A DNA stretch of 64,000 nucleotides from Caballeronia sp. NK8. GTDB lineage: Bacteria; Pseudomonadota; Gammaproteobacteria; Burkholderiales; Burkholderiaceae. Position 1 is the first letter of the stretch. The number at the start of each line of letters is the position of its first letter. The position numbers and the translations under genes are program-made. The stretch is taken from positions 248,001 through 312,000 of the forward strand of contig NZ_AP024327.1 in assembly GCF_018408855.1 (NCBI RefSeq), written 5' to 3'. Under the pieces are notes generated by a model that was not told the origin of the DNA, did no database searches, and saw nothing but the letters and a program-made list of their open reading frames with translations. This document shows positions 1 through 64,000 of this stretch, piece after piece.

Positions 1-1
1 G

Positions 2-595
2 AAGAAGTATCGCTCGATTCTGCTCGTGAATCTGATGCTGACCATCGGTGGCGGCAGCGGCTATTACCTCACGTCGGGATACTTGCCGACTTTCCTCAAA
101 GTCGTCACGCATACGTCGGCGTCGAGCGCGGGCTGGATTCTGATGTGGTCGAGTGTCGCGGTGGTGATCGCATCGACAGCGGCGGGTCATCTGAGCACGA
201 TGATCGGCCGCAAGCGCAGTTTCATCTGGCTCGGCATTGTGCGTCTGATCTGCTTTCCGCTGCTCTATCTCGCCCTGCCACATGCGGACGACGTGTGGCT
301 CATCGGCTTCTTCGCAATCTTGCTCAGCGCGCTCGGCAGCGCGGGCTATGCGCCGATCCTCATCTTCCTCAACGAACGCTTTCCGACGGCGATCCGCGCA
401 TCGGGAACAGGCTTGTCGTGGAATCTGGGCTTCGCGGTGGGCGGCATCATGCCGACGGTCGTTTCGGTGATCGCGGGATCGCCAGCCGATCTGCCGATGG
501 TGCTTGCGGTCGCTCTCGTCGCGATCAGTGTGATATTTCTCGTTGGCGCGTTCATCGTGCCTGAAACAATGGGCCGTCTGAACGACGAGGACTGA
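2..595 (+). CDS. MFS transporter, C-terminal part (MHS/sugar-porter type), cut by window start
   Basis: This is the last 197 residues of a membrane carrier whose start lies upstream of the window; the frame is open from base 2. The visible part is very hydrophobic, with about five or six membrane segments. It carries the cytoplasmic loop GHLSTMIGRKRSF and the late segment motif ERFPTAIRASGTGLSWNLG, both typical of the metabolite:H+ symporter and sugar-porter branches of the major facilitator superfamily. It ends VPETMGRL, the usual sugar-porter end. The substrate cannot be read from the sequence. A LysR-type remnant follows 21 bases downstream in the same frame. Confidence 0.9.
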   Translation, partial: KKYRSILLVNLMLTIGGGSGYYLTSGYLPTFLKVVTHTSASSAGWILMWSSVAVVIASTAAGHLSTMIGRKRSFIWLGIVRLICFPLLYLALPHADDVWLIGFFAILLSALGSAGYAPILIFLNERFPTAIRASGTGLSWNLGFAVGGIMPTVVSVIAGSPADLPMVLAVALVAISVIFLVGAFIVPETMGRLNDED

Positions 596-616
596 GGGTC
601 CGTTCTGTGGCTGCGC

Positions 617-1192
617 ATGTCGGCACGCGTGGGAAGGCAAATCGACAACTACACGGAAAACACGCTCGACCATTTGCTGCCGCTCATGCAGCGCCGCGAA
701 CTCGATATGGTTGTGTGCCGCCTCGAATCGGTGGTGCTGACCGCAGGCTTTACCGTCACCGAGTTATATAGCGATGAGATTCTGGTCGTCGCGCCAAAAA
801 ATCATCCACTGCATCGGCACAGTCACGTCACCTGGCGCGACGCGGCGGCCTGGCCGTGGATCATGCCGTCGATGGGCTCGCCCATGCGAACCGCTCTCGA
901 AGTCGAATTCGCCACTGCGGGCGTCGCTGCGCCGCACGTGTTGATGGAGTCGACGTCGCATCTGACCAACTGCGCGGTGGCGCGCCGCGTGCCGTGCCTG
1001 TTCGTCTCGACTCGCTTGCGGCGCGGTGAAACGGATCTGAATGGAGAGTTGCGGCAGCTACCATTGAAGGTGTCGACCGCGGTGCAGCGCGTCGGTGCGT
1101 TGACCGCCGAGCCGAGAAGCACGGCGGTGTCCGTGGTGCTGGCCGCGCTGCAGGCGGCTGGACGGGATTCGTTGTCCGCAGAAGCGAAATGA
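617..1192 (+). pseudogene. LysR-type regulator remnant, effector-binding half only
   Basis: The 191 codons match the C-terminal effector-binding domain of LysR-type regulators: HLLPLMQRRELDMVVCRLES near the start, the hinge-like ILVVAPKNHPL, and a final helix before the stop. An intact LysR protein has about 300 residues with a winged helix in the first 60. Nothing resembling that helix is found upstream, where the MFS stop codon (593-595) lies in the same frame. I infer that a deletion removed the DNA-binding part and left a non-functional remnant. A free-standing ligand-binding domain is possible but less likely. Confidence 0.65.
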
Positions 1193-1219
1193 CAGGCTGG
1201 CGCGCTCTGAGACCGGTCG

Positions 1220-1828
1220 TCAGCTCATGGGCTTCTCGATGTTCCCAGTCCCCGAGATCGGCTCGCCGCGATTGCGGGTCGTTGGTCCAATTCCCGCGAA
1301 CAACGCCGACGAGTCCATTCGCGCCAACAGTTCCGTCGGCGTCAGCCACGGATAGCTGAGCGTGTCTTGCAAGGACCGAAGCGTGGCCGAGCCCGGATCG
1401 TCGATCGTATCCATGCGCTCGATGGCGATGTGCAGCCCGACGATTCTGTCGGACCCATCGCCCATGCGCGCGATGCGCCACCGATATTCGCCTCGTCCAA
1501 GCCGCAGCGCGCCGTTGTCCTTCTGTCGCATCGCGACGAGCCAGGGCATCGTGCAGATGCCGTCGGCATCCACTTGCGGCGCGGCACAGACGTAATAAGT
1601 CCGGCAACTTTCGAACCGCTCGCCGAAGTCGGCGACCAGCGTCCTGGCGATCGCCGCGGCGCCGGTCACGCTGCGGGGAAAATCGATTGCATCTGTCGCA
1701 ATTTCGAACGTCAGTTCGGCGTCGGCAGCGAAGCAGTCCAAGATCAGTTCGGGCCGGTTCCGATCCTTCGCGCGGACGTAACATTCGAGCAACGATCGGG
1801 CAGAAGAGGCCGATATCGCAGCGTTCAT
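1220..1828 (-). CDS. SnoaL/NTF2-like fold protein
   Basis: A 202-residue soluble protein. The first 130 residues fit the SnoaL-like/NTF2 fold: an N-terminal helix with LLECYVRAKDRNRPELILDCFAADAELTFEI, then beta strands ending in GRGEYRWRIARMG. Members are polyketide cyclases, small dehydratases, isomerases or ligand-binding proteins, so no reaction can be named. The C-terminal 60 residues look like a family-specific extension. A good ribosome site, AAGGAG, sits just before the ATG. The gene is divergent from the marR gene across an 80-base interval holding a palindrome and a TATAAT box, so control by that regulator is plausible. Confidence 0.7.
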   Translation of the reverse strand: MNAAISASSARSLLECYVRAKDRNRPELILDCFAADAELTFEIATDAIDFPRSVTGAAAIARTLVADFGERFESCRTYYVCAAPQVDADGICTMPWLVAMRQKDNGALRLGRGEYRWRIARMGDGSDRIVGLHIAIERMDTIDDPGSATLRSLQDTLSYPWLTPTELLARMDSSALFAGIGPTTRNRGEPISGTGNIEKPMS

Positions 1829-1857
1829 GGCTAAAATCTCCTTTTCAAGCTTTGACG

Positions 1858-1879
1858 TATAATTATCTTACAAAGGTAA
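1858..1879. promoter_or_regulatory. Putative MarR operator with overlapping -10 box
   Basis: In the divergent interval a perfect TATAAT (1858-1863) runs into the inverted repeat TTATCTT-ACA-AAGGTAA (1863-1879; 6 of 7 arm positions pair). The right half ACAAAGGT resembles the ACAAAGCT half-sites at 3810-3817 and 3883-3890. Dyads of this size overlapping a promoter are typical of MarR autoregulation. That this MarR protein binds here is inference. Confidence 0.55.
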
Positions 1880-1908
1880 ATGGATTAGCATCCGGGAGTT
1901 TGAGTGTC

Positions 1909-2451
1909 ATGCCGAAGCAGAACGACGAATCCGCTCTGACGATTACCAATCCAGCGTGTCTCGTCGACGGGGCGGACACGGAATTCCGCCATTTGATCAA
2001 CGGTCTCCTGCCGTTCGCTGCCCGGCTTCTGTCCGTGCGCGACGGCTTCGGAACGCTCATCGGCCTGACCGGCATCCAGTATTCGCTGCTCGTTTCCGTC
2101 GCGCATCTTTCGCACGGCGAGGCGGTGACGGTGAACCGGCTGGCGGATCATCTCCATCTGAGTGGCGCGTTCGTCACGATCGAAACGGGCAAGCTCAAGA
2201 AGCTTGGCTTTATCGATAAACGCTCGGACCCCGACGACAAACGCAAGCTGCGTCTCACGGTGACATCGGCCGGGACGAAGCTGCTTCGCGAACTGGCCGC
2301 GACGCAGCAGCGCATCAACAACGTGCTGTTCGAAGGCGTGACGAAGACCGAGTTCAAGGCGCTGTGCTCGGTCGTCGACCGGCTTGTCGCAAATGGCGAT
2401 CGCGCGACGCTCGATCTCTCGCATCTGATCGCGCGGCAGGAAAAGTCGTGA
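1909..2451 (+). CDS. MarR-family transcriptional regulator
   Basis: A 180-residue winged-helix regulator of the MarR family, which usually acts as a dimeric repressor released by a small aromatic ligand. The central part shows the recognition helix region VNRLADHLHLSGAFVTIETGKLKKLGFI followed by the charged wing RSDPDDKRKLRLTVT, then the C-terminal dimerisation helices. The start chosen is the ATG at 1909, since this gives a normal MarR N-terminus; the frame is open further upstream but has no family match there. It probably controls itself and the operon starting at 3955 (see the palindromes). Confidence 0.88.
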   Translation: MPKQNDESALTITNPACLVDGADTEFRHLINGLLPFAARLLSVRDGFGTLIGLTGIQYSLLVSVAHLSHGEAVTVNRLADHLHLSGAFVTIETGKLKKLGFIDKRSDPDDKRKLRLTVTSAGTKLLRELAATQQRINNVLFEGVTKTEFKALCSVVDRLVANGDRATLDLSHLIARQEKS

Positions 2452-2471
2452 CATCGCCGCGGCCAGCATGA

Positions 2472-3683
2472 TCAGTGCTCGGCCCACTGGATCGTGCTCA
2501 GGTCGATGCCTTCCAGATGCATGTCCCACAACGGACTCAGCGCGCGCAGCCTGATCACGGTCTCCTGAACCTGGCGGATCACTTCGTCAACTTCCGCCTC
2601 GGTCGTGAAGCGGCCGAGTGTGAAGCGGATCGAGCTGTGCGCCAGTTCATCGCTGCGGCCGAGCGCGCGCAACACGTATGACGGTTCCAGCGACGCCGAC
2701 GTGCACGCCGACCCCGACGACACCGCGACACCCTTGATGCCCATGATGAGCGATTCGCCTTCGACGAAGGCGAAGCTGACGTTCAGATTGTGCGCGATGC
2801 GCTGCGTCATGTCGCCGTTGACGTAGACCTCATCCAGCTCCATGAGGCCCGCGAGCAGCCGGTCGCGCAGCGCACCGACTCGCCCGTTTTCCACTTCCAT
2901 CTCTTCCTTCGCGAGCCGGAACGCTTCACCCATGCCAACGATCTGATGCGTCGGCAGCGTGCCCGAGCGCATGCCGCGTTCGTGACCGCCGCCGTGCATC
3001 TGCGCTTCGATGCGCACGCGCGGCTTGCGCCGAACATACAGCGCGCCGATACCTTTCGGACCGTAGACCTTGTGCGCGGTGACCGTCAGCAGATCGACGT
3101 CGAGCGCGCCGACATCGATGGTGATCTTGCCTGCCGCCTGCACTGCGTCGCAATGAAACACAATGCCTTTTTCTCGGCACATCGCGCCGATTTCGGCGAT
3201 CGGCTGCACCACGCCGGTTTCGTTGTTGACCATCATGACGGACACGAGGACCGTGTCGGCGCGTAGCGCCGCGCGCACCGTGGCGACGTCGAGCAATCCG
3301 TCGTGCCCCACGTCCACATACGTGACGTCGATCCCTTGCCGCTCCAGCTCGCGGCACGTATCCAGCACCGCCTTGTGCTCTGTCTTCACCGTGACGATGT
3401 GACGGCCCCGCGCCTTGTAGAAGTTCACCGCACCCTTGATCGCGAGATTGTTCCCTTCGGTCGCGCCCGACGTCCAGACGATTTCGCGCGGGTCCGCATG
3501 CAGCAGAGCGGCCACATGGCGGCGCGCTGCTTCCACCGCTTCTTCCGCTTCCCAGCCGTAACCGTGGCTGCGCGATGCCGGATTGCCGAAGCGCTCGTAA
3601 AGGTACGGAACCATTTTTTCGACCACGCGCGGATCGACGGGCGTCGTTGCGCTGTAGTCCATGTAGATGGGGCGTGAGTTCAT
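2472..3683 (-). CDS. Cysteine desulfurase, IscS type
   Basis: A 403-residue PLP enzyme that removes sulfur from L-cysteine as a protein persulfide, for iron-sulfur clusters or thio-modifications. The PLP lysine is K205 in [10 protein letters not shown] and the mobile-loop cysteine is C327 in [21 protein letters not shown]. The end [16 protein letters not shown] is the IscS C-terminus rather than the SufS or NifS one. Length and residue numbering match E. coli IscS closely. No iscR, iscU or hscA lies nearby, so this is probably a second, stand-alone copy. It is divergent from a flavin monooxygenase operon and one of the palindromes lies before it. Confidence 0.92.
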
Positions 3684-3800
3684 CGATCGTTCTCCAGTGC
3701 AGTGCCTTCTTCAACGCGAGGCGTCGCGTAGCGCAAGTTGGCCGCAGTGTAGCCCGGACACTTGCGTGCTCTGGCCAACACCCATTCTCCGGGTAGGGTT

Positions 3801-3817
3801 GTCTTTCATACAAAGCT
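3801..3817. promoter_or_regulatory. Putative MarR-type half-conserved operator upstream of the desulfurase gene
   Basis: The 17-mer ending ACAAAGCT (3810-3817) repeats the right half of the palindrome at 3874-3890 exactly and the left half only partly (CTTT agrees). It lies about 120 bases upstream of the desulfurase start on the minus strand. It may be a second, weaker operator. Confidence 0.4.
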
Positions 3818-3841
3818 TTTTTAACGAGGGTAAACGATAGC

Positions 3842-3870
3842 TTGAACGACGCCGATTGCTGTCATTTAAT
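3842..3870 (+). promoter_or_regulatory. Putative sigma70 promoter of the monooxygenase operon
   Basis: TTGAAC (3842-3847) and TTTAAT (3865-3870) are separated by exactly 17 bases and each differs from consensus at one position. The predicted transcription start, near 3877, falls inside the palindrome 3874-3890, a layout that fits repression. Confidence 0.6.
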
Positions 3871-3873
3871 AAA

Positions 3874-3890
3874 AGCTATGTAACAAAGCT
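3874..3890. promoter_or_regulatory. Palindromic operator, probably for the MarR protein
   Basis: AGCTATGTAACAAAGCT is a 17-base dyad around position 3882 (AGCT-w-TGT-n-ACA-w-AGCT; only the two w positions break symmetry). It covers the predicted transcription start of the operon beginning at 3955. It shares its half-site with sequences at 3810-3817 and, with one change, 1870-1877 beside the marR gene. Confidence 0.6.
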
Positions 3891-3954
3891 AAAAAACAAT
3901 GATTGATGTACCCCGAAGAAGCGTCGCCGGCAGCGCGGCGCGAAGGAGAACGAG

Positions 3955-4485
3955 ATGAAAGATTGCATCGTACGGCAGAGCGGCGATCCGCAAGTGCAGC
4001 GTCAGTTTCGGTCCGCGTTGTCCATGTTCGCGACGGGTGTCGCGGTCATCACGGCGCCGAGGCGCGAAGGAGCGCCGATCGGCATGACGGTCGCGTCGTT
4101 CAATTCGGTGTCGCTCGATCCGCCGCTGATTCTGTTTTCGGTGGACCGGCGCAGCCTCAGCCTCGCCGATCTGTGCGTGGCCGGCAGCTACGCGGTCAAC
4201 GTGCTCGAAGAATCGCAGCAGGACATGTCGAACCGTTTCGCGAGGGCCAGCGGCGACAAATGGGGCTGGCGCGATGCGGCAAACGAGCCGGGCGACGAAC
4301 CGGTCCTGCTTCCCGACACCCTCGCAACCTTCGAATGCGAGCCCTATGCGCAATACGACGGCGGTGACCACGTGATCTTCGTCGGCCGCGTGACGCGTCA
4401 TCGCATGCGCTCGCAAGGGCGTCCGCTTATTTTCTTCGGCGGCCGCTATCACACGCTCAACGGCGTACACGCAGCGTCGGCCTGA
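3955..4485 (+). CDS. NAD(P)H:flavin oxidoreductase, HpaC-like component of a two-component monooxygenase
   Basis: A 176-residue flavin reductase of the HpaC/DIM6-NTAB family. It would supply reduced flavin to the monooxygenase encoded 31 bases downstream. Family hallmarks are the start region FRSALSMFATGVAVITA, GMTVASFNSVSLDPPLILFSV for the flavin phosphate site, SYAVNVLEESQQDMSNRFA, and the C-terminal FFGGRYHTL. Length is typical. GGAG precedes the ATG at good spacing. It is the first gene of a ten-gene operon running to 13192, and the palindrome at 3874 lies upstream. Confidence 0.9.
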   Translation: MKDCIVRQSGDPQVQRQFRSALSMFATGVAVITAPRREGAPIGMTVASFNSVSLDPPLILFSVDRRSLSLADLCVAGSYAVNVLEESQQDMSNRFARASGDKWGWRDAANEPGDEPVLLPDTLATFECEPYAQYDGGDHVIFVGRVTRHRMRSQGRPLIFFGGRYHTLNGVHAASA

Positions 4486-4516
4486 AACGGCGGACGAATT
4501 CATCCTGGAGAACACC

Positions 4517-5998
4517 ATGATCAAGAACGGCACTCAACACATCGCGTCATTGCGCGACGGACGTCAGGTTTATCTCGACGGCAAGGCAGTCGGCGATGTC
4601 ACCGCGCACCCCGCATTCCGCAATTCAATTCGCAGCTATGCGAGCCTTTACGACTATCAGGCGCGCCCGGAGAACGTCGAGAAGATGACTTTCGTTTCGC
4701 CGGATTCGGGCAATCGCGTGAGCCGTATCTGGGAACTGCCGACGTCGTATGAGCAACTGGTCGAGCGCCGCTCCGCGCTCGAAGCGTGGACGGAACTGCA
4801 CTTCGGATTCATGGGCCGCTCGCCGGATCACGTCGCGTCGTGCATCTCGGGCATGGTCATGGGCATCGATCTGTTCGAGCAATACGACCCGGCACGTGCC
4901 GGAGCGCTGCGCGACTACTACAAGTATGCCCGCGACAACGATCTCTTCCTGACCTACGTGATCGTCAATCCGCAGGCGAATCAGTCGAAGTCGGCGCATG
5001 AGCAGGAGGACAAATATCTCGCGGTGGGTATCGTCGATCAGGACGCGGAAGGCATCACGGTGCGAGGCGCGAAGATGCTCGCGACGAGCGGCATCATGGC
5101 GAACGAAGTCTTCTGCAGTTGCATTCAGCCGCTGCGTGAAGGCGACGAGATGTATGCGCTGTCGTTCGCGATTCCGATGAACGCGAAGGGCATGAAGGTG
5201 ATGTCGCGCAAGTCGTACGAGGAACACGCGCAATCGGTTTTCGACAACCCGCTGTCGAGCCGCTATGACGAGAACGACGCTGTGCTGTACTTCGACGACG
5301 TCAAGGTGCCGTGGGAGCGGATCTTCGTCGCCGGCAATGTCTCGATGTGCGCAAAGCAGTTTCATGTGACGCCCGCGCACGTCTACCAGAACTATCAATG
5401 TCAGGTGCGCCTGATGACGAAGCTGCGCTTTCTCGTCGGGCTCGGTCTCAGGATTTCGGAAATCAACGGCACGAATGCGTTTCCGCAAGTGCGCGAGACG
5501 CTGGGGCAGCTCGCATCGGAAGCGTCGATGGTCGAGGCGTATGTATACGGCATGGAAGCGAAAGGGAGTGTCGTCAACGGTTATTACGTGCCCGATCGAA
5601 ACATGCTGTACAGCTCGCAAGTGCTTACGCAGCAGCTCTATTCGAAGATCCTCACCACGCTGCGCGAACTCGCGGGCGGCGGAATGATCATGCTGCCGTC
5701 GAGCGTGCACGACTTCGAGAACCCGGACCTCGCACGCATCATCGAGAAGACGCAGAAGTCGCCCATCTGCAGCGCGGAGGAACGCGTGAAGTTCTTCAAG
5801 CTCGCGTGGGACGCGGTCGGCTCGGAGTTCGCCTCGCGTCACAACCAATACGAGTTGTTCTATGCGGGCGCGTCCTTCGTGACCAAGGGTCATGCGTATC
5901 GCAGCTACGACTGGCGCCGTGCCACCGGTCTCGTCGACGCCATGTTGTCCAGCTATTCGCTCGATTCGGAACTGGCGAAGACGCGCCAGGCCGCCTGA
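4517..5998 (+). CDS. FADH2-dependent aromatic monooxygenase, HpaB family
   Basis: A 493-residue protein of the 4-hydroxyphenylacetate 3-hydroxylase large-subunit family (acyl-CoA-dehydrogenase fold), which hydroxylates phenolic or heteroaromatic rings with free reduced flavin. Typical elements are HFGFMGRSPDHVASCISGMVMG, YVIVNPQANQSK, the FAD-binding ARGAKMLATSG-like stretch, and YFDDVKVPWERIFVAGN. Length fits HpaB and the related pyrrole-2-carboxylate and chlorophenol enzymes. The neighbouring cupin, amidase and HAAT importer are not the usual hpa pathway genes, so the substrate is probably not 4-hydroxyphenylacetate. The true substrate is unknown. Confidence 0.85.
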   Translation: MIKNGTQHIASLRDGRQVYLDGKAVGDVTAHPAFRNSIRSYASLYDYQARPENVEKMTFVSPDSGNRVSRIWELPTSYEQLVERRSALEAWTELHFGFMGRSPDHVASCISGMVMGIDLFEQYDPARAGALRDYYKYARDNDLFLTYVIVNPQANQSKSAHEQEDKYLAVGIVDQDAEGITVRGAKMLATSGIMANEVFCSCIQPLREGDEMYALSFAIPMNAKGMKVMSRKSYEEHAQSVFDNPLSSRYDENDAVLYFDDVKVPWERIFVAGNVSMCAKQFHVTPAHVYQNYQCQVRLMTKLRFLVGLGLRISEINGTNAFPQVRETLGQLASEASMVEAYVYGMEAKGSVVNGYYVPDRNMLYSSQVLTQQLYSKILTTLRELAGGGMIMLPSSVHDFENPDLARIIEKTQKSPICSAEERVKFFKLAWDAVGSEFASRHNQYELFYAGASFVTKGHAYRSYDWRRATGLVDAMLSSYSLDSELAKTRQAA

Positions 5999-6041
5999 GA
6001 ACGACTCAACGCAATCAACGCTTCCCCCACAGGAGAACCAC

Positions 6042-6428
6042 ATGGCAATCAACAAACTTCACAATGAGTTCCACGGACTCGACATGGCCGACGGCTGGCA
6101 GTTGCCGGAAGGTTATGCGCCCGGTTCCGGCGCACAGGAGCTGATCCTTTCCGGCGCGCTCGACACCGACAACAAGCGCGGCAGCCGCACGCGATTGCTG
6201 CGCCTTCCCGCCGGGATGTACACGACAAAGCCGTTCGTCCACGACTACTGGGAGGAAGTATTTCTCGTCGAGGGCGATCTGACGGTCGGCAATGACGAGA
6301 GAGGCGAGGGCGGCAAGCCCTTCGAAGGCTACACGTACGCGGTGCGTCCGCCGGGCGCGTGGCATGGCCCGTTCAGGTCGAACGGCGGCTGCGTGCTGCT
6401 CGAAGTGCACTACTACGATCCGGCCTGA
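6042..6428 (+). CDS. Small cupin-domain protein
   Basis: A 128-residue single cupin. The barrel core is visible as RTRLLRLPAGMYTTKPFVHDYWEEVFLVEGDLTVG, with a second motif YAVRPPGAWHGPFRSNGGCVLLEVHYY. Possible metal ligands are the histidine and glutamates of HDYWEE and the histidine of AWHGPF. Small cupins in catabolic operons act as ring-opening dioxygenases, isomerases or binding proteins; which applies here cannot be told. AGGAG lies just before the ATG. The amidase gene starts 2 bases after its stop, so the two are probably coupled. Confidence 0.78.
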   Translation: MAINKLHNEFHGLDMADGWQLPEGYAPGSGAQELILSGALDTDNKRGSRTRLLRLPAGMYTTKPFVHDYWEEVFLVEGDLTVGNDERGEGGKPFEGYTYAVRPPGAWHGPFRSNGGCVLLEVHYYDPA

Positions 6429-6430
6429 TC

Positions 6431-7774
6431 ATGTTGCCCGCTCTCGATTCATTGCGTGCCCAACTCGTCGATGGCCGTATCGATGCCGCGTCGCTTCTCG
6501 CGTCGTGCATCGAACGAATCGGCGATGAGTCGGGCGAAGGAAAGCGCGTCTTTCCGCACGGCGCGAGTGCCGCGGCACCAGTCCAGGCGAAGGCGAGCGA
6601 TGCACTGCGTCGCCATGGTGTCGCGGGTCCGCTCTCGGGCATTCCAATTTCGGTGAAGGATCTGTTCGACGTGCAGGGCGAAATCACGCGCGCCGGCAGC
6701 CGGGTCCTTCCCGAACGGGCCGCCACGCGCGACGCCGTCGCGATCGGCAGATTGCGTGCGGCGGGCGCGGTGTTCGTCGGGCGCACCAACATGACCGAGT
6801 TCGCGTACTCGGGCCTCGGCATCAATCCGCATTACGGGACGCCCGCGAATCCGTTCGACCGGCGCGCCGGGCGGATTCCCGGCGGTTCGTCGTCGGGCGC
6901 GGCGGTGTCGGTAACCGATGGCATGGCCGCTGCCGCGATCGGCTCGGATACGGGCGGCTCGTGCCGAATTCCTGCCGCGTTGTGCGGCCTCGCGGGCTTC
7001 AAGCCGACAGCCGCGCGCATCCCGCTCGCAGGCGCGGTGCCGTTGTCGTCGAGCTATGACTCGATCGGGTCCATGGCGCCCAGCGTCGCGTGCTGCGCCG
7101 CGCTCGATTCGATCATGGCGGGCCATACGGAACCCGCCGAGATCCTGCCGCTGCCGCTGAGCGGTCTGCGGCTCGCGATACCGAAGGACATCGTGCTCAA
7201 TGACCTGGACGCACACGTCGCCGCCACGTTCGAGCGCGCGATTGCACGTCTGACGGCGGCGGGTGCGATCGTGCGCGAAGTCTCGTTCGACAGCTGGCAG
7301 CACCTCGCGGCGATCGGCCAGCATGGCGGCCTCGTCGCGGCCGAAGCATGGGCGTGGCACGTCGGACTGATCAAGCGTCATGCCGACGCGTACGACCCGC
7401 GCGTGATCGCCCGCATCCGGCTCGGTAGCGAGCACAGCACGGCCGAATACCTGCGCAATCGGACGTTGCGTGCGCAGCTATGCCGTCAGGCCGACGATGA
7501 GTTGCGTCCCTTCGACGCCATCGTCTGCCCGACGGTGCCGATAGTCGCGCCGCGCATCGCGGACCTCGACGAGGAACCCGCGTACACGTCGACGAACCGC
7601 TTGCTGCTGCGCAATCCGTCGATCGCCAACATGCTCGATCTGTGCGCGCTGTCGATTCCGTGTCACGCGGATGGGGACGCGCCTGTGGGACTGATGTTGA
7701 TGGGCAGGCACATGAGCGATCACCAGTTGCTCGCGATGGGTATCGGTGTCGAGGCAGTCGTGCGTCCGCAATGA
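6431..7774 (+). CDS. Amidase-signature hydrolase
   Basis: A 447-residue amidase-signature enzyme that cleaves a carboxamide, an imide-like bond or a cyclic amide. The catalytic set is present: K76 in ISVKDLFD, the cis-serine within GGSSSG (151-156), and the nucleophile S177 in GSDTGGSCR. The start at 6431 leaves only 2 bases after the cupin stop. In this operon the likely substrate is the product of the monooxygenase, or an imported amide. One possible parallel is pyrrole-2-carboxylate breakdown, where a two-component hydroxylase precedes an amide cleavage; this is only a suggestion. Confidence 0.88.
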   Translation: MLPALDSLRAQLVDGRIDAASLLASCIERIGDESGEGKRVFPHGASAAAPVQAKASDALRRHGVAGPLSGIPISVKDLFDVQGEITRAGSRVLPERAATRDAVAIGRLRAAGAVFVGRTNMTEFAYSGLGINPHYGTPANPFDRRAGRIPGGSSSGAAVSVTDGMAAAAIGSDTGGSCRIPAALCGLAGFKPTAARIPLAGAVPLSSSYDSIGSMAPSVACCAALDSIMAGHTEPAEILPLPLSGLRLAIPKDIVLNDLDAHVAATFERAIARLTAAGAIVREVSFDSWQHLAAIGQHGGLVAAEAWAWHVGLIKRHADAYDPRVIARIRLGSEHSTAEYLRNRTLRAQLCRQADDELRPFDAIVCPTVPIVAPRIADLDEEPAYTSTNRLLLRNPSIANMLDLCALSIPCHADGDAPVGLMLMGRHMSDHQLLAMGIGVEAVVRPQ

Positions 7775-7811
7775 CGCGGCGTGCTTCAAGAATATATATC
7801 AGGAGACTTCC

Positions 7812-9038
7812 ATGTACAGACAACTCGCGTGCACCGCGGCGTGCGCCGCCGTCGCGATGACGGCGAACGCGGCCGGCATCAGCGACGGCGTGGTGAAGAT
7901 CGGCGTGCTCACCGATATGTCGTCGATCTTTTCCGATATCGGCGGCAAAGGCTCGGTCGTGGCGGCGCAGATGGCCGTCGACGATTTCGGCGGCAAGGTG
8001 CTCGGCGCGCCGGTCAAGGTGATCAGCGCGGATCACCAGAACAAGACCGATGTCGCCGCGACCGTCGCGCGGGAATGGTTCGATAATCAGCAGGTCGACA
8101 TGGTGCAGGACCTGTTGCCGTCGTCCGTCGCGCTTGCGGTGTCGAACGTGGCGAAGGAGAAACACAGGATCGCGATCGCAAGCGGCGCGGGCACGACGAA
8201 GCTCAGCAACGAGGCGTGTTCGCCATACACGATCCAGTATTCGTATGACACCTACGCGCTGACCACGAGCCTCGTCAAGGCGATGGCGCGCGCCGGCGAT
8301 GACTCGTGGTACTTCCTGACCGTCGACTATGCGCTTGGCGCTTCGCTGAAGAGCGATTCCGCGGCGGCGTTGAACGCGACGGGCGGCAAGGTGCTCGGCG
8401 AGTCGAAGCATCCGATGCATGCCGCGGACCTGTCATCGAATCTGCTGCAGGCGCAGGCCTCGCACGCGAAGGTGATCGGCCTCGCCAACGCGGGCGCCGA
8501 TACCGTCAACGCGATCAAGACCGCGCGTGAATTCGGCATCAACGCGCCGGGCAAGCAGAAGATCGCGGGCCTGCAGATGTTCATCAGCGATGTTCACAGT
8601 CTCGGCCTCAAGTCCGCGCAGGGCATGATGCTGACGACGCCGTTCTACTGGGACCGCGACGATGCGAGCCGCGCATGGTCGCAGCGCTTCTACGCGAAGA
8701 CAGGCCGCATGCCGACCTTCATCCAGGCGGGCGTCTATTCATCGACGTTGCATTACCTGAAGGCCGTGCAGGCGAGCGGCACCGATGCCTCCGACGCCGT
8801 GCTCGCGCAGATGCGCAAGACGCCCGTCAACGACTTCTTCGCGACCAACGGCGTGATCCGCGCGGATGGGCTGATGGTGCACGACATGTACATCGCCGAG
8901 GTCAAGAGCCCGGAGCAATCGAAGAAGCCTTGGGATTACTACGCAATCAGGCAGACCATTTCGGCGCAGGACGCTTACGCGCCGCTCGGCGCGAGCCGAT
9001 GCCCGCTGGTCGGCGGCAAAGTCGCTGCATCGAAATAA
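7812..9038 (+). CDS. ABC transporter substrate-binding protein, HAAT (LivK/AmiC) family
   Basis: A 408-residue periplasmic binding protein. A signal peptide is clear: MYRQLACTAACAAVAMTANA, cleaved near residue 20. The mature part begins ISDGVVKIGVLTDMSSIFSDIGGKGSV, the usual opening of type I binding proteins for branched-chain amino acids, amides and aromatic acids. It ends with a cysteine-containing tail SRCPLVGG. GGAGA precedes the ATG. It is followed by DUF2848 and then both ATPases and both permeases, so the importer is complete. The ligand is unknown but is probably the amide or aromatic compound handled by the upstream enzymes. Confidence 0.9.
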   Translation: MYRQLACTAACAAVAMTANAAGISDGVVKIGVLTDMSSIFSDIGGKGSVVAAQMAVDDFGGKVLGAPVKVISADHQNKTDVAATVAREWFDNQQVDMVQDLLPSSVALAVSNVAKEKHRIAIASGAGTTKLSNEACSPYTIQYSYDTYALTTSLVKAMARAGDDSWYFLTVDYALGASLKSDSAAALNATGGKVLGESKHPMHAADLSSNLLQAQASHAKVIGLANAGADTVNAIKTAREFGINAPGKQKIAGLQMFISDVHSLGLKSAQGMMLTTPFYWDRDDASRAWSQRFYAKTGRMPTFIQAGVYSSTLHYLKAVQASGTDASDAVLAQMRKTPVNDFFATNGVIRADGLMVHDMYIAEVKSPEQSKKPWDYYAIRQTISAQDAYAPLGASRCPLVGGKVAASK

Positions 9039-9050
9039 ACGGAGCCAATG

Positions 9051-9740
9051 ATGAAAGCCATCACATTCAACATCGAAACGCGCGACGGCAGTCTCGAGCG
9101 CGCCATTTCAATCGACACGCTCGTCATCGCGGGCTGGACCGGACGCGACACCGAAGCGATGGAGAAGCACATTCGCGAACTCGAAGAACTGGGCATCAAA
9201 CGGCCCGCCTATACGCCGGTGTTTTATCGCGTGGCGGCCGATCGCCTCGGGCCGGCATCGACGATGCAGGTCTCGGGCGAGCAGAGCAGCGGCGAAGCGG
9301 AATTCGTGCTGCTGAAGGACGGCGGCGAAGTGTTTGTCGGCGTTGCTTCGGATCACACGGATCGGCAGGTCGAGGCTTATGGCATCACGGTGTCGAAGCA
9401 GATGTGCGACAAGCCGTGCTCAGGCACGCTCTGGCGCCTGAGCGACGTGGCGGATCACTGGGACGCGTTGCTGCTGCGTTCGTACGCGACGATCGACGGC
9501 GAGCGCGTGCTCTATCAGGACGGCAAGGTGACCGCGATGCGCTCGCCGCAGGACCTGCTCGACCAGTTCGCGCAACGCGGCGGCGAGTTCGCCGATGGAA
9601 CCGCGATGCTCTGCGGGACGCTTGCCGCGATCGGCGGGATTCGCTCGGCGCAGCGCTTCGAGACCGTGCTCGAAGACCCGGTGCTCGGGCGCACGCTGCG
9701 GCACGCATATGCGATAGAGACGCTGCCGGTTATGGGCTGA
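9051..9740 (+). CDS. DUF2848 family protein
   Basis: A 229-residue soluble protein of the DUF2848 family, whose function is not established to my knowledge. Visible conserved parts include IDTLVIAGWTGRD near the start, the central VGVASDHTDRQVEAYGI, the cysteine pair in KQMCDKPCSGTLW, and LPVMG at the end. The acidic/histidine run SDHTDR could be a metal or substrate site, which is inference. Two adjacent ATGs exist (9048 and 9051); the second is better spaced from GGAG at 9041. The gene sits between the binding protein and the ATPases, so it probably acts on the imported compound. Confidence 0.75.
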   Translation: MKAITFNIETRDGSLERAISIDTLVIAGWTGRDTEAMEKHIRELEELGIKRPAYTPVFYRVAADRLGPASTMQVSGEQSSGEAEFVLLKDGGEVFVGVASDHTDRQVEAYGITVSKQMCDKPCSGTLWRLSDVADHWDALLLRSYATIDGERVLYQDGKVTAMRSPQDLLDQFAQRGGEFADGTAMLCGTLAAIGGIRSAQRFETVLEDPVLGRTLRHAYAIETLPVMG

Positions 9741-9750
9741 GGAGAGCGCG

Positions 9751-10521
9751 ATGACGCATGCAGACATGATTCTGGAGACGAAGGGTTTAACCAGGCAGTT
9801 CAACGGCTTCACGGCCGTCAAGGGCATCGATCTTCGCGTGCGGCGAGGCGCGATACACGCGCTGATCGGGCCGAACGGCGCGGGCAAGACCACGTGCTTC
9901 AACCTGCTGACGAAGTTCCTGACGCCGACTTCGGGCCAGATCTTTTTCGACGGCCGCGAGATCACGCGCGCGGCGCCCGCGGCGATCGCCCGCAAAGGCG
10001 TGATCCGCTCGTTCCAGATCTCGGCTGTGTTTCCTCATCTGACGCCCGTCGAGAACGTGACCATCGCTTTGCAGCGGCCGCTCGGCGTGTCGTTTCGTTT
10101 CTGGAAGAGCAGCGTGATGCTGACGCGCCTGCGGGAACGCGCACTCGATCTGCTCGGCGAGGTCGGCCTCGCCGCATACGCGGATGTGAAGACCGTCGAG
10201 TTGTCATACGGCCATAAGCGCGCACTCGAAATCGCCACGACACTCGCGATGGATCCCGTGCTGATGCTGCTCGACGAGCCGACGCAGGGCATGGGACACG
10301 AGGACGTCGATCGCGTGACTGCGCTCATCAAGAAGGTATCGAGCGGAAGGACGATCCTGATGGTCGAGCACAACATGAAGATGGTCTCGAGCATCGCGGA
10401 CACGATCACGGTGCTTCAGCGCGGCGAGATTCTGGCGGAAGGCGATTACGCCGCCGTCTCCGCGAACCCGCAAGTGAAGGAAGCGTACATGGGGACCGAA
10501 AATGAATCGCTCGCACATTGA
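9751..10521 (+). CDS. ABC transporter ATPase, LivG type
   Basis: A 256-residue ATP-binding subunit of a HAAT importer. Walker A is GPNGAGKT (40-47), Walker B is VLMLLDEPTQ, and the switch histidine is in LMVEHNMKM. The signature loop reads LSYGHKRALEIA instead of LSGGQ, a variant seen in LivG-like proteins. The C-terminal extension ends in AYMGTE, the usual LivG tail. Its last 20 bases overlap the next ATPase gene, indicating translational coupling. It should pair with the 10502 ATPase on the 11283/12176 permeases. Confidence 0.9.
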   Translation: MTHADMILETKGLTRQFNGFTAVKGIDLRVRRGAIHALIGPNGAGKTTCFNLLTKFLTPTSGQIFFDGREITRAAPAAIARKGVIRSFQISAVFPHLTPVENVTIALQRPLGVSFRFWKSSVMLTRLRERALDLLGEVGLAAYADVKTVELSYGHKRALEIATTLAMDPVLMLLDEPTQGMGHEDVDRVTALIKKVSSGRTILMVEHNMKMVSSIADTITVLQRGEILAEGDYAAVSANPQVKEAYMGTENESLAH

Positions 10522-11266
10522 AGCGTCGGATGATGGCGGCATCGACACCGTGACGTGCGAGGACGCGTTGCGTGTCACGGGCCTCGAAGCGTGGTACGGC
10601 GAATCGCACATCCTGCATGGCGTGGACCTGCGTGCGGCACGCGGGGAAGTGGTCACGCTGCTGGGACGCAACGGCTCGGGCCGGAGCACGACGCTGAAGG
10701 CGATCATGGGCTTGACCGATCTTCGTAGCGGCTCGATCCGTATCGATGGCCGCGAGACGATCGGCCGCGAGCCGCAGCACGTCGCGCGCCTCGGCGTCGG
10801 CTATTGCCCGGAGGAGAGGGGCATCTTCGCAGGACTGTCGTGCGAGGAGAATCTGTTGCTGCCGCCGCGTCTGCCGAATGTCAAGCGCACGCCGATGCCG
10901 CTCGAAGAAATCTATGCGATGTTCCCGAATCTGGCCGAGCGTCGCACAAGCCAGGGCACGCGTCTGTCGGGCGGTGAGCAGCAGATGCTCGCGATCGCGC
11001 GCATTCTGCGCACCGGCGCCGACATCCTTCTGCTCGATGAAATCTCCGAAGGGCTCGCGCCGGTGATCGTGCAGACGCTCGCGCGCGTCATCAGGCTGCT
11101 GAAGTCGCGGGGCTTCACGATTCTGCTCGTCGAGCAAAACTTTCGCTTTGCTGCGCCGCTCGCCGATCGCTTCTACGTGATGGAGCACGGACGCATCGTC
11201 GATGCCTTCGAGGCGGCGCGTCTTCCCGAAAAAACGGCCACGCTGCAAGCGCTGCTCAATATCTGA
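10502..11266 (+). CDS. ABC transporter ATPase, LivF type, with Arg in Walker A
   Basis: A 254-residue ATPase, the LivF partner. Walker A reads GRNGSGRS (55-62), so the usual P-loop lysine is arginine (R61). The other motifs are intact: signature LSGGEQQMLAIARI, Walker B ILLLDEISEG and switch histidine region ILLVEQNFRFA (Gln in place of His, normal for LivF). Arg in this position occurs in some HAAT ATPases, so it may be a lineage trait rather than damage. The gene starts inside the previous one. About 20 residues precede the ABC core. Confidence 0.88.
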   Translation: MNRSHIEASDDGGIDTVTCEDALRVTGLEAWYGESHILHGVDLRAARGEVVTLLGRNGSGRSTTLKAIMGLTDLRSGSIRIDGRETIGREPQHVARLGVGYCPEERGIFAGLSCEENLLLPPRLPNVKRTPMPLEEIYAMFPNLAERRTSQGTRLSGGEQQMLAIARILRTGADILLLDEISEGLAPVIVQTLARVIRLLKSRGFTILLVEQNFRFAAPLADRFYVMEHGRIVDAFEAARLPEKTATLQALLNI

Positions 11267-11282
11267 CCGGAGCGAAAACGTC

Positions 11283-12167
11283 ATGGAAATCCTGGGTATG
11301 CCGCTTCAGGCGGCATCGGGCCAACTCGTGCTCGGACTGATGAACGGTTGCTTCTATGCCGTGCTGAGTCTCGGCCTGTCTCTCATCTTCGGCCTCTTGA
11401 ATGTGATCAATTTCACGCACGGCGCGTTCTTCATGCTGGGCGCGCTGTTCGCATGGATGGGCACGAACTATTTCGGCTTAGATTACTGGCTGATGCTCGT
11501 CATCGCGCCGCTGTCGGTGGGCGCGGTCGGCGTGGCGGTCGAGCGTTCGATGCTGCGGCGTCTTTACAAGCTCGATCATCTTTACGGGCTGTTGCTCACG
11601 CTCGGCGTAACACTGATCTTCGAGGGACTGTCGCGTTCCGTCTACGGCGTCTCGGGTATGTCGTACGCCGCGCCCGACAGTCTGGCGCGCGCCGTCGATC
11701 TCGGCTTCATGATGCTTCCCGCGTATCGCGCATGGGTCGTCGTCGCATCGCTCGCCGTATGCGGGACGGCGTGGTGGGCGATCGAGCGCACGCAACTCGG
11801 CGCGCTGCTGCGCGCGGCGACCGAGAATCCGCGTCTCGTCGCTGCGTTCGGCGTCGACGTGCCGCGCATGGTCTCGCTGAGCTACGGCTTCGGCGTCGCC
11901 ATCGCCGCGTTCGCGGGCGTGCTCGCGGCGCCAGTCATGCAGGTGTCGCCGCTGATGGGACAGAGCGTGATCATCACCGTGTTCGCGATCGTCGTGATCG
12001 GCGGGATGGGCTCGATCGCCGGATCGGTGCTGACGAGTCTCGCGCTCGGCGTCCTCGAAAGCCTGACGAAGCTGTTCTATCCAGAGGCGTCGGCGACGGT
12101 GGTGTTCGCCGTCATGGCGCTGGTTCTGCTCGTGCGTCCCGCCGGGCTGTTCGGTCAATCGAAATGA
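11283..12167 (+). CDS. ABC transporter permease, LivH type
   Basis: A 294-residue inner-membrane permease with about eight hydrophobic segments. Typical LivH features are GLMNGCFYAVLSLGLSLIFG at the start, LLNVINFTHGAFFMLGA, LLRAATENPRLVAAFGVDV in the cytoplasmic coupling loop, and FAIVVIGGMGSIAGS near the end. The ATG at 11283 is preferred because the membrane family start follows directly; upstream codons overlap the ATPase gene. Its stop overlaps a possible ATG of the following permease gene. Confidence 0.9.
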   Translation: MEILGMPLQAASGQLVLGLMNGCFYAVLSLGLSLIFGLLNVINFTHGAFFMLGALFAWMGTNYFGLDYWLMLVIAPLSVGAVGVAVERSMLRRLYKLDHLYGLLLTLGVTLIFEGLSRSVYGVSGMSYAAPDSLARAVDLGFMMLPAYRAWVVVASLAVCGTAWWAIERTQLGALLRAATENPRLVAAFGVDVPRMVSLSYGFGVAIAAFAGVLAAPVMQVSPLMGQSVIITVFAIVVIGGMGSIAGSVLTSLALGVLESLTKLFYPEASATVVFAVMALVLLVRPAGLFGQSK

Positions 12168-12175
12168 GGTGTCTC

Positions 12176-13192
12176 ATGCATAACCGCTTCGCATTCGTCG
12201 TCGGCTTGGCCGTTCTCGCCGTCGCGCCATGGCTCGGCGCCTATCCGGTCTTCATGATGAAGCTCATGTGCTTCGCGTTGTTCGCCACGTCGCTGAACCT
12301 GCTGCTCGGCTATGTCGGCCTGCTGTCGTTCGGTCATGCGGCGTTCTTCGGCGTCGCGGCCTACGTCGCGGGCAACGCATTGCGCGATCACGGCGTGCCG
12401 CCCGAAGGCGCGTTGCTGCTCGGTGCGGTCGTCGGGGCCGCGCTCGGCCTGGTGATGGGTCTGCTTGCGATTCGGCGCAAGGGCATCTACTTCGCGATGG
12501 CCACGCTCGCGCTCGCGCAGATGATCTATTTCTTCTGCGTTCAGGCGCCGTTCACGGGCGGCGAGGACGGCATGCAGGGTGTGCCGCGCGGGCGCCTGTT
12601 CGGCGTGCTTCCGCTCGACGACGACCTGACGCTCTACTACGTCGTGCTCGCCATCGGTGCGATGGCGTTCGCGTTCATCGGCCGCGTGATCGACTCGCCG
12701 TTTGGCCGGATCCTCGGCGCGCTGAAGGAGAACGAGGCGCGCACGATGTCGCTCGGCTACGACGTCGATCGTTTCAAGCTGCTGGCGTTCGTCATATCGG
12801 CTGCATGTGCGGGTCTCGCGGGCGCGATGAAGACGCTCGTGCTCGGCTTCGCCACGCTGTCCGACGTGCACTGGACCATGTCGGGCACCGTGATCCTCAT
12901 GACCCTGCTGGGCGGTCTCGGCACGCGGCTGGGTCCGGCGCTCGGCGCGGTGATCGTCGTCGGGCTCGAAACGAGGCTCGCCGCGTTCGGCACGTGGCTC
13001 GCGGAATTCACGCGCATCGCGTGGTTTCAGGGGCTGGGTGAATCGGTCGGCATCGTGACCGGGGTGATGTTCGTCGCCTGCGTGCTGCTGTTCCGGCGCG
13101 GGATCGTCGGGGAGATTGCGCAGTGGCTCGGCCGTCGGGAGCGGACTCGAGCGCGTCTTTCCGGACACATGATGCAGAGCGACGCCAGATGA
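12176..13192 (+). CDS. ABC transporter permease, LivM type
   Basis: A 338-residue inner-membrane permease, the LivM partner. Family features are LCFALFATSLNLLLGYVGLLSFGHAAFFG, the coupling loop GRILGALKENEARTMSLGY, and LMTLLGGLGTRLGPALGA near the end. GAGGTG sits 4 bases before the ATG at 12176; another in-frame ATG at 12164 overlaps the LivH stop as ATGA and cannot be excluded. This is the last gene of the operon that begins at 3955. No clear terminator was seen in the 115 bases that follow. Confidence 0.9.
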   Translation: MHNRFAFVVGLAVLAVAPWLGAYPVFMMKLMCFALFATSLNLLLGYVGLLSFGHAAFFGVAAYVAGNALRDHGVPPEGALLLGAVVGAALGLVMGLLAIRRKGIYFAMATLALAQMIYFFCVQAPFTGGEDGMQGVPRGRLFGVLPLDDDLTLYYVVLAIGAMAFAFIGRVIDSPFGRILGALKENEARTMSLGYDVDRFKLLAFVISAACAGLAGAMKTLVLGFATLSDVHWTMSGTVILMTLLGGLGTRLGPALGAVIVVGLETRLAAFGTWLAEFTRIAWFQGLGESVGIVTGVMFVACVLLFRRGIVGEIAQWLGRRERTRARLSGHMMQSDAR

Positions 13193-13307
13193 GCTCGGAG
13201 GGCGGAGTCACACGGACATTCGAGCGCCGCGTTTGGCGAACAGCGGCCATCCGGTTAGCGCGGTGCCTCGCCTATGCGATAGATTCGACGTACCGCGCCA
13301 TTGCGCT

Positions 13308-14180
13308 TCAAGACCCCAGCAACTGCGCCAACTCCAGCAACGTCCGATGTGCCCCCCCTCGCTCGACCGCATCCGCATAGATCCCTCGCACGGCGCTAGC
13401 GATCGCATCGACCGCATCGGTATCACCGGCCATCGTCACGTAATAGCCGAGATCCTTCAGGGCGTTCGACATATGAAACGGCATGCCCGACGGATCGCCG
13501 TCCACGAGCGCAGGCCTTAGCCGCTCCAGCGCCGCGCCGCCGCCACCGCCTTTCGCGAGCACGTCGACGAAAGTCTGCGCATCGACGCCCGCGCGCTTCG
13601 CGCACGCGGCCGCCTCGGAGATCAGCGCGATCGTCCCGAGCGACACGAAGTTGTGCAGCAGCTTCATGCTGTGTCCCGCGCCGAGGCCGCCGACGAGCGT
13701 CACGTTTTCCGCATACGTGCGCAACAACGGCTCGATGCGCGCGAACAATTCGGCTGAAGCGCCGACCAGCAGATTCAGCCGCCCTTCATGCGCCTCCTTT
13801 GCGGTACGCGTCATCGGCGCATCGACGAAAAGTCCGCCCGCTTCCTCGACGAGCGCCGCCATGCGCGCAGTCGATGCGGGCACGGCCGTCGAGCAGTCGA
13901 TCACGATGGTTCCAGGCTGCAACCCCGCGAGCACGCCATCGGGCGCGGTCAATACCGCTTCGACTTCCGGCGAGCCCGTCACGCACAGAATGACGATGTC
14001 CGATTCACGCGCAAGCGCCTCGCCATTCGTGACGGTCTTCACGCCGCCCGCACGCAGTTCGTCGAGCGGCTGATTGCCGGGATGCTCGACCACCGTCAGC
14101 GGATAACCATGCTTCATCACATTGCGTGCGATGCCGTGCCCCATCAGTCCGATACCGATCATGCCGATTCGCTGCTTCAT
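13308..14180 (-). CDS. NAD(P)-dependent beta-hydroxyacid dehydrogenase (tartronate semialdehyde reductase/3-hydroxyisobutyrate dehydrogenase family)
   Basis: A 290-residue Rossmann enzyme. The nucleotide site is GMIGIGLMGHGIARNV at the start. The substrate motif region IVIDCSTAVPASTARMAALVEEAGGLFVDAPMTRT and the catalytic-lysine stretch GLGAGHSMKLLHNF are both present. Such enzymes reduce tartronate semialdehyde to glycerate or oxidise 3-hydroxy acids. The ATG at 14180 is used because the upstream extension starts with a weak TTG and has no family match. The adjacent MFS gene ends 40 bases upstream in the same direction, so they may be cotranscribed. The nearby tartrate-type dehydrogenase supports a role in hydroxy-dicarboxylate use. 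Confidence 0.85.
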   Translation of the reverse strand: MKQRIGMIGIGLMGHGIARNVMKHGYPLTVVEHPGNQPLDELRAGGVKTVTNGEALARESDIVILCVTGSPEVEAVLTAPDGVLAGLQPGTIVIDCSTAVPASTARMAALVEEAGGLFVDAPMTRTAKEAHEGRLNLLVGASAELFARIEPLLRTYAENVTLVGGLGAGHSMKLLHNFVSLGTIALISEAAACAKRAGVDAQTFVDVLAKGGGGGAALERLRPALVDGDPSGMPFHMSNALKDLGYYVTMAGDTDAVDAIASAVRGIYADAVERGGAHRTLLELAQLLGS

Positions 14181-14220
14181 GCTGTGTCTCTTCGTGTCGT
14201 CGTATTGGTTCAAGAAAGGC

Positions 14221-15549
14221 TCAGCGGTTCACGAGCCGCTTCGGCAGCAACATCGTCAGAACGATGCCGAGCGCGAGGCAGCCGACCATCGAGAAGATCG
14301 GCAGCGTCATGCCGCCCGACGCCTGCTTCAGAAAGCCGACCACGTATGGGCCGAAGAAGCCGCCGAGATTGCCGAACGCGCTGATCCATGCGATGCCGAC
14401 CGCCGCCGCGGCCTGGCCGAGCACGGCCGTCGGCATGCTCCAGAAGAGCGGCGGAAACGACAGCAATCCCGCATTGGCGATGCACAGCGCGATCATGCCG
14501 AGCCACAGATTGTCATGCCAGAGCACGGACAGCGACAAGCCGACCGCGCCCATCAGCAGCAGCGCCGCGACGTGCAAGCGCCGCTCGCCGCGCCGGTCCG
14601 CGCTGCGGCCGAACATCACCATCACGATGACCGCGACCGCGTTGGGCAGCGCCGCGAGCGCGCCGATCGCGAAGTCGCCGGAGATGCCCATCGACTTGAT
14701 CATCGTCGGGGCCCAGAAGGTGTAGCCGTAGATGCCGAACACATCGAGAAAATAGATCAGGCAGAACGCCCACACGAGCGCGCTCGAAAAGAGGCCCTTG
14801 TGATTCGATTCGGCCGTCACCGCGCGATCCTCGGCGAGCACGCGGGACAGGAACGCGCGATCTGCTTCGCTGTAGCGCGGGCTTTTCGTGACGTCGTCGT
14901 CAAGTCCTCTCCAGGTGTAGACCGCCGCGAGAAACGCGGGCAACGCCTCGACGATGAAGATCCACTTCCAGCCGGGCAACTGCATGAGGCCGTCGAAGTA
15001 CTGCATGATGAAGCCGGTCAACGGCGAGCCGATCAGACCCGCGAGCGCGAGCGCCGCATAGAACATGCTGAGGATGCGCGCGCGCCGGTTGCGCGGAAAC
15101 GACTGGCCGATATAAAAGACGATCGCCGGAATGAAACCCGCCTCCGCGACGCCGAGCAGGCAGCGCATCACGTAGAACTGCATCGGCGTGGAGACGAAGG
15201 CCGTCAAGCCGGAGACGATGCCCCACGACAGAATGATGCGCGTGATCCATCTGCGCGCGCCGACGCGTTGCAGGATCATGTTGCTCGGCACTTCGAAAAC
15301 CACATAGCCGAGAAAGAAGATGCCCGCGCCGAAGCCGAATACGGCATCGGAAAAGCCGAGTTGCTGCGCCATCTGCAGCTTGGCGAAGCTCACGTTCACG
15401 CGGTCGATATACGACGTGATGTACGCGAACATCAGAATCGGCAGGATCTGCAACGCCAGGCGGCGGAAGATCCGGTCCTCCGTCGCGGCGTCGTGTGACG
15501 GGGCGGGCGATGCCGCGCCTTGGGGCATGCTGGTCGCATCGATTTCCAC
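14221..15549 (-). CDS. MFS transporter, anion:cation symporter (tartrate/phthalate) family
   Basis: A 442-residue carrier with about twelve membrane segments. Features of the ACS family are SYIDRVNVSFAKLQM in the first helix, RVGARRWITRIILSWGIVSGLTAFV in the 2-3 loop, and GVAEAGFIPAIVFYIGQSFPRNRRARILSMFYAA. ACS carriers import tartrate, galactarate, 4-hydroxyphenylacetate, phthalate and similar anions. The GTG at 15549 is chosen because GGAGA stands seven bases before it and the length becomes normal. It is divergent from a LysR gene, probably its regulator, and downstream of it lies a tartronate-semialdehyde-reductase-like enzyme. Confidence 0.87.
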   Translation of the reverse strand: MEIDATSMPQGAASPAPSHDAATEDRIFRRLALQILPILMFAYITSYIDRVNVSFAKLQMAQQLGFSDAVFGFGAGIFFLGYVVFEVPSNMILQRVGARRWITRIILSWGIVSGLTAFVSTPMQFYVMRCLLGVAEAGFIPAIVFYIGQSFPRNRRARILSMFYAALALAGLIGSPLTGFIMQYFDGLMQLPGWKWIFIVEALPAFLAAVYTWRGLDDDVTKSPRYSEADRAFLSRVLAEDRAVTAESNHKGLFSSALVWAFCLIYFLDVFGIYGYTFWAPTMIKSMGISGDFAIGALAALPNAVAVIVMVMFGRSADRRGERRLHVAALLLMGAVGLSLSVLWHDNLWLGMIALCIANAGLLSFPPLFWSMPTAVLGQAAAAVGIAWISAFGNLGGFFGPYVVGFLKQASGGMTLPIFSMVGCLALGIVLTMLLPKRLVNR

Positions 15550-15660
15550 GTCTGTCTCCGTATATGTTTTTTGCGTACCGACTCGCGCAGGACGCGGCGG
15601 GACAGAGGAAATGTAGCGGCTGCTGAGCGCGAGAGATATGCGAAATCGCTGAAGCGGGCT

Positions 15661-15675
15661 TTCGAATAGTTCGAA
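15661..15675. promoter_or_regulatory. Inverted repeat in the MFS/LysR divergent interval
   Basis: TTCGAA-TAG-TTCGAA is a 15-base perfect dyad located about 104 bases before the LysR start and 112 bases before the MFS start. A LysR-type autoregulatory site is a reasonable reading, though no experiment supports it here. Confidence 0.4.
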
Positions 15676-15778
15676 CACGCGCGTCGCGACGTCAGGGTTT
15701 TCCAGTATCCCGCCGCGACGCGCCGATCGCGCCCGGATGCCATACTGCGCGGCATGATCTTTTACGGAGCGTCCGGTT

Positions 15779-16699
15779 TTGTTCGATCTCACGTCGCTGG
15801 CTCTTTTTCTGCGCGCAGTCGAAATGGGCAGTCTTTCCAAGGCGGCGCAGCAATCGCATATGTCGCTGTCGACGGCGAGCCGGCGCATCGCGCTGCTCGA
15901 ACATCACTTCCGCGTCGGCTTGCTGAACCGCACGTCGGCGGGCGTCGAGCCCACGCCAGCGGGCGAGGCGCTCGCGCGTCATGCCACCGAACTGCTGCTC
16001 AAGACCGATGCCATCTACAGCGAACTCTCCGATTACACGAAAGGCTCGGTTGGCCGCGTACGCATTTTCGCCAATATCTCCGCGATCAGTCAGGACTTGC
16101 CCGATCATCTGCGCGCGTTCTCGCAGCGCTATCAGGACATCAAGCTGCATATCAGCGAATTGCGCAGCATGGACATTCTTCAGGCGTTGCGCGAGGGGCG
16201 CGCGGATGTCGGCGTGGTGACTTCGCAGGTCGGCATGGAGGGCATTCGCCTCGCGCCGTATTGCGCGGATCGCATCAGCGTCGTCGTGCCGGAAGATCAC
16301 GTGTTGCAGGGCGAGCAGATCGAGTTCGCGGCGCTGCTCGAACACGATATCGTCGGGCTCGACGATAAAGCCGAAGTCACCCGCATGCTCGTCAAGGAAG
16401 CCGCGCTCGCGGGGCGCACCATCCGCTTTCGCGTGCAGGTGCAAAGCTTCGAGGCGATGTGCAGGCTGATCGCGGCCGGGCAGGGCATCGGCGTGTTGCC
16501 CGAAGGCGCGGTGCGGCTCTTTCGGGAGCCGATGCATCTGCGCTTCATCCGCCTGACCAATCCGTGGGCCGAGCGCGTGATGTCGGTCGGGATTCGCGCC
16601 GGCGCGGCGCCCTTGCCCGCGCGCAAGCTATTCGATTTTCTGAGCGCCTTCGCGCCCGCATCGCTCGTCGCGCCGGGCGGCGAACGCTCCGCCGGCTGA
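15779..16699 (+). CDS. LysR-family transcriptional regulator
   Basis: A 306-residue LysR regulator. The winged helix is in the first 60 residues (LALFLRAVEMGSLSKAAQQSHMSLSTASRRIALLEHHFRVGLLNR), followed by the effector domain with a typical GQGIGVLPEGAVR region near residue 240. The start is a TTG at 15779; GGAG stands nine bases upstream and the protein begins MFDLTSLALFLRA as its relatives do. It is divergent from the ACS transporter and lies directly upstream of the tartrate-dehydrogenase-like operon in the same direction, so it probably senses a hydroxy-dicarboxylate and activates one or both units. Confidence 0.88.
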   Translation: MFDLTSLALFLRAVEMGSLSKAAQQSHMSLSTASRRIALLEHHFRVGLLNRTSAGVEPTPAGEALARHATELLLKTDAIYSELSDYTKGSVGRVRIFANISAISQDLPDHLRAFSQRYQDIKLHISELRSMDILQALREGRADVGVVTSQVGMEGIRLAPYCADRISVVVPEDHVLQGEQIEFAALLEHDIVGLDDKAEVTRMLVKEAALAGRTIRFRVQVQSFEAMCRLIAAGQGIGVLPEGAVRLFREPMHLRFIRLTNPWAERVMSVGIRAGAAPLPARKLFDFLSAFAPASLVAPGGERSAG

Positions 16700-16822
16700 A
16701 CCCCTTGCGGATATTCGAAGACTCCTGTTCCCGGATTCGCACTTCCGCCGCGCCAACGCGTCGGCTAGATTTCCCTCCTGTATGACGGGCAGTCCACGTC
16801 GAATAACAGGAGACACAGCGCA

Positions 16823-17926
16823 ATGGCAACAACGCATCACATCGCCGTCATTCCGGGCGACGGCATCGGCAAGGAAGTCATGGTCGAAGGCCTGCGCGTG
16901 CTGAAGGCCGCCGCCGCGCGCTACGACATCGCGCTCGATTTCGACGAATTCGCATCATGGTGCACCGAGCACTACGTGCAGCACGGCACGATGATGCCCG
17001 CCGACTGGGACAGGCAGATCGGCAAGCACGATGCGATCTTCTTCGGCGCGGTCGGCACGCCCGACGTCGTGCCGGACCACACGGCCGTGTGGGAATCGAT
17101 CATCAGGATTCGCCGCGACTTCGATCAGTACGTGAACCTGCGCCCGGTGCGCCTGATGCCCGGCGTGCCGTCGCCACTCGCGCACCGCAAGCCCGGCGAC
17201 ATCGACTTTCTGGTCGTGCGCGAGAACACCGAAGGCGAATATTCGTCGGTCGGTGGACGCATGTTCGAAGGCACCGAGCGCGAGTTCGCGACGCAACAGT
17301 CGGTGTTCACGCGCACGGGCGTCGACCGCATTCTCGACTTCGCGTTCCAGCTCGCGCAGAGCCGCCCGAGGAAGCAGCTGACCGCCGCGACCAAATCGAA
17401 CGGCATCTCGATCACCATGCCGTACTGGGACGAACGGCTCGCGGAAGCCGCAAAGCGTTATCCGGACATCGAGACGCGCAAGTTTCACATCGACATTCTG
17501 TGCGCGCATTTCGTGCAGCATCCGGACCGTTTCGATGTCGTGGTCGCGTCCAATCTCTTCGGCGACATTCTTTCGGACCTCGGTCCCGCATGCACCGGTA
17601 CCATCGGCATCGCGCCTTCGGCGAACCTGAATCCGGAGCGGCGCTTTCCGTCGCTCTTCGAGCCGGTGCACGGCTCGGCGCCGGATATCGCGGGCAAGGG
17701 CATCGCCAATCCGATCGGGCAGATCTGGTCGGCGGCGCTGATGCTGCAGCATCTCGGCCGTGGCGAGGCGCGCTACGAAGCGGCGGCGAAGACCATCGTC
17801 GCAGCCATCGAAAGCGTGCTCGAAAGCGGCCCGCGCACGCCGGACATGGGCGGCACGGCGAACACCATCGAAGTCGGCACGGCGATCGCCGCGGCCGTCA
17901 CGGAACACGCACTGATCACGGAGTAA
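16823..17926 (+). CDS. Tartrate dehydrogenase/D-malate dehydrogenase-like, isocitrate/isopropylmalate dehydrogenase family
   Basis: A 367-residue Mn2+/NAD+-dependent beta-decarboxylating dehydrogenase. Typical elements are HIAVIPGDGIGKEVM at the start, FFGAVGTPDVVPDHTAVWE, the substrate arginine region RRDFDQYVNLRPVRL, VVRENTEGEYSSVGGRM, and LFEPVHGSAPDIAGKGIANP. The GTPDVVPDHTAVW loop is that of tartrate and D-malate dehydrogenases rather than LeuB. Substrate may be tartrate, D-malate or a related 2-hydroxy acid. AGGAG lies just before the ATG. It heads a seven-gene run to 23909. Confidence 0.87.
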   Translation: MATTHHIAVIPGDGIGKEVMVEGLRVLKAAAARYDIALDFDEFASWCTEHYVQHGTMMPADWDRQIGKHDAIFFGAVGTPDVVPDHTAVWESIIRIRRDFDQYVNLRPVRLMPGVPSPLAHRKPGDIDFLVVRENTEGEYSSVGGRMFEGTEREFATQQSVFTRTGVDRILDFAFQLAQSRPRKQLTAATKSNGISITMPYWDERLAEAAKRYPDIETRKFHIDILCAHFVQHPDRFDVVVASNLFGDILSDLGPACTGTIGIAPSANLNPERRFPSLFEPVHGSAPDIAGKGIANPIGQIWSAALMLQHLGRGEARYEAAAKTIVAAIESVLESGPRTPDMGGTANTIEVGTAIAAAVTEHALITE

Positions 17927-17928
17927 GC

Positions 17929-19377
17929 ATGGAATATCGTCACTTCATCGGGAACGCCTGGCGCGCGGGCGATAACGGAGAGTCGCTCGATGTCATCGAC
18001 CCGAGCACGGGCGAACCGTTCGCGGCGATCGCGCGCGGCAATGCCGCTGATATCGATGTCGCGGTGAGCGCCGCGCGCAACGCGATGGGCGAAGCGCTCG
18101 ACGGCCCGTGGGCGAAGCTCTCGCCGGTCGAGCGCGCAAACCTGCTGTTCGCGTATGCCGCCGCGGTGCTGGAGAACGCCGACGAACTCGCGCAACTCGA
18201 AGCGCGCGACACCGGCAAGGCGCTCAAGACCGCGCGCACCGATGCCGCCGTGCTCGCGCGCTATCTACAGTACTACGCGGGTTGCGTCGACAAGCTGCAT
18301 GGCGAGACGCTGCCCTATACGACCGGCTTCACCGTGCTGACGGTGCGCGAGCCGATCGGCGTGACGGGGCACATCATTCCGTGGAATTACCCGATGCAGA
18401 TTTACGGGCGCAGCGTCGGCGCATCGCTCGCAGCGGGCAATGCCTGCGTCGTGAAGCCCGCCGAGGACGCGAGCCTGTCGATCCTGCGCCTCGCGGAAAT
18501 CGCCGCCGATATCGGCTTTCCGGCGGGCGCGATCAACGTCGTCACGGGTCTGGGCAGCGAGGCGGGCGCGGCGTTGTCGGCGAACGAAGGCATCGGCCAT
18601 ATCTCGTTTACCGGCTCGACCGCGACGGGCGCGCTGGTCGGACGCACGGCGGCGGAACGCCATTGCCCGAGCGTGCTCGAACTCGGCGGCAAGTCGCCGC
18701 AACTCGTATTCGACGATGCCGATCTCGACGAAGCCTTGCCCGTCATTCTCAACGCCATCATTCAGAACGCCGGACAGACTTGTTCGGCGGGCAGCCGTCT
18801 GCTGGTTCAGCGCGGCATCTACGAAACCGTGATCGAGCGTCTGACGCAACGTTTCGAAGCGCTGCGCTCCGGCCCGCCCGCGATGGACCTCGATACGGGA
18901 CCGCTCGTCAACGCGAAGCAGCAGGCGCGCGTGCGCAGCATGGTCGAGCAGGCGGAAGGCGAAGGCATTCGCGTGGCGGCGCGCGGGAAGATCGCGGTGG
19001 AAGCGTCGCGCAACGGCTTCTTCCACGAAGCGGTCCTGTTCCGCGACGTGCCGCCGCAAAGCCGCATCGCGCAGGAAGAAGTGTTCGGGCCGGTGCTCGC
19101 GGTGATGCCTTTCGATGACGAAGCCGAAGCGGTGAAGCTCGCCAACGGCACGAATTACGGCCTCGTCGCGGGCGTGTGGACGCGCGATGGTTCGCGCGGC
19201 CTGCGTCTCGCGCGCAAGCTGCAGGCGGGTCAGGTCTTCGTGAACAACTACGGCGCGGGCGGCGGCGTCGAGTTGCCGTTCGGCGGCGTGAAGGCGAGCG
19301 GGCATGGACGCGAGAAGGGCTTCGAAGCGCTGTATGGCTTCACGAGCCTGAAGACCATCGCGATCAGGCACGGCTGA
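17929..19377 (+). CDS. NAD(P)-dependent aldehyde dehydrogenase
   Basis: A 482-residue enzyme that oxidises an aldehyde to its acid. The ATG follows the previous stop by 2 bases. The cofactor region is ITGHIIPWNYPMQ-like (GVTGHIIPWNYP), the Glu is in VLELGGKSP, and the catalytic cysteine is C285 in GQTCSAGSRL. The C-terminal GGGVELPFGGVKASGHGREKG is typical of the betaine/gamma-aminobutyraldehyde type of the superfamily. The aldehyde is unknown. Translation is tightly linked to its neighbours: the next gene starts within its stop codon. Confidence 0.92.
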   Translation: MEYRHFIGNAWRAGDNGESLDVIDPSTGEPFAAIARGNAADIDVAVSAARNAMGEALDGPWAKLSPVERANLLFAYAAAVLENADELAQLEARDTGKALKTARTDAAVLARYLQYYAGCVDKLHGETLPYTTGFTVLTVREPIGVTGHIIPWNYPMQIYGRSVGASLAAGNACVVKPAEDASLSILRLAEIAADIGFPAGAINVVTGLGSEAGAALSANEGIGHISFTGSTATGALVGRTAAERHCPSVLELGGKSPQLVFDDADLDEALPVILNAIIQNAGQTCSAGSRLLVQRGIYETVIERLTQRFEALRSGPPAMDLDTGPLVNAKQQARVRSMVEQAEGEGIRVAARGKIAVEASRNGFFHEAVLFRDVPPQSRIAQEEVFGPVLAVMPFDDEAEAVKLANGTNYGLVAGVWTRDGSRGLRLARKLQAGQVFVNNYGAGGGVELPFGGVKASGHGREKGFEALYGFTSLKTIAIRHG

Positions 19378-20210
19378 TGGCGACGCTCAACATCATCGGC
19401 GCGGGGCGCGTCGGTGCGACGCTCGGCAATCTGATCGTCGCGAATCGCGTGCTCGCTATCGGCGATGTATGCGACAGCGATATCGCCCATGCGCGTGATG
19501 CGGTCGATTTCATCGGCGCGGGCCGCGCGCTCGACGATATCGCGGCGATGCAACCGGCCGATATCTGGCTGCTGTCCGTGCCCGACATGCGTATCGCGGA
19601 CGTGGCGCAGACGCTCGCGCGGCATCGCAAGGACGACGCGCCATCGATTGCCGTGCATTGCAGCGGCGCGCTCGATACCGATACGCTCGCGCCCTTGCGC
19701 GCGATCGGCTGGAACGTCGCGAGCGCGCATCCGATGCTGAGCTTCGCCAATCCCGGCACGGCCGTGTTCCAGTTCGAAGGCACGCCGGTCGGACTCGAAG
19801 GCGACCGCGCCGCGCGTGCCGCGTGGAGCGAGATTCTCGCGGCCATCGGCGCGCGCTGCTTCGATATCGAACCGGGCAGCAAGGCGCTGTATCACGCGGC
19901 GGCGGTCGTCGCGTCGAACTTTCTGCCGATACTCGCGGCGATGTCCGTCGAGATGTGGCAGGCCGCGGGCATTCCGCAACCGCTCATCGAAGACATGATG
20001 CATACGTTGTCGCGCAACGCGGCAGCGAACATTGTCGCGCTCGGGCCAAAGGATGCGCTGACCGGCCCCGCCGCGCGTGGCGACCGCGCGGTGGTCGAAG
20101 CGCAATCGCAGGCGATCGGCGAATGGGACACGGTATCGCGCGAAGCCTACGACGCGCTCTCGACGCTCGCCACGCGGCTCGCACGCACCGGCAAAGTACG
20201 CGACGCATGA
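19377..20210 (+). CDS. Rossmann-like/DUF2520 oxidoreductase-related protein
   Basis: A 277-residue protein with an N-terminal nucleotide-binding fold (LNIIGAGRVGATLGNLI) and a C-terminal helical domain (GSKALYHAAAVVASNFLPILAAMSVEMWQAAGI), the arrangement of the DUF2520 family. This resembles ketopantoate reductase and pyrroline-5-carboxylate reductase folds, so NAD(P)H-dependent reduction of a keto or imino compound is likely but unproven. Its ATG overlaps the aldehyde dehydrogenase stop as TGATG, and its own stop overlaps the next start as ATGA, so it belongs firmly to this operon. Confidence 0.8.
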   Translation: MATLNIIGAGRVGATLGNLIVANRVLAIGDVCDSDIAHARDAVDFIGAGRALDDIAAMQPADIWLLSVPDMRIADVAQTLARHRKDDAPSIAVHCSGALDTDTLAPLRAIGWNVASAHPMLSFANPGTAVFQFEGTPVGLEGDRAARAAWSEILAAIGARCFDIEPGSKALYHAAAVVASNFLPILAAMSVEMWQAAGIPQPLIEDMMHTLSRNAAANIVALGPKDALTGPAARGDRAVVEAQSQAIGEWDTVSREAYDALSTLATRLARTGKVRDA

Positions 20211-21382
20211 CGCTCTCGCTCGATCGCGCGCTGTCGATCGCCGATCTGCGCGAGCTTGCGCGTCGCGCGTTGCCGCGCTTCGTGTTCGAGTTCATCGACG
20301 GCGGCGCGGAAGACGACATCACGCTCGCGGCGAATCGCGCGGCGTTCGAGCGCGTCGCGCTGGTGCCGCGCGTGCTCAACGATGTCTCCGCGCCCGATCT
20401 TTCGACCTCAATATTAGGCATACGAAGCAATGCGCCATTGCTGATCGCGCCGATGGGTTCTTGCACGCTTGCGCGTCCCGGCGCGGATCTGTCGATCGCG
20501 AAAGCCGCCGCTGCACGCGGCATTCCCTACGTGCAATCGACGATGTCCACGACCGCGCTCGAAACCATCGCGCGCCATGTCGATGGCCGTTTGTGGTTCC
20601 AGCTCTATACGCTGAAGGACCGCGACTTCATGCGCAAGCTGATCGAGCGCGTGCGCGGCGCGGACTTCGAGGCGCTCGTCGTCACGGTCGATCTGGCTGT
20701 CGGCGGCAAGCGCGAGCGCGATCTGCGCAACGGCATCGCGATTCCGTTGAAGCTGCGAGCGTCGCATGTCGCCGACGCGCTGTGTCATCCCCGCTGGACG
20801 ATGCGCTACGCGCGCAACGGTTCGCCGCAATTCGAGAATGTGCGCGACCTCGATTCCGGCGAAGGCGCGGGACTCACGATCGCGCATAAAGTCGGCACGA
20901 TGCTCGACGCCGCGTTTTCCTTTGACGATCTCGCACGTCTGCGCGATCAATGGGGCAAGCACATCGTCGTCAAAGGCGTGCAGCACCCCGCCGATGCGGC
21001 GCGGCTCGCATCGCTCGGCATCGACGCGCTCTGGATTTCGAATCACGGCGGGCGTCAGCTCGACGGCGCACAGTCGAGTCTCGAATCACTGCATGCGGTG
21101 CGTCGCGCGCTCGGTTCCGGCGTGGAGCTGATCATCGATTCGGGCGTGCGGCGCGGCGTGGATATCGTCAAGGCGGTGGCGCTCGGCGCGCATGCCGTGG
21201 CGATCGGGCGGCCCGCGCTGTTCGGCGCGGCCGTGGGCGGCGATGAAGGCGCGCTGCGCGCCGTCGATATCCTGCTCGACGAAGCGAAACGCGCGATGGT
21301 GCTATGCGGCACGCCGACCGTCGATGCGATTCGCGCCGGCGACGTGATCGCGTCGTCGCGTCCCATTGCCTTCGAAACATAG
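20207..21382 (+). CDS. FMN-dependent alpha-hydroxyacid oxidase/dehydrogenase (LldD/glycolate oxidase family)
   Basis: A 391-residue TIM-barrel flavoenzyme that oxidises an L-2-hydroxy acid to the 2-oxo acid. The family opening is LRELARRALPRFVFEFIDGGAEDDITL. The FMN and substrate residues appear in LLIAPMGSCTLARPGADLSIAKAA, FQLYTLKDRDF and VVKGVQHPADAA. The catalytic base is H280 in ISNHGGRQLDG, followed by IIDSGVRRGVDIVKAVALGA. Related enzymes act on lactate, mandelate and glycolate. The gene overlaps the DUF2520 gene by 4 bases. With the tartrate-type dehydrogenase it suggests 2-hydroxy-acid breakdown. Confidence 0.9.
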   Translation: MTLSLDRALSIADLRELARRALPRFVFEFIDGGAEDDITLAANRAAFERVALVPRVLNDVSAPDLSTSILGIRSNAPLLIAPMGSCTLARPGADLSIAKAAAARGIPYVQSTMSTTALETIARHVDGRLWFQLYTLKDRDFMRKLIERVRGADFEALVVTVDLAVGGKRERDLRNGIAIPLKLRASHVADALCHPRWTMRYARNGSPQFENVRDLDSGEGAGLTIAHKVGTMLDAAFSFDDLARLRDQWGKHIVVKGVQHPADAARLASLGIDALWISNHGGRQLDGAQSSLESLHAVRRALGSGVELIIDSGVRRGVDIVKAVALGAHAVAIGRPALFGAAVGGDEGALRAVDILLDEAKRAMVLCGTPTVDAIRAGDVIASSRPIAFET

Positions 21383-21494
21383 ACTCAATGTCGCCCGAGG
21401 GATTGGGCGACACGCCGCACGCCGATATCGTTGTCTCCACGCGGTCGCATCGGGCAAGACCGCTTCAAGATCCAGCAGACTGGAGACAACCGAC

Positions 21495-22550
21495 ATGGCG
21501 ACCCCCACAGTCGCGCCGCTCACGTTTCAGCGCGCACCCAACCTTCCTCGCAACTGCACGTTCGATCAGCACGATTGGGAAATCCTGAGCCAGTACTGGC
21601 ATCCCGTCGCGTTCGCATCGGATATCGCGGACAAGCCGTTCAGAACGCAACTGCTCGATGAATCGCTCGTAGTGTTCCGCTCGCACGGCGCGCTCGTGGC
21701 CGCACGCGACGTGTGCCCGCATCGCGGCGCGCCCTTGAGTCAGGGCTGGGTCGAGAACGGCAACCTCGTGTGCCCGTATCACGGCCTTTCGTACGGCGCC
21801 GACGGCAAGTGCAATCACATCCCGTCGCAGGAAGGCGGGCCGATTCCCGATCGCCTGTGCCTGACGACCTACGCCGCGCAAGAAGCCTACGGTCTCGTCT
21901 GGGTTTCGCTCGGCGGCGGCGCGCAACCGCTGCCGGACTTTCCCGCTTGGAATACCGAAGGCTTCCAGCAGATCCTGCCGCCTTCCATCGACATCAAGGC
22001 ATCGGCGGGACGTCAGACCGAAGGCTTCATCGATGTCGCGCACTTCGCTTGGATTCATCACCACAGCTTCGCGGACCGGGGCAATCCCGTCGTGCCGAGC
22101 TATACGGTCGAACGGAGCGGCAACGGCATGCGCGCGGAGTACGTCAGCACGGTGAGCAACTTCCCGAAGTCGATGCAGCATCGCGCGCCCGACGGCTTTC
22201 TGTGGCGGCGTGTGTTCGAAGTCGATGTGCCGTTCTTCGCGCGTCTCACCGTGCAGTTTCCCGAAGGCGGACGTCTCGCGATCCTCAACGCGGCAAGCCC
22301 GGTTTCCGCGCGCCTCACGCGCCTGTTCGTGCCGATCGCGCGCAACTTCGACAAGGACCTGCCGCTCGACGATGTCTACGCGTTCAACCGGCAGGTGTTC
22401 GAAGAAGACCGCGCGATCGTCGAGCTGCAATGCCCCGAAGACTTGCCGATCGATCGTGCCGCCGAAGCGCCGATCCTCGCCGATCGCTCGTCGGGTGCGT
22501 ATCGCCGCGCGCTTGCCGAGATCGGGCTGGGCCAGCATTACGTCCGCTGA
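21495..22550 (+). CDS. Rieske non-heme iron oxygenase, alpha subunit
   Basis: A 351-residue oxygenase. The Rieske [2Fe-2S] ligands are C74, H76, C93 and H96 in CPHRGAP and CPYHGLSYG. The mononuclear iron motif is D180-x2-H183-x4-H188 within FIDVAHFAWIHHHS. Length and the single-subunit form resemble vanillate O-demethylase and phenoxybenzoate dioxygenase oxygenases. No ferredoxin-reductase of that type is nearby; instead rubredoxin and a rubredoxin-reductase-like protein follow at once. The likely role is demethylation or hydroxylation of an aromatic or hydroxy acid. GGAGA precedes the ATG. Confidence 0.9.
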   Translation: MATPTVAPLTFQRAPNLPRNCTFDQHDWEILSQYWHPVAFASDIADKPFRTQLLDESLVVFRSHGALVAARDVCPHRGAPLSQGWVENGNLVCPYHGLSYGADGKCNHIPSQEGGPIPDRLCLTTYAAQEAYGLVWVSLGGGAQPLPDFPAWNTEGFQQILPPSIDIKASAGRQTEGFIDVAHFAWIHHHSFADRGNPVVPSYTVERSGNGMRAEYVSTVSNFPKSMQHRAPDGFLWRRVFEVDVPFFARLTVQFPEGGRLAILNAASPVSARLTRLFVPIARNFDKDLPLDDVYAFNRQVFEEDRAIVELQCPEDLPIDRAAEAPILADRSSGAYRRALAEIGLGQHYVR

Positions 22551-22572
22551 AACGCATACGGAGCACATCATC

Positions 22573-22743
22573 ATGAAGATCTGGGAATGCGTGATTTGCG
22601 GCTTTCGTTACGACGAATCGCAAGGTTTGCCCGAAGCGGGCATCGCGGCGGGCACGCGCTGGGAAGACGTGCCCGATGACTGGCTGTGCCCCGATTGCGG
22701 CACCGGCAAGCAGGATTTCGACATGCAGGCGGTGACGGCATGA
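22573..22743 (+). CDS. Rubredoxin
   Basis: A 56-residue electron carrier with one iron held by four cysteines: C6 and C9 in CVICG, and C39 and C42 in CPDCG. The spacing and the conserved WECVICGFRYDE and GTRWEDVPDDWLCPDCG are standard. Its stop overlaps the next start codon by 4 bases (ATGA). Between a Rieske oxygenase and a reductase it is the probable electron relay, a role normally taken by a [2Fe-2S] ferredoxin. Confidence 0.94.
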   Translation: MKIWECVICGFRYDESQGLPEAGIAAGTRWEDVPDDWLCPDCGTGKQDFDMQAVTA

Positions 22744-23909
22744 GCACTGATATCGAAGATCGCGTGATCATCGTCGGCACGGGCATGGCCGGTTATACGG
22801 TCGCGCGCGAATTGCGCAAGCTCGACAGGAACGTGCCCATCGTGCTCATCAGCGAGGATGCCGGCGATTTCTATTCGAAGCCGACGCTGTCCAACGCGCT
22901 CGCGATGAAGAAAGCGCCGCACGAGCTCGTCACGTTCGACGCCGGCGCGATGCGCGCGCAGCTGAACGCGGGCATCATCGCGCATCGCAAAGTTGAGCGC
23001 ATTGCGGTGGATGCGCATGAGGTGATCATCAACGGCGCGCCGCTTCGCTACGCGAAGCTCGTGCTCGCGCTGGGCGCGGACGCGCGCCGCATTCCGCTTG
23101 TCGGCGATGGCGCGGCCGATGTGCTTTCGGTGAACAGTCTCGACGATTACGTGCGATTCCGGACGCGCATCGAGGGCGCGAAATCGATCGCGTTGCTCGG
23201 CGCGGGATTGATCGGATGCGAGTTCGCCAACGATCTCGCGCTCGCGGGTTATGACGTGACGCTGATCGATTCCGCCGCCACGCCGCTATCGCGATTGCTT
23301 CCCGAGCTGGCGGGCGATGCATTCGCGCGCGCGTTCGATCGTCATGGCATTCGCTTGCGGCTGGGGCAATCGGTTGCATCTGTCGACAGGCGTGAAGCGG
23401 GCTATGACGTCACGCTCGACAATGGCGAAGCAATCGGCGCGGATGTGGTGCTGTCGGCGATCGGTCTTGCGCCGCGCACGGTATTGGCGGCGCAGGCGGG
23501 ACTCGATATCGACATCGGCATTCGCACCGACGCGTGGTGCCGCACCAGCGCGCCCGATATCTACGCATTGGGCGATTGCGCCGCGATCGAAGGCAAGGTG
23601 CAACCGTATGTCCTGCCGATCATGCATGCGGCGCGCGCCCTCGCTCGCACGCTCGCCGGCGAGCCGACGCGCGTCGATTTTCCCGTCATGCCGGTCACGG
23701 TGAAATCGCCCGCGGCGCCGACGGTCGTCGTGCCGCCGAACGAGACCGGCACATGGCGTTTCGCTCCGGCAAGCGATGATCCGCTCGACGGTCTCTCCGC
23801 CCTGTGCGAACACGCCGACGACAAGCGCGCGCTCGGCTTTGCTCTGCTCGGCGCGGCGACGCAAGGCAAGGCCGCGCTCATCAAGGCGATGGCGACGGGG
23901 TCCTTCTGA
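22740..23909 (+). CDS. FAD-dependent rubredoxin reductase-like oxidoreductase
   Basis: A 389-residue NAD(P)H-dependent flavoprotein of the rubredoxin/nitrite reductase large-subunit class. Two dinucleotide sites are visible: VIIVGTGMAGYTVARELRK near the start and IALLGAGLIGCEFANDLAL in the middle. The FAD-ribityl motif is DIYALGDCA. The YSKPTLSNALAMKKAPHEL stretch is characteristic of rubredoxin reductases such as AlkT relatives. It overlaps the rubredoxin gene by 4 bases, so the two are made together. It closes the operon; a strong terminator follows at 24017. Confidence 0.9.
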   Translation: MSTDIEDRVIIVGTGMAGYTVARELRKLDRNVPIVLISEDAGDFYSKPTLSNALAMKKAPHELVTFDAGAMRAQLNAGIIAHRKVERIAVDAHEVIINGAPLRYAKLVLALGADARRIPLVGDGAADVLSVNSLDDYVRFRTRIEGAKSIALLGAGLIGCEFANDLALAGYDVTLIDSAATPLSRLLPELAGDAFARAFDRHGIRLRLGQSVASVDRREAGYDVTLDNGEAIGADVVLSAIGLAPRTVLAAQAGLDIDIGIRTDAWCRTSAPDIYALGDCAAIEGKVQPYVLPIMHAARALARTLAGEPTRVDFPVMPVTVKSPAAPTVVVPPNETGTWRFAPASDDPLDGLSALCEHADDKRALGFALLGAATQGKAALIKAMATGSF

Positions 23910-24016
23910 ACCGGTCAAACAACGATAACGACGCAGCTTGCATCTGACCGACCAGCGTCGCGTTCGACGGTGAAGCCATGAAGGCCTGTCGCGTTGCATC
24001 ATCGAATGAACGCATT

Positions 24017-24046
24017 GACGCCGCGCTTCGCACGCGGCGTCTTTTT
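24017..24046 (+). terminator. Rho-independent terminator after the rubredoxin reductase gene
   Basis: GACGCCGCG (24017-24025) pairs perfectly with CGCGGCGTC (24033-24041) across a 7-base loop and is followed by TTTTT. It ends the 16823-23909 operon, just before the convergent LysR gene stop at 24051. Confidence 0.9.
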
Positions 24047-24050
24047 GTTT

Positions 24051-24980
24051 TCATGCGATGTCGCTTACGAGCGTGCGCGAAACGGTCGTCACGAGCTTGC
24101 GCAGCCAGCGCGTCGCGGCGCTGCGATGCGTTCTCTCGTGCCACAGTTGATAGTAGGTCAGCGCGTTGGTCGCACCGGGAATCGGCTCGATGCGCAACGG
24201 CAGGATGCGCGCATAGTGCGACGCGAGCGCGCGCGTCGTCGTGAAGAGCAGATCGGAACGCACGAGCACATACGGCGCCATGCCGAAATAGGGTAGCGTG
24301 GTCGTCACGGTGCGCGTGAGGCCGTTGCGCGCGAGTTCCGTGTCGATGGTGCCCCACGCGGTCGTGTTATAGGTCGTGACCGAAAGATGCTCGGCGTTTT
24401 CGTAAGCATCGCGCGTGAGTTCGCCGGTGCCGACGGGATGATCCGCGCGCATCAGGCACACGAGTTCGTCCTTGCATAGCGGCTGCAGATGCAGGTGCTC
24501 CGGCGGCGTTCGCCAGTTGCCGATGACGAGATCGAGCAGGCCCGTTTCGAGGCCGTTCTCATAGCCGCCGTCGACCATCATCAGATGCTTGAATTCGAGC
24601 TTCGCGAGCGGCGCGGCCTGATGAAACGCATCGATGACGGCGGGCACGAAGAACACGTCGAGATAATCCGGCGAGCCGATGCGAAACGTGCGCGTGCTCG
24701 CGACGGGATCGAACGTGGTGTTCGGATGCAGGATCGCGTCGATGTTGCTGAGCGCCTGCGCGGCGGGCTCGATCAGCGTGAGCGCGTGACTCGTCGGCAC
24801 CATGCGGCTGCCGCTGCGCACCAGCAAAGGGTCGCCGGTGATTTCACGCAAGCGGCGCAGTGCGATGCTCACCGTGGGCTGCGATTGTCCGAGCAGACTG
24901 GCTGCACGCGACACGCTCGACTCGGTAAGGAGCGTATGCAGCACACGAATCATGTGCGAGTCGATGCTTTCCCTGGACAT
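24051..24980 (-). CDS. LysR-family transcriptional regulator (NodD/NahR/LinR-like)
   Basis: A 309-residue LysR protein. The winged helix is LHTLLTESSVSRAASLLGQSQPTVSIALRRLREITGDPLLVR. The GDPLLVRSGSRMVPTSHA context and the FRIGSPDYLDVFFVPAVIDAFHQ start of the effector domain are those of the NahR/LinR-like class. The ATG at 24980 is the family start; upstream codons have no match. It is convergent with the rubredoxin operon and no divergent partner lies close, so its target is not evident. A perfect inverted repeat at 25038-25063 is a likely autoregulatory site. Confidence 0.87.
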   Translation of the reverse strand: MSRESIDSHMIRVLHTLLTESSVSRAASLLGQSQPTVSIALRRLREITGDPLLVRSGSRMVPTSHALTLIEPAAQALSNIDAILHPNTTFDPVASTRTFRIGSPDYLDVFFVPAVIDAFHQAAPLAKLEFKHLMMVDGGYENGLETGLLDLVIGNWRTPPEHLHLQPLCKDELVCLMRADHPVGTGELTRDAYENAEHLSVTTYNTTAWGTIDTELARNGLTRTVTTTLPYFGMAPYVLVRSDLLFTTTRALASHYARILPLRIEPIPGATNALTYYQLWHERTHRSAATRWLRKLVTTVSRTLVSDIA

Positions 24981-25037
24981 CGTGGAGCTTGACCTCTGGC
25001 GTGGGGGGCATCTTGTGTTCGTCGTGGCCCTGTGTCG

Positions 25038-25063
25038 TCGCAATATACGGACGGATATTGCGA
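25038..25063. promoter_or_regulatory. Perfect inverted repeat upstream of LysR gene
   Basis: TCGCAATAT (25038-25046) and ATATTGCGA (25055-25063) are exact reverse complements separated by 8 bases, 58 bases before the LysR start on the minus strand. Size and position fit a LysR recognition site. Confidence 0.5.
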
Positions 25064-25168
25064 TGGTCAACGCAGTGCCACTACCGATGCTGTCGCTGAA
25101 GCCTTATGCCGCCTGATTCATGCACGCGCGATTATGGTGAAAATGGTCGCGCCGTTATGTGCAAGCGA

Positions 25169-26026
25169 TCAGACCGCGAAGTCCGTCGAAGCCGACAACT
25201 CGCGCCAGCTTTCCGTTTCCGCCGCGACATACGCGTTCTTTTCCGCGATCGCCTTCAGCGTGTCGGTGCCGAGCGCGAGGCGCAACGGCGGCGTTTGTGC
25301 ATCGGCGAGCGTGAGGAGCGCGGTCGCGAGCTTCGCGGGATCGCCCGGCTGATTGTGATTCATGCCGACAGCGAAGCGCCGCACGCTGCCCGAGGTCGCA
25401 TCGTAATCGTCGATGATGTCCTTGCCGACGAGAAGCGACGACGCATCCAGAAAGTCCGTGCGGAAGTAGCCCGGCTCGACGACGGTCGCATGAATGCCGA
25501 GCGGTTCGAGTTCCGCATGCATCGCCTCGGTGATGCCCTCGACTGCGAACTTCGTCGCGCAATAGACGCCGAAGCCCGCTGCCGAGCGATAGCCGCCGAT
25601 CGACGACATGTTCACGACGTGGCCGCTCTTCTGCGTGCGCATGACGGGCAGCACGGCGCGCGTCACGTTGAGCAGGCCGAAGACGTTGGTGTCGAACATG
25701 CGGCGCACGTCGGCGTCGCTCGATTCCTCGACGGCCGCGAGCAGCCCGAAGCCCGCGTTGTTGACCAGCACGTCGATGCGGCCGAACTTCGCGATGGCGG
25801 CATCCACGGCGGCCTTGGCTTGCGCTTCGTTCGTGACGTCGAGCGCGACCGGCAGCAGCGCGGGCGATTCGCCCAGACGCTCGACGATCGCCGCGACGTT
25901 GCGACCCGCGGCGACGACTGCGTTGCCGTCGTCCAGCGCCGCCTGGGCGATCAATGCGCCCAGACCGCGCGATGCGCCCGTGATGAACCAGACGCGCTTG
26001 TATTGCTGTTGAGTGGCGTTGCTCAT
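25169..26026 (-). CDS. Short-chain dehydrogenase/reductase
   Basis: A 285-residue classical SDR. The cofactor motif is FITGASRGLGALIA (TGxxxGxG), with a structural NNAG in VLVNNAGFGLL. The catalytic set is the serine in VVNMSSIGG, then Y-x3-K in GVYCATKFAVEG. The arginine in AAGRNVAAI after the second strand suggests NADP(H) preference. Substrate unknown; relatives are annotated as oxidoreductases of aldehydes or ketones. The ATG at 26026 has GGAGC upstream. It is divergent from the LysR gene at 26146, which probably controls it. Confidence 0.88.
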   Translation of the reverse strand: MSNATQQQYKRVWFITGASRGLGALIAQAALDDGNAVVAAGRNVAAIVERLGESPALLPVALDVTNEAQAKAAVDAAIAKFGRIDVLVNNAGFGLLAAVEESSDADVRRMFDTNVFGLLNVTRAVLPVMRTQKSGHVVNMSSIGGYRSAAGFGVYCATKFAVEGITEAMHAELEPLGIHATVVEPGYFRTDFLDASSLLVGKDIIDDYDATSGSVRRFAVGMNHNQPGDPAKLATALLTLADAQTPPLRLALGTDTLKAIAEKNAYVAAETESWRELSASTDFAV

Positions 26027-26145
26027 GATGTGCTCCGTTTGTGTCGGTGGTGAAGGTGAACGAAGCATAGGCCGTCCGATTCGCGCGAACTAGCCGTCAA
26101 ACGCTAGACTGATAATCAACTTTAATTTGCGAATCGAGGCGCTCC

Positions 26146-27081
26146 ATGAACGAGGTCCGTGCGATTTCGATCTTCGTGCGCGCCGCTACGCTCGGCAATC
26201 TGCGGCGTGCGGCCATTGATCAGGGGATTTCTCCGCAGGCCGCGAGTCACGCGGTGATGCAGCTCGAAAAGGAGCTTGGCGTGCGGCTCTTTCATCGCAC
26301 GACGCGCAAGCTCTCCCTGACCGAAGAAGGGCAACGGCTCCTGCAGAATGTCGAGCCGGCGCTCGCGATGCTCACCTCGGCGATCGCGGATGCGCGCAGC
26401 GCGAAAGAGCACATCGCCGGTCCGCTGCGCATCAGCGCGCCGAAAGCGCTCGGTCGTGCGCTTTGGCCATCGGTGCTCGAGTTCGCCGCGCTCTATCCCG
26501 ACGTCGCGCTCGACGTGCGTTTCGACGACCATTTCACCGATCTCGTCGAGGAACGCGCCGATGTCGGATTGCGTGGCGGCTCGCCGCCCGCCGGCGGCGC
26601 GATTGCGCGGCGGCTCGTGCCGATACAACTGATCGTGTGTGCGTCGCCCGCGTATATCGATCGGCATGGCGCGCCGCGTACCGTCGAGGCGCTCTCGTCG
26701 CACCGCTGCACCGGATATCGTCGCGCGAACACCGGCAAGCAGGCGCCGTGGGAATTCATGATCGGCGATGAGATCGTCTATCGCGAGATCGCCGCGACGC
26801 TCTGCGCCAACGATATCGATGCGGAAGCCGATGCCGTGCTAGCCGGTCTCGCGATCGGTCAGCTCGGGAGTTTTTCGGCGGTCGGGCATATCCGCGCAGG
26901 GCGGCTCGTGCCTTTGCTCGCGCGGCATCTGACCCAGCGCGAATCGATCTACATCTACTATCGGCATCGGACCGAGCAGCCGCTACGCGTGCGAACGTTC
27001 ATTGATTTCATGATCGGGAAGCTCGCGGATAACGGCGACCTGTTTCTGTCGCCTGGAGAATTGCGCGCGTTCGCGAAATGA
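26146..27081 (+). CDS. LysR-family transcriptional regulator
   Basis: A 311-residue LysR regulator of the broad AaeR/DsdC-like group. The winged helix is ISIFVRAATLGNLRRAAIDQGISPQAASHAVMQLEKELGVRLFHRTTRKLSLTEEG. The effector domain follows from LRISAPKALGRALWP. The gene is divergent from the short-chain dehydrogenase across 119 bases containing the small dyad TGATAATCA (26110-26118), so it most likely regulates that enzyme. The ligand is unknown. The recognition helix reads PQAASHAVMQLE, where most relatives have PSAVSRQI-type residues. Confidence 0.87.
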   Translation: MNEVRAISIFVRAATLGNLRRAAIDQGISPQAASHAVMQLEKELGVRLFHRTTRKLSLTEEGQRLLQNVEPALAMLTSAIADARSAKEHIAGPLRISAPKALGRALWPSVLEFAALYPDVALDVRFDDHFTDLVEERADVGLRGGSPPAGGAIARRLVPIQLIVCASPAYIDRHGAPRTVEALSSHRCTGYRRANTGKQAPWEFMIGDEIVYREIAATLCANDIDAEADAVLAGLAIGQLGSFSAVGHIRAGRLVPLLARHLTQRESIYIYYRHRTEQPLRVRTFIDFMIGKLADNGDLFLSPGELRAFAK

Positions 27082-27171
27082 ACGGCACGATCCCTGCGTT
27101 ATGACGCAGCGCCGACTAGAATGCTTCGGGGCGCCATGTCCCGGCAGACATTCACCAAACTGGAGCAAGCG

Positions 27172-27537
27172 ATGAAGACGATCAATATGCTCAAACTCGC
27201 AGCCGTCGCGTTGACGGTTTTCTCATCCGTCGCCGCATGGTCGCAAACCAGCGATGCGGCTGCGACTTCGTCCGCCACGCCATCGGCGAGTGCGGGCAGC
27301 TCGAAATCGGCGCTTCGAAAGGCCAACCGTGCGCTCAGCAAGAAGGTGTCTCAGGCGCTGCAGAAGGGCGGCATCGATACCGTGGGCATCAACGTGATCG
27401 CGAAGAACGGCGCCGTCACGCTCGCGGGTCATGCCGCGGACGGCACGCAGATCGACAAGGCCGCTTCGATCGCGAAGGGCGTGAGTGGCGTCACGTCCGT
27501 GAAGAACGTACTGACGATTCAGGAAGGCGGTCAGTAA
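27172..27537 (+). CDS. Periplasmic BON-domain protein
   Basis: A 121-residue exported protein. A signal peptide of about 24 residues (MKTINMLKLAAVALTVFSSVAAW) is followed by a Ser/Ala-rich linker and one BON domain from about residue 50: ALSKKVSQALQKGGIDTVGINVIAKNGAVTLAGHAADGTQIDKAASIAKGVSGVTSVKNVLTI. BON domains (as in OsmY) bind membranes and are often induced by stress. GGAGC precedes the ATG at 27172; an earlier in-frame ATG would add a tail without match. Stands alone. Confidence 0.87.
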   Translation: MKTINMLKLAAVALTVFSSVAAWSQTSDAAATSSATPSASAGSSKSALRKANRALSKKVSQALQKGGIDTVGINVIAKNGAVTLAGHAADGTQIDKAASIAKGVSGVTSVKNVLTIQEGGQ

Positions 27538-27596
27538 CGCGCGCACGGCGCGCGCCGCGATGGATGGTGGGCGCGCCGTCAGGACTTATCGTGAAC

Positions 27597-27621
27597 AAAA
27601 GCTCAACGCTTGCCGTTGAGC
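27597..27621 (-). terminator. Terminator overlapping the end of the Nudix gene
   Basis: GCTCAACG (27601-27608) and CGTTGAGC (27614-27621) form a perfect 8-base-pair stem with a 5-base loop. On the minus strand it is followed by TTTT (27600-27597). The stem includes the Nudix stop codon, so the last codons double as terminator. Confidence 0.65.
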
Positions 27622-27965
27622 GCCTTCACGATCGTCCTGGTGGGCGCACTGGTGGCGATTCGCTGGATGTCCGCGACGTGAACCCAGCGGCATCGAAGGA
27701 TCTCATTGCTTGCGCGCGGCTTGGCGCTCTTGGGCACGTCGCAGAAAAAGACGTGATGATGCTTCTGCCTTCCCCGATGCTGGAACAGAAATTTCGCCGA
27801 TTTGCCCAGAAGGCGCGTCTCTTCCTTGAGTTCACGTAGCGCGGCGTCCGGCAAGTGCTCGCCTCGCTTGAGCATGCCGCCGGGCAGCGCCCATTTCGCG
27901 CGACGTCGTGCAACCAGCAGAATCCGGTTGCCTCGTCGGCAGATGACCGTGGCTCGCTTCCTCAA
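27603..27965 (-). CDS. Nudix hydrolase
   Basis: A 120-residue pyrophosphohydrolase. The Nudix box is GGMLKRGEHLPDAALRELKEE followed by TRL; it fits Gx5Ex7REUxEE, but the usual Gly near its end is Arg, so the motif is slightly atypical. The metal-binding glutamates of RELKEE are intact. Family members hydrolyse nucleoside diphosphate derivatives such as oxidised nucleotides, ADP-ribose or diadenosine polyphosphates; the substrate cannot be assigned. The protein is short and basic, with a VARRRAKWALPGG start typical of small housekeeping Nudix proteins. Confidence 0.85.
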   Translation of the reverse strand: MRKRATVICRRGNRILLVARRRAKWALPGGMLKRGEHLPDAALRELKEETRLLGKSAKFLFQHRGRQKHHHVFFCDVPKSAKPRASNEILRCRWVHVADIQRIATSAPTRTIVKALNGKR

Positions 27966-27999
27966 ACTGGCTCCGAATATCTATATCTTTTCATGGATG

Positions 28000-28017
28000 C
28001 GCAGGACGCGTCCTGCG
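28000..28017. promoter_or_regulatory. 18-base perfect palindrome between the Nudix and DUF2278 genes
   Basis: CGCAGGACGCGTCCTGCG is fully self-complementary and lies 35 bases before the Nudix start. It has no loop and no T run, so an operator is more likely than a terminator. A second dyad, AAGTGT-5-ACACTT, follows at 28027-28043. Confidence 0.4.
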
Positions 28018-28189
28018 AGCGCGTCTAAGTGTACTCAACACTTGCCGGATTGTGGAGCGCTCGATGACGGCGGCATTTCCCGGATTGCGCATTCGGCGAT
28101 ACGTGTTCCGCGTGTTCATGCGTGGCCATCGACCGGAAAAGTGTCACACTGGCCGCATCAAATGATTGCTCACTTCACGGAGCAGCATC

Positions 28190-28939
28190 ATGGCGCGCAA
28201 CGAATACGTTCTCTTCAAGGGCAAGCTCAGCCTCGGAGTTCCTTTTCTCGACGGCTATAAAGGCGATCCGCATTATGTGATCGTCAGCGAGGACGCGAAC
28301 GGCAACTCGTTCGCCATTGTCACCAATGTGAAATCGGACAGCTCGCTTGCGGGGCCAGCGGGCTATCTCGTGCTGTATCTCTGGGACCAGTATTTCGATC
28401 ATCCGATGACCGCCGATCTCGGCAAACTGCCTGTGGGCGTTTCCACGTCGAACTTCCCGAAGCTCGACTACGTGCACGACAAACGCCTGCTCGATCTGAA
28501 CGCGATGCGCCCGATCGCGCTCGACACGAAGACCGAGCGCAACGATATCAATGCGTTGCTAAACGAGATGTTGCAGCTCGATATGTCGGCGGACGGCATC
28601 GATTACGTCTACAAGACGCCCGGCTATAGCGACAACCGGCTCGGATGGAAGCCTGCGAAGGACGTCACCGTCTACGGCTTCGGCTTCCTGTTCGAACCGG
28701 ACAAGAACGGATTGCACGAAACGCACATGAATCAGGGCAACCCGAAACCGGGCAAGGGATCTCATGTGAAAGACCACTCGAACGAGAACGGCGTGTTTCA
28801 GGACGGCGCGGTGATGGTCGAAGTGGACGGCAAGTTTCAGGCGCTTTTCGTCGCGTTCCAGACGCAACTCGTGCCGACCGACAATCGCGGCCGGCCGATT
28901 CCGGGGCAGTCGCACCCCATCCTCAGCTCGCCGGCGTAA
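28190..28939 (+). CDS. DUF2278 (YukJ-like) family protein
   Basis: A 249-residue soluble protein of the DUF2278 family, whose function is unknown to me. Typical elements are YVLFKGKLSLGVPFLD at the start, DPHYVIVSEDANGNSFAIVTNVKSD, GFGFLFEPDKNGLHETHMNQGNP, and a late FQTQLVPTDNRG. The conserved HETHMNQGN and the histidine in KDHSNENGVFQDG could form a catalytic or binding centre, which is inference only. GGAG lies near the ATG at 28190. It stands alone between the Nudix gene and an efflux gene, with two dyads upstream. Confidence 0.8.
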   Translation: MARNEYVLFKGKLSLGVPFLDGYKGDPHYVIVSEDANGNSFAIVTNVKSDSSLAGPAGYLVLYLWDQYFDHPMTADLGKLPVGVSTSNFPKLDYVHDKRLLDLNAMRPIALDTKTERNDINALLNEMLQLDMSADGIDYVYKTPGYSDNRLGWKPAKDVTVYGFGFLFEPDKNGLHETHMNQGNPKPGKGSHVKDHSNENGVFQDGAVMVEVDGKFQALFVAFQTQLVPTDNRGRPIPGQSHPILSSPA

Positions 28940-29077
28940 CGCTGATGTCATGAACCGTGTGACGCTTCCGTGACGTGGACTTCATGCCGATCCGCGCGAT
29001 GACAGGCACAATACGATGAATCCGCCATCCGTGCGGGCCCGGCGGAGACCGTCGGGACCCGTCCATTCATCGTCGTC

Positions 29078-30316
29078 ATGACCCACACCGATCCCTCGAA
29101 GAATTCCCCGCGTTTCCTTTTGTTTCTGGTTTGCCTGTTCGCTTCCGCCGGACAACTCGCCATCGACATCTACGTGCCCGCGCTGCCCGCGATGGCGCGT
29201 TACTTCGCCACCTCGCCCCAGGCGATCCAGTCGAGCGTGTCCGGCTATATGGCCGCCTATGCGATCGGCCAGCTGGTGTTCGGCCCCATCGCCGATGCAT
29301 ACGGGCGCAAGAAGGTGCTGGCTTTCGGGCTGGTCATCTTCACGCTCGGCTGCCTGCTGTCGCTCGCGGCGACGAGCCTCGAAACCTTCCTGCTCGCGCG
29401 TTGCCTGCAAGGCTTCGGCATTGCCGCGACGAATCTGCTCGCGAAGACCATCATCACCGATTCGTTCAAGGGCCAGGCGCTGCTGCACGCTTTCACGTAC
29501 ATGGCGATCGCGTGGGGACTCGCGCCGATCGTCGCGCCCGTGATCGGCGCGCATTTGCAGACGTGGTTCGGCTGGAAAGCGTGTCTGGTGTTCCTGCTGA
29601 TCTACTCGATCGTGATGTGGACGCTCGTGTGGCGCTACCGCGAGACCTTGCCGAAGCCCGTGCATCTCGAACTGCGCACGCTGGTCACGAACGCGGGCAA
29701 GGTGTTGTCGAGCCGCGTGTTTCAAAGCTGCTTTCTCGCGCAGGGTTTGTGCTACAGCATTCTGCTCGTGTTCAACATCGTCGGCCCCTTCATGGTGCAG
29801 AACACGCTGCACAAGCCGCCGACCTATTTCGGCTATCTGGCGCTTGCCATCGGCATGATGTACTTTCTCGGCGGCCTGTCCAACCGCATCTATCACGTGC
29901 GTCTGCCGAGTGCGGAGCAACGGCTGCGTATCGGTGCGCGCGTGATGGCGGGGGCATCGGTCGTCATGCTGCTGCTTTCGCTGACGGTCGGCCTGACCAT
30001 CTGGACGCTTGCCGCGCCCGTGCTCGTGATGGGCTTCTGCGCCGGCGCGATGTACCCGACGCTGATGGCGAAGGGTAATTCGCTCTTCCCGCATATCGCG
30101 GGCCTCACGGCGGCGATCCTGGGCTGCGCGCTGTTACTGGTGTCGTCGGTGATGATGGCGCTGGCGGGCTTCGTTTCGGTGCAGATCCTGGCGCCGCTCG
30201 CGCTGTTCTTCGTGATTCTCGCGTTCACGGTTGTCGCGATGGTCACGCTGCTGCTGCGGCATCTGGAACAGTCGCAGGCCACTCGCACGATGCGCGGCGG
30301 CGCCGACGCGGCGTAA
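29078..30316 (+). CDS. Bcr/CflA-family multidrug efflux transporter (MFS)
   Basis: A 412-residue drug:H+ antiporter with twelve membrane segments. Family signs are LASAGQLAIDIYVPALPAMARYF-like opening (FASAGQLAIDIYVPALPAM), the loop GPIADAYGRKKVLAFGL between helices 2 and 3, the CLQGFGIAATNLLAKTIITD stretch of helix 5, and MAIAWGLAPIVAPVIGAHL. Bcr/CflA proteins export bicyclomycin, chloramphenicol or sulfonamides, and some export cysteine or arabinose. Which applies here is unknown. No regulator is adjacent. Confidence 0.9.
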   Translation: MTHTDPSKNSPRFLLFLVCLFASAGQLAIDIYVPALPAMARYFATSPQAIQSSVSGYMAAYAIGQLVFGPIADAYGRKKVLAFGLVIFTLGCLLSLAATSLETFLLARCLQGFGIAATNLLAKTIITDSFKGQALLHAFTYMAIAWGLAPIVAPVIGAHLQTWFGWKACLVFLLIYSIVMWTLVWRYRETLPKPVHLELRTLVTNAGKVLSSRVFQSCFLAQGLCYSILLVFNIVGPFMVQNTLHKPPTYFGYLALAIGMMYFLGGLSNRIYHVRLPSAEQRLRIGARVMAGASVVMLLLSLTVGLTIWTLAAPVLVMGFCAGAMYPTLMAKGNSLFPHIAGLTAAILGCALLLVSSVMMALAGFVSVQILAPLALFFVILAFTVVAMVTLLLRHLEQSQATRTMRGGADAA

Positions 30317-30335
30317 TGCTTCATGGTGGTGCGCG

Positions 30336-30351
30336 CTGCAATGCATTGCAG
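30336..30351. promoter_or_regulatory. 16-base perfect palindrome upstream of the 69-residue gene
   Basis: CTGCAATGCATTGCAG is self-complementary over all 16 bases and lies between the efflux gene stop and a candidate promoter (30362-30390). It could be an operator, or a loop-less remnant of a terminator; the short AAAAG after it does not help termination on the plus strand. Confidence 0.45.
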
Positions 30352-30361
30352 AAAAGCTTGT

Positions 30362-30390
30362 TTGTCCACGCCTTTTTGACGGACTAGATT
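30362..30390 (+). promoter_or_regulatory. Putative sigma70 promoter of the small gene
   Basis: TTGTCC (30362-30367) and TAGATT (30385-30390) are separated by 17 bases; each keeps four of six consensus positions. The start codon at 30421 follows 30 bases later with GAGGAGG before it. Confidence 0.45.
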
Positions 30391-30420
30391 GGAACTGTCC
30401 ACGCATCGAGGAGGCGAGCC

Positions 30421-30630
30421 ATGCCGCACTTCCTGACTCATTACTGGCAGGCGTTATCAGCCCCGGCGGGGCGCGTGCGTAAGCACTTCACTCATGACGT
30501 AGCAGTGCCGGACGAATCCACGCGCGCGGAACAGCTCGAACATATTTCCGTCTACGCACGCGCGGGCTATTTCAACATGGGCTACACCGTCGACGCATTC
30601 CAGTTGCCCGGAGAATCGCCGCTGCACTGA
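30421..30630 (+). CDS. Small conserved-looking hypothetical protein, 69 residues
   Basis: A 69-residue soluble protein that I do not recognise. It has an aromatic-rich start MPHFLTHYWQ, a charged middle and ends with DAFQLPGESPLH. The coding case rests on a very strong ribosome site, GAGGAGG at 30408-30414, a promoter-like pair upstream and a codon pattern like that of its neighbours. It contains no signal peptide, membrane segment or cysteine. No function can be proposed. Confidence 0.6.
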   Translation: MPHFLTHYWQALSAPAGRVRKHFTHDVAVPDESTRAEQLEHISVYARAGYFNMGYTVDAFQLPGESPLH

Positions 30631-30808
30631 AGCGGGTCAGCGCGACCAGGGCGCCTGATGCGGTGCGCCCCACGCACGGCCGCGCCTTTTTATAATCTCA
30701 GGAATCCAAATCACGCGCGGCGCGCATAGCATCTCGCAAAGCCTTGGTTTGATGCGAGGACAGGCAACCGTAACATCGGACGTTCCACTCCTTTCCGATT
30801 TACGTCGA

Positions 30809-31732
30809 ATGCCCATGAACGTCCCTCGCTTTCCGTCGGCCACGCTTGGAATCGACCCCGGCGCGGCGCAAGATCGCACCACGAGCACCGTCGCCCGCGC
30901 CGGCGATCCGCGCGCGCTCATCGATCTGCCAACGCGCGCCGTGCGCCGCCGTACGGCGTTCCAATGGTCCGCGCTGCGCTCGCGCGCGTTGCGTGTAGGC
31001 GTGCCGCTCGCGCTCATCGTACTGTGGCAACTCGCAACGTCGCTGCAACTCGTCGCGCCTGAAACCTTGCCGCCGCCGACAGTGATCGTCGCCGCGCTCA
31101 AGGAACTGATCGCCGATGGCGAGTTGCAAAGCGCGATCGGCGTGTCGCTGATGCGGGCGGCGACGGGCCTCGCGATCGGCGGCGGCATCGGCTTGTTCGC
31201 TGGCCTGTTCGCGGGACTGTGGCGCGTGGGCGAGGAGATCGTCGATGCGCCGTTGCAGATGCTGCGCACGATTCCATTCATCGCACTGATCCCGCTTTTC
31301 ATCACGTGGTTCGGCATCGGCGAGGGCGCGAAGGTCGCGGTGATTCTCGCGGCCACGATCTTCCCGATGTACCTCAACACGTATGCGGGCGTGCGCGGCG
31401 TCGATCCGAAGCTGCTCGAAGCGGCGAGCGTGTTCGGCCTGTCGAGCCGGCAGATCGCGCTGCGCATCATTCTGCCGACGGCGCTGCCTTCGATACTCGT
31501 GGGCGTGCGCTATTCATCGGCGGTGGCGCTGCTCGCGCTCGTCGTCGCGGAGCAGATCAACGCGCAGAACGGCATCGGCTACATCCTCGTGAACGCGAAC
31601 CAGAATCAGCGCGCGGACATCATCATCGCGGGCATTCTGGTGTATGCGGCGCTCGGCATCGTGACCGATCTCATCATGCGCGCGCTCGAACATCTCGCTC
31701 TTCCATGGAGGCCGCGTTTTGAACTCGCCTGA
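30809..31732 (+). CDS. ABC transporter permease, SsuC/TauC type
   Basis: A 307-residue inner-membrane permease for sulfonates, taurine, nitrate or related ions. After a long polar N-terminus of about 60 residues come six hydrophobic segments. The coupling motif is EAASVFGLSSRQIALRIILPTALPSILVGVRY, the classic EAAxxxG loop of this subfamily, and the start of the membrane part reads ALIVLWQLATSLQLVAPETLPPP. Several starts are possible (30749, 30809, 30815); none has a strong ribosome site. The ATPase gene overlaps its end. The adjacent SfnB-type genes argue for organosulfur uptake. Confidence 0.85.
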   Translation: MPMNVPRFPSATLGIDPGAAQDRTTSTVARAGDPRALIDLPTRAVRRRTAFQWSALRSRALRVGVPLALIVLWQLATSLQLVAPETLPPPTVIVAALKELIADGELQSAIGVSLMRAATGLAIGGGIGLFAGLFAGLWRVGEEIVDAPLQMLRTIPFIALIPLFITWFGIGEGAKVAVILAATIFPMYLNTYAGVRGVDPKLLEAASVFGLSSRQIALRIILPTALPSILVGVRYSSAVALLALVVAEQINAQNGIGYILVNANQNQRADIIIAGILVYAALGIVTDLIMRALEHLALPWRPRFELA

Positions 31733-32483
31733 TATCGCGTTGACCCGAACCGTGCGCGACGAACGCGAGACCGCGCTCGAACTCGACAGCGTGAGCCGCG
31801 TATTCGACGGCCGCGCCGTGCTGAAGGATGTCTCGCTCAAGGTGAAGCGCGGCGAGTTCGTGTCGATGCTCGGCGCCTCGGGTGCCGGCAAGACGACGCT
31901 GCTGCGCATTCTCGCCGGACTCGATCAGGCCGACAGCGGGCGCGTGCGCGTAGCGGGCGCGCGCTCCGTCGTATTTCAGGAGCCGCGTCTCGTGCCCGCG
32001 AAACGTGTGTGGGAGAACGTCGTGATCGGTCACGACCGGCTCAACGCGGCGAAGCCTTCCGCGCTCGCCGCGCTCGATGAAGTAGGCCTCACGCGTCATG
32101 CCGATGGCTGGCCGAAGACGCTCTCGGGCGGCGAGGCGCAGCGCGTCGCGCTGGCGCGCGCGCTCGTGCGCGAGCCGAAGCTGTTACTGCTCGATGAGCC
32201 TTTCGCCGCGCTCGATGCGCTCACGCGCATCCGCATGTATGAGCTCGTCGCGCGTTTGTGGCGCGCGCATACGCCGGCCGTCGTGCTGGTCACGCATGAC
32301 ATCGATGAGGCGATTCTGCTGTCGGACCGCATCGTCGTGTTGTCGCAAGGGGAGATCAGCGCGGATGTCGTCGTCGATTTTCCGCGACCGCGCTCGCGCA
32401 GCGACGAAGCGGCCATCGCGCTCAGAACGCGGTTGCTCGCCGAACTCGGTGTGACACAGGATTCGCCGCAGAAGGCGGCATAA
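31719..32483 (+). CDS. ABC transporter ATPase, SsuB/TauB type
   Basis: A 254-residue ATP-binding subunit. Walker A is GASGAGKT, the signature is TLSGGEAQRVALARAL, Walker B is LLLLDEPFAALDALTR, and the switch histidine is in VTHDIDEAILLSDRI. The start is a TTG at 31719 placed seven bases after GGAGG and 14 bases inside the permease gene, so translation is coupled. The DIDEAILLSDR stretch is typical of nitrate/sulfonate/taurine transporters. It energises the 30809 permease together with the 32510 binding protein. Confidence 0.9.
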   Translation: MNSPDIALTRTVRDERETALELDSVSRVFDGRAVLKDVSLKVKRGEFVSMLGASGAGKTTLLRILAGLDQADSGRVRVAGARSVVFQEPRLVPAKRVWENVVIGHDRLNAAKPSALAALDEVGLTRHADGWPKTLSGGEAQRVALARALVREPKLLLLDEPFAALDALTRIRMYELVARLWRAHTPAVVLVTHDIDEAILLSDRIVVLSQGEISADVVVDFPRPRSRSDEAAIALRTRLLAELGVTQDSPQKAA

Positions 32484-32509
32484 CCCTTTCATTCACTCAT
32501 CACACTCCC

Positions 32510-33508
32510 ATGCGTATCAGGAAACGTTTTACCGCTCTATTCGTTGCGAGTCTGTTCGCCGTGTCGGCCTCGGCCTTTGCCGATGAACCGCTCACCTTGA
32601 CCATCGGCACGCAGGATGCCGCGTGGCCGCTCATCGTCGAAGCGTCGCATGTGCTCGACGGCGCGCCGTACAAGGTGAAATGGGCCGTGCTCACGGGGCC
32701 CGCCGCGCAACTGTCCGCGCTCTATTCGAAAGTGCTCGACGTCGGGCTGATGGGCGATACGTCGCTCATCATCGAGCAGGGCAATGCGCGTGCGCCGTGG
32801 ACGCCCGAGACCGCGCCCTTGCAGATCATCGCGGGATGGCGCAATCCGGACAGCGGCTATCCGCCGATCGTCACGGTCGTGCGCAAGGATGCGGATGTCA
32901 GGAATCTCGCCGATCTGCGCGGCAAGACGTGGGGCTATAACTTCGGCGGCTTCAATTATCTGCAATACGTGCTGTCGTATAACAAGGCGGATCTGAAGCC
33001 GAAGGACTTTCAGGGTGTGAAGTTCGGCGATGGCAACGTGTCGGCGTCGGCGTTCAATGCGGGGCAGGTCGCGGTGTATTCGGGCGGCTATGGGCCGGTG
33101 AAGGAAACGGTCGACAAGGGCGATGCGCGCGTCGTCATCAAGAGCGATGAGCTGGATATTCCGGCGTTGTCCGTGTTCACGGCGCGCACGGAAGTGCTGC
33201 GCGATCCGGCGAAGAGCCGCGCGCTCGGCGACTTCCTCGGGCGCCTGAAGAACTCGTGGACGTGGTGGGCGCAGAATGTGCCGGCTGTCGAGAAGATCTA
33301 TCTGGAGAAGATGAAGCAGAGCCCGGCGCGCGCGAAGTTCTCGGCGGAGAATGGACGCTCGGTGTTTTATCCGCTCGACAAGGCGCTCGTCGCGCGAGAG
33401 CAGCGCATTGCCGATACGCTTTATCGGTCGGGCGATATCAAGAACAAGATCACGGTCGATATCGAGTTCAATCCGGTGTTCGATGCGCAGGCGGTGGCGG
33501 CGCGGTGA
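32510..33508 (+). CDS. ABC transporter substrate-binding protein, SsuA-like
   Basis: A 332-residue periplasmic binding protein. The signal peptide MRIRKRFTALFVASLFAVSASAFA is cleaved near residue 24. The mature protein has the two-lobe type II arrangement, with LTLTIGTQDAAWPLIVEA first and ALYSKVLDVGLMGDTSLIIEQ in the first lobe. DLRGKTWGYNFGGFNYLQY and YSGGYGPVKETVDKGDARVV form the hinge region. The ligand is probably an organic sulfur compound, inferred from the facing operon. A strong terminator follows at 33527. Confidence 0.88.
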   Translation: MRIRKRFTALFVASLFAVSASAFADEPLTLTIGTQDAAWPLIVEASHVLDGAPYKVKWAVLTGPAAQLSALYSKVLDVGLMGDTSLIIEQGNARAPWTPETAPLQIIAGWRNPDSGYPPIVTVVRKDADVRNLADLRGKTWGYNFGGFNYLQYVLSYNKADLKPKDFQGVKFGDGNVSASAFNAGQVAVYSGGYGPVKETVDKGDARVVIKSDELDIPALSVFTARTEVLRDPAKSRALGDFLGRLKNSWTWWAQNVPAVEKIYLEKMKQSPARAKFSAENGRSVFYPLDKALVAREQRIADTLYRSGDIKNKITVDIEFNPVFDAQAVAAR

Positions 33509-33526
33509 ACCACATCGGCTCATGCG

Positions 33527-33554
33527 AAAAGGCGCGCCGTGGAGCGCGCCTTTT
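33527..33554. terminator. Bidirectional terminator between SsuA-like and SfnB genes
   Basis: AAAAGGCGCGC (33527-33537) pairs perfectly with GCGCGCCTTTT (33544-33554) across a 6-base loop, with A and T runs on either side. It stops transcription from both convergent operons. Confidence 0.9.
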
Positions 33555-33555
33555 T

Positions 33556-34770
33556 TCACTCATCGATCGCTGTATAAGGATGCGCGTACGTGAACGGATC
33601 ACACAGCAGCTCATTCAACGCAAACTGCCCCACCGCGTGATACTTCCACCGCACGCTATCGTGCAGCGTGTGCGTTCTTGCATTGCGCCAGTGCCGGTCG
33701 AGGTTATGCGTGTCCAGTGTCGATTGCGTGCCCGCGAGTTCAAAGAGCTTGCTGGCGGCATCGAGTGCGAACTGCGTCGCGAGTATCTTCGCCTCGGCCG
33801 TGGCGACGATCGCCGCAGCCACATCGGCGCGCCCGTCTGCGTCACGCGCGGCATCGATCGACGCGGCGGCACGCGCCGTCAGCGCCTGCGCCGCGTGATA
33901 GTCGACCGTCAACGAGCCGATGTCGCGCAACGTGTAGGGATCGTCGACCGCGCGCGTCGCAGCGCTGCCACGCGCCGGATGCGATAACGCCTTCAGGAAC
34001 CGCTTCGTATCGTCGAGCGCCGCGCGCCCGATGCCCAGGTCGATCGCCGCATGAATGAGCTGCGATACCGCGTTCGCCGCGTCGATATGTCCGCTTCGGC
34101 CACGCTTCACGATCTGCAATGCATCGAGTTCGACGTGATCGAGCCGCACCTGGCCGCTCGCCGTCGTGCGCTGACCGAAGCCCGACCAGTCGTCGATGAC
34201 CTCGACGCCGCGCGCGTGCCGTGCGACGAATGCGGTGACGGTCAGGCCATCGTCGTCGCGCGCCGCGACCGGAATCCAGTCGGCGAACAGCGCGCCTGTC
34301 GAATAAACCTTGCGGCCGGAGAGCACGAAGCCGCTTGCGCTGCGATGCACGCGCGTCTCGTGCTCGGAAGGCAAGCGATCGCCCGGCTCCGCGGTGGCGT
34401 TGCCGAAACGTTCTCCCGCGAGCGCGCGGGAAAAGAAGAAATCCTGCTGGCTCGGCGTGCCGTCATGCCGAAGCCGTTCGAGCGTGGCGAAATGATTTTG
34501 CGGAATCTGTCCAAGCGACGAATCCGCCGCCGATATCAGCTCGAACACGTCGGCGATCGTGCGTACGGAAACATCCGCGCCGCCGAACGCGCGCGGCACG
34601 CTGATGCCCCACAATCCCGACGCGCTGAATGCCTCGACTTCGTTCACGGGCAAATGCCGCTCACGGTCGCGATGCGATGCTTCAACGGCAAATTCACGCG
34701 CAAGCCGACGCGCGATTTCGATTGCTTCGTCATCCGATTTGATGATGCTGGCGCGATGAATGCTGTTCAT
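33556..34770 (-). CDS. sfnB: SfnB-like sulfur acquisition oxidoreductase (acyl-CoA dehydrogenase fold)
   Basis: A 404-residue flavoenzyme of the SfnB/DszC branch of the acyl-CoA dehydrogenase fold, which helps release sulfur from sulfones or related compounds. Features are SGLWGISVPRAFGGADVSVRTIADVFELISAADSSLGQIPQNHF, the flavin region AEPGDRLPSEHETRV, and LFELAGTQSTLDTHNLDRHWRNARTHTLHDSVRWKYHAVGQFALN near the C-terminus, characteristic of this family. It is the last gene of a minus-strand operon, 7 bases after the DszA-like gene. No CoA motif is evident. Confidence 0.87.
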   Translation of the reverse strand: MNSIHRASIIKSDDEAIEIARRLAREFAVEASHRDRERHLPVNEVEAFSASGLWGISVPRAFGGADVSVRTIADVFELISAADSSLGQIPQNHFATLERLRHDGTPSQQDFFFSRALAGERFGNATAEPGDRLPSEHETRVHRSASGFVLSGRKVYSTGALFADWIPVAARDDDGLTVTAFVARHARGVEVIDDWSGFGQRTTASGQVRLDHVELDALQIVKRGRSGHIDAANAVSQLIHAAIDLGIGRAALDDTKRFLKALSHPARGSAATRAVDDPYTLRDIGSLTVDYHAAQALTARAAASIDAARDADGRADVAAAIVATAEAKILATQFALDAASKLFELAGTQSTLDTHNLDRHWRNARTHTLHDSVRWKYHAVGQFALNELLCDPFTYAHPYTAIDE

Positions 34771-34777
34771 GGTGTCC

Positions 34778-36109
34778 TCACGCCGCACGTGCTGCGCGCG
34801 CATACTGACTGTCGGGCCGCGGCAAGCCCAGATGTTCCCGCAACGTCGTGCCTTCGTAATCGCGCCGGAAGATGCCCTTCTTCTGCAACAGCGGCACGAC
34901 ATGATCGACGAACGCCGCAAGCCCGGAAGGGAACACATCCGCGTTAAGGTTGAAGCCGTCCGCGCCGCGCTCGTTGAACCAGCGCGCGATATCGTCGGCG
35001 ATCTGCTCCGGCGTGCCCACGATGATCCGATGTGCGCCCGGATTGCGATCCAGCAGATCGCGCACGGTGAGGTTCTCGCTTTTCGCAAGCGCAACCGTCG
35101 AATCGATGAAGCCCCGCGAGAGATCCGAGCGCGCAACCTTTCCGATCAGCTCATAAGGCAGCGGCGCATCGATATGCAGATCGTCCGGCGCGAGGCCGAG
35201 CGCGCCCGCAAGACGCGCGACTTCGCGATCGGTATCGAGCAGCGCATCGAGTTCGGCCTTGCGTTCGCGCGCTTCGCGCTCGGTCCCGCCAATCACCGGA
35301 TACAAACCCGGCAGCAGCAGAAAATGATCCGGATTGCGTCCATGCAGACGCACGCGCTCCTTCATCTCCGCATAGAAGGTCTGCGCCGTCGGCAAAGTGG
35401 TTTGCGCGGTGAACACGGCATCGGCGAAACGTGCGGCCAGCGCGCGGCCGCCTTCGGACGAACCCGCCTGCACGAGCACCGGCCGCCCTTGCGGACTGCG
35501 CGGCACGGTAAGCGGACCGCGCACCGAAAAGTAAGTCCCGCGATGCTCGATCGCATGCACGCGCGATGGATCGGCATAGCGGCCGGTCGTTCGATCGGCG
35601 ACGAAGGCATCGTCTTCCCAGCTATCCCACAGCTTCGTCACCACTTCGACGAACTCCTGCGCGCGCGCATAGCGTTCGTCGGTCGTGAGCGGCACGTCGT
35701 GGCTGAAGTTCGCGGCGGCGGCCGCATCGTAGGTAGTGACCGCGTTGAAGGCAACTCGCCCGCCGCTCAGATGATCAACGGATGCGAAGCGCCGCGCAAG
35801 ATTGAAGGGATCGTTGAAGGTCGTCGAAGCCGTGCCGATCAGGCCGACATGCGTCGTCGCGCCCGCGAGCGCGGTCAGCAGCACAGTCGGTTCCAGCGCT
35901 TGCGACGGCCCTTCGGCGTGATTGCGCAGCGCGAGCAGATCGGAGAGAAACACCGCATCGAGCTTGCCGCGCTCGGCGATCGACGCGATTTCCCTGAAGA
36001 AATTCAGATCGATGATCGAGCGCGGATTGTCGAGCGTGCGCCATCCGGCGGGATGGCGTCCGACGCCGGTGATGTTGGTGTTCAGATGCAGTTGGCGCGT
36101 GTGGCTCAT
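34778..36109 (-). CDS. FMNH2-dependent monooxygenase, NtaA/SnaA/DszA family
   Basis: A 443-residue luciferase-fold monooxygenase that uses reduced FMN. The family opening is LHLNTNITGVGRHPAGWRT. Others are DAVFLSDLLALRNH, the repeated SVDHLSGGRVAFNAVTTYD, PVLVQAGSSEGGRALAARFADAVFTAQ and IVGTPEQIADDIARWF. Members desulfurise or hydroxylate sulfones, nitrilotriacetate and similar substrates. No flavin reductase is in this operon; one must come from elsewhere. Its start overlaps the stop of the previous gene as ATGA, and SfnB follows 7 bases after it. Confidence 0.88.
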   Translation of the reverse strand: MSHTRQLHLNTNITGVGRHPAGWRTLDNPRSIIDLNFFREIASIAERGKLDAVFLSDLLALRNHAEGPSQALEPTVLLTALAGATTHVGLIGTASTTFNDPFNLARRFASVDHLSGGRVAFNAVTTYDAAAAANFSHDVPLTTDERYARAQEFVEVVTKLWDSWEDDAFVADRTTGRYADPSRVHAIEHRGTYFSVRGPLTVPRSPQGRPVLVQAGSSEGGRALAARFADAVFTAQTTLPTAQTFYAEMKERVRLHGRNPDHFLLLPGLYPVIGGTEREARERKAELDALLDTDREVARLAGALGLAPDDLHIDAPLPYELIGKVARSDLSRGFIDSTVALAKSENLTVRDLLDRNPGAHRIIVGTPEQIADDIARWFNERGADGFNLNADVFPSGLAAFVDHVVPLLQKKGIFRRDYEGTTLREHLGLPRPDSQYARAARAA

Positions 36110-37302
36110 GATGTCGTATGAAGAAGCGGTTGATGAGCGGACACCGGAATGCGCAAGCCCGCCTCGACGAGCAGCGGCAACACGGCATCGCCGAAATACG
36201 CGAGATCGGGTTCGAAGTCGAAGAAGGTGAGCTGCACGCCGTCGCATCCGGCGCGCTTCAACGCGAGCAACTGCTCGACGATCCGCTCGGGCGAGCCGAT
36301 CAGATGCAGGTTGCCGCCGAGAATGCGCTGCTCGCGCTTGTGCTGCGCCCACGCTTTCGCATCGCTCTTGCCGTGCATGCCGACAAAGCCATCGAGCGCG
36401 CCTTCGTCGGCATGCGCGACGATCGCGTCGTGATACTCGCGCGCCTCGCGCTCGGTCGGCCGGCACACGATGGTCGGATTGATCAGCGTGCGGACACGGC
36501 GGTTCACGCGTTGCGCGCTCTCGCGAATCGTCGCGGTATGCGCGGGCAAGGCCGCGATGGCGTCATCGAAGGCCGCGCCTGCCGGGCTCGTGATGAAGAT
36601 GAGGTCCGAATGCCGCACGGCGTAATCGATGCCCGCCGCCGACCCCGTCGCATTCACCAGCACAGGGCGATGAAAGCGCGGACGCGGACTCACGAACGCT
36701 TCGTTCAGTTGCCAGTGTTTCGTCCTGATGTGCTGGTTCGCGTCGCTGCGCCAGAGCGTGTCGAGCACGCCGACGAACTCCGCCGCGCGCACGTAGCGCT
36801 CGTCGTGCTCGATCATCGGCTGGCCGAACATCGCCCATTCGCTCGCCACGTGTCCGGTCACCAGATTGATGCCCCAGCGGCCGCCCGAGATGTGATCGAG
36901 CGTTGCGCCGAACTTCGCGAGATGCAGCGGATGCCACGGCCCATAGAGCGCATGCACGGTCGAGATCAGCAGGATGCGCTCGGTGATCGCGGCGAGCGCG
37001 CTGGTCGCGATGAACGCGTCGAGCGATTGCTCGCGATACTTGAGCGCGCCGCCGTGCCCGTTCTTGCCGAGCCATTGCGCGAGACCGAACACGAGATCGA
37101 AGCCGAGCGCCTCGGCCTTTTGCGTGAGGCGCGCGTTGTAGTCGAAGCGCCAGTCGGTGCCGCGCGGCAGCGTCGAGATGGACCAGCCGCCGTTCTGGAT
37201 CGGCAGGAACAGGCCGAGCATCAGCGGTTGCTGGAACGCCGCATGCAACGGGCTGCCGGGAATGTCGGCGGGGCTCGTAGTGCCGTCGAACGCGGCTGTC
37301 AT
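36106..37302 (-). CDS. LLM-class flavin-dependent monooxygenase, SfnG/RutA-like
   Basis: A 398-residue luciferase-like enzyme. Features are PLMLGLFLPIQNGGWSISTLPRGTDWRFDYNARLTQKAEALGFDLVFGLAQ, HLAKFGATLDHISGGRWGINLVTGH, and PVLVNATGSAAGIDYAVRHSDLIFITSP. This resembles dimethylsulfone monooxygenase SfnG and pyrimidine monooxygenase RutA; the sulfur context favours an SfnG-like role, cleaving a C-S bond with FMNH2 and O2. The start overlaps the rhodanese stop by 4 bases and its stop overlaps the next start by 4. The two neighbouring monooxygenases probably act on different steps or substrates. Confidence 0.86.
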   Translation of the reverse strand: MTAAFDGTTSPADIPGSPLHAAFQQPLMLGLFLPIQNGGWSISTLPRGTDWRFDYNARLTQKAEALGFDLVFGLAQWLGKNGHGGALKYREQSLDAFIATSALAAITERILLISTVHALYGPWHPLHLAKFGATLDHISGGRWGINLVTGHVASEWAMFGQPMIEHDERYVRAAEFVGVLDTLWRSDANQHIRTKHWQLNEAFVSPRPRFHRPVLVNATGSAAGIDYAVRHSDLIFITSPAGAAFDDAIAALPAHTATIRESAQRVNRRVRTLINPTIVCRPTEREAREYHDAIVAHADEGALDGFVGMHGKSDAKAWAQHKREQRILGGNLHLIGSPERIVEQLLALKRAGCDGVQLTFFDFEPDLAYFGDAVLPLLVEAGLRIPVSAHQPLLHTTS

Positions 37303-38963
37303 ACGATGCTCTCCTTCAGCGCGCTCAGACGCGCGTGGCTGCGCTTCGCCGTCGCCGTGCCGAAGTCGAGCACGTCGATCGAGGCGATCGCGTCGCGCTC
37401 CAGTTGCGCGACGAGTTGCAGTTCCCATGCGAGATACGCGTTCATCTGTTCGGCGACGCGGCCCGGTTCGGCGTGATAGGGGCTATACCAGGCGTCGTCG
37501 TCGCCGGTGAGGTTATGCGTGTCGCCCGAGTCGAGCGGCAGGCCGAGCGCGCTCCAGCGGCGCGTGCCGCCGGTCAGCGCGGCGATCTCCGGCCGCTGCT
37601 GCGCGAGTTCGGCGGCGACGAGACTGGCGAGCACGCCATCCTCCGACGTGAGCACGAGTTGCGTGCCCCGTGCGAAGTCATGCAGACGCGCAGGCAGCTC
37701 GCTTGCGGCGATGAAGCGCGCGCCGCTCACGTGGCCGCGCCTGAACGCGAGACTGCTGTCGATATCGATCGCCTGCGCCTTGCCTGCTTCGATCGCCTCG
37801 CGCAACTGGTCCGGCTCGATCCAGCGCGTGCGCGCGCCATGCGGCCGCACGGCGAGCGGCTCGGGACCGGCTTCGAGCGCGTCGGCGGTGAGCGCGGCGC
37901 TGGCGGCGTCGTCGAGCACGCGCACATCGAGATAGCCAAGCTGCTTCAGCCACGATGCGGTCATGCGGGCGCGCACGCCGTCATCGTCGCGCAACACCAC
38001 GCGCGCGTGCAGCGTGCCGATGTATTCGTCGGTCGCCTGCACGAGCTGACCGCCCGGCGCCGAGCGCCAGCCCGACGGATGACCCGCTTCGTATTCGAGC
38101 GGATCGCGCACGTCGAAGCGATACAGCGTGCGCTCGCCGCTTTCGCGCTCCAGCGCGGCGAGCGCCTCGCGATCGATCACGGGCACGCCCGCCTTGCGCG
38201 CGGCGGCGCTGGCGAGCTCGCGCGCGACGGCGAGCGTGGCCGCATCGGGACGCGGCGCGGTGCGGATGTTGCCGTGCTCGAGTTCGAGACCCGCGAGCAG
38301 CCACGACATCGAGCCGCCCGTGAGCGCCGCGACCGGATTCGGCACGCCCGCATTGATGAGCGACTGCGCGCCGAGGATGCTGCGCGTGCGGCCCGCGCAA
38401 TTCACGACGATCAGCGTCTGGGGCGACGGCGCCGCCGCGAGCGCGCGATAGACGAGCTCCGCGCCCGCGCAGTCGATGCCGCCGGGAATGTTCATCGTGT
38501 TGAATTCGCCGAAGGGGCGCGAGTCGAGCACGACGAGATCGTCGCCCGCGTCCTGGCGCGCTTTCAGTGTTTCGGCGTCGATGTTGGGCGTATGCAGTTC
38601 GTGTTCGATCACTTCCCCGAATGCCTTGCCGGGCACGTTGGTGCCGCTGAAGACTTCGAAGCCCGCGTTCTCCCAGCCGTCGACGCCGCCTTCGAGTATC
38701 GACACATCCGTATAGCCCCAGCGCGCGAGCAGGGCGGCGGCGCGCGGCGTGTGCTCGCCGTGCGTATCGACGAGCACGATGGGCGTGCCGCGCCTCGGCA
38801 CGAGCCGCACGATCACGAGCCCGAGCCGTCCGACCGGCGCGACCGACGAATAGAACAGCCGCCTTCGCGCCGACACGCCTTCCTCGCGGACATCGAGCAC
38901 GGCGAGTTCGGAGCGTTGAGCGATGAGCGTGCGCAATTGCGCGGGAGACACGAAGCGGGACAT
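37299..38963 (-). CDS. Four-domain rhodanese-like sulfurtransferase
   Basis: A 554-residue protein made of four rhodanese domains (about 1-105, 125-235, 265-370, 385-485) plus a 70-residue tail. Only the second has the active-site loop with cysteine, C189 in VNCAGRTRS; the first has DTHGEHT, the third RDDDGVR and the fourth SEDGVL at this place. So one domain should carry persulfide while the others are structural or binding modules. This is the first gene of the minus-strand sulfur operon. An alternative ATG at 38990 would add nine residues. AGGA stands upstream of the chosen start. Confidence 0.86.
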   Translation of the reverse strand: MSRFVSPAQLRTLIAQRSELAVLDVREEGVSARRRLFYSSVAPVGRLGLVIVRLVPRRGTPIVLVDTHGEHTPRAAALLARWGYTDVSILEGGVDGWENAGFEVFSGTNVPGKAFGEVIEHELHTPNIDAETLKARQDAGDDLVVLDSRPFGEFNTMNIPGGIDCAGAELVYRALAAAPSPQTLIVVNCAGRTRSILGAQSLINAGVPNPVAALTGGSMSWLLAGLELEHGNIRTAPRPDAATLAVARELASAAARKAGVPVIDREALAALERESGERTLYRFDVRDPLEYEAGHPSGWRSAPGGQLVQATDEYIGTLHARVVLRDDDGVRARMTASWLKQLGYLDVRVLDDAASAALTADALEAGPEPLAVRPHGARTRWIEPDQLREAIEAGKAQAIDIDSSLAFRRGHVSGARFIAASELPARLHDFARGTQLVLTSEDGVLASLVAAELAQQRPEIAALTGGTRRWSALGLPLDSGDTHNLTGDDDAWYSPYHAEPGRVAEQMNAYLAWELQLVAQLERDAIASIDVLDFGTATAKRSHARLSALKESIV

Positions 38964-39081
38964 GGGCGAGAAATCCTGTGTAGGCGACATCGACGGGGAG
39001 CGCCTGCTCCAGCGGCGTCGTGCGGAAGAAAAAGGATCATCTTCGTCGCGCAGGCTGGCATCGCAAACCGATCATTTCACG

Positions 39082-39111
39082 GATGCTTTTGAATGAATCG
39101 ATGCTTTGAAT
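39082..39111. repeat. Imperfect direct repeat upstream of the rhodanese operon
   Basis: GATGCTTTTGAAT (39082-39094) recurs with one base missing as GATGCTTTGAAT (39100-39111), in the 243-base interval between the rhodanese gene and the divergent RHH gene. Regulator binding is possible but unproven. Confidence 0.4.
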
Positions 39112-39143
39112 AGCTGCGTAGGTGCGAACGTGCCGGACGCGTG

Positions 39144-39152
39144 TGGTATAAG
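39144..39152 (+). promoter_or_regulatory. Extended -10 element for the RHH/chorismatase operon
   Basis: TGG-TATAAG (39144-39152) has the TGn extension and five of six -10 positions, 55 bases before the GTG at 39207. No good -35 was seen. Confidence 0.4.
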
Positions 39153-39206
39153 CACCGCATGCGCGCGCCCGCTCGCGGCGCGCAACGAACGTGACAGGAG
39201 CATGCA

Positions 39207-39464
39207 GTGAGAAGGACCGCCGAAAACAAGTTGAAGGTGGTCGCAGTGCGGGTCGATCCACAATTCGAGCAACGGCTGCGACTATTGGCAGAGGTGACGG
39301 GACGCAAGCAATCGTTCTTTCTTCAGCAGATGATCGAGAACGGCATCGGCGCACTGGAAGAGACGTGGCTGCCGGCCGACGTGCTCGAACAGGTCCGCAG
39401 CGGCGCGCTGCCGGTGCGGGACGAGAGCGTCGGCACCGCCGACCTCTTCGGTGACGAGGCATGA
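39207..39464 (+). CDS. Ribbon-helix-helix (CopG/Arc-like) DNA-binding protein
   Basis: An 85-residue protein with a short strand KVVAVRVDP followed by two helices (FEQRLRLLAEVTG, then QSFFLQQMIENGIGALEE), the ribbon-helix-helix pattern of CopG-type antitoxins and small repressors. The GTG start at 39207 stands six bases after GGAG, with no better start. It overlaps the chorismatase gene by 4 bases (ATGA), so the pair is cotranscribed. No toxin-like gene lies beside it. A role as repressor of its own operon is likely, by inference. Confidence 0.75.
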   Translation: MRRTAENKLKVVAVRVDPQFEQRLRLLAEVTGRKQSFFLQQMIENGIGALEETWLPADVLEQVRSGALPVRDESVGTADLFGDEA

Positions 39465-40435
39465 TCGAATCGCGCTTCGCCGGGCTCGACGCGCCATCCG
39501 GCGACGGTGCGCTCGCGCGCATCGTCTTCGGCGCGACGAGCGGCCGGCCGGGCATCGAGAACGGCGTGCCGACGCTGCATCTCAGGATGGCCGACGACGC
39601 GCACGAAGGCTTCGCCGAAATCTGGCGCAGCGCCGGGGCGATCCGCAGCGGTACCGTCAACGATCTGGTGTTCGCTCACGACGATGCGTTCCTCTTTTGC
39701 GCCGGCTTCATCCCGTTGTCCGGCCGATACACCGAGGCCACGCGCCAGGCCTACACCGATGCCTTCGCGCTCGTCAGCGAACTGAACTTCCCGAAGATCT
39801 TTCGCATGTGGAACTTCATTCCCCATATCAATGGCGAAAATGGGGAAGGGCTGGAGGTGTATCGCGATTTCTGCCGTGGCCGCGCCGTCGCATTCGAGCA
39901 GGATTACGCGCACGCATCGGGCATGCCGGCGGCGACGGGCATCGGCACGTGGGGCGAGGGCGTCGGCTTCTACTTTCTCGCGTGCCGCGAGGGCGCGCTG
40001 CGGCACATCGAGAATTCGCGTCAGACGCCCGCGTATGAGTACCCGCAGCGTTACGGTCCGAAGTCGCCGAGTTTCGCGCGCGGCACGCTGCTGGGCGACA
40101 CGCTGTTCGTATCGGGCACGGCCAGCATTCTCGGACACGAGACGATGCACGAGGGCGATCTCGAACGGCAGTGGAGCGTCGCGATCGGCAACATCGCGCA
40201 TCTGATCGGCGCGGATAATCTCGAAGCGCAAGGCGTGGACGGCGGTTATACACTGCGCGATCTCGACCAGATCAAGGTGTACTACCGGCATGCGGCGGAT
40301 CTGCCTGCCGTGACGAAACTGGCGCGAGCCGCGTTTCATCCGGATGCGAGCATCCGCTATCTGCAAGTGGATATCTGCCGCGCCGATCTGCTCGTCGAGA
40401 TGGAAGGCATTGCGTCACATCGGCGCTCAGACTGA
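39461..40435 (+). CDS. Chorismatase (FkbO/Hyg5/XanB2 family)
   Basis: A 324-residue enzyme of the chorismatase family, which lyses chorismate to 3-hydroxybenzoate, 4-hydroxybenzoate or a dihydroxycyclohexadiene carboxylate plus pyruvate. The fold is a fused RidA-like pair. Hallmarks are FRMWNFIPHINGENGEGLEVY, ENSRQTPAYEYPQRYGPKSPSFAR, VSGTASILGHETMHEGDL and the late YLQVDICRADLLVEMEG. The cysteine in DICRADL may be the one reported as important for the hydroxybenzoate-forming types; I recall this and have not aligned it. It is coupled to the RHH gene and overlaps the convergent LysR gene end by 9 bases. Confidence 0.85.
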   Translation: MIESRFAGLDAPSGDGALARIVFGATSGRPGIENGVPTLHLRMADDAHEGFAEIWRSAGAIRSGTVNDLVFAHDDAFLFCAGFIPLSGRYTEATRQAYTDAFALVSELNFPKIFRMWNFIPHINGENGEGLEVYRDFCRGRAVAFEQDYAHASGMPAATGIGTWGEGVGFYFLACREGALRHIENSRQTPAYEYPQRYGPKSPSFARGTLLGDTLFVSGTASILGHETMHEGDLERQWSVAIGNIAHLIGADNLEAQGVDGGYTLRDLDQIKVYYRHAADLPAVTKLARAAFHPDASIRYLQVDICRADLLVEMEGIASHRRSD

Positions 40436-41296
40436 GGCCGATTGCCTGAGCGTTTTCACGAGCAGGCTGTGCAGGCTATCCACGGCTTTCGAGCCACGCG
40501 AGTCGCGGCTTCGATACACTGCCACTTCCATCGGTTCGAGCGGCCCGAGGCCTTCGTCGCTGCCCAGAATCCGCAGATGTCCCGGCGCGCTGCATTGCGT
40601 CAGCGCCGCGACCGCCAGACCGCTTTCGACGGCGGCGATCTGCCCGGCCAGACTCGAACTGTTGTAGACCACCTTGTAGCGGCGTCCTTGCTGCGCGAGC
40701 GAATTGATCGCGCCGCGCCGCGCGAGGCTCGCGCTTTCGTAGACGGCGATCGGCAACGGATCGCGCCGCCACAGCTCGAATTGCGCCGCGCCCACCCACA
40801 CCAGCGGTTCATGGAACAGCAGCGTGCCGCGTCGGCCATGGTCGCGCGACACGAGCGCGATATCGAGTTCGCCGTTCGCAACGCGCGGAATGAGCGATGT
40901 CGACTGCTCGCAGATCAGTTCGATCTCGACGCCGCTATGGCGCGGCGCGAAGCGTTTGAGCACGGGCGTCAGATACTTCGCCGCGTAGTCGTCCGGCACG
41001 CCGAGCCTCACGCGGCCGGTGAGTTGCTCGCCTTGCAGCGCAACCTGGGCTTCCGCATGCAGATCCAGAATGCGGCGTGCGTAGCCGAGCAGCGTCTGCC
41101 CGTCGTGCGTGAGTTCCAGCGTGCGCGAGCCGCGCTCGATGAGCTGCAGTCCCAGCGCGCTTTCGAGCTTCTTCAACTGCATGCTCACCGCCGATTGCGA
41201 GCGATGCACTTCGCCCGCCGCGCTCGACAGCGAACCCGCGTCGACGACCGCGACGAAGCACTTGAGCCAGTCCGTTTGCAGATCGTGTCGTTTCAT
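40427..41296 (-). CDS. LysR-family transcriptional regulator
   Basis: A 289-residue LysR protein. Winged helix: WLKCFVAVVDAGSLSSAAGEVHRSQSAVSMQLKKLESALGLQLIERGSRTLELT. Effector domain from LTGRVRLGVPDDYAAKYLTPVLKRFAPRHSGVEIELICEQSTSLIP, a type often paired with EamA exporters. It is divergent from the EamA transporter at 41385, with the dyad TTCGATAATCGAA at 41314-41326 in between, so it probably controls that carrier. Its 3' end overlaps the chorismatase gene by 9 bases on the other strand. Confidence 0.88.
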   Translation of the reverse strand: MKRHDLQTDWLKCFVAVVDAGSLSSAAGEVHRSQSAVSMQLKKLESALGLQLIERGSRTLELTHDGQTLLGYARRILDLHAEAQVALQGEQLTGRVRLGVPDDYAAKYLTPVLKRFAPRHSGVEIELICEQSTSLIPRVANGELDIALVSRDHGRRGTLLFHEPLVWVGAAQFELWRRDPLPIAVYESASLARRGAINSLAQQGRRYKVVYNSSSLAGQIAAVESGLAVAALTQCSAPGHLRILGSDEGLGPLEPMEVAVYRSRDSRGSKAVDSLHSLLVKTLRQSASV

Positions 41297-41313
41297 CAGT
41301 CCAGGAAGATGCT

Positions 41314-41326
41314 TTCGATAATCGAA
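41314..41326. promoter_or_regulatory. Inverted repeat in the LysR/EamA divergent interval
   Basis: TTCGAT-A-ATCGAA is a perfect 13-base dyad 18 bases before the LysR start. The half TTCGA recurs twice in the following 40 bases. A LysR operator is likely. Confidence 0.45.
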
Positions 41327-41384
41327 TGGATAGCGTTCGAATTATGCGCTTTTCGTTCGACTAGCCGCGGCACACACTGCGTCC

Positions 41385-42311
41385 ATGAATACGAACCCGA
41401 CATCACCTCGGACGGCATCGCGCTTCGCGGTGCGCGCGCAAACACATCGCGCGGCAGGCGCGTGGCCCTTTCTTCTCGGCTGCGCGCTGCTCGGCACGAT
41501 CGGCATTTTTCTGCACGAAGCCAAAGCCGATCCCTTGACGGCGACGTGGTTCCGCTGCGCATTCGGCTTGCTCGGGATGAGCGTGTGGGTTGTGCTGCGC
41601 GGGCAAACGCGGTTTCTGCGCCTGACGCGCACTACGGCTCCGTGGGTGCTCGCCGCCAGCGTGCTGATGGTCTTGAGCTGGTCGCTGTTCTTCAGCGCGG
41701 TCGAGCGCATTTCGGCGGGCGTGGCCATCGTGCTGTTCCATGTTCAGCCGATGTGGGTGCTGGTGCTCGCATCGTGCCTGCTGAAGGAGGCGATCGGCGG
41801 GCAGCGCATCGCGGCGGTATCGGTCGCGATGATCGGACTCGTCATGGCGACGGGCATCGTCGAGCACAGCGCGAGCGGCTCGCTCGAGCCGGGCTACTGG
41901 ATCGGCGTCGCCGCGTGTCTGGCCGGGTCGCTGTGCATGGCGTGCGTGACCATCATCGCGAAACGCTTGCGCGAACTGCCCGCCGGCACGCTCGCGTGGT
42001 GGCAATGCGCGGTCGGCACGCTGCTCCTGTGGGTCTGGCCGATGCAGCAGGGCTGGCCCGCGTGGGGCATCTCGTGGGCGTGGCTCGCGGGGCTCGGGCT
42101 GATCCACACGGGCCTCGCGTACACGCTGATGTATATCGGGATGGCGCGACTCGATACGGCGCGCGTCGCGGTGTTCCAGTTCGTCTATCCGGCGGTGGCC
42201 ATCGTCATCGACTGGCTGTATTTCGATCAGCGTCTGAGCGGCGTCCAACTCGCGGGCGTCGTGTCGATGTCGGTGGCGATCTGGTTCGCGGAGCGGGGGC
42301 GGGGTGGGTGA
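41385..42311 (+). CDS. EamA/DMT-family transporter
   Basis: A 308-residue inner-membrane protein with ten hydrophobic segments in two repeats of five, the EamA pattern of amino-acid and metabolite exporters. The first repeat begins WPFLLGCALLGTIGIFLHEA and the second YWIGVAACLAGSLCMACVTIIAKRL. An acidic/aromatic pair in IGMARLDTARVAVFQFVYPAVAIVIDWLYF lies near the end, as in RhaT/YdcZ-like relatives. The substrate is unknown. It is divergent from a LysR gene that probably induces it. Confidence 0.88.
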   Translation: MNTNPTSPRTASRFAVRAQTHRAAGAWPFLLGCALLGTIGIFLHEAKADPLTATWFRCAFGLLGMSVWVVLRGQTRFLRLTRTTAPWVLAASVLMVLSWSLFFSAVERISAGVAIVLFHVQPMWVLVLASCLLKEAIGGQRIAAVSVAMIGLVMATGIVEHSASGSLEPGYWIGVAACLAGSLCMACVTIIAKRLRELPAGTLAWWQCAVGTLLLWVWPMQQGWPAWGISWAWLAGLGLIHTGLAYTLMYIGMARLDTARVAVFQFVYPAVAIVIDWLYFDQRLSGVQLAGVVSMSVAIWFAERGRGG

Positions 42312-42370
42312 CGCAAGCACCAGTCAGTGTGCGATACTATGAACATTGTTTATGCACATAGGGGATGCAC

Positions 42371-42658
42371 ATGGCCCACGCTTTCGTTACGCGCGCGGAC
42401 CTTCAGTCGACAGTCCAGCCCGAGAGGGGCGCCAGAGTCACACGCAAGCCAACCAACGTTTCTCTGCCGTCGGATCTGCTGGAGCGCGCCAGGGAACTCA
42501 ACGTCAATGTTTCGCGTGCGAGCGAACGCGGGTTGCGTGAAGAGGTTCAGGAAGTCGAGGCCCGCCAGTGGGCCGAGCAAAACGCCGAACTCGTGAAGGC
42601 CTACACCGCGATGGTGGAACGGGAAGGCCTGCCTTTGGCGAAATATCGGACGTTCTGA
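42371..42658 (+). CDS. ccdA: CcdA-type antitoxin
   Basis: A 95-residue antitoxin. After a 25-residue tail, KPTNVSLPSDLLERARELNVNVSRASERGLREEV is the ribbon-helix-helix dimer that binds DNA, followed by a charged, probably disordered C-terminus AEQNAELVKAYTAMVEREGLPLAKYRTF that masks the CcdB toxin, as in plasmid F CcdA. AGGGG lies six bases before the ATG at 42371; an alternative ATG at 42365 adds two residues. The stop overlaps the toxin start codon as TGATG. No plasmid gene is nearby, so this is a chromosomal or genomic copy. Confidence 0.9.
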   Translation: MAHAFVTRADLQSTVQPERGARVTRKPTNVSLPSDLLERARELNVNVSRASERGLREEVQEVEARQWAEQNAELVKAYTAMVEREGLPLAKYRTF

Positions 42659-42978
42659 TGGCTCGTTTTGACCTCTATCTCAACCCCAACGAAGATTCGC
42701 GAAACAGCACGCCCTACGTGGTCGATGTACAAAGCGATCATGTCGGCAGTCTGCCGACTCGCGTGGTGATTCCCCTACGGCGTTCGAACCTTCTGGACTA
42801 CACGGGCGCGCCATCCGATCTGCTCCCGAGCTTCGTGATCGACGGCGAAGACTGTTTCCTGGACACGCCTGCAATGGCCGCCGTTCCGGCCGGTGTGCTT
42901 GGCAAAAGGATCGGATCGCTTGGTGAATTCCGTGGCCTGATTGCTGACGCGCGAGATCGACTCTTCGGCGGATACTGA
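42658..42978 (+). CDS. ccdB: CcdB-type toxin
   Basis: A 106-residue toxin that poisons DNA gyrase. The CcdB pattern is visible: ARFDLYLNP at the start, YVVDVQSDHVG, RVVIPLRRSNLL, and LGKRIGSLGEFRGLIADARDRLF near the end. In plasmid F CcdB the last residues WGI make the gyrase contact; here they are GGY, so gyrase poisoning may differ or be lost. The gene starts within the CcdA stop. It is convergent with a LysR gene 14 bases downstream. Confidence 0.9.
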   Translation: MARFDLYLNPNEDSRNSTPYVVDVQSDHVGSLPTRVVIPLRRSNLLDYTGAPSDLLPSFVIDGEDCFLDTPAMAAVPAGVLGKRIGSLGEFRGLIADARDRLFGGY

Positions 42979-42992
42979 CGGCGCACGCCCCT

Positions 42993-43898
42993 TCAACGCC
43001 GCCCGCGCCCCGCCTTCTGCGCACAATCCAGCATGAACTCGATGAACGCCAGCGTCGCGCGCGTGTGGTGCCGATTCGGCATGTACAGCATGTACATATG
43101 CGTGCCGAAGATGCTGAGCCGCCATTCATCGAGCGCCGTGACGACCTCACCGCGCCGCATGTCTTCCATCACGACGTAATCCGGCACGATCCCGACGCCC
43201 AGCCCCGCGAGAATCGCCTCGCGCAGAAACAGAAAATTCTCCGAGATCAGGCTCGGCTCCAGCATCACCTCATGACGTTCGTCGTCGAGATAGGCGGCGA
43301 CGCGCGTCTGCTTGCCGACCACCGTCGCGGTGATCACCGGCGCGACGCGCAGTTCTTCGAGCCGCGTCGGCATGCCGTGCTCCCCGGCATACGCCGACGA
43401 CGCGCACGCGACATACCGCACCGGCCCCATGTCGCGTGCGACGAGGCTCGGCGGCGGCTCCGGCATCACGCGCACGGCGATATCGACTTCATCCCGCATC
43501 AGGTCTTCCACGCGATTTTCGAACATCACGTCGAGCACGATATCCGGATACTCGCGCTTGAACGCGATCAGCCATTCCGACATCACGAGTTGCCCGTAAC
43601 CGCTCGGCACCGATAGCCGCACGCGTCCCTGCAGCCGCTGCCCGAGCGTCGACACAGATTCCTGCGCCGCCAGCAGCGCATTCTGGATCGAGCGGCCGTG
43701 CTCGTAGAGCTTGAGGCCGAGTTCCGTCGGCTCGACGCGGCGCGTGGTCCGCCGCACGAGCTGCAAACCGACCGACTTTTCGAGCTGATTCAGGTGATAG
43801 CTGACATTGGCGCGGCTCATCTTGAGGCGGCGCGCCGCTTCGCTCAGATTGCCCGCATCGAGGATTTCGACCAGCAGCGTGAGTTCATTGACATCCAC
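42993..43898 (-). CDS. LysR-family transcriptional regulator
   Basis: A 301-residue LysR regulator. Winged helix: LTLLVEILDAGNLSEAARRLKMSRANVSYHLNQLEKSVGLQLVRRTTRRVEPTELG. Effector domain: QGRVRLSVPSGYGQLVMSEWLIAFKREYPDIVLDVMFENRVEDL. The GTG at 43898 is chosen, since GAG stands six bases upstream and the family starts MDVNELTLL; a TTG at 43916 would overlap the operator. It is divergent from the beta-oxidation operon beginning at 44024 and probably senses a fatty or aromatic acyl compound. Confidence 0.87.
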   Translation of the reverse strand: MDVNELTLLVEILDAGNLSEAARRLKMSRANVSYHLNQLEKSVGLQLVRRTTRRVEPTELGLKLYEHGRSIQNALLAAQESVSTLGQRLQGRVRLSVPSGYGQLVMSEWLIAFKREYPDIVLDVMFENRVEDLMRDEVDIAVRVMPEPPPSLVARDMGPVRYVACASSAYAGEHGMPTRLEELRVAPVITATVVGKQTRVAAYLDDERHEVMLEPSLISENFLFLREAILAGLGVGIVPDYVVMEDMRRGEVVTALDEWRLSIFGTHMYMLYMPNRHHTRATLAFIEFMLDCAQKAGRGRR

Positions 43899-43910
43899 GG
43901 CAATCTCGAT

Positions 43911-43929
43911 TGTCAAATGCGATTTGACA
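43911..43929. promoter_or_regulatory. TGTCAA operator array in the LysR/beta-oxidation interval
   Basis: TGTCAAAT-GCG-ATTTGACA is a perfect 8-base-arm dyad. TGTCAA recurs as direct repeats at 43933-43938 and 43952-43957, so four copies of the hexamer lie within 47 bases. The array covers the candidate promoter at 43924-43951 and lies just before the LysR start. Confidence 0.6.
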
Positions 43930-43951
43930 GTCTGTCAACGGTCGCTGTAAT
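43924..43951 (+). promoter_or_regulatory. Putative sigma70 promoter of the beta-oxidation operon
   Basis: TTGACA (43924-43929, perfect) and TGTAAT (43946-43951, five of six) are separated by 16 bases. The -35 box is the right arm of the TGTCAA dyad, so binding there would block or position RNA polymerase. Confidence 0.6.
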
Positions 43952-44023
43952 TGTCAAGGATGCCTTTCCCCGCGAGAATGCTTGCACGCCAAACTGCAAG
44001 AATCGGATCAGGAGACTTCCTTC

Positions 44024-46150
44024 ATGACGCTTTCGAGCGCGCCGGAAACCATCGCTGTTCAACACGCATTGCGTGGCAGCGTCCTCGTCGTGACAATCGA
44101 TCACGCTCCCGTCAACGCGCTCAATGCCGCCGTGCGGCGCGGCCTGATCGACGCGATCGAAACCGCCGACGCCAACCCGTCGGTGCGCGCGGTCCTGATC
44201 GTCGGCGCGGGGCGCAACTTCATCGCGGGCGCGGATATCCGCGAGTTCGGCAAGCCCGCGGTGCCGCCGTCGCTGCCCGAGGTGTGCAACCGCATCGAGG
44301 CGTGCGCGAAGCCGGTCGTCGCGGCGATTCACGGCGCGGCGCTCGGCGGCGGGCTGGAGGTCGCGCTGGCGTCGCACTACCGGATCGCGGTCGTTGGCGC
44401 GAAGCTCGGTCTGCCCGAAGTGCAACTGGGCCTGTTACCCGGCGCGGGCGGCACGCAGCGCTCGGCGCGTCTGATCGGCGCGCAGGCCGCGTTGTCGCTG
44501 ATGCTGAGCGGGCGTCATGTCGGCGCGGAGGACGCGCTGCGGCTCGGTCTCGTCGATCGCGTCGGCCAGAGCGATGACGTGTTCGCCGAAGGACTCGCCT
44601 ATGCACATGAACTGATCGCGACGCACGCCGCGCCGCGCCGCACGCGAAACGCGCGCGGTCTCGCGGACAAGGAAGCCAGCGCGGCCGCGATCGCCGCCGC
44701 GCGCGCGGATACGCAGAAGAAATCGCGCGGTTTGCTGTCGCCGCTGAAGATCGTCGACTGCGTGGAAGCGGCGTTGAATCTCCCGTTCGACGAAGGGCTG
44801 CGCTTCGAGCGTGAACAGTTTCTTGAATGCCGTGAAAGTCCGCAGCGCGCGGGACTCGTGCATGCGTTCTTTGCCGAGCGCGAGGCGCAGAAGTCGCCTG
44901 AAACGCGTGACGCGCAGGCGCGCGCGCTTCGCCTGATCGGCGTGATCGGCGGCGGGACGATGGGCGCGGGCATCGCCGTCGCGCTGCTCGACGCGGGCCT
45001 CGCGGTGACGATGATCGAACGCGACGACTCATCGCTCGAACGCGGCCGCGCGCACGTCGAAAAGGTCTACGACGGTCTTATCGCAAAGGGCCGCCTGACG
45101 CCCGAAGGCCGTGCGCGCGCGCTGGCAAATTTCCACGGCGACACGACCTACGACGCGCTCGCCGACGCCGATCTCGTCATCGAAGCGGTCTTCGAGGACT
45201 TGGCGGTGAAGAAGGCCGTGTTCGCGCAACTCGATCGCGTGTGCAAGCCGGGCGCGGTGATCGCGACCAACACGTCCTATCTCGACATCGACGAGATCGC
45301 GGCAAGCATCTCGCGTCCGCAAGATGTGCTCGGGCTGCACTTCTTTTCGCCGGCGAACATCATGAAGCTGCTCGAAGTGGTCGTGCCCGCGCGCGTTGCC
45401 GCCGATGCCGTCGCGACCGGTTTCGAGCTGGCGAAGAAGCTGAAGAAGGTCGCGGTGCGCGCGGGCGTGTGCGACGGCTTCATCGGCAACCGCATGCTCG
45501 CCGTGTACCGCGCGGCGGCGGATCATCTGATGGAAGACGGCGCGTCGCCGTATCAGATCGATCAGGCCGTGCGCGACTTCGGCTTTCCGATGGGACCGTA
45601 TCAGGTGATCGATCTCGCGGGCGCCGATATCGGCTGGGCGGCGCGCAAACGCCGCGCCCCGTCGCGCGATCCGAACGCGCGCTACGTGCGAATCGGCGAC
45701 GAATTGTGCGAGCGCGGCTGGTTCGGCCAGAAGACGGGGCGCGGTTTCTATCGATACGAAGACGGCGCGCGCGTGGGCAAGCCCGATGCGGAAGTCGAGT
45801 CGATCATCGACGCCGAACGCAAGCGTGCGGGCGTGAGCCCGCGCGCATTCAGCGACGAGCAGATCGTGCGCCGCTACCTGGCCGCGATGATCAACGAAGG
45901 CGCGAATATCGTGCACGAAGGCATCGCGCAGCGCCCGCTCGATGTCGACGCCACGCTGATGCACGGCTTCGGCTTTCCGCGCTATCGCGGCGGCCCGATG
46001 CATTACGCGGATAGCATCGGCCTGGCGAACGTGCTCGCCGATATCCGCGCATTCGCGAAGGACGATCCGCTCTTCTGGCGCGCGTCGCCGCTGCTCGTCG
46101 ATCTCGTCGAACGCGGCACGAACTTCGCGAGCCTGAACCAGTCGGCCTGA
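44024..46150 (+). CDS. Bifunctional enoyl-CoA hydratase/3-hydroxyacyl-CoA dehydrogenase (FadJ-like)
   Basis: A 708-residue beta-oxidation enzyme. The first 290 residues are a crotonase domain (NFIAGADIREFG for the oxyanion hole; PEVQLGLLPGAGGTQRSARLIG with the catalytic glutamates). From about 310 comes the dehydrogenase Rossmann domain (IGVIGGGTMGAGIAVALLDAGLAVTMIE), the histidine in LGLHFFSPANIM, and two C-terminal domains. It converts enoyl-CoA to 3-oxoacyl-CoA in two steps. GGAGA precedes the ATG. It is the first gene of an operon with two acyl-CoA dehydrogenases; no thiolase or CoA ligase lies in this segment. Confidence 0.9.
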   Translation: MTLSSAPETIAVQHALRGSVLVVTIDHAPVNALNAAVRRGLIDAIETADANPSVRAVLIVGAGRNFIAGADIREFGKPAVPPSLPEVCNRIEACAKPVVAAIHGAALGGGLEVALASHYRIAVVGAKLGLPEVQLGLLPGAGGTQRSARLIGAQAALSLMLSGRHVGAEDALRLGLVDRVGQSDDVFAEGLAYAHELIATHAAPRRTRNARGLADKEASAAAIAAARADTQKKSRGLLSPLKIVDCVEAALNLPFDEGLRFEREQFLECRESPQRAGLVHAFFAEREAQKSPETRDAQARALRLIGVIGGGTMGAGIAVALLDAGLAVTMIERDDSSLERGRAHVEKVYDGLIAKGRLTPEGRARALANFHGDTTYDALADADLVIEAVFEDLAVKKAVFAQLDRVCKPGAVIATNTSYLDIDEIAASISRPQDVLGLHFFSPANIMKLLEVVVPARVAADAVATGFELAKKLKKVAVRAGVCDGFIGNRMLAVYRAAADHLMEDGASPYQIDQAVRDFGFPMGPYQVIDLAGADIGWAARKRRAPSRDPNARYVRIGDELCERGWFGQKTGRGFYRYEDGARVGKPDAEVESIIDAERKRAGVSPRAFSDEQIVRRYLAAMINEGANIVHEGIAQRPLDVDATLMHGFGFPRYRGGPMHYADSIGLANVLADIRAFAKDDPLFWRASPLLVDLVERGTNFASLNQSA

Positions 46151-46182
46151 GGCCTTCGTCGAACTCATACGGAACAGCAATC

Positions 46183-47361
46183 ATGGATCTGAAATTCACC
46201 GCAGACGAAGAGGCGTTTCGCGCCGGCGTGCTGGACTTTCTGCGCACGTCGCTGCCGGAGCGCATCGCGCACAAGGCGCGCACCGGCGAGCACCTCACGC
46301 GCGACGACATGGCGCAATGGCACGGCATTCTCAATGCGAAAGGCTGGCTCGCGAATCACTGGCCGCAGCAATACGGTGGTCCTGGCTGGAGCGCGGTGCA
46401 GAAGTTCATCTTCGAGAACGAATGCGCGATTGCAGGCGCGCCGCGCATCGTGCCCTTCGGCGTGAACATGCTCGGACCGGTGCTCATCAAATACGGCAGC
46501 GAGGCGCAGAAACGTCACTGGCTGCCGCGCATTCTCGACGGCACCGACTGGTGGTGCCAGGGCTATTCGGAACCGGGCGCGGGCTCCGATCTCGCGTCGG
46601 TACGCACGACGGCCGTGCGCGCGATGGAGAACGGTGAGGAGCATTACATCGTCAATGGTCAGAAGACGTGGACCACGCTCGCTCAATACGCGAACATGAT
46701 CTTCTGTCTCGTTCGCACGTCGCAGGATGCGCGCAAGCAGGAAGGCATCAGCTTTCTGTTGATCGACATGACCACGCCCGGCGTCGAAGTGCGGCCGATC
46801 ATCACGCTCGATGGCGAACACGAAGTCAACGAAGTGTTCTTCACCGATGTGCGCGTGCCCGTTGCGAATCTCGTCGGCGAGGAGAACAAGGGCTGGACCT
46901 ATGCGAAGTATCTGCTGACCTACGAGCGCACGAACATTGCCGGCGTGGGCTTTTCCGTCGCGGCGCTGGGCCGTCTGAAAGCGGCGGCGAGCAAGGCGCA
47001 GTGCAATGGCCGCGCGCTCATCGACGATCCCTTGTTCGCGGCGCGGCTCGCGCGTGTCGAGATCGATCTGGAGAACATGAAGACGACGAATCTGCGTGTG
47101 CTCGCGGCGGTTGCGGGCGGCGGCGCGCCGGGCGCGGAAAGCTCGATGCTGAAGATTCGCGGCACGGAGATTCGCCAGGAAATCTCGTCGCTGATGCGTC
47201 GGGCGATGGGACCGTATGCGCAGCCCTTCTTCGACGACGACAGCGACGCCGAGGCGTCGAACGCGGCGTCGCAGTACTTCAACAATCGCAAGCTGTCGAT
47301 CTTCGGTGGCTCCAACGAGATTCAGAAGAACATCATCGCGAAGATGATGCTCGGCCTTTAA
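46183..47361 (+). CDS. Acyl-CoA dehydrogenase, pimeloyl-CoA dehydrogenase large-subunit-like
   Basis: A 392-residue FAD enzyme that introduces the 2,3-double bond into an acyl-CoA. Features are WLANHWPQQYGGPGWSAVQKFIFENE, the FAD/substrate stretch WWCQGYSEPGAGSDLASVRTTAVR, and the C-terminal FGGSNEIQKNIIAKMMLGL. The catalytic glutamate is usually in the late helix; GMWE/YLRVxxE patterns are not obvious by eye here. The pairing with a shorter, divergent acyl-CoA dehydrogenase resembles PimC/PimD of pimelate and dicarboxylate degradation. It lies 32 bases after the hydratase gene. Confidence 0.87.
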   Translation: MDLKFTADEEAFRAGVLDFLRTSLPERIAHKARTGEHLTRDDMAQWHGILNAKGWLANHWPQQYGGPGWSAVQKFIFENECAIAGAPRIVPFGVNMLGPVLIKYGSEAQKRHWLPRILDGTDWWCQGYSEPGAGSDLASVRTTAVRAMENGEEHYIVNGQKTWTTLAQYANMIFCLVRTSQDARKQEGISFLLIDMTTPGVEVRPIITLDGEHEVNEVFFTDVRVPVANLVGEENKGWTYAKYLLTYERTNIAGVGFSVAALGRLKAAASKAQCNGRALIDDPLFAARLARVEIDLENMKTTNLRVLAAVAGGGAPGAESSMLKIRGTEIRQEISSLMRRAMGPYAQPFFDDDSDAEASNAASQYFNNRKLSIFGGSNEIQKNIIAKMMLGL

Positions 47362-47373
47362 AGGATTCGCACG

Positions 47374-48513
47374 ATGAACTTCCAGCACACGGACGACCGG
47401 CGCATGCTCGCGGACTCGCTGAACCGCTTCGTCGCCGAGCAATACGGGTTCGAGGCGCGCGACAGGATCGCGCGCTCGGATGAAGGTTTTAGCCGCGACA
47501 TGTGGCAACGGTTCTGCGAGCTCGGCATCGTCGGCGCGTTCTTCGACGAAGCGGCTGGCGGCTTCGGCGGCGATGGCTTCGATGTCGCTGTCGTGTTCGA
47601 GGCGCTCGGGCGTGGGCTCGTCGTCGAGCCGTTTCTCGATGCGCTGATCGTCGGGCGCGCGCTCGCGCATGCGGGCAATGACACGCAGCGCACGATCATC
47701 GCGAAGATGATCGACGGCGCCGCGATCGCGTCGTTCGCGCACGACGAACCCGGCTCGCACTACGAGCTTGCGCGCGTGAGCACGCGCGCCACGCGTCACG
47801 GCGACGGCTGGAAGCTGAACGGCGCGAAAGGCGTCGTGCAGCAGGCCGGGCATGCGGACGTGCTGCTCGTGTCGGCGCGCACGTCGGGCGGCGAATACGA
47901 CACGGCTGGCATTTCGCTTTTCGTGGTGCCGCGCGATGCGCAAGGCGTGAGCGTGCGCGATCATCGCAAGATCGATGGCGGACGCGTGGCCGAGGTGTCG
48001 CTCGATGACGTCACGCTCGCCGCCGAAGCGCTCGTCGGCAACGAAGGCGGTGGATACGCGACACTGACGCATGCGATCGGTTACGGGCTCGTCGCGCTCG
48101 CCTCCGAAGCGGTCGGCGCGATGGATGTCGCGAAGGAGCATACGCTCGAGTATCTGCGCACGCGCAAGCAATTCGGCGTGCCCATCGGCGCGTTTCAGGC
48201 GCTGCAGCATCGCATGGCCGATGTTCTGCTCGAAATCGAGCAGGCGCGCTCCGCTGCGATCAATGCGGCGGCGGCGGTCGGCGAAGCGGGTGTCGCGCGC
48301 GAGCGTGCGTTGTCGGCGGCGAAGTATTCGATCGGGCGTATCGGCGCGCGCGTCGCGGAAGAGTCTATCCAGCTGCATGGCGGCATCGGCATGACTTGGG
48401 AGCTACCGCTTTCTCATTACGCGAAGCGGCTCGTGATGATCGACCATCAACTGGGCGATGAAGATCATCATCTCGCGCGCTATATCGAACTGGGGCGCGC
48501 GGCGTCGAAGTGA
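47374..48513 (+). CDS. Acyl-CoA dehydrogenase, pimeloyl-CoA dehydrogenase small-subunit-like
   Basis: A 379-residue divergent acyl-CoA dehydrogenase. Features are MWQRFCELGIVGAFFDEAAGGFGGDGFDVAVVFEALGRGLVVEPFL, the weak middle domain GAKGVVQQAGHADVLLVSA, and YLRTRKQFGVPIGAFQALQHRMADVLLEIEQARSAA plus SIQLHGGIGMTWELPLSHYAKR. The last stretch is well conserved. In related operons this protein forms a hetero-complex with the preceding, longer enzyme, so the pair should act together. The gene starts 12 bases after the previous stop. Confidence 0.86.
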   Translation: MNFQHTDDRRMLADSLNRFVAEQYGFEARDRIARSDEGFSRDMWQRFCELGIVGAFFDEAAGGFGGDGFDVAVVFEALGRGLVVEPFLDALIVGRALAHAGNDTQRTIIAKMIDGAAIASFAHDEPGSHYELARVSTRATRHGDGWKLNGAKGVVQQAGHADVLLVSARTSGGEYDTAGISLFVVPRDAQGVSVRDHRKIDGGRVAEVSLDDVTLAAEALVGNEGGGYATLTHAIGYGLVALASEAVGAMDVAKEHTLEYLRTRKQFGVPIGAFQALQHRMADVLLEIEQARSAAINAAAAVGEAGVARERALSAAKYSIGRIGARVAEESIQLHGGIGMTWELPLSHYAKRLVMIDHQLGDEDHHLARYIELGRAASK

Positions 48514-48529
48514 CCTGAGGACGACGACC

Positions 48530-48784
48530 ATGCTGGCGATCATCGACAACAAGCTTCGGAGCGACGCGGCCAAACTCGCCGACAGGGACGATGCCACGCT
48601 CTGGCGCTGGTTCTCCGAACTCTACGAAGAAGGACGCATCCGCTGGTGCCGCTCGGCGCAAGGATGGCTCGTCAGCGTGGATCACAAGCATCTCGCGACG
48701 GAGCCGGACTTCGACAGCGCGATCCGCGCTTCACGCGAGCGCTATTACAGCGGCAGACTCAAGCGGGCCGAGCCGCGCGGCTGA
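48530..48784 (+). CDS. Small hypothetical protein, 84 residues
   Basis: An 84-residue soluble, charged protein of unknown function. It begins MLAIIDNKLRS and has a tryptophan-rich middle (LWRWFSELYEEGRIRWCRSAQGWLVSVDHKHLA) that resembles no catalytic motif I know. GAGG lies upstream of the ATG at 48530, 16 bases after the acyl-CoA dehydrogenase stop, so it may be the last gene of that operon. A single cysteine and no signal peptide were seen. Confidence 0.55.
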   Translation: MLAIIDNKLRSDAAKLADRDDATLWRWFSELYEEGRIRWCRSAQGWLVSVDHKHLATEPDFDSAIRASRERYYSGRLKRAEPRG

Positions 48785-48799
48785 AACGCGCTCGTTTGT

Positions 48800-48838
48800 A
48801 TCGCAGTGTATCCACGCCGCGCGCCGATACATTGCGAT
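48800..48838. promoter_or_regulatory. 13-base inverted repeat upstream of the Tat hydrolase gene
   Basis: ATCGCAGTGTATC (48800-48812) and GATACATTGCGAT (48826-48838) pair at 12 of 13 positions across 13 bases. It lies 89 bases before the hydrolase ATG and just after the small gene. The GC-rich spacer and lack of a T run favour an operator over a terminator. Confidence 0.5.
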
Positions 48839-48926
48839 TCACCGGCGCGCGCATTCGACATCAGCGAGATACGTCCGCCCGTTCTAATGTCCCCAAGCCA
48901 ACGTTGCATAACAAGGGGATATCACC

Positions 48927-49964
48927 ATGTCGGATACGATCAATCTTCGCCGCCGCCGTTTGCTGGGCACCACCGTTGCCGGCATCGGCCTGCTCGAACT
49001 CGGCCTGAGCGGCCTTGCGGATGCGCAGACGGCAGGCGCGACGCGCGGCGCCGCCACGCTTCCCGCTTCGTTTGCGGACCTCAGGCACGTCGAGACCGCG
49101 ACGCTCAGCATCGGGTACGCCGAAGCGGGGCCGTCGAACGGGCCGGTCGTGATCCTCGTGCACGGCTGGCCGTACGACATCCACAGCTTCGCCGAAGTCG
49201 CGCCGATGCTCGCAGCGGCGGGCTATCGCGTCATCGTGCCGTATCTGCGCGGCTACGGCGGGACGCGCATTCTCTCCGCCGACACGCCGCGCAACGGACA
49301 GCAGGCGGTGATCGCACGCGACATCGTCGACATGATGGACGCGCTGAAGATCGACAAGGCGATTCTCGGCGGCTTCGACTGGGGCGCGCGGACGGTTAAC
49401 ATCATCGCGGCGTTGTGGCCGGAGCGCTGCAAGGCGATGGTGTCGGTGAGCGGCTATCTCATCGGCAGCCAGAAGGCCAACGAGACGCCGTTGCCGCCCA
49501 AGGCCGAACTCGCGTGGTGGTATCAGTTCTACTTCGCTACCGAGCGTGGCCGCGCGGGCTATGAAGCGAATCGCCACGAGTTCAACAAGCTGATCTGGCG
49601 GCTCGCATCGCCGCAATGGCGCTTCGACGACGCGACGTATGATCGCTCGGCCGCATCGTTCGACAATCCGGATCACGTCGCCATCGTGATTCACAACTAT
49701 CGCTGGCGGCTCGGGCTGGCTCAGGGCGAGCCGCAGTTCGACGCGCTCGAAGCGCGCCTTGCCACCGCGCCGACGATCGCCGTGCCGACCATCACGATGG
49801 AAGGCGACGCGAACGGCGCGCCGCATCCCGAGCCTTCCGCCTACGCGAAGAAGTTCACGGGTCGATATCAGCATCGGAATATCGGCGGCGGCGTGGGGCA
49901 TAACCTGCCTCAGGAAGCGCCGCGCGCTTTCGCCGATGCGATCATCGACGTTGCGCGGTTTTGA
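48927..49964 (+). CDS. Tat-exported alpha/beta hydrolase, epoxide hydrolase-like
   Basis: A 345-residue hydrolase with an N-terminal twin-arginine signal (LRRRRLLGTTVAGIGLLELGLSGLADA). The alpha/beta core shows the oxyanion motif VHGWPYDIHSF, the nucleophile aspartate in GGFDWGARTV, and the catalytic histidine in GVGHNLPQE. An Asp nucleophile and the HGWP motif point to epoxide hydrolases or haloalkane dehalogenases, with folding before export. Substrate unknown. AAGGGG is close to the start codon. It stands alone, with an inverted repeat upstream. Confidence 0.88.
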   Translation: MSDTINLRRRRLLGTTVAGIGLLELGLSGLADAQTAGATRGAATLPASFADLRHVETATLSIGYAEAGPSNGPVVILVHGWPYDIHSFAEVAPMLAAAGYRVIVPYLRGYGGTRILSADTPRNGQQAVIARDIVDMMDALKIDKAILGGFDWGARTVNIIAALWPERCKAMVSVSGYLIGSQKANETPLPPKAELAWWYQFYFATERGRAGYEANRHEFNKLIWRLASPQWRFDDATYDRSAASFDNPDHVAIVIHNYRWRLGLAQGEPQFDALEARLATAPTIAVPTITMEGDANGAPHPEPSAYAKKFTGRYQHRNIGGGVGHNLPQEAPRAFADAIIDVARF

Positions 49965-49979
49965 CTGGTGCACGCCAGG

Positions 49980-50717
49980 TCATGAGGCGCAGTCGAACAG
50001 ATACGGCAGCGGATCCACAGGCTGGCGATCCAGTCTCAGCTCGAACAGCAGCGAGGCCTGCCCCCCTGATTGATCGCCCATGATCGCGATCGGCTGCCCT
50101 TTGCTGACGTCATTGCCTTCTTTCACGAGAATGCTCTGGTTATGGCCATAAGCGGTGAGGGAGCGGCTGTTATGTTTCAGAATCACAAGTCTGCCGTAGC
50201 CGGCGATCTGATTACCGACGTAGACGACCCTGCCACTTTGCGCAGCACGGATCGTGTCTCCCGTGTTGCCGCCGATGATGATGGATTTCGTCCCATCGGA
50301 GCCGAAGCGCTTCAGAACGGGTCCCTTGATTGGCCACGCCAGCGCATCGGGGCGGCAGGGCGTTGCGTTCGGAGTCGGCTGCGTGGGACTGCCGGCGACA
50401 GCTAGCGATGCCGATGGCGGACCGACGCGCAGCAGTTGGCCAGGCGGCAGTGCAGCATTGGCTGAGAGTCCGTTCCAGTCTGCGATCGCATTCGCGTCAC
50501 GGCCATAGGCGGCTGCGATGGAAGCAAGGGTATCGCCGGTCGTCGCACGATAGAAGCCGATGGGCGTGGACGGAACATCGAGGGCGGTCGTCTGCGGAGT
50601 GGGTTGAGCCGGACGCTGCGTGGGCGTTCGACTGGCGCATGCGCCCAGTATCAGGCTAAAGGCGACCGCCAGACACGTCGCGCGCATGCGATGCCGCGAC
50701 TGCGGAGATTTGATCAT
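49980..50717 (-). CDS. LysM/LytM lipoprotein, NlpD-like, with degenerate metallopeptidase site
   Basis: A 245-residue lipoprotein. The lipobox is LILGAC, so the cysteine near residue 27 is the anchor. A LysM repeat follows (YRATTGDTLASIAAAYGRDANAIADWNGLSANAALPPGQLLRV), then a LytM (M23) domain. The zinc ligands are missing: the first histidine region reads SIIIGGNTGDTI and the final HFE motif is LLFELR. This is how NlpD and EnvC look, so it should activate a cell-wall amidase rather than cut peptidoglycan itself. It is short for NlpD (about 380). Start ATG 50717; the better-looking signal start is 50687. Confidence 0.82.
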   Translation of the reverse strand: MIKSPQSRHRMRATCLAVAFSLILGACASRTPTQRPAQPTPQTTALDVPSTPIGFYRATTGDTLASIAAAYGRDANAIADWNGLSANAALPPGQLLRVGPPSASLAVAGSPTQPTPNATPCRPDALAWPIKGPVLKRFGSDGTKSIIIGGNTGDTIRAAQSGRVVYVGNQIAGYGRLVILKHNSRSLTAYGHNQSILVKEGNDVSKGQPIAIMGDQSGGQASLLFELRLDRQPVDPLPYLFDCAS

Positions 50718-50795
50718 TCTGGCTTGTGAAAATTCAGACGTCGGCATCGAGGATGCCTGGCGCATCATGACTGGAAATCGTATTCGTTCTGCGAC

Positions 50796-50827
50796 GGCGA
50801 AACCTTCCACAGCGGGGAGGTTTCGCC
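50796..50827. repeat. Perfect 10-base inverted repeat between two minus-strand genes
   Basis: GGCGAAACCT (50796-50805) and AGGTTTCGCC (50818-50827) are exact complements across a 12-base loop, in the 156-base gap after the His-rich peptide gene. It has no T run on either strand, so it may be a factor-dependent terminator, an RNA-stabilising hairpin or an operator. Confidence 0.4.
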
Positions 50828-50873
50828 ATCTTCGATCAGTGCGTATAACGACTATGTGCGATATCGAAGAGGA

Positions 50874-51062
50874 TCAGCGACGCTCGCCATTCTTGGCGAA
50901 TTCGCCATCGTGGCCGCGCGTATCACGATGATCGCGATGCTCCGCGTGATGCTTGTGGCCGTTGTGATTGCCATTGTCGTGGTGGTAACCGTGATCCTTC
51001 GCGAAGGCGGCGCCAGTGAAGGTCAGCGCAACGGCGGCAAAAGCAGCGAGCTTGAATTTCAT
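50874..51062 (-). CDS. Small exported histidine-rich peptide
   Basis: A 62-residue protein with a clear signal peptide (MKFKLAAFAAVALTFTGAAFA, about 21 residues). The mature part of about 41 residues holds ten histidines in an Asp/Asn/Lys/Arg-rich context (HGYHHDNGNHNGHKHHAEHRDH), without cysteine or methionine. Such composition can bind nickel, zinc or copper in the periplasm or outside, but this is inference. AGGA stands ten bases or so before the ATG. Low complexity makes homology hard to see; the signal peptide and ribosome site argue that it is real. Confidence 0.65.
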   Translation of the reverse strand: MKFKLAAFAAVALTFTGAAFAKDHGYHHDNGNHNGHKHHAEHRDHRDTRGHDGEFAKNGERR

Positions 51063-51369
51063 ATAAATCTTTCTTTCCTGAATTAAAACGGTACGACGCG
51101 ACGTTGCGCCATTTCGCCTAACGGCGCGCCGTCTTTTGGCGTTGACCTCCGGGCCATAAATTGACATTCGTTGACAATGCTAAGTATTACGAGATAAGAA
51201 CGCGATTCAATAAGGGATCAGCCATCGCCCCTGATGCGATCAAACGCCCCGTTTTCCCCTCCCGCACCCAATCCAACCAAATAAGAGACAATATCGCCCT
51301 AGCTCGCTGACCGAGGACCGTGCCGAGCAAACATCAACTCGCGAGCCAGCATTCCGGGATATCCAAATA
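51063..51369. other. 307-base intergenic region with candidate promoter for the diguanylate cyclase gene
   Basis: Between the His-rich peptide gene and the diguanylate cyclase gene. It holds two TTGACA hexamers 10 bases apart (51161-51166 and 51171-51176) and a possible TATTAC -10 at 51185. A loop-less palindrome ACGGCGCGCCGT is at 51121-51132. The region is AT-richer than its surroundings near 51160-51210. No RNA gene was recognised. Confidence 0.5.
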
Positions 51370-52893
51370 GTGGCAACCGAAAAACGCTTTTCCCCGAGTC
51401 TGACTACCCCAGCGCCTTCGCGGCAGCGATTCTCCGCGCCGAACATCATCGTGCTGTGCGGCACGCTCATCGCGCTCGTCATGGTGGCGCTCTGCGCGCT
51501 GGTGCTGTATCAGGGCAGGCTCGACGCGCTCGATCGCGCGCGCGACACGTCGCGCAATCTCGCGTTGCTCGCCGAGCGCGATATCGAGCGCAATTTCGAG
51601 TTGTACGAGCTGTCCCTGCAGGCCGTCGTGGAAGGCGTGCAACGCGCCGATGTCATCGCGTTGCCGCCGCAACTGCGCAACGATGTTTTGTTCGATCGCG
51701 CCGCCACCGCGCGCGATCTCGGATCGATTCTCGTGCTCGACGCGAACGGCCAGATCGTCATCGATTCCGGCAGTCTGCCGCCACGTCAAGGCAACTTCGC
51801 GGACCGCCGCTATTTCACGGTGCAGCGGGATCATCCCGATACCGGTCTCTACATCAGCAGCCCCTACAACTCGCGTCTGCGCGGCGGTGCGCCCAGCATC
51901 GCGCTCAGCCGCAGGCTGTCGCATCCGGATGGATCGTTCGCGGGCGTCGCGATGATCGCGGTGAATCTCGAATACTTTCGCAATCTTTTCGCGGGCCTTT
52001 CGCTCGGGCCGCACGGCGCCGTGTCGCTGATCGGCCAGGACGGCGTGATGTTCATGCGTCAACCCTTCGATGCGAACGTGATCGGCCGCGACATCAGCCA
52101 TGCCGATACCTTCAAGCACTTTCGCGCCGCCGAACAAGGCAGCTTCAGCGAGATATCGTCGATCGACGGCAGGCGGCGTCTCTACTATTTCCGCAATTTT
52201 CCGAAGCTGCCGCTCATCATCATGGTGGCCGAGGGCGAAGAGGACATCTACGCGGCATGGCATCGGCGCGCGATCATCATCGGTTCGTCGATGGGCGTGC
52301 TCGCCGCCGGTTTCATCGCGTTGTCGTTCGTGCTCGCTGCGCAATTCAGGCGGCGCATGCGCGCCGAATCGGAGCTGCAGTTGCTCGCGCGCACCGATGG
52401 CCTGACCGGGCTCCATAATCGCCGGACGCTGGGCGAGATTCTCGATCAGGAATGGCGCAGGGCGTGTCGCACGCGCAGTCTGTTTTCCCTGCTGTTCGTC
52501 GATATCGATCGCTTCAAGGCCTACAACGACGCCTACGGCCATCAGGCAGGCGACGACGCGCTCGCGGCCGTCGCGCGCTGCATCGGCGACAACATCCGGC
52601 GGCCCGGCGATACCGCTGCGCGCTATGGCGGCGAAGAGTTCGTCGTCGTGTTGCCCGACACGCCGGCCGAGGGCGCGGCGCACATCGCGGAGCAGATTCG
52701 CGCGGCCATCAGCGATCTCTCGATCGAGCACGCGGGCAGCGAATTCGGCCGCGTCACGGCGAGCATCGGCCTCGCGAGCTGGCGTCCCGAACGCGACGAC
52801 GACGTGCGCTCGCTCATCCGCGCCGCCGACGAAGCGCTCTACGACGCGAAGGCATCCGGGCGAAACCGGGTCATGCGGGCGAGTCCGGCCTGA
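51370..52893 (+). CDS. Membrane diguanylate cyclase with periplasmic sensor (dCache-like) and GGDEF domain
   Basis: A 507-residue enzyme that makes cyclic di-GMP. A first membrane segment lies at about 20-43, a periplasmic PAS/dCache-like part at about 50-285, and a second membrane segment at about 300-325. The GGDEF domain is the last 170 residues. The active motif is GGEEF (420-424) and the inhibitory I-site RPGD (411-414) stands five residues before it, so product feedback is expected. The start is GTG at 51370. No effector or phosphodiesterase is nearby. Confidence 0.9.
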   Translation: MATEKRFSPSLTTPAPSRQRFSAPNIIVLCGTLIALVMVALCALVLYQGRLDALDRARDTSRNLALLAERDIERNFELYELSLQAVVEGVQRADVIALPPQLRNDVLFDRAATARDLGSILVLDANGQIVIDSGSLPPRQGNFADRRYFTVQRDHPDTGLYISSPYNSRLRGGAPSIALSRRLSHPDGSFAGVAMIAVNLEYFRNLFAGLSLGPHGAVSLIGQDGVMFMRQPFDANVIGRDISHADTFKHFRAAEQGSFSEISSIDGRRRLYYFRNFPKLPLIIMVAEGEEDIYAAWHRRAIIIGSSMGVLAAGFIALSFVLAAQFRRRMRAESELQLLARTDGLTGLHNRRTLGEILDQEWRRACRTRSLFSLLFVDIDRFKAYNDAYGHQAGDDALAAVARCIGDNIRRPGDTAARYGGEEFVVVLPDTPAEGAAHIAEQIRAAISDLSIEHAGSEFGRVTASIGLASWRPERDDDVRSLIRAADEALYDAKASGRNRVMRASPA

Positions 52894-52911
52894 AGTCCGC
52901 CTGAAGCGCGC

Positions 52912-53859
52912 TTACTGCGCCGCGCCGCCCGCCATCGTCTCGATGATGCTTTCGAGTTGCGCGCTCATCGGCATGTCGAGGCTCGTGCCGGACGGCAGGC
53001 GCTGAAGGAACCAGCGCTTGTACTGCCGCTCGATTTCGCCATCGGCGGCGAGCGTCTGGAACGCGTCTCGCACGACCTGCGCGAGTTGCGGATCGTTCTT
53101 GCGGAACATGATGCCGTACGGGTCATACGACAGATAATCGCCGATCACCTGATACGCGCCGCCCTTCGCGCGATTTTCGGCGATGAGGCCATACAGCAGC
53201 ACGTCGTCGGTGGCGAACGCATCGGCCTGGCCGTTCGCGACGCGCGCGAAGCCTTCTGCATGATCCGGCACGACCTGCAACTGCAGGCCGAGCGCGAACT
53301 TCTTGTCGAGATCGCGCAAGGCCTTTTCATTGGTGGTGCCTGCGGTGACCGCGACCTTCTTTCCCGCGAGATCGCGGAACGAGCGGATCGGCGAGCCTTG
53401 CTTGACCATCACCTTGGTGCCGGCCACGAAGAAGATCGGCGAAAAGGCCACGCGTTTCTGGCGTTCGAGATTGCTCGTGGTCGAGCCGCATTCCAGATCG
53501 ACTTTTCCGTCGACGACCGCATCGATGCGATTCTCCGGCGTGACCGGCACCCACTGGATATTCAGGCGCTTGTGGATGGCGTCGCCGATCGCCGCGACAA
53601 GCGACTTGCACAGTTCGATGGAATAGCCGATAGGCTCCTTGCGCGCGCCCAGATACGAAAACGGCACCGACGCGTCGCGATAGCCGAGCGCGATCGTGCC
53701 CGTGTCGCGCGCCTTGGCGAGCGTGCCGGTCAGCGTCGCGGGGGCGTAGGCGTCGGCGTTTGGCGGCGGTGTCTGCACGTCGTCGGCCGCGCGCGCGCCG
53801 CAAGCCATGGCGATCAGGCTGGCCGAAGCCAGCGCCGCCCAGAAGCGCTGCATCTTCAT
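52912..53859 (-). CDS. Amino-acid ABC transporter substrate-binding protein (GltI/type III family)
   Basis: A 315-residue periplasmic protein for glutamate, aspartate or a similar amino acid. The signal peptide is MKMQRFWAALASASLIAMACGARA. The family motif is TLAKARDTGTIALGYRDASVPFSYL at the start, then GYSIELCKSLVAAIGD and DLECGSTTSNLERQKRVAFSPIFFV, the SBP type III pattern. LAGKKVAVTAGTTNEKALRDL forms the second lobe. No permease or ATPase lies beside it; its gene is followed by a symporter gene on the same strand, which is an unusual pairing, so an orphan binding protein is possible. Confidence 0.86.
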   Translation of the reverse strand: MKMQRFWAALASASLIAMACGARAADDVQTPPPNADAYAPATLTGTLAKARDTGTIALGYRDASVPFSYLGARKEPIGYSIELCKSLVAAIGDAIHKRLNIQWVPVTPENRIDAVVDGKVDLECGSTTSNLERQKRVAFSPIFFVAGTKVMVKQGSPIRSFRDLAGKKVAVTAGTTNEKALRDLDKKFALGLQLQVVPDHAEGFARVANGQADAFATDDVLLYGLIAENRAKGGAYQVIGDYLSYDPYGIMFRKNDPQLAQVVRDAFQTLAADGEIERQYKRWFLQRLPSGTSLDMPMSAQLESIIETMAGGAAQ

Positions 53860-53871
53860 GACTCGCCTCCG

Positions 53872-55179
53872 TCAGACCTGTGCCGGATGCGCGAGCGAGG
53901 CGTCCTGTTCGGCCTCGATGCGCGCCGCATTCGCCGCCGCGTCCTGCTCCGACAACAACTCGCCTTCCCACTTGGCGACCACCGCGCTCGCGATGGAGTT
54001 GCCCACGGCGTTCGTGGCGGACCGGCCCATGTCGAGGAACGTGTCCACGCCGAGGATCAGCAGCAGGCCCGCCTCGGGAATGTTGAAGTGATTGAGCGTG
54101 GCGGCGATCACGACCAGCGACGCGCGCGGTACGCCCGCCATGCCCTTCGATGTCAGCATCAGGATCAGCAGCATCGTGATCTGCGTGCTGATCGACAGAT
54201 GAATGTTGTACGCCTGCGCGATGAACAGCGTCGCGAACGTGCAGTACATCATCGAGCCGTCGAGGTTGAACGAGTAGCCCATCGGCATCACGAAGCTCGA
54301 GATCTTGCGCTTCACGCCGAAGCGGTCGAGCGCGTCGAGGATCTTCGGATACGCGGCCTCGGAACTGGCGGTCGCGAATGACAGCATGAACGCTTCCTTG
54401 ATGAGCGACAGCAGCCTGAAGACGCGTCGTTTGAGAAACGCGAAGCCGGCGAGCACGAGCAGTCCCCACAGCAGAAACAGGCTCAGGTAGAAGTCGGCCA
54501 TGAAGACGGCGAACTTCAGCAGGATCGTGAGCCCGTTGACCGCCACGGTGGCGGCCATGGCGGCGAGCACGGCGAGCGGCGCGAGCTTCATCACGTAGCC
54601 GGTGATCTTGAGCATCACGTGCGAGAGCTGATCGATCGCGGCGAGCAGCACCTTGCCTTTCTCGCCGAGCGCGGCGAGCGCGACGCCGAAGAACATCGAG
54701 AACACGACGATCTGCAGGATCTCGTTGTTGGCCATCGATTCGGCGAAGGAGCGCGGCACCATATGGCCGACGAAGTCCTTCAGCGTGAATTTCGATGTCG
54801 CGAGATTCGCCGACGCGCCGATGTCGGGCAGCGGCAAGCCGAGGTTGTCGCCGGGCCTGAGCAGATTCGACATCACGAGCCCGAGCAGCAGCGAAATGAG
54901 CGAAGCGGTGACGAACCAGCCGAGCGCCTTGGCGAACACGCGTCCGACGGAGGCCGCGTCGCCCATGTGCGCGATGCCGACGACCAGCGTGGAAAACACC
55001 AGCGGCCCGATCAGCATCTTGATCAGCCGCAGAAAGACATCGGACACGAGCGAGATGTAACCGGCGATCTCCGTGGCGGCTTTTTTATCGGGGAAGCTCA
55101 TGAAGATCATGTAGCCGAGCCCGATGCCTAAGACCATCGCGCCCAGGATCCAGATGGCTGCGGAATTCTTCTTGTTCAT
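53872..55179 (-). CDS. Dicarboxylate/amino acid:cation symporter (DctA/GltP family)
   Basis: A 435-residue transporter of the DAACS family. It has eight main hydrophobic segments and two re-entrant loops. The serine-rich hairpin is FATASSEAAYPKILDALDRFGV, and the second is GYSFNLDGSMMYCTFATLFIAQAYNI plus SKGMAGVPRASLVVIAATLNHFNIPEAG, where the Asp of DTFLDMGRSATNAVGNSIAS binds the substrate. The substrate is probably glutamate, aspartate or a C4-dicarboxylate. It lies 12 bases upstream of the binding-protein gene on the minus strand. The ATG at 55179 gives the standard family start. Confidence 0.9.
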   Translation of the reverse strand: MNKKNSAAIWILGAMVLGIGLGYMIFMSFPDKKAATEIAGYISLVSDVFLRLIKMLIGPLVFSTLVVGIAHMGDAASVGRVFAKALGWFVTASLISLLLGLVMSNLLRPGDNLGLPLPDIGASANLATSKFTLKDFVGHMVPRSFAESMANNEILQIVVFSMFFGVALAALGEKGKVLLAAIDQLSHVMLKITGYVMKLAPLAVLAAMAATVAVNGLTILLKFAVFMADFYLSLFLLWGLLVLAGFAFLKRRVFRLLSLIKEAFMLSFATASSEAAYPKILDALDRFGVKRKISSFVMPMGYSFNLDGSMMYCTFATLFIAQAYNIHLSISTQITMLLILMLTSKGMAGVPRASLVVIAATLNHFNIPEAGLLLILGVDTFLDMGRSATNAVGNSIASAVVAKWEGELLSEQDAAANAARIEAEQDASLAHPAQV

Positions 55180-55389
55180 CTCCAGGCCTCCAGTGACTGC
55201 ATATCGAACGATTGCGTGTGGAATTTCGGATGGAACAGGCGAAGCGGGGCGGGCGCGGCCCGGCGCGTGTCCGCGACAGTCAGATGGTAACGTCGCGCCC
55301 CGATCTCTGCTGGCAGTGTAAACGCGGTTGCGGAACTCGCGCACGAATTGCCTAAACTGAACTGAATCGACAGGTTCGGGCTGCGGACC

Positions 55390-56820
55390 ATGATCGAACT
55401 CGACAGACTCGCCCAGATCCGTATCTTCGCCGATCTCCCGCAAGACCGGCTGGCATGGTTGAGCGATCGCGTCAGCGAATTCTCGATAGCGGCGGGCGAC
55501 GTGGTGCTGCGCGAAGGCGACATGGCCACGAACCTCACGATCCTTCTCGACGGCGAACTCGTCGCGACGCAAAGCGCCGGCGGAGAGCACGATGTCGAGC
55601 GCTATGTCAGGCCGGAGGCATTCGGCACGCCCTGCGTGATGGCGTCGATACCCTATCCGGTCACGCTCACCGCCACGCGCGATTGCCGGCTCGCGCGCCT
55701 GCCGGAAGCGGCGTTCCGTGAACTGTTCGTGTCATGCGGCTCGTTCAGCCAGGCCGTCGCGCGCGTGATGAGCGACTGGCTGACCGCGCTCGAAACCGCC
55801 GCGCTCAATCGCAGCCGGCTCGCCGCACTGGGCAAGCTCGCGGCGGGACTCGCGCATGAGATGAACAATCCGGCATCGGCGTTGACGAGCGGGCTTGCCT
55901 ACGTGCGCCGAGAGCTCGACGCGCTCGAAGCGTCGGCGCTCGCGCTCGGCCGTCACGCGGTATCGAAGGAAATGCTCGAACGGCTCGGCGCGCTCGTCGC
56001 CCGCAAGGCCGTGGCGGCGGCGGGTCCGATTTGCCAGAGCGAGCGCGAGTCGCGCCTTGCCGACTGGCTCGCCGCGCGCCAGGTGACGAAGCCATGGCGG
56101 GTTGCACCGGCGCTCGCGGCACGCGGCGTCGCGCCGGACGACCTCGCGCCGCTCGCGGACGAACTGAGCCCGGCGCAACTCGATGCGGCCATCGGCTGGA
56201 TCGCGCGTGTGCTGGATCTTCGCGGTGTGGTGGATGACGCGGCGCAAGGCGCGCAGCGCATCTTCGATATCGTCGCGGCGATGAAATCCTATTCGTTCAT
56301 GGATCAGGGGCCGCAACAGGAAATCGATCTGCACGACGGCCTCGACAACACGCTGATGGTGATGACGCACGAGACACAGCGCGGCATCGCGATCACGCGC
56401 GCGTACGATCGCAGCCTGCCGCGCATCCAGGCCTACGGAAGCGAGCTCAATCAGGTCTGGACGAGCATCGTCGAGAATGCGATCGAGGCGATGGACGGGC
56501 AGGGCGCCATTGCGATCCACACGCGCCGCGACGGCGACGACGCCGTCGTCGAAATCGCCGATAACGGCCCGGGCATTCCACCCGACGCGCTGGAGCACGT
56601 GTTCGAGCCGTTCTACACGTCGAAGTATGCGCTCCATGCACACGGCCCGAGCCTGGGTCTCGGTCTGCATATCGCGTACCGCATCGTGGTGAACCGGCAC
56701 GGCGGAACGATCGGCGCGCGATCGGATGCGAACGGCACGGTCTTTCGGGTCACGCTGCCGCTCGCGGGGACACGCGCGAAAGTGCCTGCAAGCGGGCGGC
56801 TTGCGGGTCCGGTGCTGTGA
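55390..56820 (+). CDS. Cyclic-nucleotide-binding-domain sensor histidine kinase (first copy)
   Basis: A 476-residue soluble kinase. Residues 1-115 are a CNB/Crp-like domain (LAQIRIFADLPQDRLAWLSDRVSEF, EGDMATNLTILLDGELVA). The phospho-accepting histidine is H156 in GLAHEMNNP. After a long insert come the second helix AAMKSYSFMDQG and a complete ATPase domain: N363 in VENAIEAM, DNGPGIP (391-397), FEPFYTSK (405-412) and GLGLH. No membrane segment exists, so the signal is cytoplasmic, possibly a nucleotide or redox change. It is coupled in arrangement to the receiver fusion at 56907 and to a second, similar kinase. Confidence 0.88.
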   Translation: MIELDRLAQIRIFADLPQDRLAWLSDRVSEFSIAAGDVVLREGDMATNLTILLDGELVATQSAGGEHDVERYVRPEAFGTPCVMASIPYPVTLTATRDCRLARLPEAAFRELFVSCGSFSQAVARVMSDWLTALETAALNRSRLAALGKLAAGLAHEMNNPASALTSGLAYVRRELDALEASALALGRHAVSKEMLERLGALVARKAVAAAGPICQSERESRLADWLAARQVTKPWRVAPALAARGVAPDDLAPLADELSPAQLDAAIGWIARVLDLRGVVDDAAQGAQRIFDIVAAMKSYSFMDQGPQQEIDLHDGLDNTLMVMTHETQRGIAITRAYDRSLPRIQAYGSELNQVWTSIVENAIEAMDGQGAIAIHTRRDGDDAVVEIADNGPGIPPDALEHVFEPFYTSKYALHAHGPSLGLGLHIAYRIVVNRHGGTIGARSDANGTVFRVTLPLAGTRAKVPASGRLAGPVL

Positions 56821-56906
56821 TGAAAGGTGCGCGAAACCTCGTCGCCATAGCGTCTACAATGTCTGCAACGCATGCCGCGCCCGCAGTCGTGAGCGCCTGA
56901 GCCGCC

Positions 56907-58568
56907 ATGGACAAGCCCGTGATTCTCGCCGTGGACGACGACCCGATCGTGGCCGGCGCGGTGGCGCGTGACTTGCAGATCGCATACGGCGAGCATTATC
57001 AGATCGTGCGCATGGATTCGGGACCGGCGGCGCTGGAGGCGGCGCAGCATTTGCGCCTGCAGAACCGGTCGGTGGCGCTTTTCATCGCGGATCAGCGCAT
57101 GCCGAAGATGAGCGGCATCGAGTTTCTCGAACAGGCCATCGAACTGTTTCCCGAAGCCAAGCGCGTGCTGCTGACCGCCTACGCCGACACCGACGCCGCC
57201 ATCCGCGCGATCAACACGGTGCATCTCGATCAGTATCTGCTCAAGCCCTGGCACCCACCCGAGCAGAACTTCTATCCGGCGCTCGACGACCTGCTCGCCG
57301 ACTGGCACGCGTCGTCGCGTTCGGCGTTTCAGGGCATCCGCATTCTCGATCACCGCTGGTCGCCGCAAGGGCATCAACTGCGCGATTTCATGGCGCGCAA
57401 TCACATTCCGTTTCGCTGGCTCGACGTCGAACGTCACGCCGAAGCCGAACCGCTTCTGAGCGCGCTCGCGCCGGGGCAGCGTCACCTGCCGGTGATCGTG
57501 TTCGAGGACGGCAGCGTGCAGAGCCGTCCCACGACCGCGCAGATCGCCGAAAAGGTCGGGCTGCACACGCGTTCGACGACGCCGTTCCACGACCTCGTGA
57601 TCGTCGGCGGTGGACCGGCCGGACTGGCGGCGGCCGTGTACGGCGCATCGGAAGGGCTGCATGTCGCGATCATCGAGTGCGACGCGCCCGGCGGACAGGC
57701 CGGCACCAGTTCGCATATCGACAACTATCTCGGCTTTCCGTCCGGCGTGAGCGGCGCGGACCTGTCGCGGCGTGCGCTCGCGCAGGCGCGGCGCTTCGGC
57801 GCGGAGATGATCCTCACGCAGCACGCGGTGGGGCTGCGTATCGAGCCGCCGTACAAGTTCGTCAGGCTATCGGATGGATCGGAAGTAAGCTGTCTCGCGC
57901 TGATGGTCGCGAGCGGCGTGTCGTATCGCAAGCTGGAAGCACGCGGGGTGCAGGAACTGACGGGCGCGGGCGTGTATTACGGTGCGGCGCTGGTGGAGGC
58001 CGTCGCGTGCGCGAATCAGGACCTGTATATCGTCGGCGGTGCGAATTCTGCCGGCCAGGGCGCGATGTTTCTGTCGAAGTACGCGCGCTCGGTCACGATC
58101 CTGTGTCGCGGGCCGTCGTTGAGCGCGGGCATGTCGCACTACCTCGTCGAGCAGATTCACGAGACCGAGAACATTCGCGTGCGCCCGCATACGGAAGTCG
58201 AGAGCGTGAGCGGCGACGGGCATCTCGCGGACATCACGCTGCGCGACCTGCAGACCGGAGATTCGGAGACCGTTCCGGCGAGCGGGCTGTTCGTGTTCAT
58301 CGGCGCGGCGCCGTGCACGGAATGGCTGCGCGGCGTGGTCGAGCGCGACGAGCACGGCTTTCTGCTGACGGGCCGCGCGCTCGTCAAAGGCGGGCGCGCG
58401 CCCGCGGGATGGGAGTCCGGGCGCGATCCGTTCCTGCTCGAAACGAGCGTGCCCGGCATTTTCGCGGCGGGCGACGTGCGCGCCGATTCGGTCAAGCGCG
58501 TCGCGGCGGCGGTGGGCGAAGGCTCGATCGCCGTGCATTTCATCCATCAATATCTCGCGAATCCATGA
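56907..58568 (+). CDS. Fused response regulator-glutaredoxin-like-thioredoxin reductase-like protein
   Basis: A 553-residue three-domain protein. Receiver (1-125): acidic D10-D12, phospho-acceptor D62 in ADQRMP, T90 and K113. Middle (140-222): a glutaredoxin-like fold (IRILDHRWSPQGHQLRDFMARNHIPF, cis-Pro in HLPVIVFEDG), but the CxxC place reads WSPQ (151-154). C-terminal (228-553): a FAD/NAD(P)H thioredoxin-reductase-like part with GGGPAGL (234-240), GGANSAGQGA (377-386) and AGDVR; the CxxC between the two halves is replaced by YYGAALVEA. So it is a flavoprotein controlled by phosphorylation, without redox cysteines of the usual kind. It lies between two kinases. Confidence 0.88.
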   Translation: MDKPVILAVDDDPIVAGAVARDLQIAYGEHYQIVRMDSGPAALEAAQHLRLQNRSVALFIADQRMPKMSGIEFLEQAIELFPEAKRVLLTAYADTDAAIRAINTVHLDQYLLKPWHPPEQNFYPALDDLLADWHASSRSAFQGIRILDHRWSPQGHQLRDFMARNHIPFRWLDVERHAEAEPLLSALAPGQRHLPVIVFEDGSVQSRPTTAQIAEKVGLHTRSTTPFHDLVIVGGGPAGLAAAVYGASEGLHVAIIECDAPGGQAGTSSHIDNYLGFPSGVSGADLSRRALAQARRFGAEMILTQHAVGLRIEPPYKFVRLSDGSEVSCLALMVASGVSYRKLEARGVQELTGAGVYYGAALVEAVACANQDLYIVGGANSAGQGAMFLSKYARSVTILCRGPSLSAGMSHYLVEQIHETENIRVRPHTEVESVSGDGHLADITLRDLQTGDSETVPASGLFVFIGAAPCTEWLRGVVERDEHGFLLTGRALVKGGRAPAGWESGRDPFLLETSVPGIFAAGDVRADSVKRVAAAVGEGSIAVHFIHQYLANP

Positions 58569-59968
58569 GCGATCCGTCGATGCTCTTCGAGATGCCGCTC
58601 TTCGCGGTCTTGTCCGCCGAGCGCAAGCAGTGGCTCAGCGCGAATCTGAGCGAGCATCGCCTGAAGCGTGGCGAAGTCCTGATGCGCGAAGGACAGACCG
58701 TGACGCATCAGTTCATCCTGCTCGAAGGCGAGCTGCTGACTGAAAAGCTCGTCGCGGGCCGGCAGGTGATCGACGATACGCGCCCCGCGCCGGTTTCGGT
58801 CGCGGAGGCTTCGTTGCTCGCGGGCATGCCGCTGCCGCTCACCTTCAGCGCGAACACGGACTGCTATCTCGTCTCGCTGACCGAGAGCGTCGTGCGTACG
58901 CTGTTGAGCGAATGCGAGTCCTTCAGCAAGCAGATCTTCCAGTCGATGTACGGCCGCATCAGCGCCTACGACACCTTCATTCTGAGCGGCGAGAAGCTGG
59001 CCGCGCTCGGACGCCTGTCGGCGGGGCTCGCGCACGAGCTGAACAATCCGGCGGCGGCCGTGGCGCGCGCGGCGGACGGCATGCGCGACGCGCTCGACAG
59101 TCTGCATCGGGCGACGCGCGCGCTCGTCCTGTGCGCGATGCCCGCCGACATCATGGATACGCTCGACGCCTGGGCGAGCCGCGCGCCGCCCGTCGTCGAC
59201 GCCACGCCGCAGGGCGCGTTGCGGCAGAGCGAAACGGAAGAGCGTTTCGCGCAGTGGCTTTCTTCACACGGGTTCGCGAAGCCCTGGCTGATCGCGCCGC
59301 GCCTCGTGGCGGCCGGTTTTGCGCCGGAAGAACTGGAGTCCGTAGCGGCGCGCGTGAGCCGCGAGCAATTCGGCGCGGGTGTCCGCTGGCTTGCCGCGAC
59401 ATTCGAGATGCGCTTTCTGTCGGAGCAGACGTGGCTCGGCGCCGGACGCATCTCGGAGATCGTGAAGGCGATGAAGTCGTACTCCTACATGGATCAGGCG
59501 CCGCTGCAGGAAGTCGACATCCACACCGGTATCGAGGATACGTTGACCATCATGCAGCATCGGCTGAAGCATGGCGTGGTCGTCACGCGGGACTACGATC
59601 GCGCGTTGCCGCCCGTGCCGGTGTACGGCAGCGAGCTGAATCAGGTGTGGACCAATCTGATCGACAACGCCATCGACGCGATGGAAGAAAACGGCGAGCT
59701 CACGATCCGCTCGCATCGGGAAGGCAACTGCGCGGTGATCGAGATATCCGACACGGGCCACGGCATACCGGCCGATATCCTGCCGCGCCTGTTCGAGCCG
59801 TTTTTCACGACCAAGCCGCCCGGCAAGGGCAATGGGCTGGGGCTGCACATCGCGTACCGGACGGTGGTGCATCGGCACGACGGCCGGCTCAACGTGGTCG
59901 CGAACGATAGCGGCACCACGTTTCAGGTGCGCCTGCCGCTCGAGCATCGGCACGCGGCGGCGCGCTGA
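58565..59968 (+). CDS. Cyclic-nucleotide-binding-domain sensor histidine kinase (second copy)
   Basis: A 467-residue soluble kinase built like the one at 55390. The CNB-like domain covers 1-120 (LFEMPLFAVLSAERKQWLSANLSEHRLKRGEVL). The phospho-accepting histidine is H158 in GLAHELNNPA. The central insert (residues about 220-300) is clearly related to that of the first kinase (FAKPWLIAPRLVAAGFAPEELE, then KAMKSYSYMDQ). The ATPase motifs are IDNAIDAM, SDTGHGIP, FEPFFTTK and GNGLGLHIAYR. Its ATG overlaps the receiver fusion stop as ATGA, so they are cotranscribed. It probably passes phosphate to D62 of that protein, as may the first kinase. Confidence 0.88.
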   Translation: MSDPSMLFEMPLFAVLSAERKQWLSANLSEHRLKRGEVLMREGQTVTHQFILLEGELLTEKLVAGRQVIDDTRPAPVSVAEASLLAGMPLPLTFSANTDCYLVSLTESVVRTLLSECESFSKQIFQSMYGRISAYDTFILSGEKLAALGRLSAGLAHELNNPAAAVARAADGMRDALDSLHRATRALVLCAMPADIMDTLDAWASRAPPVVDATPQGALRQSETEERFAQWLSSHGFAKPWLIAPRLVAAGFAPEELESVAARVSREQFGAGVRWLAATFEMRFLSEQTWLGAGRISEIVKAMKSYSYMDQAPLQEVDIHTGIEDTLTIMQHRLKHGVVVTRDYDRALPPVPVYGSELNQVWTNLIDNAIDAMEENGELTIRSHREGNCAVIEISDTGHGIPADILPRLFEPFFTTKPPGKGNGLGLHIAYRTVVHRHDGRLNVVANDSGTTFQVRLPLEHRHAAAR

Positions 59969-59973
59969 GCGCG

Positions 59974-61506
59974 TTAGCCGGGCGCGCGCTCCGACACCGT
60001 CTCGCGGTGCGCGTCATACGAAGGCGCACTGGCGTCGGCGGGCAACGACGAGCCGAGCGCCGCCGACAGCAGACCTTCGACCGACGGGCCCATCGCGTCC
60101 GTGAAGGTCTTCGGGTGCACGCCGATCGCGAGCACCAGCACGGCCATCGCCCCGAACAGCGCGAACTCGCGCTTGCCCAGATCGCGCAGCGTGGCCACGC
60201 GTTCGTTCTTCACCGCGCCGAAGATCACGCGCTTGACCATCCACAGCGTGTAGGCGGCGCTCAGGATCAGCGACGAGGCGGCGATTGCGCCGATCCAGAA
60301 ATTCACGCGAATCGCGCCCATCAGCACCAGAAACTCGCCGACGAATCCCGACGTGCCGGGCAGGCCGACGTTGGCCATCGAGAACAGCATCGCGCAGACG
60401 GCGAAGCGGGGCATTGTGTTGGCGACGCCGCCGTAGGCATCGATCGAGCCGTTTTTGGTGCGCTCGACCAGCACGCCGGTGCACAGCAGCATCGCGCCCG
60501 AGACGATGCCGTACGACAGCATCTGCACGACCGCGCCTTCGGTGCCCATGCGGTCGAACGTGAACAGGCCCAGCGTCACGAGACCCATGTGCGCGACCGC
60601 CGAGTACGCGAGCAGCTTGCGCATGTCCGTCTGCACGAGCGCGACGAGACTGCCGTAGATGACGGCGACGAGCGCCAGCGCGATCATCGCCGGGGCGAAG
60701 AAGTGGGATGCGTCGGGCACGATCGGCAGCACGTAGCGCAACATGCCGTAGCCGCCGATCTTCAGCATGCCGAGCAGGATCGCCGCGCCGGTCGGGCCTT
60801 CCGCGTTGACGTCGGGCAGCCACGTGTGGACCGGCCACATCGGCACCTTGACCGAGAACGCCGCGAGGAAGCAGACGAACACCACGATCTGCGGCGTGAA
60901 GCCGAGCTTCAGATGGCGCCACGCGTCGATGTCGAAGGTATGCGCCTGCGTCCACAGGTAGATCAGCGCGGCCAGCATCGCGAGCGAGCCGAGCAGCGAG
61001 AAAAAGAAGAAGCGGATGGCCGCGTACACGCGCCGCTCGGCGCCCCACGTGCCGATCAGCAGATACAGCGGAATCAGCGACGCTTCGAAGAACACGAAGA
61101 ACAGCATGCCGTCGAGCGACGCGAACACGCCCTGCATGCAGCCCGAGAGCACGAGAAACGCGCCGTAGTACTGCGCGACCTGCTTCGTGACCGCCTGCCA
61201 CGACGCGACGAAGACGATGAGCGTCGTCACGGCCGTGAGCACGGTGAACCACAGCGAAATGCCATCGACGCCCAGGTGATACGAAATACCGAACTGCGGC
61301 AGCCACTCGACGCGCTCGACGAACTGCATCGCGCCCGACGACGCATCGAAGCGCGACAGCAGCGGCACGACCGGCAGCAGGCTGAGGATCGCGCCGAACA
61401 TCGCGACGGCGCGCGCGAGCGTCGCCGAAGCGCTGAACGTCAGCACGAAGATGCCGGACACCACGGGAATCCAGATGAGAAAGCTGAGAACGGACGGCAG
61501 ATGCAT
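59974..61506 (-). CDS. nuoM: NuoM-like proton-translocating subunit, orphan
   Basis: A 510-residue membrane protein of complex I subunit M/antiporter type, with about fourteen membrane segments. Features are FGISYHLGVDGISLWFTVLTAV, the proton-channel region PVHTWLPDVNAEGPTGAAILLGMLKIGGYG with its lysine, HMGLVTLGLFTFD, and GTSGFVGEFLVLMGAIRVNFWIGAIAASS. The standard NuoM plan is thus preserved. What is odd is the setting: no other nuo gene lies beside it, on either side. It may be a second copy serving another complex, such as a bicarbonate-uptake (Dab-type) unit; see findings. Confidence 0.85.
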   Translation of the reverse strand: MHLPSVLSFLIWIPVVSGIFVLTFSASATLARAVAMFGAILSLLPVVPLLSRFDASSGAMQFVERVEWLPQFGISYHLGVDGISLWFTVLTAVTTLIVFVASWQAVTKQVAQYYGAFLVLSGCMQGVFASLDGMLFFVFFEASLIPLYLLIGTWGAERRVYAAIRFFFFSLLGSLAMLAALIYLWTQAHTFDIDAWRHLKLGFTPQIVVFVCFLAAFSVKVPMWPVHTWLPDVNAEGPTGAAILLGMLKIGGYGMLRYVLPIVPDASHFFAPAMIALALVAVIYGSLVALVQTDMRKLLAYSAVAHMGLVTLGLFTFDRMGTEGAVVQMLSYGIVSGAMLLCTGVLVERTKNGSIDAYGGVANTMPRFAVCAMLFSMANVGLPGTSGFVGEFLVLMGAIRVNFWIGAIAASSLILSAAYTLWMVKRVIFGAVKNERVATLRDLGKREFALFGAMAVLVLAIGVHPKTFTDAMGPSVEGLLSAALGSSLPADASAPSYDAHRETVSERAPG

Positions 61507-61847
61507 GGGTTTTTTTGAATCGAACGCAAGGCGCGGCCAGCACGCGATGGACGTGCTCGCTGGAACAGCGCGAATGACAGTGGAATGTAAGGCGGGGCGG
61601 GTGCGCGGAGGGTTCGGGGCGACTTGAACGTATTCAGCGTAGGCCTAAGGGTTAACGAGAATAACCCAAAAGAAAAGATTTTGGGGAATTGCCGGGGATC
61701 AAATTCATTGCGCGCGGCGGCATTGACATTTTTACCGATTGGCTGTTCGGCGGGCTGCGCGCTGAATAAACCGTCCGTTCGCTCCGGGCTTGCCCTGATT
61801 TGCCCGGAACCGTCTGACCCTTAGCCTAGATGGCAAGGAGACTCAGC
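61507..61847. other. 341-base intergenic region between NuoM-like and small exported-protein genes
   Basis: This region holds the small dyad GGGTTA-7-TAACCC (61649-61667). It also holds a long-range inverted pair: TAGGCCTAAGGG (61640-61651) and CCCTTAGCCTA (61818-61828), which match as complements except one base. A TTGACA at 61724 has no clear -10. The pair may fold the 5' leader of the gene at 61848. An open frame at 61624-61824 looks non-coding. Confidence 0.5.
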
Positions 61848-62096
61848 ATGCGAAAAGTATTCAAGGCCGCCGTATTCGCGCTCGTCGCTTACCTCGTCGC
61901 CGATCGCGCCATGCTCCACGCGCAGGGACGCGACCTCAGCGCGGCTGCGTGCGTCCAGAGCGCCGCGCAGGTCGAATTCGACGCGCTGAGCAAGGGCTTC
62001 AGTCAGGCCGCCGCGAGCAGTCAGCGCGACGCGTTCAGATCGCAATGTCTGGTGTCCGGCCGCGCGCAGAGCGGCGAAGCCATGGCGATGCGGTAA
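61848..62096 (+). CDS. Small exported hypothetical protein, 82 residues
   Basis: An 82-residue protein starting MRKVFKAAVFALVAYLVADRAMLHA, a plausible signal peptide or N-terminal membrane anchor. The rest is alanine- and serine-rich with two cysteines (C35 or so in AACVQSAAQ, and one in RSQCLVSGR) that might form a disulfide. AGGAG stands eight bases before the ATG at 61848; an earlier ATG at 61830 contains that site and is less likely. I do not recognise a family. It is convergent with the NDH-2-like gene four bases downstream. Confidence 0.6.
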   Translation: MRKVFKAAVFALVAYLVADRAMLHAQGRDLSAAACVQSAAQVEFDALSKGFSQAAASSQRDAFRSQCLVSGRAQSGEAMAMR

Positions 62097-62100
62097 GGCT

Positions 62101-63453
62101 TCAATTCAGCTTCACCGTAGGCCGCACGCGTTCGCGAAGCCATTGGCTCGCAGCGTACATCACCGCGCGCCTGACGCCCGTGAGCCCCATGATGTGCCGG
62201 CGATACAGATGCCGGTAACACGACGCCGCGAACCATCCGTCGATGAAAAGCGGCTGCCGCAGCAACTCGCTCATCAGCGCGCCCGCCGCGCCGGCGCGTC
62301 CGAAGGAAATGAGCGTGCCCTGATCGCGATAGGCGAACAACGGCACGGGGCGATCGTCGAGGCGCCGCGTGAGCGCATCGGCGAGATAGACGGCCTGCTG
62401 AAAGGCTGCCTGCGCGCGCGGCGGCACCAGCGCGTCGCCTTTCGCTGCGGCGCACGCCGCGCAATCGCCCATCGCATGAATGCCCGAACCGGGTTCGATC
62501 TGCAACGTGCCGTCGACGATCACCTGTCCGAGCCGGTTCAACGGCAATCCTTCGAGCGTGCGCAACACGGGCGGTCCTTCCACGCCGGCGGCCCAGATCG
62601 TGATGTCGCTCGCGAGCGTTTCGCCATCCACGGTCGCAACGGCGTTCGCATCGACCGCGCGCACGCGGCAACCCAGTCTCACTTCGACGCCGAGTCCGGC
62701 GAGCACGTCCTGAGCGCGCGTCGAGATGCGCTCCGGCAGCGCGGGCAGCACGCGCGGCGCGCCTTCGAGCAGACGAATGCGGATATCGTCGGCCGGATCG
62801 AGCGACGCGAGGTGATAGTCGCGCAGCATTTCCGCCGATCCGCGCAGTGCGGCGGCCAGTTCGACGCCCGTCGCGCCGCCGCCGATCACCGTCACTGAAA
62901 CCGGCGTCCGGGCGGCGCCGGGCTCGGCCTGCCGCGCATGGCCCGAGCGCAGCAGGCTCGACAGTAGACGCCGCCTGAACGTTTCCGCCTGCTCCACTGT
63001 CTCCAGCGTCAGCGCATGCTGTTCGGCGCCCGGAATCGCGAAGAAGTTCGTCACGCTGCCGAGCGCGAGCACGAGCGTATCGAATGCGAGTGTGCGCTTG
63101 GGCATGAGCGGGCGGCCATCGACATCGGTCGTCTCGTCGATGACGATCTCGCGCCGACCCCGGTCGATACTCGCGAGCGCGCCCTGTTCGAAGCGGAAGT
63201 GATTCCACTTCGCGTGAGCGGCGTAGTCGATCTGATGGCTCGATGCATCGATCTGGCCTGCCGCGACTTCGTGCAGCAGCGGCTTCCAGAAGTGCGTCGG
63301 AAAGCGGTCGATGAGGATCACTTCGGCGCGCCGCCGCTTGCCGACGCCATTGCCGAGACGCGTCGCGAGTTCCAGCCCGGCCGCGCCGCCGCCCACGATG
63401 ACGATGCGATGCGGAGAATCGACCTGGCGTTGCGCATATGGATTCAACATCAT
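62101..63453 (-). CDS. NDH-2-like NADH dehydrogenase (NAD(P)/FAD-dependent oxidoreductase)
   Basis: A 450-residue flavoprotein. Features of type II NADH:quinone oxidoreductase are RIVIVGGGAAGLELATRLG for FAD, DRFPTHFWKPLLHEVAAGQ, VTVIGGGATGVELAAALRG for NADH, and FAYRDQGTLISFGRAGA. The MGDCAAC FAD motif follows at about residue 330. The C-terminus after 400 is amphipathic (YRRHIMGLTGVRRAVMYAASQWLRERV) and should bind the membrane. It oxidises NADH without pumping protons. It is divergent from a CbbR-like LysR gene, its probable regulator, with GGAGA before the start. Confidence 0.88.
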   Translation of the reverse strand: MMLNPYAQRQVDSPHRIVIVGGGAAGLELATRLGNGVGKRRRAEVILIDRFPTHFWKPLLHEVAAGQIDASSHQIDYAAHAKWNHFRFEQGALASIDRGRREIVIDETTDVDGRPLMPKRTLAFDTLVLALGSVTNFFAIPGAEQHALTLETVEQAETFRRRLLSSLLRSGHARQAEPGAARTPVSVTVIGGGATGVELAAALRGSAEMLRDYHLASLDPADDIRIRLLEGAPRVLPALPERISTRAQDVLAGLGVEVRLGCRVRAVDANAVATVDGETLASDITIWAAGVEGPPVLRTLEGLPLNRLGQVIVDGTLQIEPGSGIHAMGDCAACAAAKGDALVPPRAQAAFQQAVYLADALTRRLDDRPVPLFAYRDQGTLISFGRAGAAGALMSELLRQPLFIDGWFAASCYRHLYRRHIMGLTGVRRAVMYAASQWLRERVRPTVKLN

Positions 63454-63564
63454 GGTTCTCCCGGAAATGCGATTGGATGCTTGACGACCTCGTTGGGAAA
63501 AATATAAGGTCGCGAAAACATTTGCGCTATTTAGTATTTATCGCCGACCCATAAGTTTTCACTA

Positions 63565-64000
63565 ATGTTAAAAACGACGACCTTCCGCCAGTTGCGCACA
63601 TTGCAGACCGTCGCGCGCGTGGGCAGCATCTCGGGCGCGGCCGAGGAACTGCATCTCACGCAACCGGCGGTATCGCTGCAGATTGGGCTGCTGGGCGAGG
63701 CGGCAGGCACACCGCTTCTGCGCCGCGTGGGACGTGAGGTTCAGCTCACCGCCGCGGGCGAGGTGATGGCGCGTTATGCGAACGAGATCCTGAGTCTCTG
63801 GAACGAAGCCGGCGAAGAAGTCGCGGCGCTGCGTGGCGAACTGGGCGGCACCTTGCGGATCGGCGCGATCACGACGGCGGAGTATCTCGTGCCGCCGCTG
63901 CTCGTGAGATTCACGAAGGAGCGGCCCGGCGTGAAGCTGCAGTTCCGCATCGGCAATCGCGATGACATCGTGCGCATGCTCGCGACCAATGAAATCGACC
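63565..64000 (+). CDS. LysR-family regulator, CbbR-like, cut by window end
   Basis: The first 145 codons of a LysR protein; the gene continues past the window. It begins LKTTTFRQLRTLQTVARVGSISGAAEELHLTQPAVSLQIGLLGEAAGTPLLRRVGREVQLTAAG and continues into the effector domain GELGGTLRIGAITTAEYLVPPLLVRFTKERPGVKLQFRIGNRDDIV, the pattern of CbbR and related CysB/CynR-like regulators of carbon fixation and bicarbonate-linked genes. The ATG at 63565 gives the standard start. It is divergent from the NDH-2-like gene, across 112 AT-rich bases that may hold shared operators. Confidence 0.85.
   Translation, partial: MLKTTTFRQLRTLQTVARVGSISGAAEELHLTQPAVSLQIGLLGEAAGTPLLRRVGREVQLTAAGEVMARYANEILSLWNEAGEEVAALRGELGGTLRIGAITTAEYLVPPLLVRFTKERPGVKLQFRIGNRDDIVRMLATNEID

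Follow-up and report, generated by a model that had tools for sequence, protein, structure and literature searches.

A kinase gene paired with a receiver/glutaredoxin-like/thioredoxin reductase-like fusion in Caballeronia sp. NK8: a putative two-component system with a thiol-less flavoprotein output

The Locus

The window considered here is a stretch of 64,000 nucleotides from Caballeronia sp. NK8 (contig NZ_AP024327.1, positions 248,001 to 312,000). Within it, three genes in the same direction code for two histidine kinases and, between them, a protein in which a receiver domain is joined to a glutaredoxin-like part and to a thioredoxin reductase (TrxR)-like part (Table 1). Kinase 1 is separated from the fusion by 86 bp, and the end of the fusion gene and the start of kinase 2 overlap by 4 bases. 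This arrangement had been described in a first-pass annotation made from the sequence, and the open reading frames are confirmed, as are the fusion residues that it had singled out (D62, T90, K113, WSPQ at 151-154, and YYGAALVEA at 357-365). Of the kinase histidines, H156 of kinase 1 had been placed correctly, while the one given as H158 in kinase 2 is in fact H157. None of the three proteins was matched in a search for defence systems (PADLOC).

Table 1. Features of the kinase/fusion locus, in window coordinates.
Feature	Coordinates	Strand	Description
Kinase 1	55390..56820	+	476 aa; CNB-like Pfam stretch 32-113; H-box GLAHEMNNP with H156; HATPase_c 352-459
Kinase 1, phosphate-binding-cassette region of the CNB-like domain (residues 76-99)	55615..55686	+	Neither Glu nor Arg of the cyclic-nucleotide site retained
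Kinase 1, long insert (residues approx. 175-300)		+	Judged by eye
Receiver/glutaredoxin-like/TrxR-like fusion	56907..58568	+	553 aa
Fusion, receiver domain (residues 1-118)	56907..57260	+	PF00072, 53.4 bits; D10, D11, D62, T90, K113
Fusion, glutaredoxin/mycoredoxin-like domain (residues 143-222)	57333..57572	+	WSPQ (151-154) in place of CxxC
Fusion, TrxR-like FAD/NAD(P)H part (residues 227-553)	57585..58565	+	G359-A-A-L-V-E364 in place of C-x-x-C-D
Kinase 2	58565..59968	+	467 aa; CNB-like Pfam stretch 31-116; H157; insert; HATPase_c 357-460

Family Spread and Gene Linkage

At least 7,999 homologues were scored, and the linkage of kinase and fusion genes spans many bacterial phyla; therefore, the observation exceeds chance. 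The relatives compared below are the best 80 of at least 590 matches to two patterns, come from named genomes and are not a random sample. In 66 of these best 80 loci the fusion has a linked kinase gene of the type described here. Genomes without linkage, which the first-pass annotation had named as evidence against its reading, do exist, yet the same-type kinase is encoded elsewhere in 10 of 11 further whole genomes that carry the fusion and was not found in the remaining one. Among 58 genomes of the genus, the 12 that carry the fusion are also the 12 that carry the kinase. Kinase 2 adjoins the fusion in all 12 of them, kinase 1 is absent beside it in four, and both kinases belong to a single Burkholderiaceae clade, the pattern expected of duplicates. 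On these grounds a conserved trio of genes has been dropped, the constant unit being the kinase/fusion pair. Additional kinases of this type, distant from any fusion, are present in three genus members, and the kinase may therefore act with further partners.

Other neighbours have also been considered. A zf-UBP protein is encoded near 18 of the best 80 loci, and as an obligate partner it is ruled out for the NK8 genome, where PF02148 has no match. The downstream NuoM and NDH-2 were rejected as partners because they were found beside the fusion solely in genomes that share this insertion site: neither was found beside it in stretches L155-L158, L025, and L026, and NuoM is missing in L149 despite the shared site.

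The Kinases and Their CNB-like Domains

Both kinases exceed the curated Pfam cut-offs for cNMP_binding (PF00027) and HATPase_c, in agreement with the CNB-type and ATPase domains first assigned to them. HisKA (PF00512) is below its cut-off in both, where an H-box and HATPase_c are present. The first-pass annotation had suggested that the two kinases may receive opposite nucleotide signals; on such a reading, cAMP or cGMP would drive them in opposite directions. The PF00027 scores would suit such a control, as would the cassette Glu kept in kinase 2 and the Arg found in some aligned kinases. However, this phosphate-binding Arg is kept in just 4 of 69 aligned kinase rows, is replaced by Tyr in kinase 1 and by Leu in kinase 2, and kinase 1 lacks the Glu as well; a functional cyclic-nucleotide site was found in neither. 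In addition, at two loci Pfam shows the same kinase core with a receiver instead of the CNB domain, either alone or together with PAS domains. Nucleotide signals are unlikely for CNB-like domains without the phosphate-binding Arg, and opposite control by cAMP or cGMP, which is not borne out, appears very improbable.

The Fusion Protein

Response_reg and Pyr_redox_2 are both above their curated Pfam cut-offs in the fusion, the latter (PF07992) with 120 bits against 26.1. The acidic pair, phospho-Asp, Thr, and Lys of a receiver are all in place in the window fusion, and the corresponding D10, D11, D62, T90, and K113 are kept together in 79 of the 79 readable receivers among the best 80 of at least 590 relatives. 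No DNA-binding domain was found in the fusion by the Pfam scan. The glutaredoxin-like part scores below threshold with both Glutaredoxin (PF00462; 15.2 bits, cut-off 22.9; Pfam) and mycoredoxin (TIGR02200; 43, cut-off 89.5; NCBIfam), and in the predicted model residues 144-216 follow the thioredoxin-type order of strands and helices. WSPQ is neither the CxxC nor the CxxS of glutaredoxins and mycoredoxins.

In the TrxR-like part, the FAD and NAD(P)H Rossmann motifs occupy the same positions as in canonical TrxR from close relatives; E364 aligns with the conserved Asp of that enzyme. HRRxxxR, the NADPH motif of TrxR, which the canonical rows aligned here contain, is kept only in part: among the best 80, R401 is present in all and the next residue is Gly in 59. 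Invariant in the same best 80 are E364, Y358, N380-Q384, R401, S410, and R525, and conservation within that set reaches 95% or more in 92 of the 327 columns of this part. Pairwise dN/dS of the TrxR-like part against nine genus orthologues is 0.011-0.087, and purifying selection is seen in all three parts of the fusion. CxxC occurs at neither redox site, glutaredoxin-like or TrxR-like, in any of the best 80 of at least 590 relatives, so that the absence first noticed in the window is common to the family. Loss of the catalytic cysteines from both modules might suggest a decaying or non-functional duplicate of thioredoxin reductase, an explanation hardly credible for a protein under purifying selection throughout, with signature motifs near-identical across phyla.

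Conserved cysteines elsewhere that restore the redox site had been named in advance as counting against a thiol-less protein. The only candidate is C368, the sole cysteine near the site, which is Cys in 65 and Tyr in 13 of the best 80 of at least 590 relatives; their alignment shows no further conserved cysteine close by. Because of the Tyr in 13 relatives, C368 is ruled out as a general replacement, although it may have a thiol role in most members. Alternatively, the fusion could still reduce disulfides, polysulfides, or persulfides through C368 or another residue, in which case its reductase name would be right in substance. Apart from the prevalence of Cys at this position, such activity would accord with the behaviour of SCO7298 of Streptomyces coelicolor, named trxB3, whose transcript increases with reactive sulfane sulfur (PMC9952706) and after acid shock (PMC2631018). 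The Tyr variants and the lack of a second conserved cysteine argue against it, and the SCO7298 data in the available sections of these papers come from transcripts and from a promoter probe, other genes having been used in the H2S-release test (PMC9952706; PMC2631018). We consider a surviving reductase of this kind quite unlikely.

Another explanation is that of a non-catalytic sensor, in which the FAD/NAD(P)H part would be the input and the state of the flavin or of NAD(P)H would change receiver dephosphorylation or partner binding, which would make the protein a phosphate sink or adaptor tuned by redox state. The lack of a dithiol and of a DNA-binding domain is consistent with this, and so is a glutaredoxin-like part free of cysteines that nevertheless keeps Pro195 in all, W151 in 73, and S152 in 74 of the best 80. 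Loci with several kinases also recur: 9 of the best 80 of at least 590 carry more than one kinase ORF, with split or partial genes among these ORFs. On the other hand, the Glu beside the second TrxR cysteine position, kept in all of the best 80, and the near-invariant cofactor motifs point to conservation beyond the needs of a mere scaffold. Nor is any other receiver protein a general neighbour of the fusion among the best 80 of at least 590 loci, where the largest such cluster, NarL-like, reaches 8. A purely sensory role is somewhat unlikely.

Predicted Structure of the Fusion

The model of the fusion has a pTM of 0.65, with a pLDDT of about 67-71 at residues 261-280, within the flavin-side segment. 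Its TrxR part fits 5mh4 (flavin-reducing) with 2.0 Å over 302 positions and 5mjk (flavin-oxidising), the other state of the same protein, with 7.5 Å over 301. This preference for the flavin-reducing state would speak for the reading favoured below but may reflect a bias of the method, since the prediction of a canonical TrxR meant as control (alignment A4, 31 close relatives) failed, with a pLDDT of 49.7.

Proposed Mechanism and Significance

The reading that we favour, and to which we give about an even chance, is a cytoplasmic two-component system in which phosphorylation would gate a thiol-less NAD(P)H flavoprotein as the output. Upon a signal, presumably read by the CNB-fold domain without a cyclic-nucleotide site, kinase 2, together with its duplicate kinase 1 where present, would autophosphorylate on the H-box histidine, from which the phosphoryl group would be handed on to D62 in the fusion. 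That protein would bind FAD and NAD(P)H in the manner of TrxR, with a dithiol in neither its reductase nor its glutaredoxin-like part. Phosphorylation might then shift the NAD(P)H domain, or the receiver/glutaredoxin-like part, relative to the flavin, switching on or off the transfer of electrons from NAD(P)H to flavin and on to an acceptor other than the usual protein disulfide; alternatively, it might switch the binding of a partner. Domain content, cysteine loss, conservation, linkage, and loss of the cyclic-nucleotide Arg are read directly from the sequences, and from them we infer phosphotransfer, FAD/NAD(P)H binding, and gating. In this sense the flavoenzyme proposed in the first-pass annotation, controlled by phosphorylation and without disulfide reduction by the usual route, is retained as an interpretation to which the uniform lack of CxxC, the intact receivers, the cofactor motifs, and the co-occurrence with the kinase all point.

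Few response regulators are known to have enzymatic outputs beyond nucleotide turnover. Should the output prove to be a phospho-gated NAD(P)H flavoenzyme, a two-component signal would act on electron flow directly, bypassing transcription. Because one kinase type is so sharply paired with one fusion, two proteins suffice for a direct test.

Comparison with Known Systems

The class to which the window fusion belongs has already been catalogued as 'TrxB' response regulators, which likewise have a receiver fused to a TrxR-like domain and an adjoining kinase gene; in the features compared, as given in the available portions of the sources, the fusion does not differ from them. SCO7298, with SCO7297 as its kinase, has been assigned to the TrxB-type response regulators (PMC9739842), and the architecture of REC plus thioredoxin reductase has been recorded in an archaeal census (PMC5847659). 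Judging from the Streptomyces loci among the relatives, SCO7298 itself probably lacks CxxC. By its name the class would be expected to reduce disulfides, yet the members compared here cannot do so by the usual mechanism; the name is at odds with the sequence, and stress studies have counted the S. coelicolor member among the thioredoxin reductases, to go by the passages available (PMC9952706; PMC2631018). A broader reading, which we put forward only tentatively and at rather less than an even chance, is that 'TrxB' response regulators, a widespread class, are misnamed as a whole and are phosphorylation-gated thiol-less NAD(P)H flavoenzymes. Their novel acceptor might be reactive sulfur, a quinone, or a partner protein, for which the zf-UBP protein is one candidate, while their CNB-fold kinases would mostly respond to a non-nucleotide signal. 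A literature search, exact phrases and the reference list of PMC8945050 included, returned no account of the function of the fusion in the text accessible to it.

Low-Mr thioredoxin reductase (TIGR01292) shares with the fusion its FAD and NAD(P)H motifs and its fold, whereas the fusion lacks CxxC and carries the extra receiver and glutaredoxin-like parts; it reaches 215 bits where 343.45 are required (NCBIfam). AhpF likewise has a thioredoxin-fold N-terminal part, a tandem of thioredoxin folds, before its TrxR-like part. In contrast, predicted secondary structure gives the fusion a single glutaredoxin-like unit; CxxC is missing from both of its parts, a receiver is added, and the AhpF model (TIGR03140) gives 153.5 against 502.9. 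The TrxR fold without CxxC is also known from TrxR-type ferredoxin/flavodoxin-NADP reductases (FNR) and from bacillithiol disulfide reductase (YpdA/Bdr), and the RG....S motif of the fusion resembles that of YpdA. Membership of either family has been ruled out on sequence features. The former reductases are marked by a C-terminal extension with a flavin-stacking aromatic residue; 6-10 residues follow H547 among the best 80 of at least 590 relatives, with no long extension. A238 occupies the position of the Bdr cysteine (GxGPC motif), and this position is Ala in 76 and Cys in none of the best 80, the YpdA model scoring 48.5 bits against 339.9 (NCBIfam). Finally, a paralogue within the NK8 genome itself (G000:C2:114726-115889, L010) has a CNB-like domain where the fusion has its receiver. 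It shows 45% identity over the glutaredoxin/TrxR-like part, with a YY......EA..C motif and no CxxC, and by fusing the two directly it ties CNB input to glutaredoxin/TrxR-like output.

Locus and domain content

In the 9.2 Mb genome of Caballeronia sp. NK8, the two CNB-type histidine kinases and the receiver/glutaredoxin-like/thioredoxin-reductase-like (TrxR-like) fusion were all found on one strand, overlap included, as claimed in the first-pass annotation. Pfam recognises cNMP_binding and HATPase_c in each kinase; in the fusion it recognises Response_reg and Pyr_redox_2. Each of these hits is above its cut-off; the glutaredoxin part is below threshold in Pfam and in NCBIfam, and its predicted strand/helix order fits a thioredoxin-type fold. 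As for the phospho-acceptor histidines proposed, H156 of kinase 1 stood, and the residue in kinase 2 is H157, not H158. Kinase 1 diverges faster than its adjoining genes; identity to the genus locus L106 is 81% for kinase 1, 91% for kinase 2 and 97% for the fusion. Relative to kinase 2, its ATP lid carries a 4-residue insertion. Downstream lie genes for a NuoM-like antiporter subunit that stands alone (PF00361) and for a protein resembling NADH dehydrogenase (PF07992), a linkage seen within the genus only at the window's insertion site.

Coordinates of the features discussed
Feature	Coordinates	Remarks
Kinase 1	window 55390-56820	same strand as fusion and kinase 2
Fusion	window 56907-58568	same strand as both kinases
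Kinase 2	window 58565-59968	same strand; 4-base overlap with fusion
NuoM-like and NADH-dehydrogenase-like genes	window 59974-63453	opposite strand
Own-genome paralogue	G000:C2:114726-115889 (L010:898-2691)	CNB-like domain fused directly to glutaredoxin/TrxR-like part
Kinase with receiver	L043:6310-7836	beside fusion
Kinase with receiver and PAS domains	L093:5712-7988	beside fusion
Fusion and CNB-type kinase, Nitrososphaeraceae archaeon MAG	L091:5919-9418	binning error possible
zf-UBP proteins	L088:9662-9928; L069:5641-6000	and 16 other loci

Loss of the redox sites

The original sequence observation was right, and the whole family shares the loss of both redox sites, which is not a local feature. 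Of 590 stretches confirmed in a scan of named genomes the best 80 were retained, and among these best 80 the CxxC site is absent from the glutaredoxin-like part (0/80) as well as from the reductase part (0/80). The replacements are kept: W151 in 73, S152 in 74, Y358 and E364 in all and G359 in 79 of the best 80, E364 aligning with the conserved Asp beside the second TrxR cysteine in ten canonical TrxR of close relatives. A general dithiol restored elsewhere was ruled out, since C368 is Cys in only 65 of the best 80 (Tyr in 13) and C329 in 48. The fusion shares with canonical TrxR the positions of its FAD and NAD(P)H motifs, and the NADPH arginine motif is kept in part (R401 in 80/80, the following position Gly in 59/80 of the same set). 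Receiver residues D10, D11, D62, T90 and K113 are retained in 79/79 rows; in the 80th, an in-frame stop splits the ORF, and the row has no receiver for that reason. A decaying enzyme has been ruled out by column conservation and low dN/dS. Columns conserved at ≥95% among the best 80 number 92/327 in the TrxR-like part, 32/118 in the receiver and 10/80 in the glutaredoxin-like part; pairwise dN/dS against nine of the 11 genus orthologues (L105-L113, leaving out the most distant two, L114 and L115) is 0.011-0.087, 0-0.085 and 0.051-0.244, respectively. The best reading of the fusion, held with about equal confidence and doubt, is a putative phospho-gated thiol-less flavoprotein. In the own-genome paralogue, the glutaredoxin/TrxR-like part is 45% identical to the fusion and also without CxxC (YYWASPVEAKLC); because both parts are joined in one polypeptide, it speaks for CNB-fold input and glutaredoxin/TrxR-like output being functionally linked. 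By eye, a transposase/integrase-like ORF lies directly downstream.

The kinases

The kinase is the fusion's usual partner. One of the same type is present in the flanking sequence retrieved (at most 8 kb per side, often shorter; author-set calling thresholds) at 66 of the best 80 loci, with one kinase ORF in 57, two in eight and three in one, some multi-kinase counts including split or partial genes. Among the 14 remaining loci, L056 has a kinase fragment ended by the contig end; whole-genome search of 11 genomes (all but those of L039, L046 and L056) located the kinase elsewhere in 10 and found none of the same type in that of L099. Within the genus, the fusion occurs in 12/58 genomes (E <= 1e-150) and the kinase in exactly the same 12 (E <= 1e-45). 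Among 350 genomes drawn from the class, two have the fusion, that of the window being one of them; both also have the kinase, and two further genomes give a weak kinase match. Extra kinases with no fusion nearby (L130-L134) occur in G002, G004 and G016, genomes with the fusion elsewhere, so this kinase type can have other roles.

The proposed linkage of the three genes as a trio was not borne out. Kinase 2 adjoins the fusion in 12/12 fusion-bearing genus genomes; kinase 1, replaced in G001 and G014 by a homologue in divergent placement, is beside it in 8/12 and absent there in four (G006, G018, G020, G029). In three of these four, the locus (L150, L151, L153) occupies the same site as in the window, between transporter genes and NuoM/NDH-2, without kinase 1. 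A tree built from 89 kinase cores (L130-L134 left out) places all 23 Burkholderiaceae kinases in a single clade (support 0.996), and kinases 1 and 2 thus look like duplicates within that lineage; branching order inside the clade has a support of 0.56, which is weak.

Opposite nucleotide signals for the two kinases, as first suggested, are disfavoured with regard to cyclic nucleotides. In alignment to PKA regulatory-subunit structures, kinase 1 has Tyr and kinase 2 has Leu at the phosphate-cassette Arg position, and the cassette Glu is lost in kinase 1 and present in kinase 2. The Arg occurs in 4/69 aligned kinase rows, which include five without CNB residues or with another domain there. At L043 and L093, other domains replace the CNB-like domain on the same core, and by eye the L089 and L081 kinases resemble these replacements. 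Judged from the mostly missing Arg and these swaps, the CNB name is no guide to ligand.

Distribution and neighbours

A protein search scored at least 7,999 fusion homologues. The 120 matches listed have 60-91% identity over 86-100% of the query, their named sources are Burkholderiaceae, cyanobacteria, Chloroflexota and Rubrobacter, and many carry the JGI label 'thioredoxin reductase (NADPH)'. Going by their titles, the best 80 of 590 (49-89% identity, essentially full-length) span Pseudomonadota, Cyanobacteriota, Chloroflexota, Actinomycetota, Acidobacteriota, Bacteroidota and Gemmatimonadota, and also include Meiothermus, Limisphaerales and Desulfuromonas MAGs and one Nitrososphaeraceae archaeon MAG. 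In the fusion tree, the window fusion clusters with 13 actinobacterial rows (support 0.90), apart from L065, the one other Pseudomonadota row recognised by title; this grouping and the patchy presence suggest acquisition by horizontal transfer. When neighbouring ORFs of ≥80 aa were clustered in the best 80 loci, a small zf-UBP protein formed the cluster present at most loci (14/80), followed by common families, namely a dehydrogenase and other histidine kinases (9/80 each), NarL-like regulators (8/80) and ABC ATPases (7/80). The zf-UBP domain is known from eukaryotic ubiquitin hydrolases. Direct search found it in 18 of these 80 loci across phyla, up to ~6 kb from the fusion, two representatives being confirmed as PF02148; a genome search found none in the window's genome.

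Relation to the TrxB class

The window locus is a member of the already catalogued, probably misnamed TrxB class of response regulators; a literature search covering a minority of subscription journals found neither a characterisation of the class nor a paper on its mechanism. In response-regulator catalogues, the class is represented by SCO7298 of S. coelicolor with kinase SCO7297 (PMC9739842) and by one regulator in 1/17 thermophilic cyanobacteria (PMC9953108), and REC plus thioredoxin reductase is found in two Heimdallarchaeota (PMC5847659). Two stress studies report SCO7298 transcript induction by sulfane sulfur, under the name trxB3 (PMC9952706), and by acid shock (PMC2631018). From the Streptomyces loci L069, L075, L083 and L085, we infer that SCO7298 is also without CxxC; if so, counting it as thioredoxin reductase trxB3, as in stress studies, is misleading.
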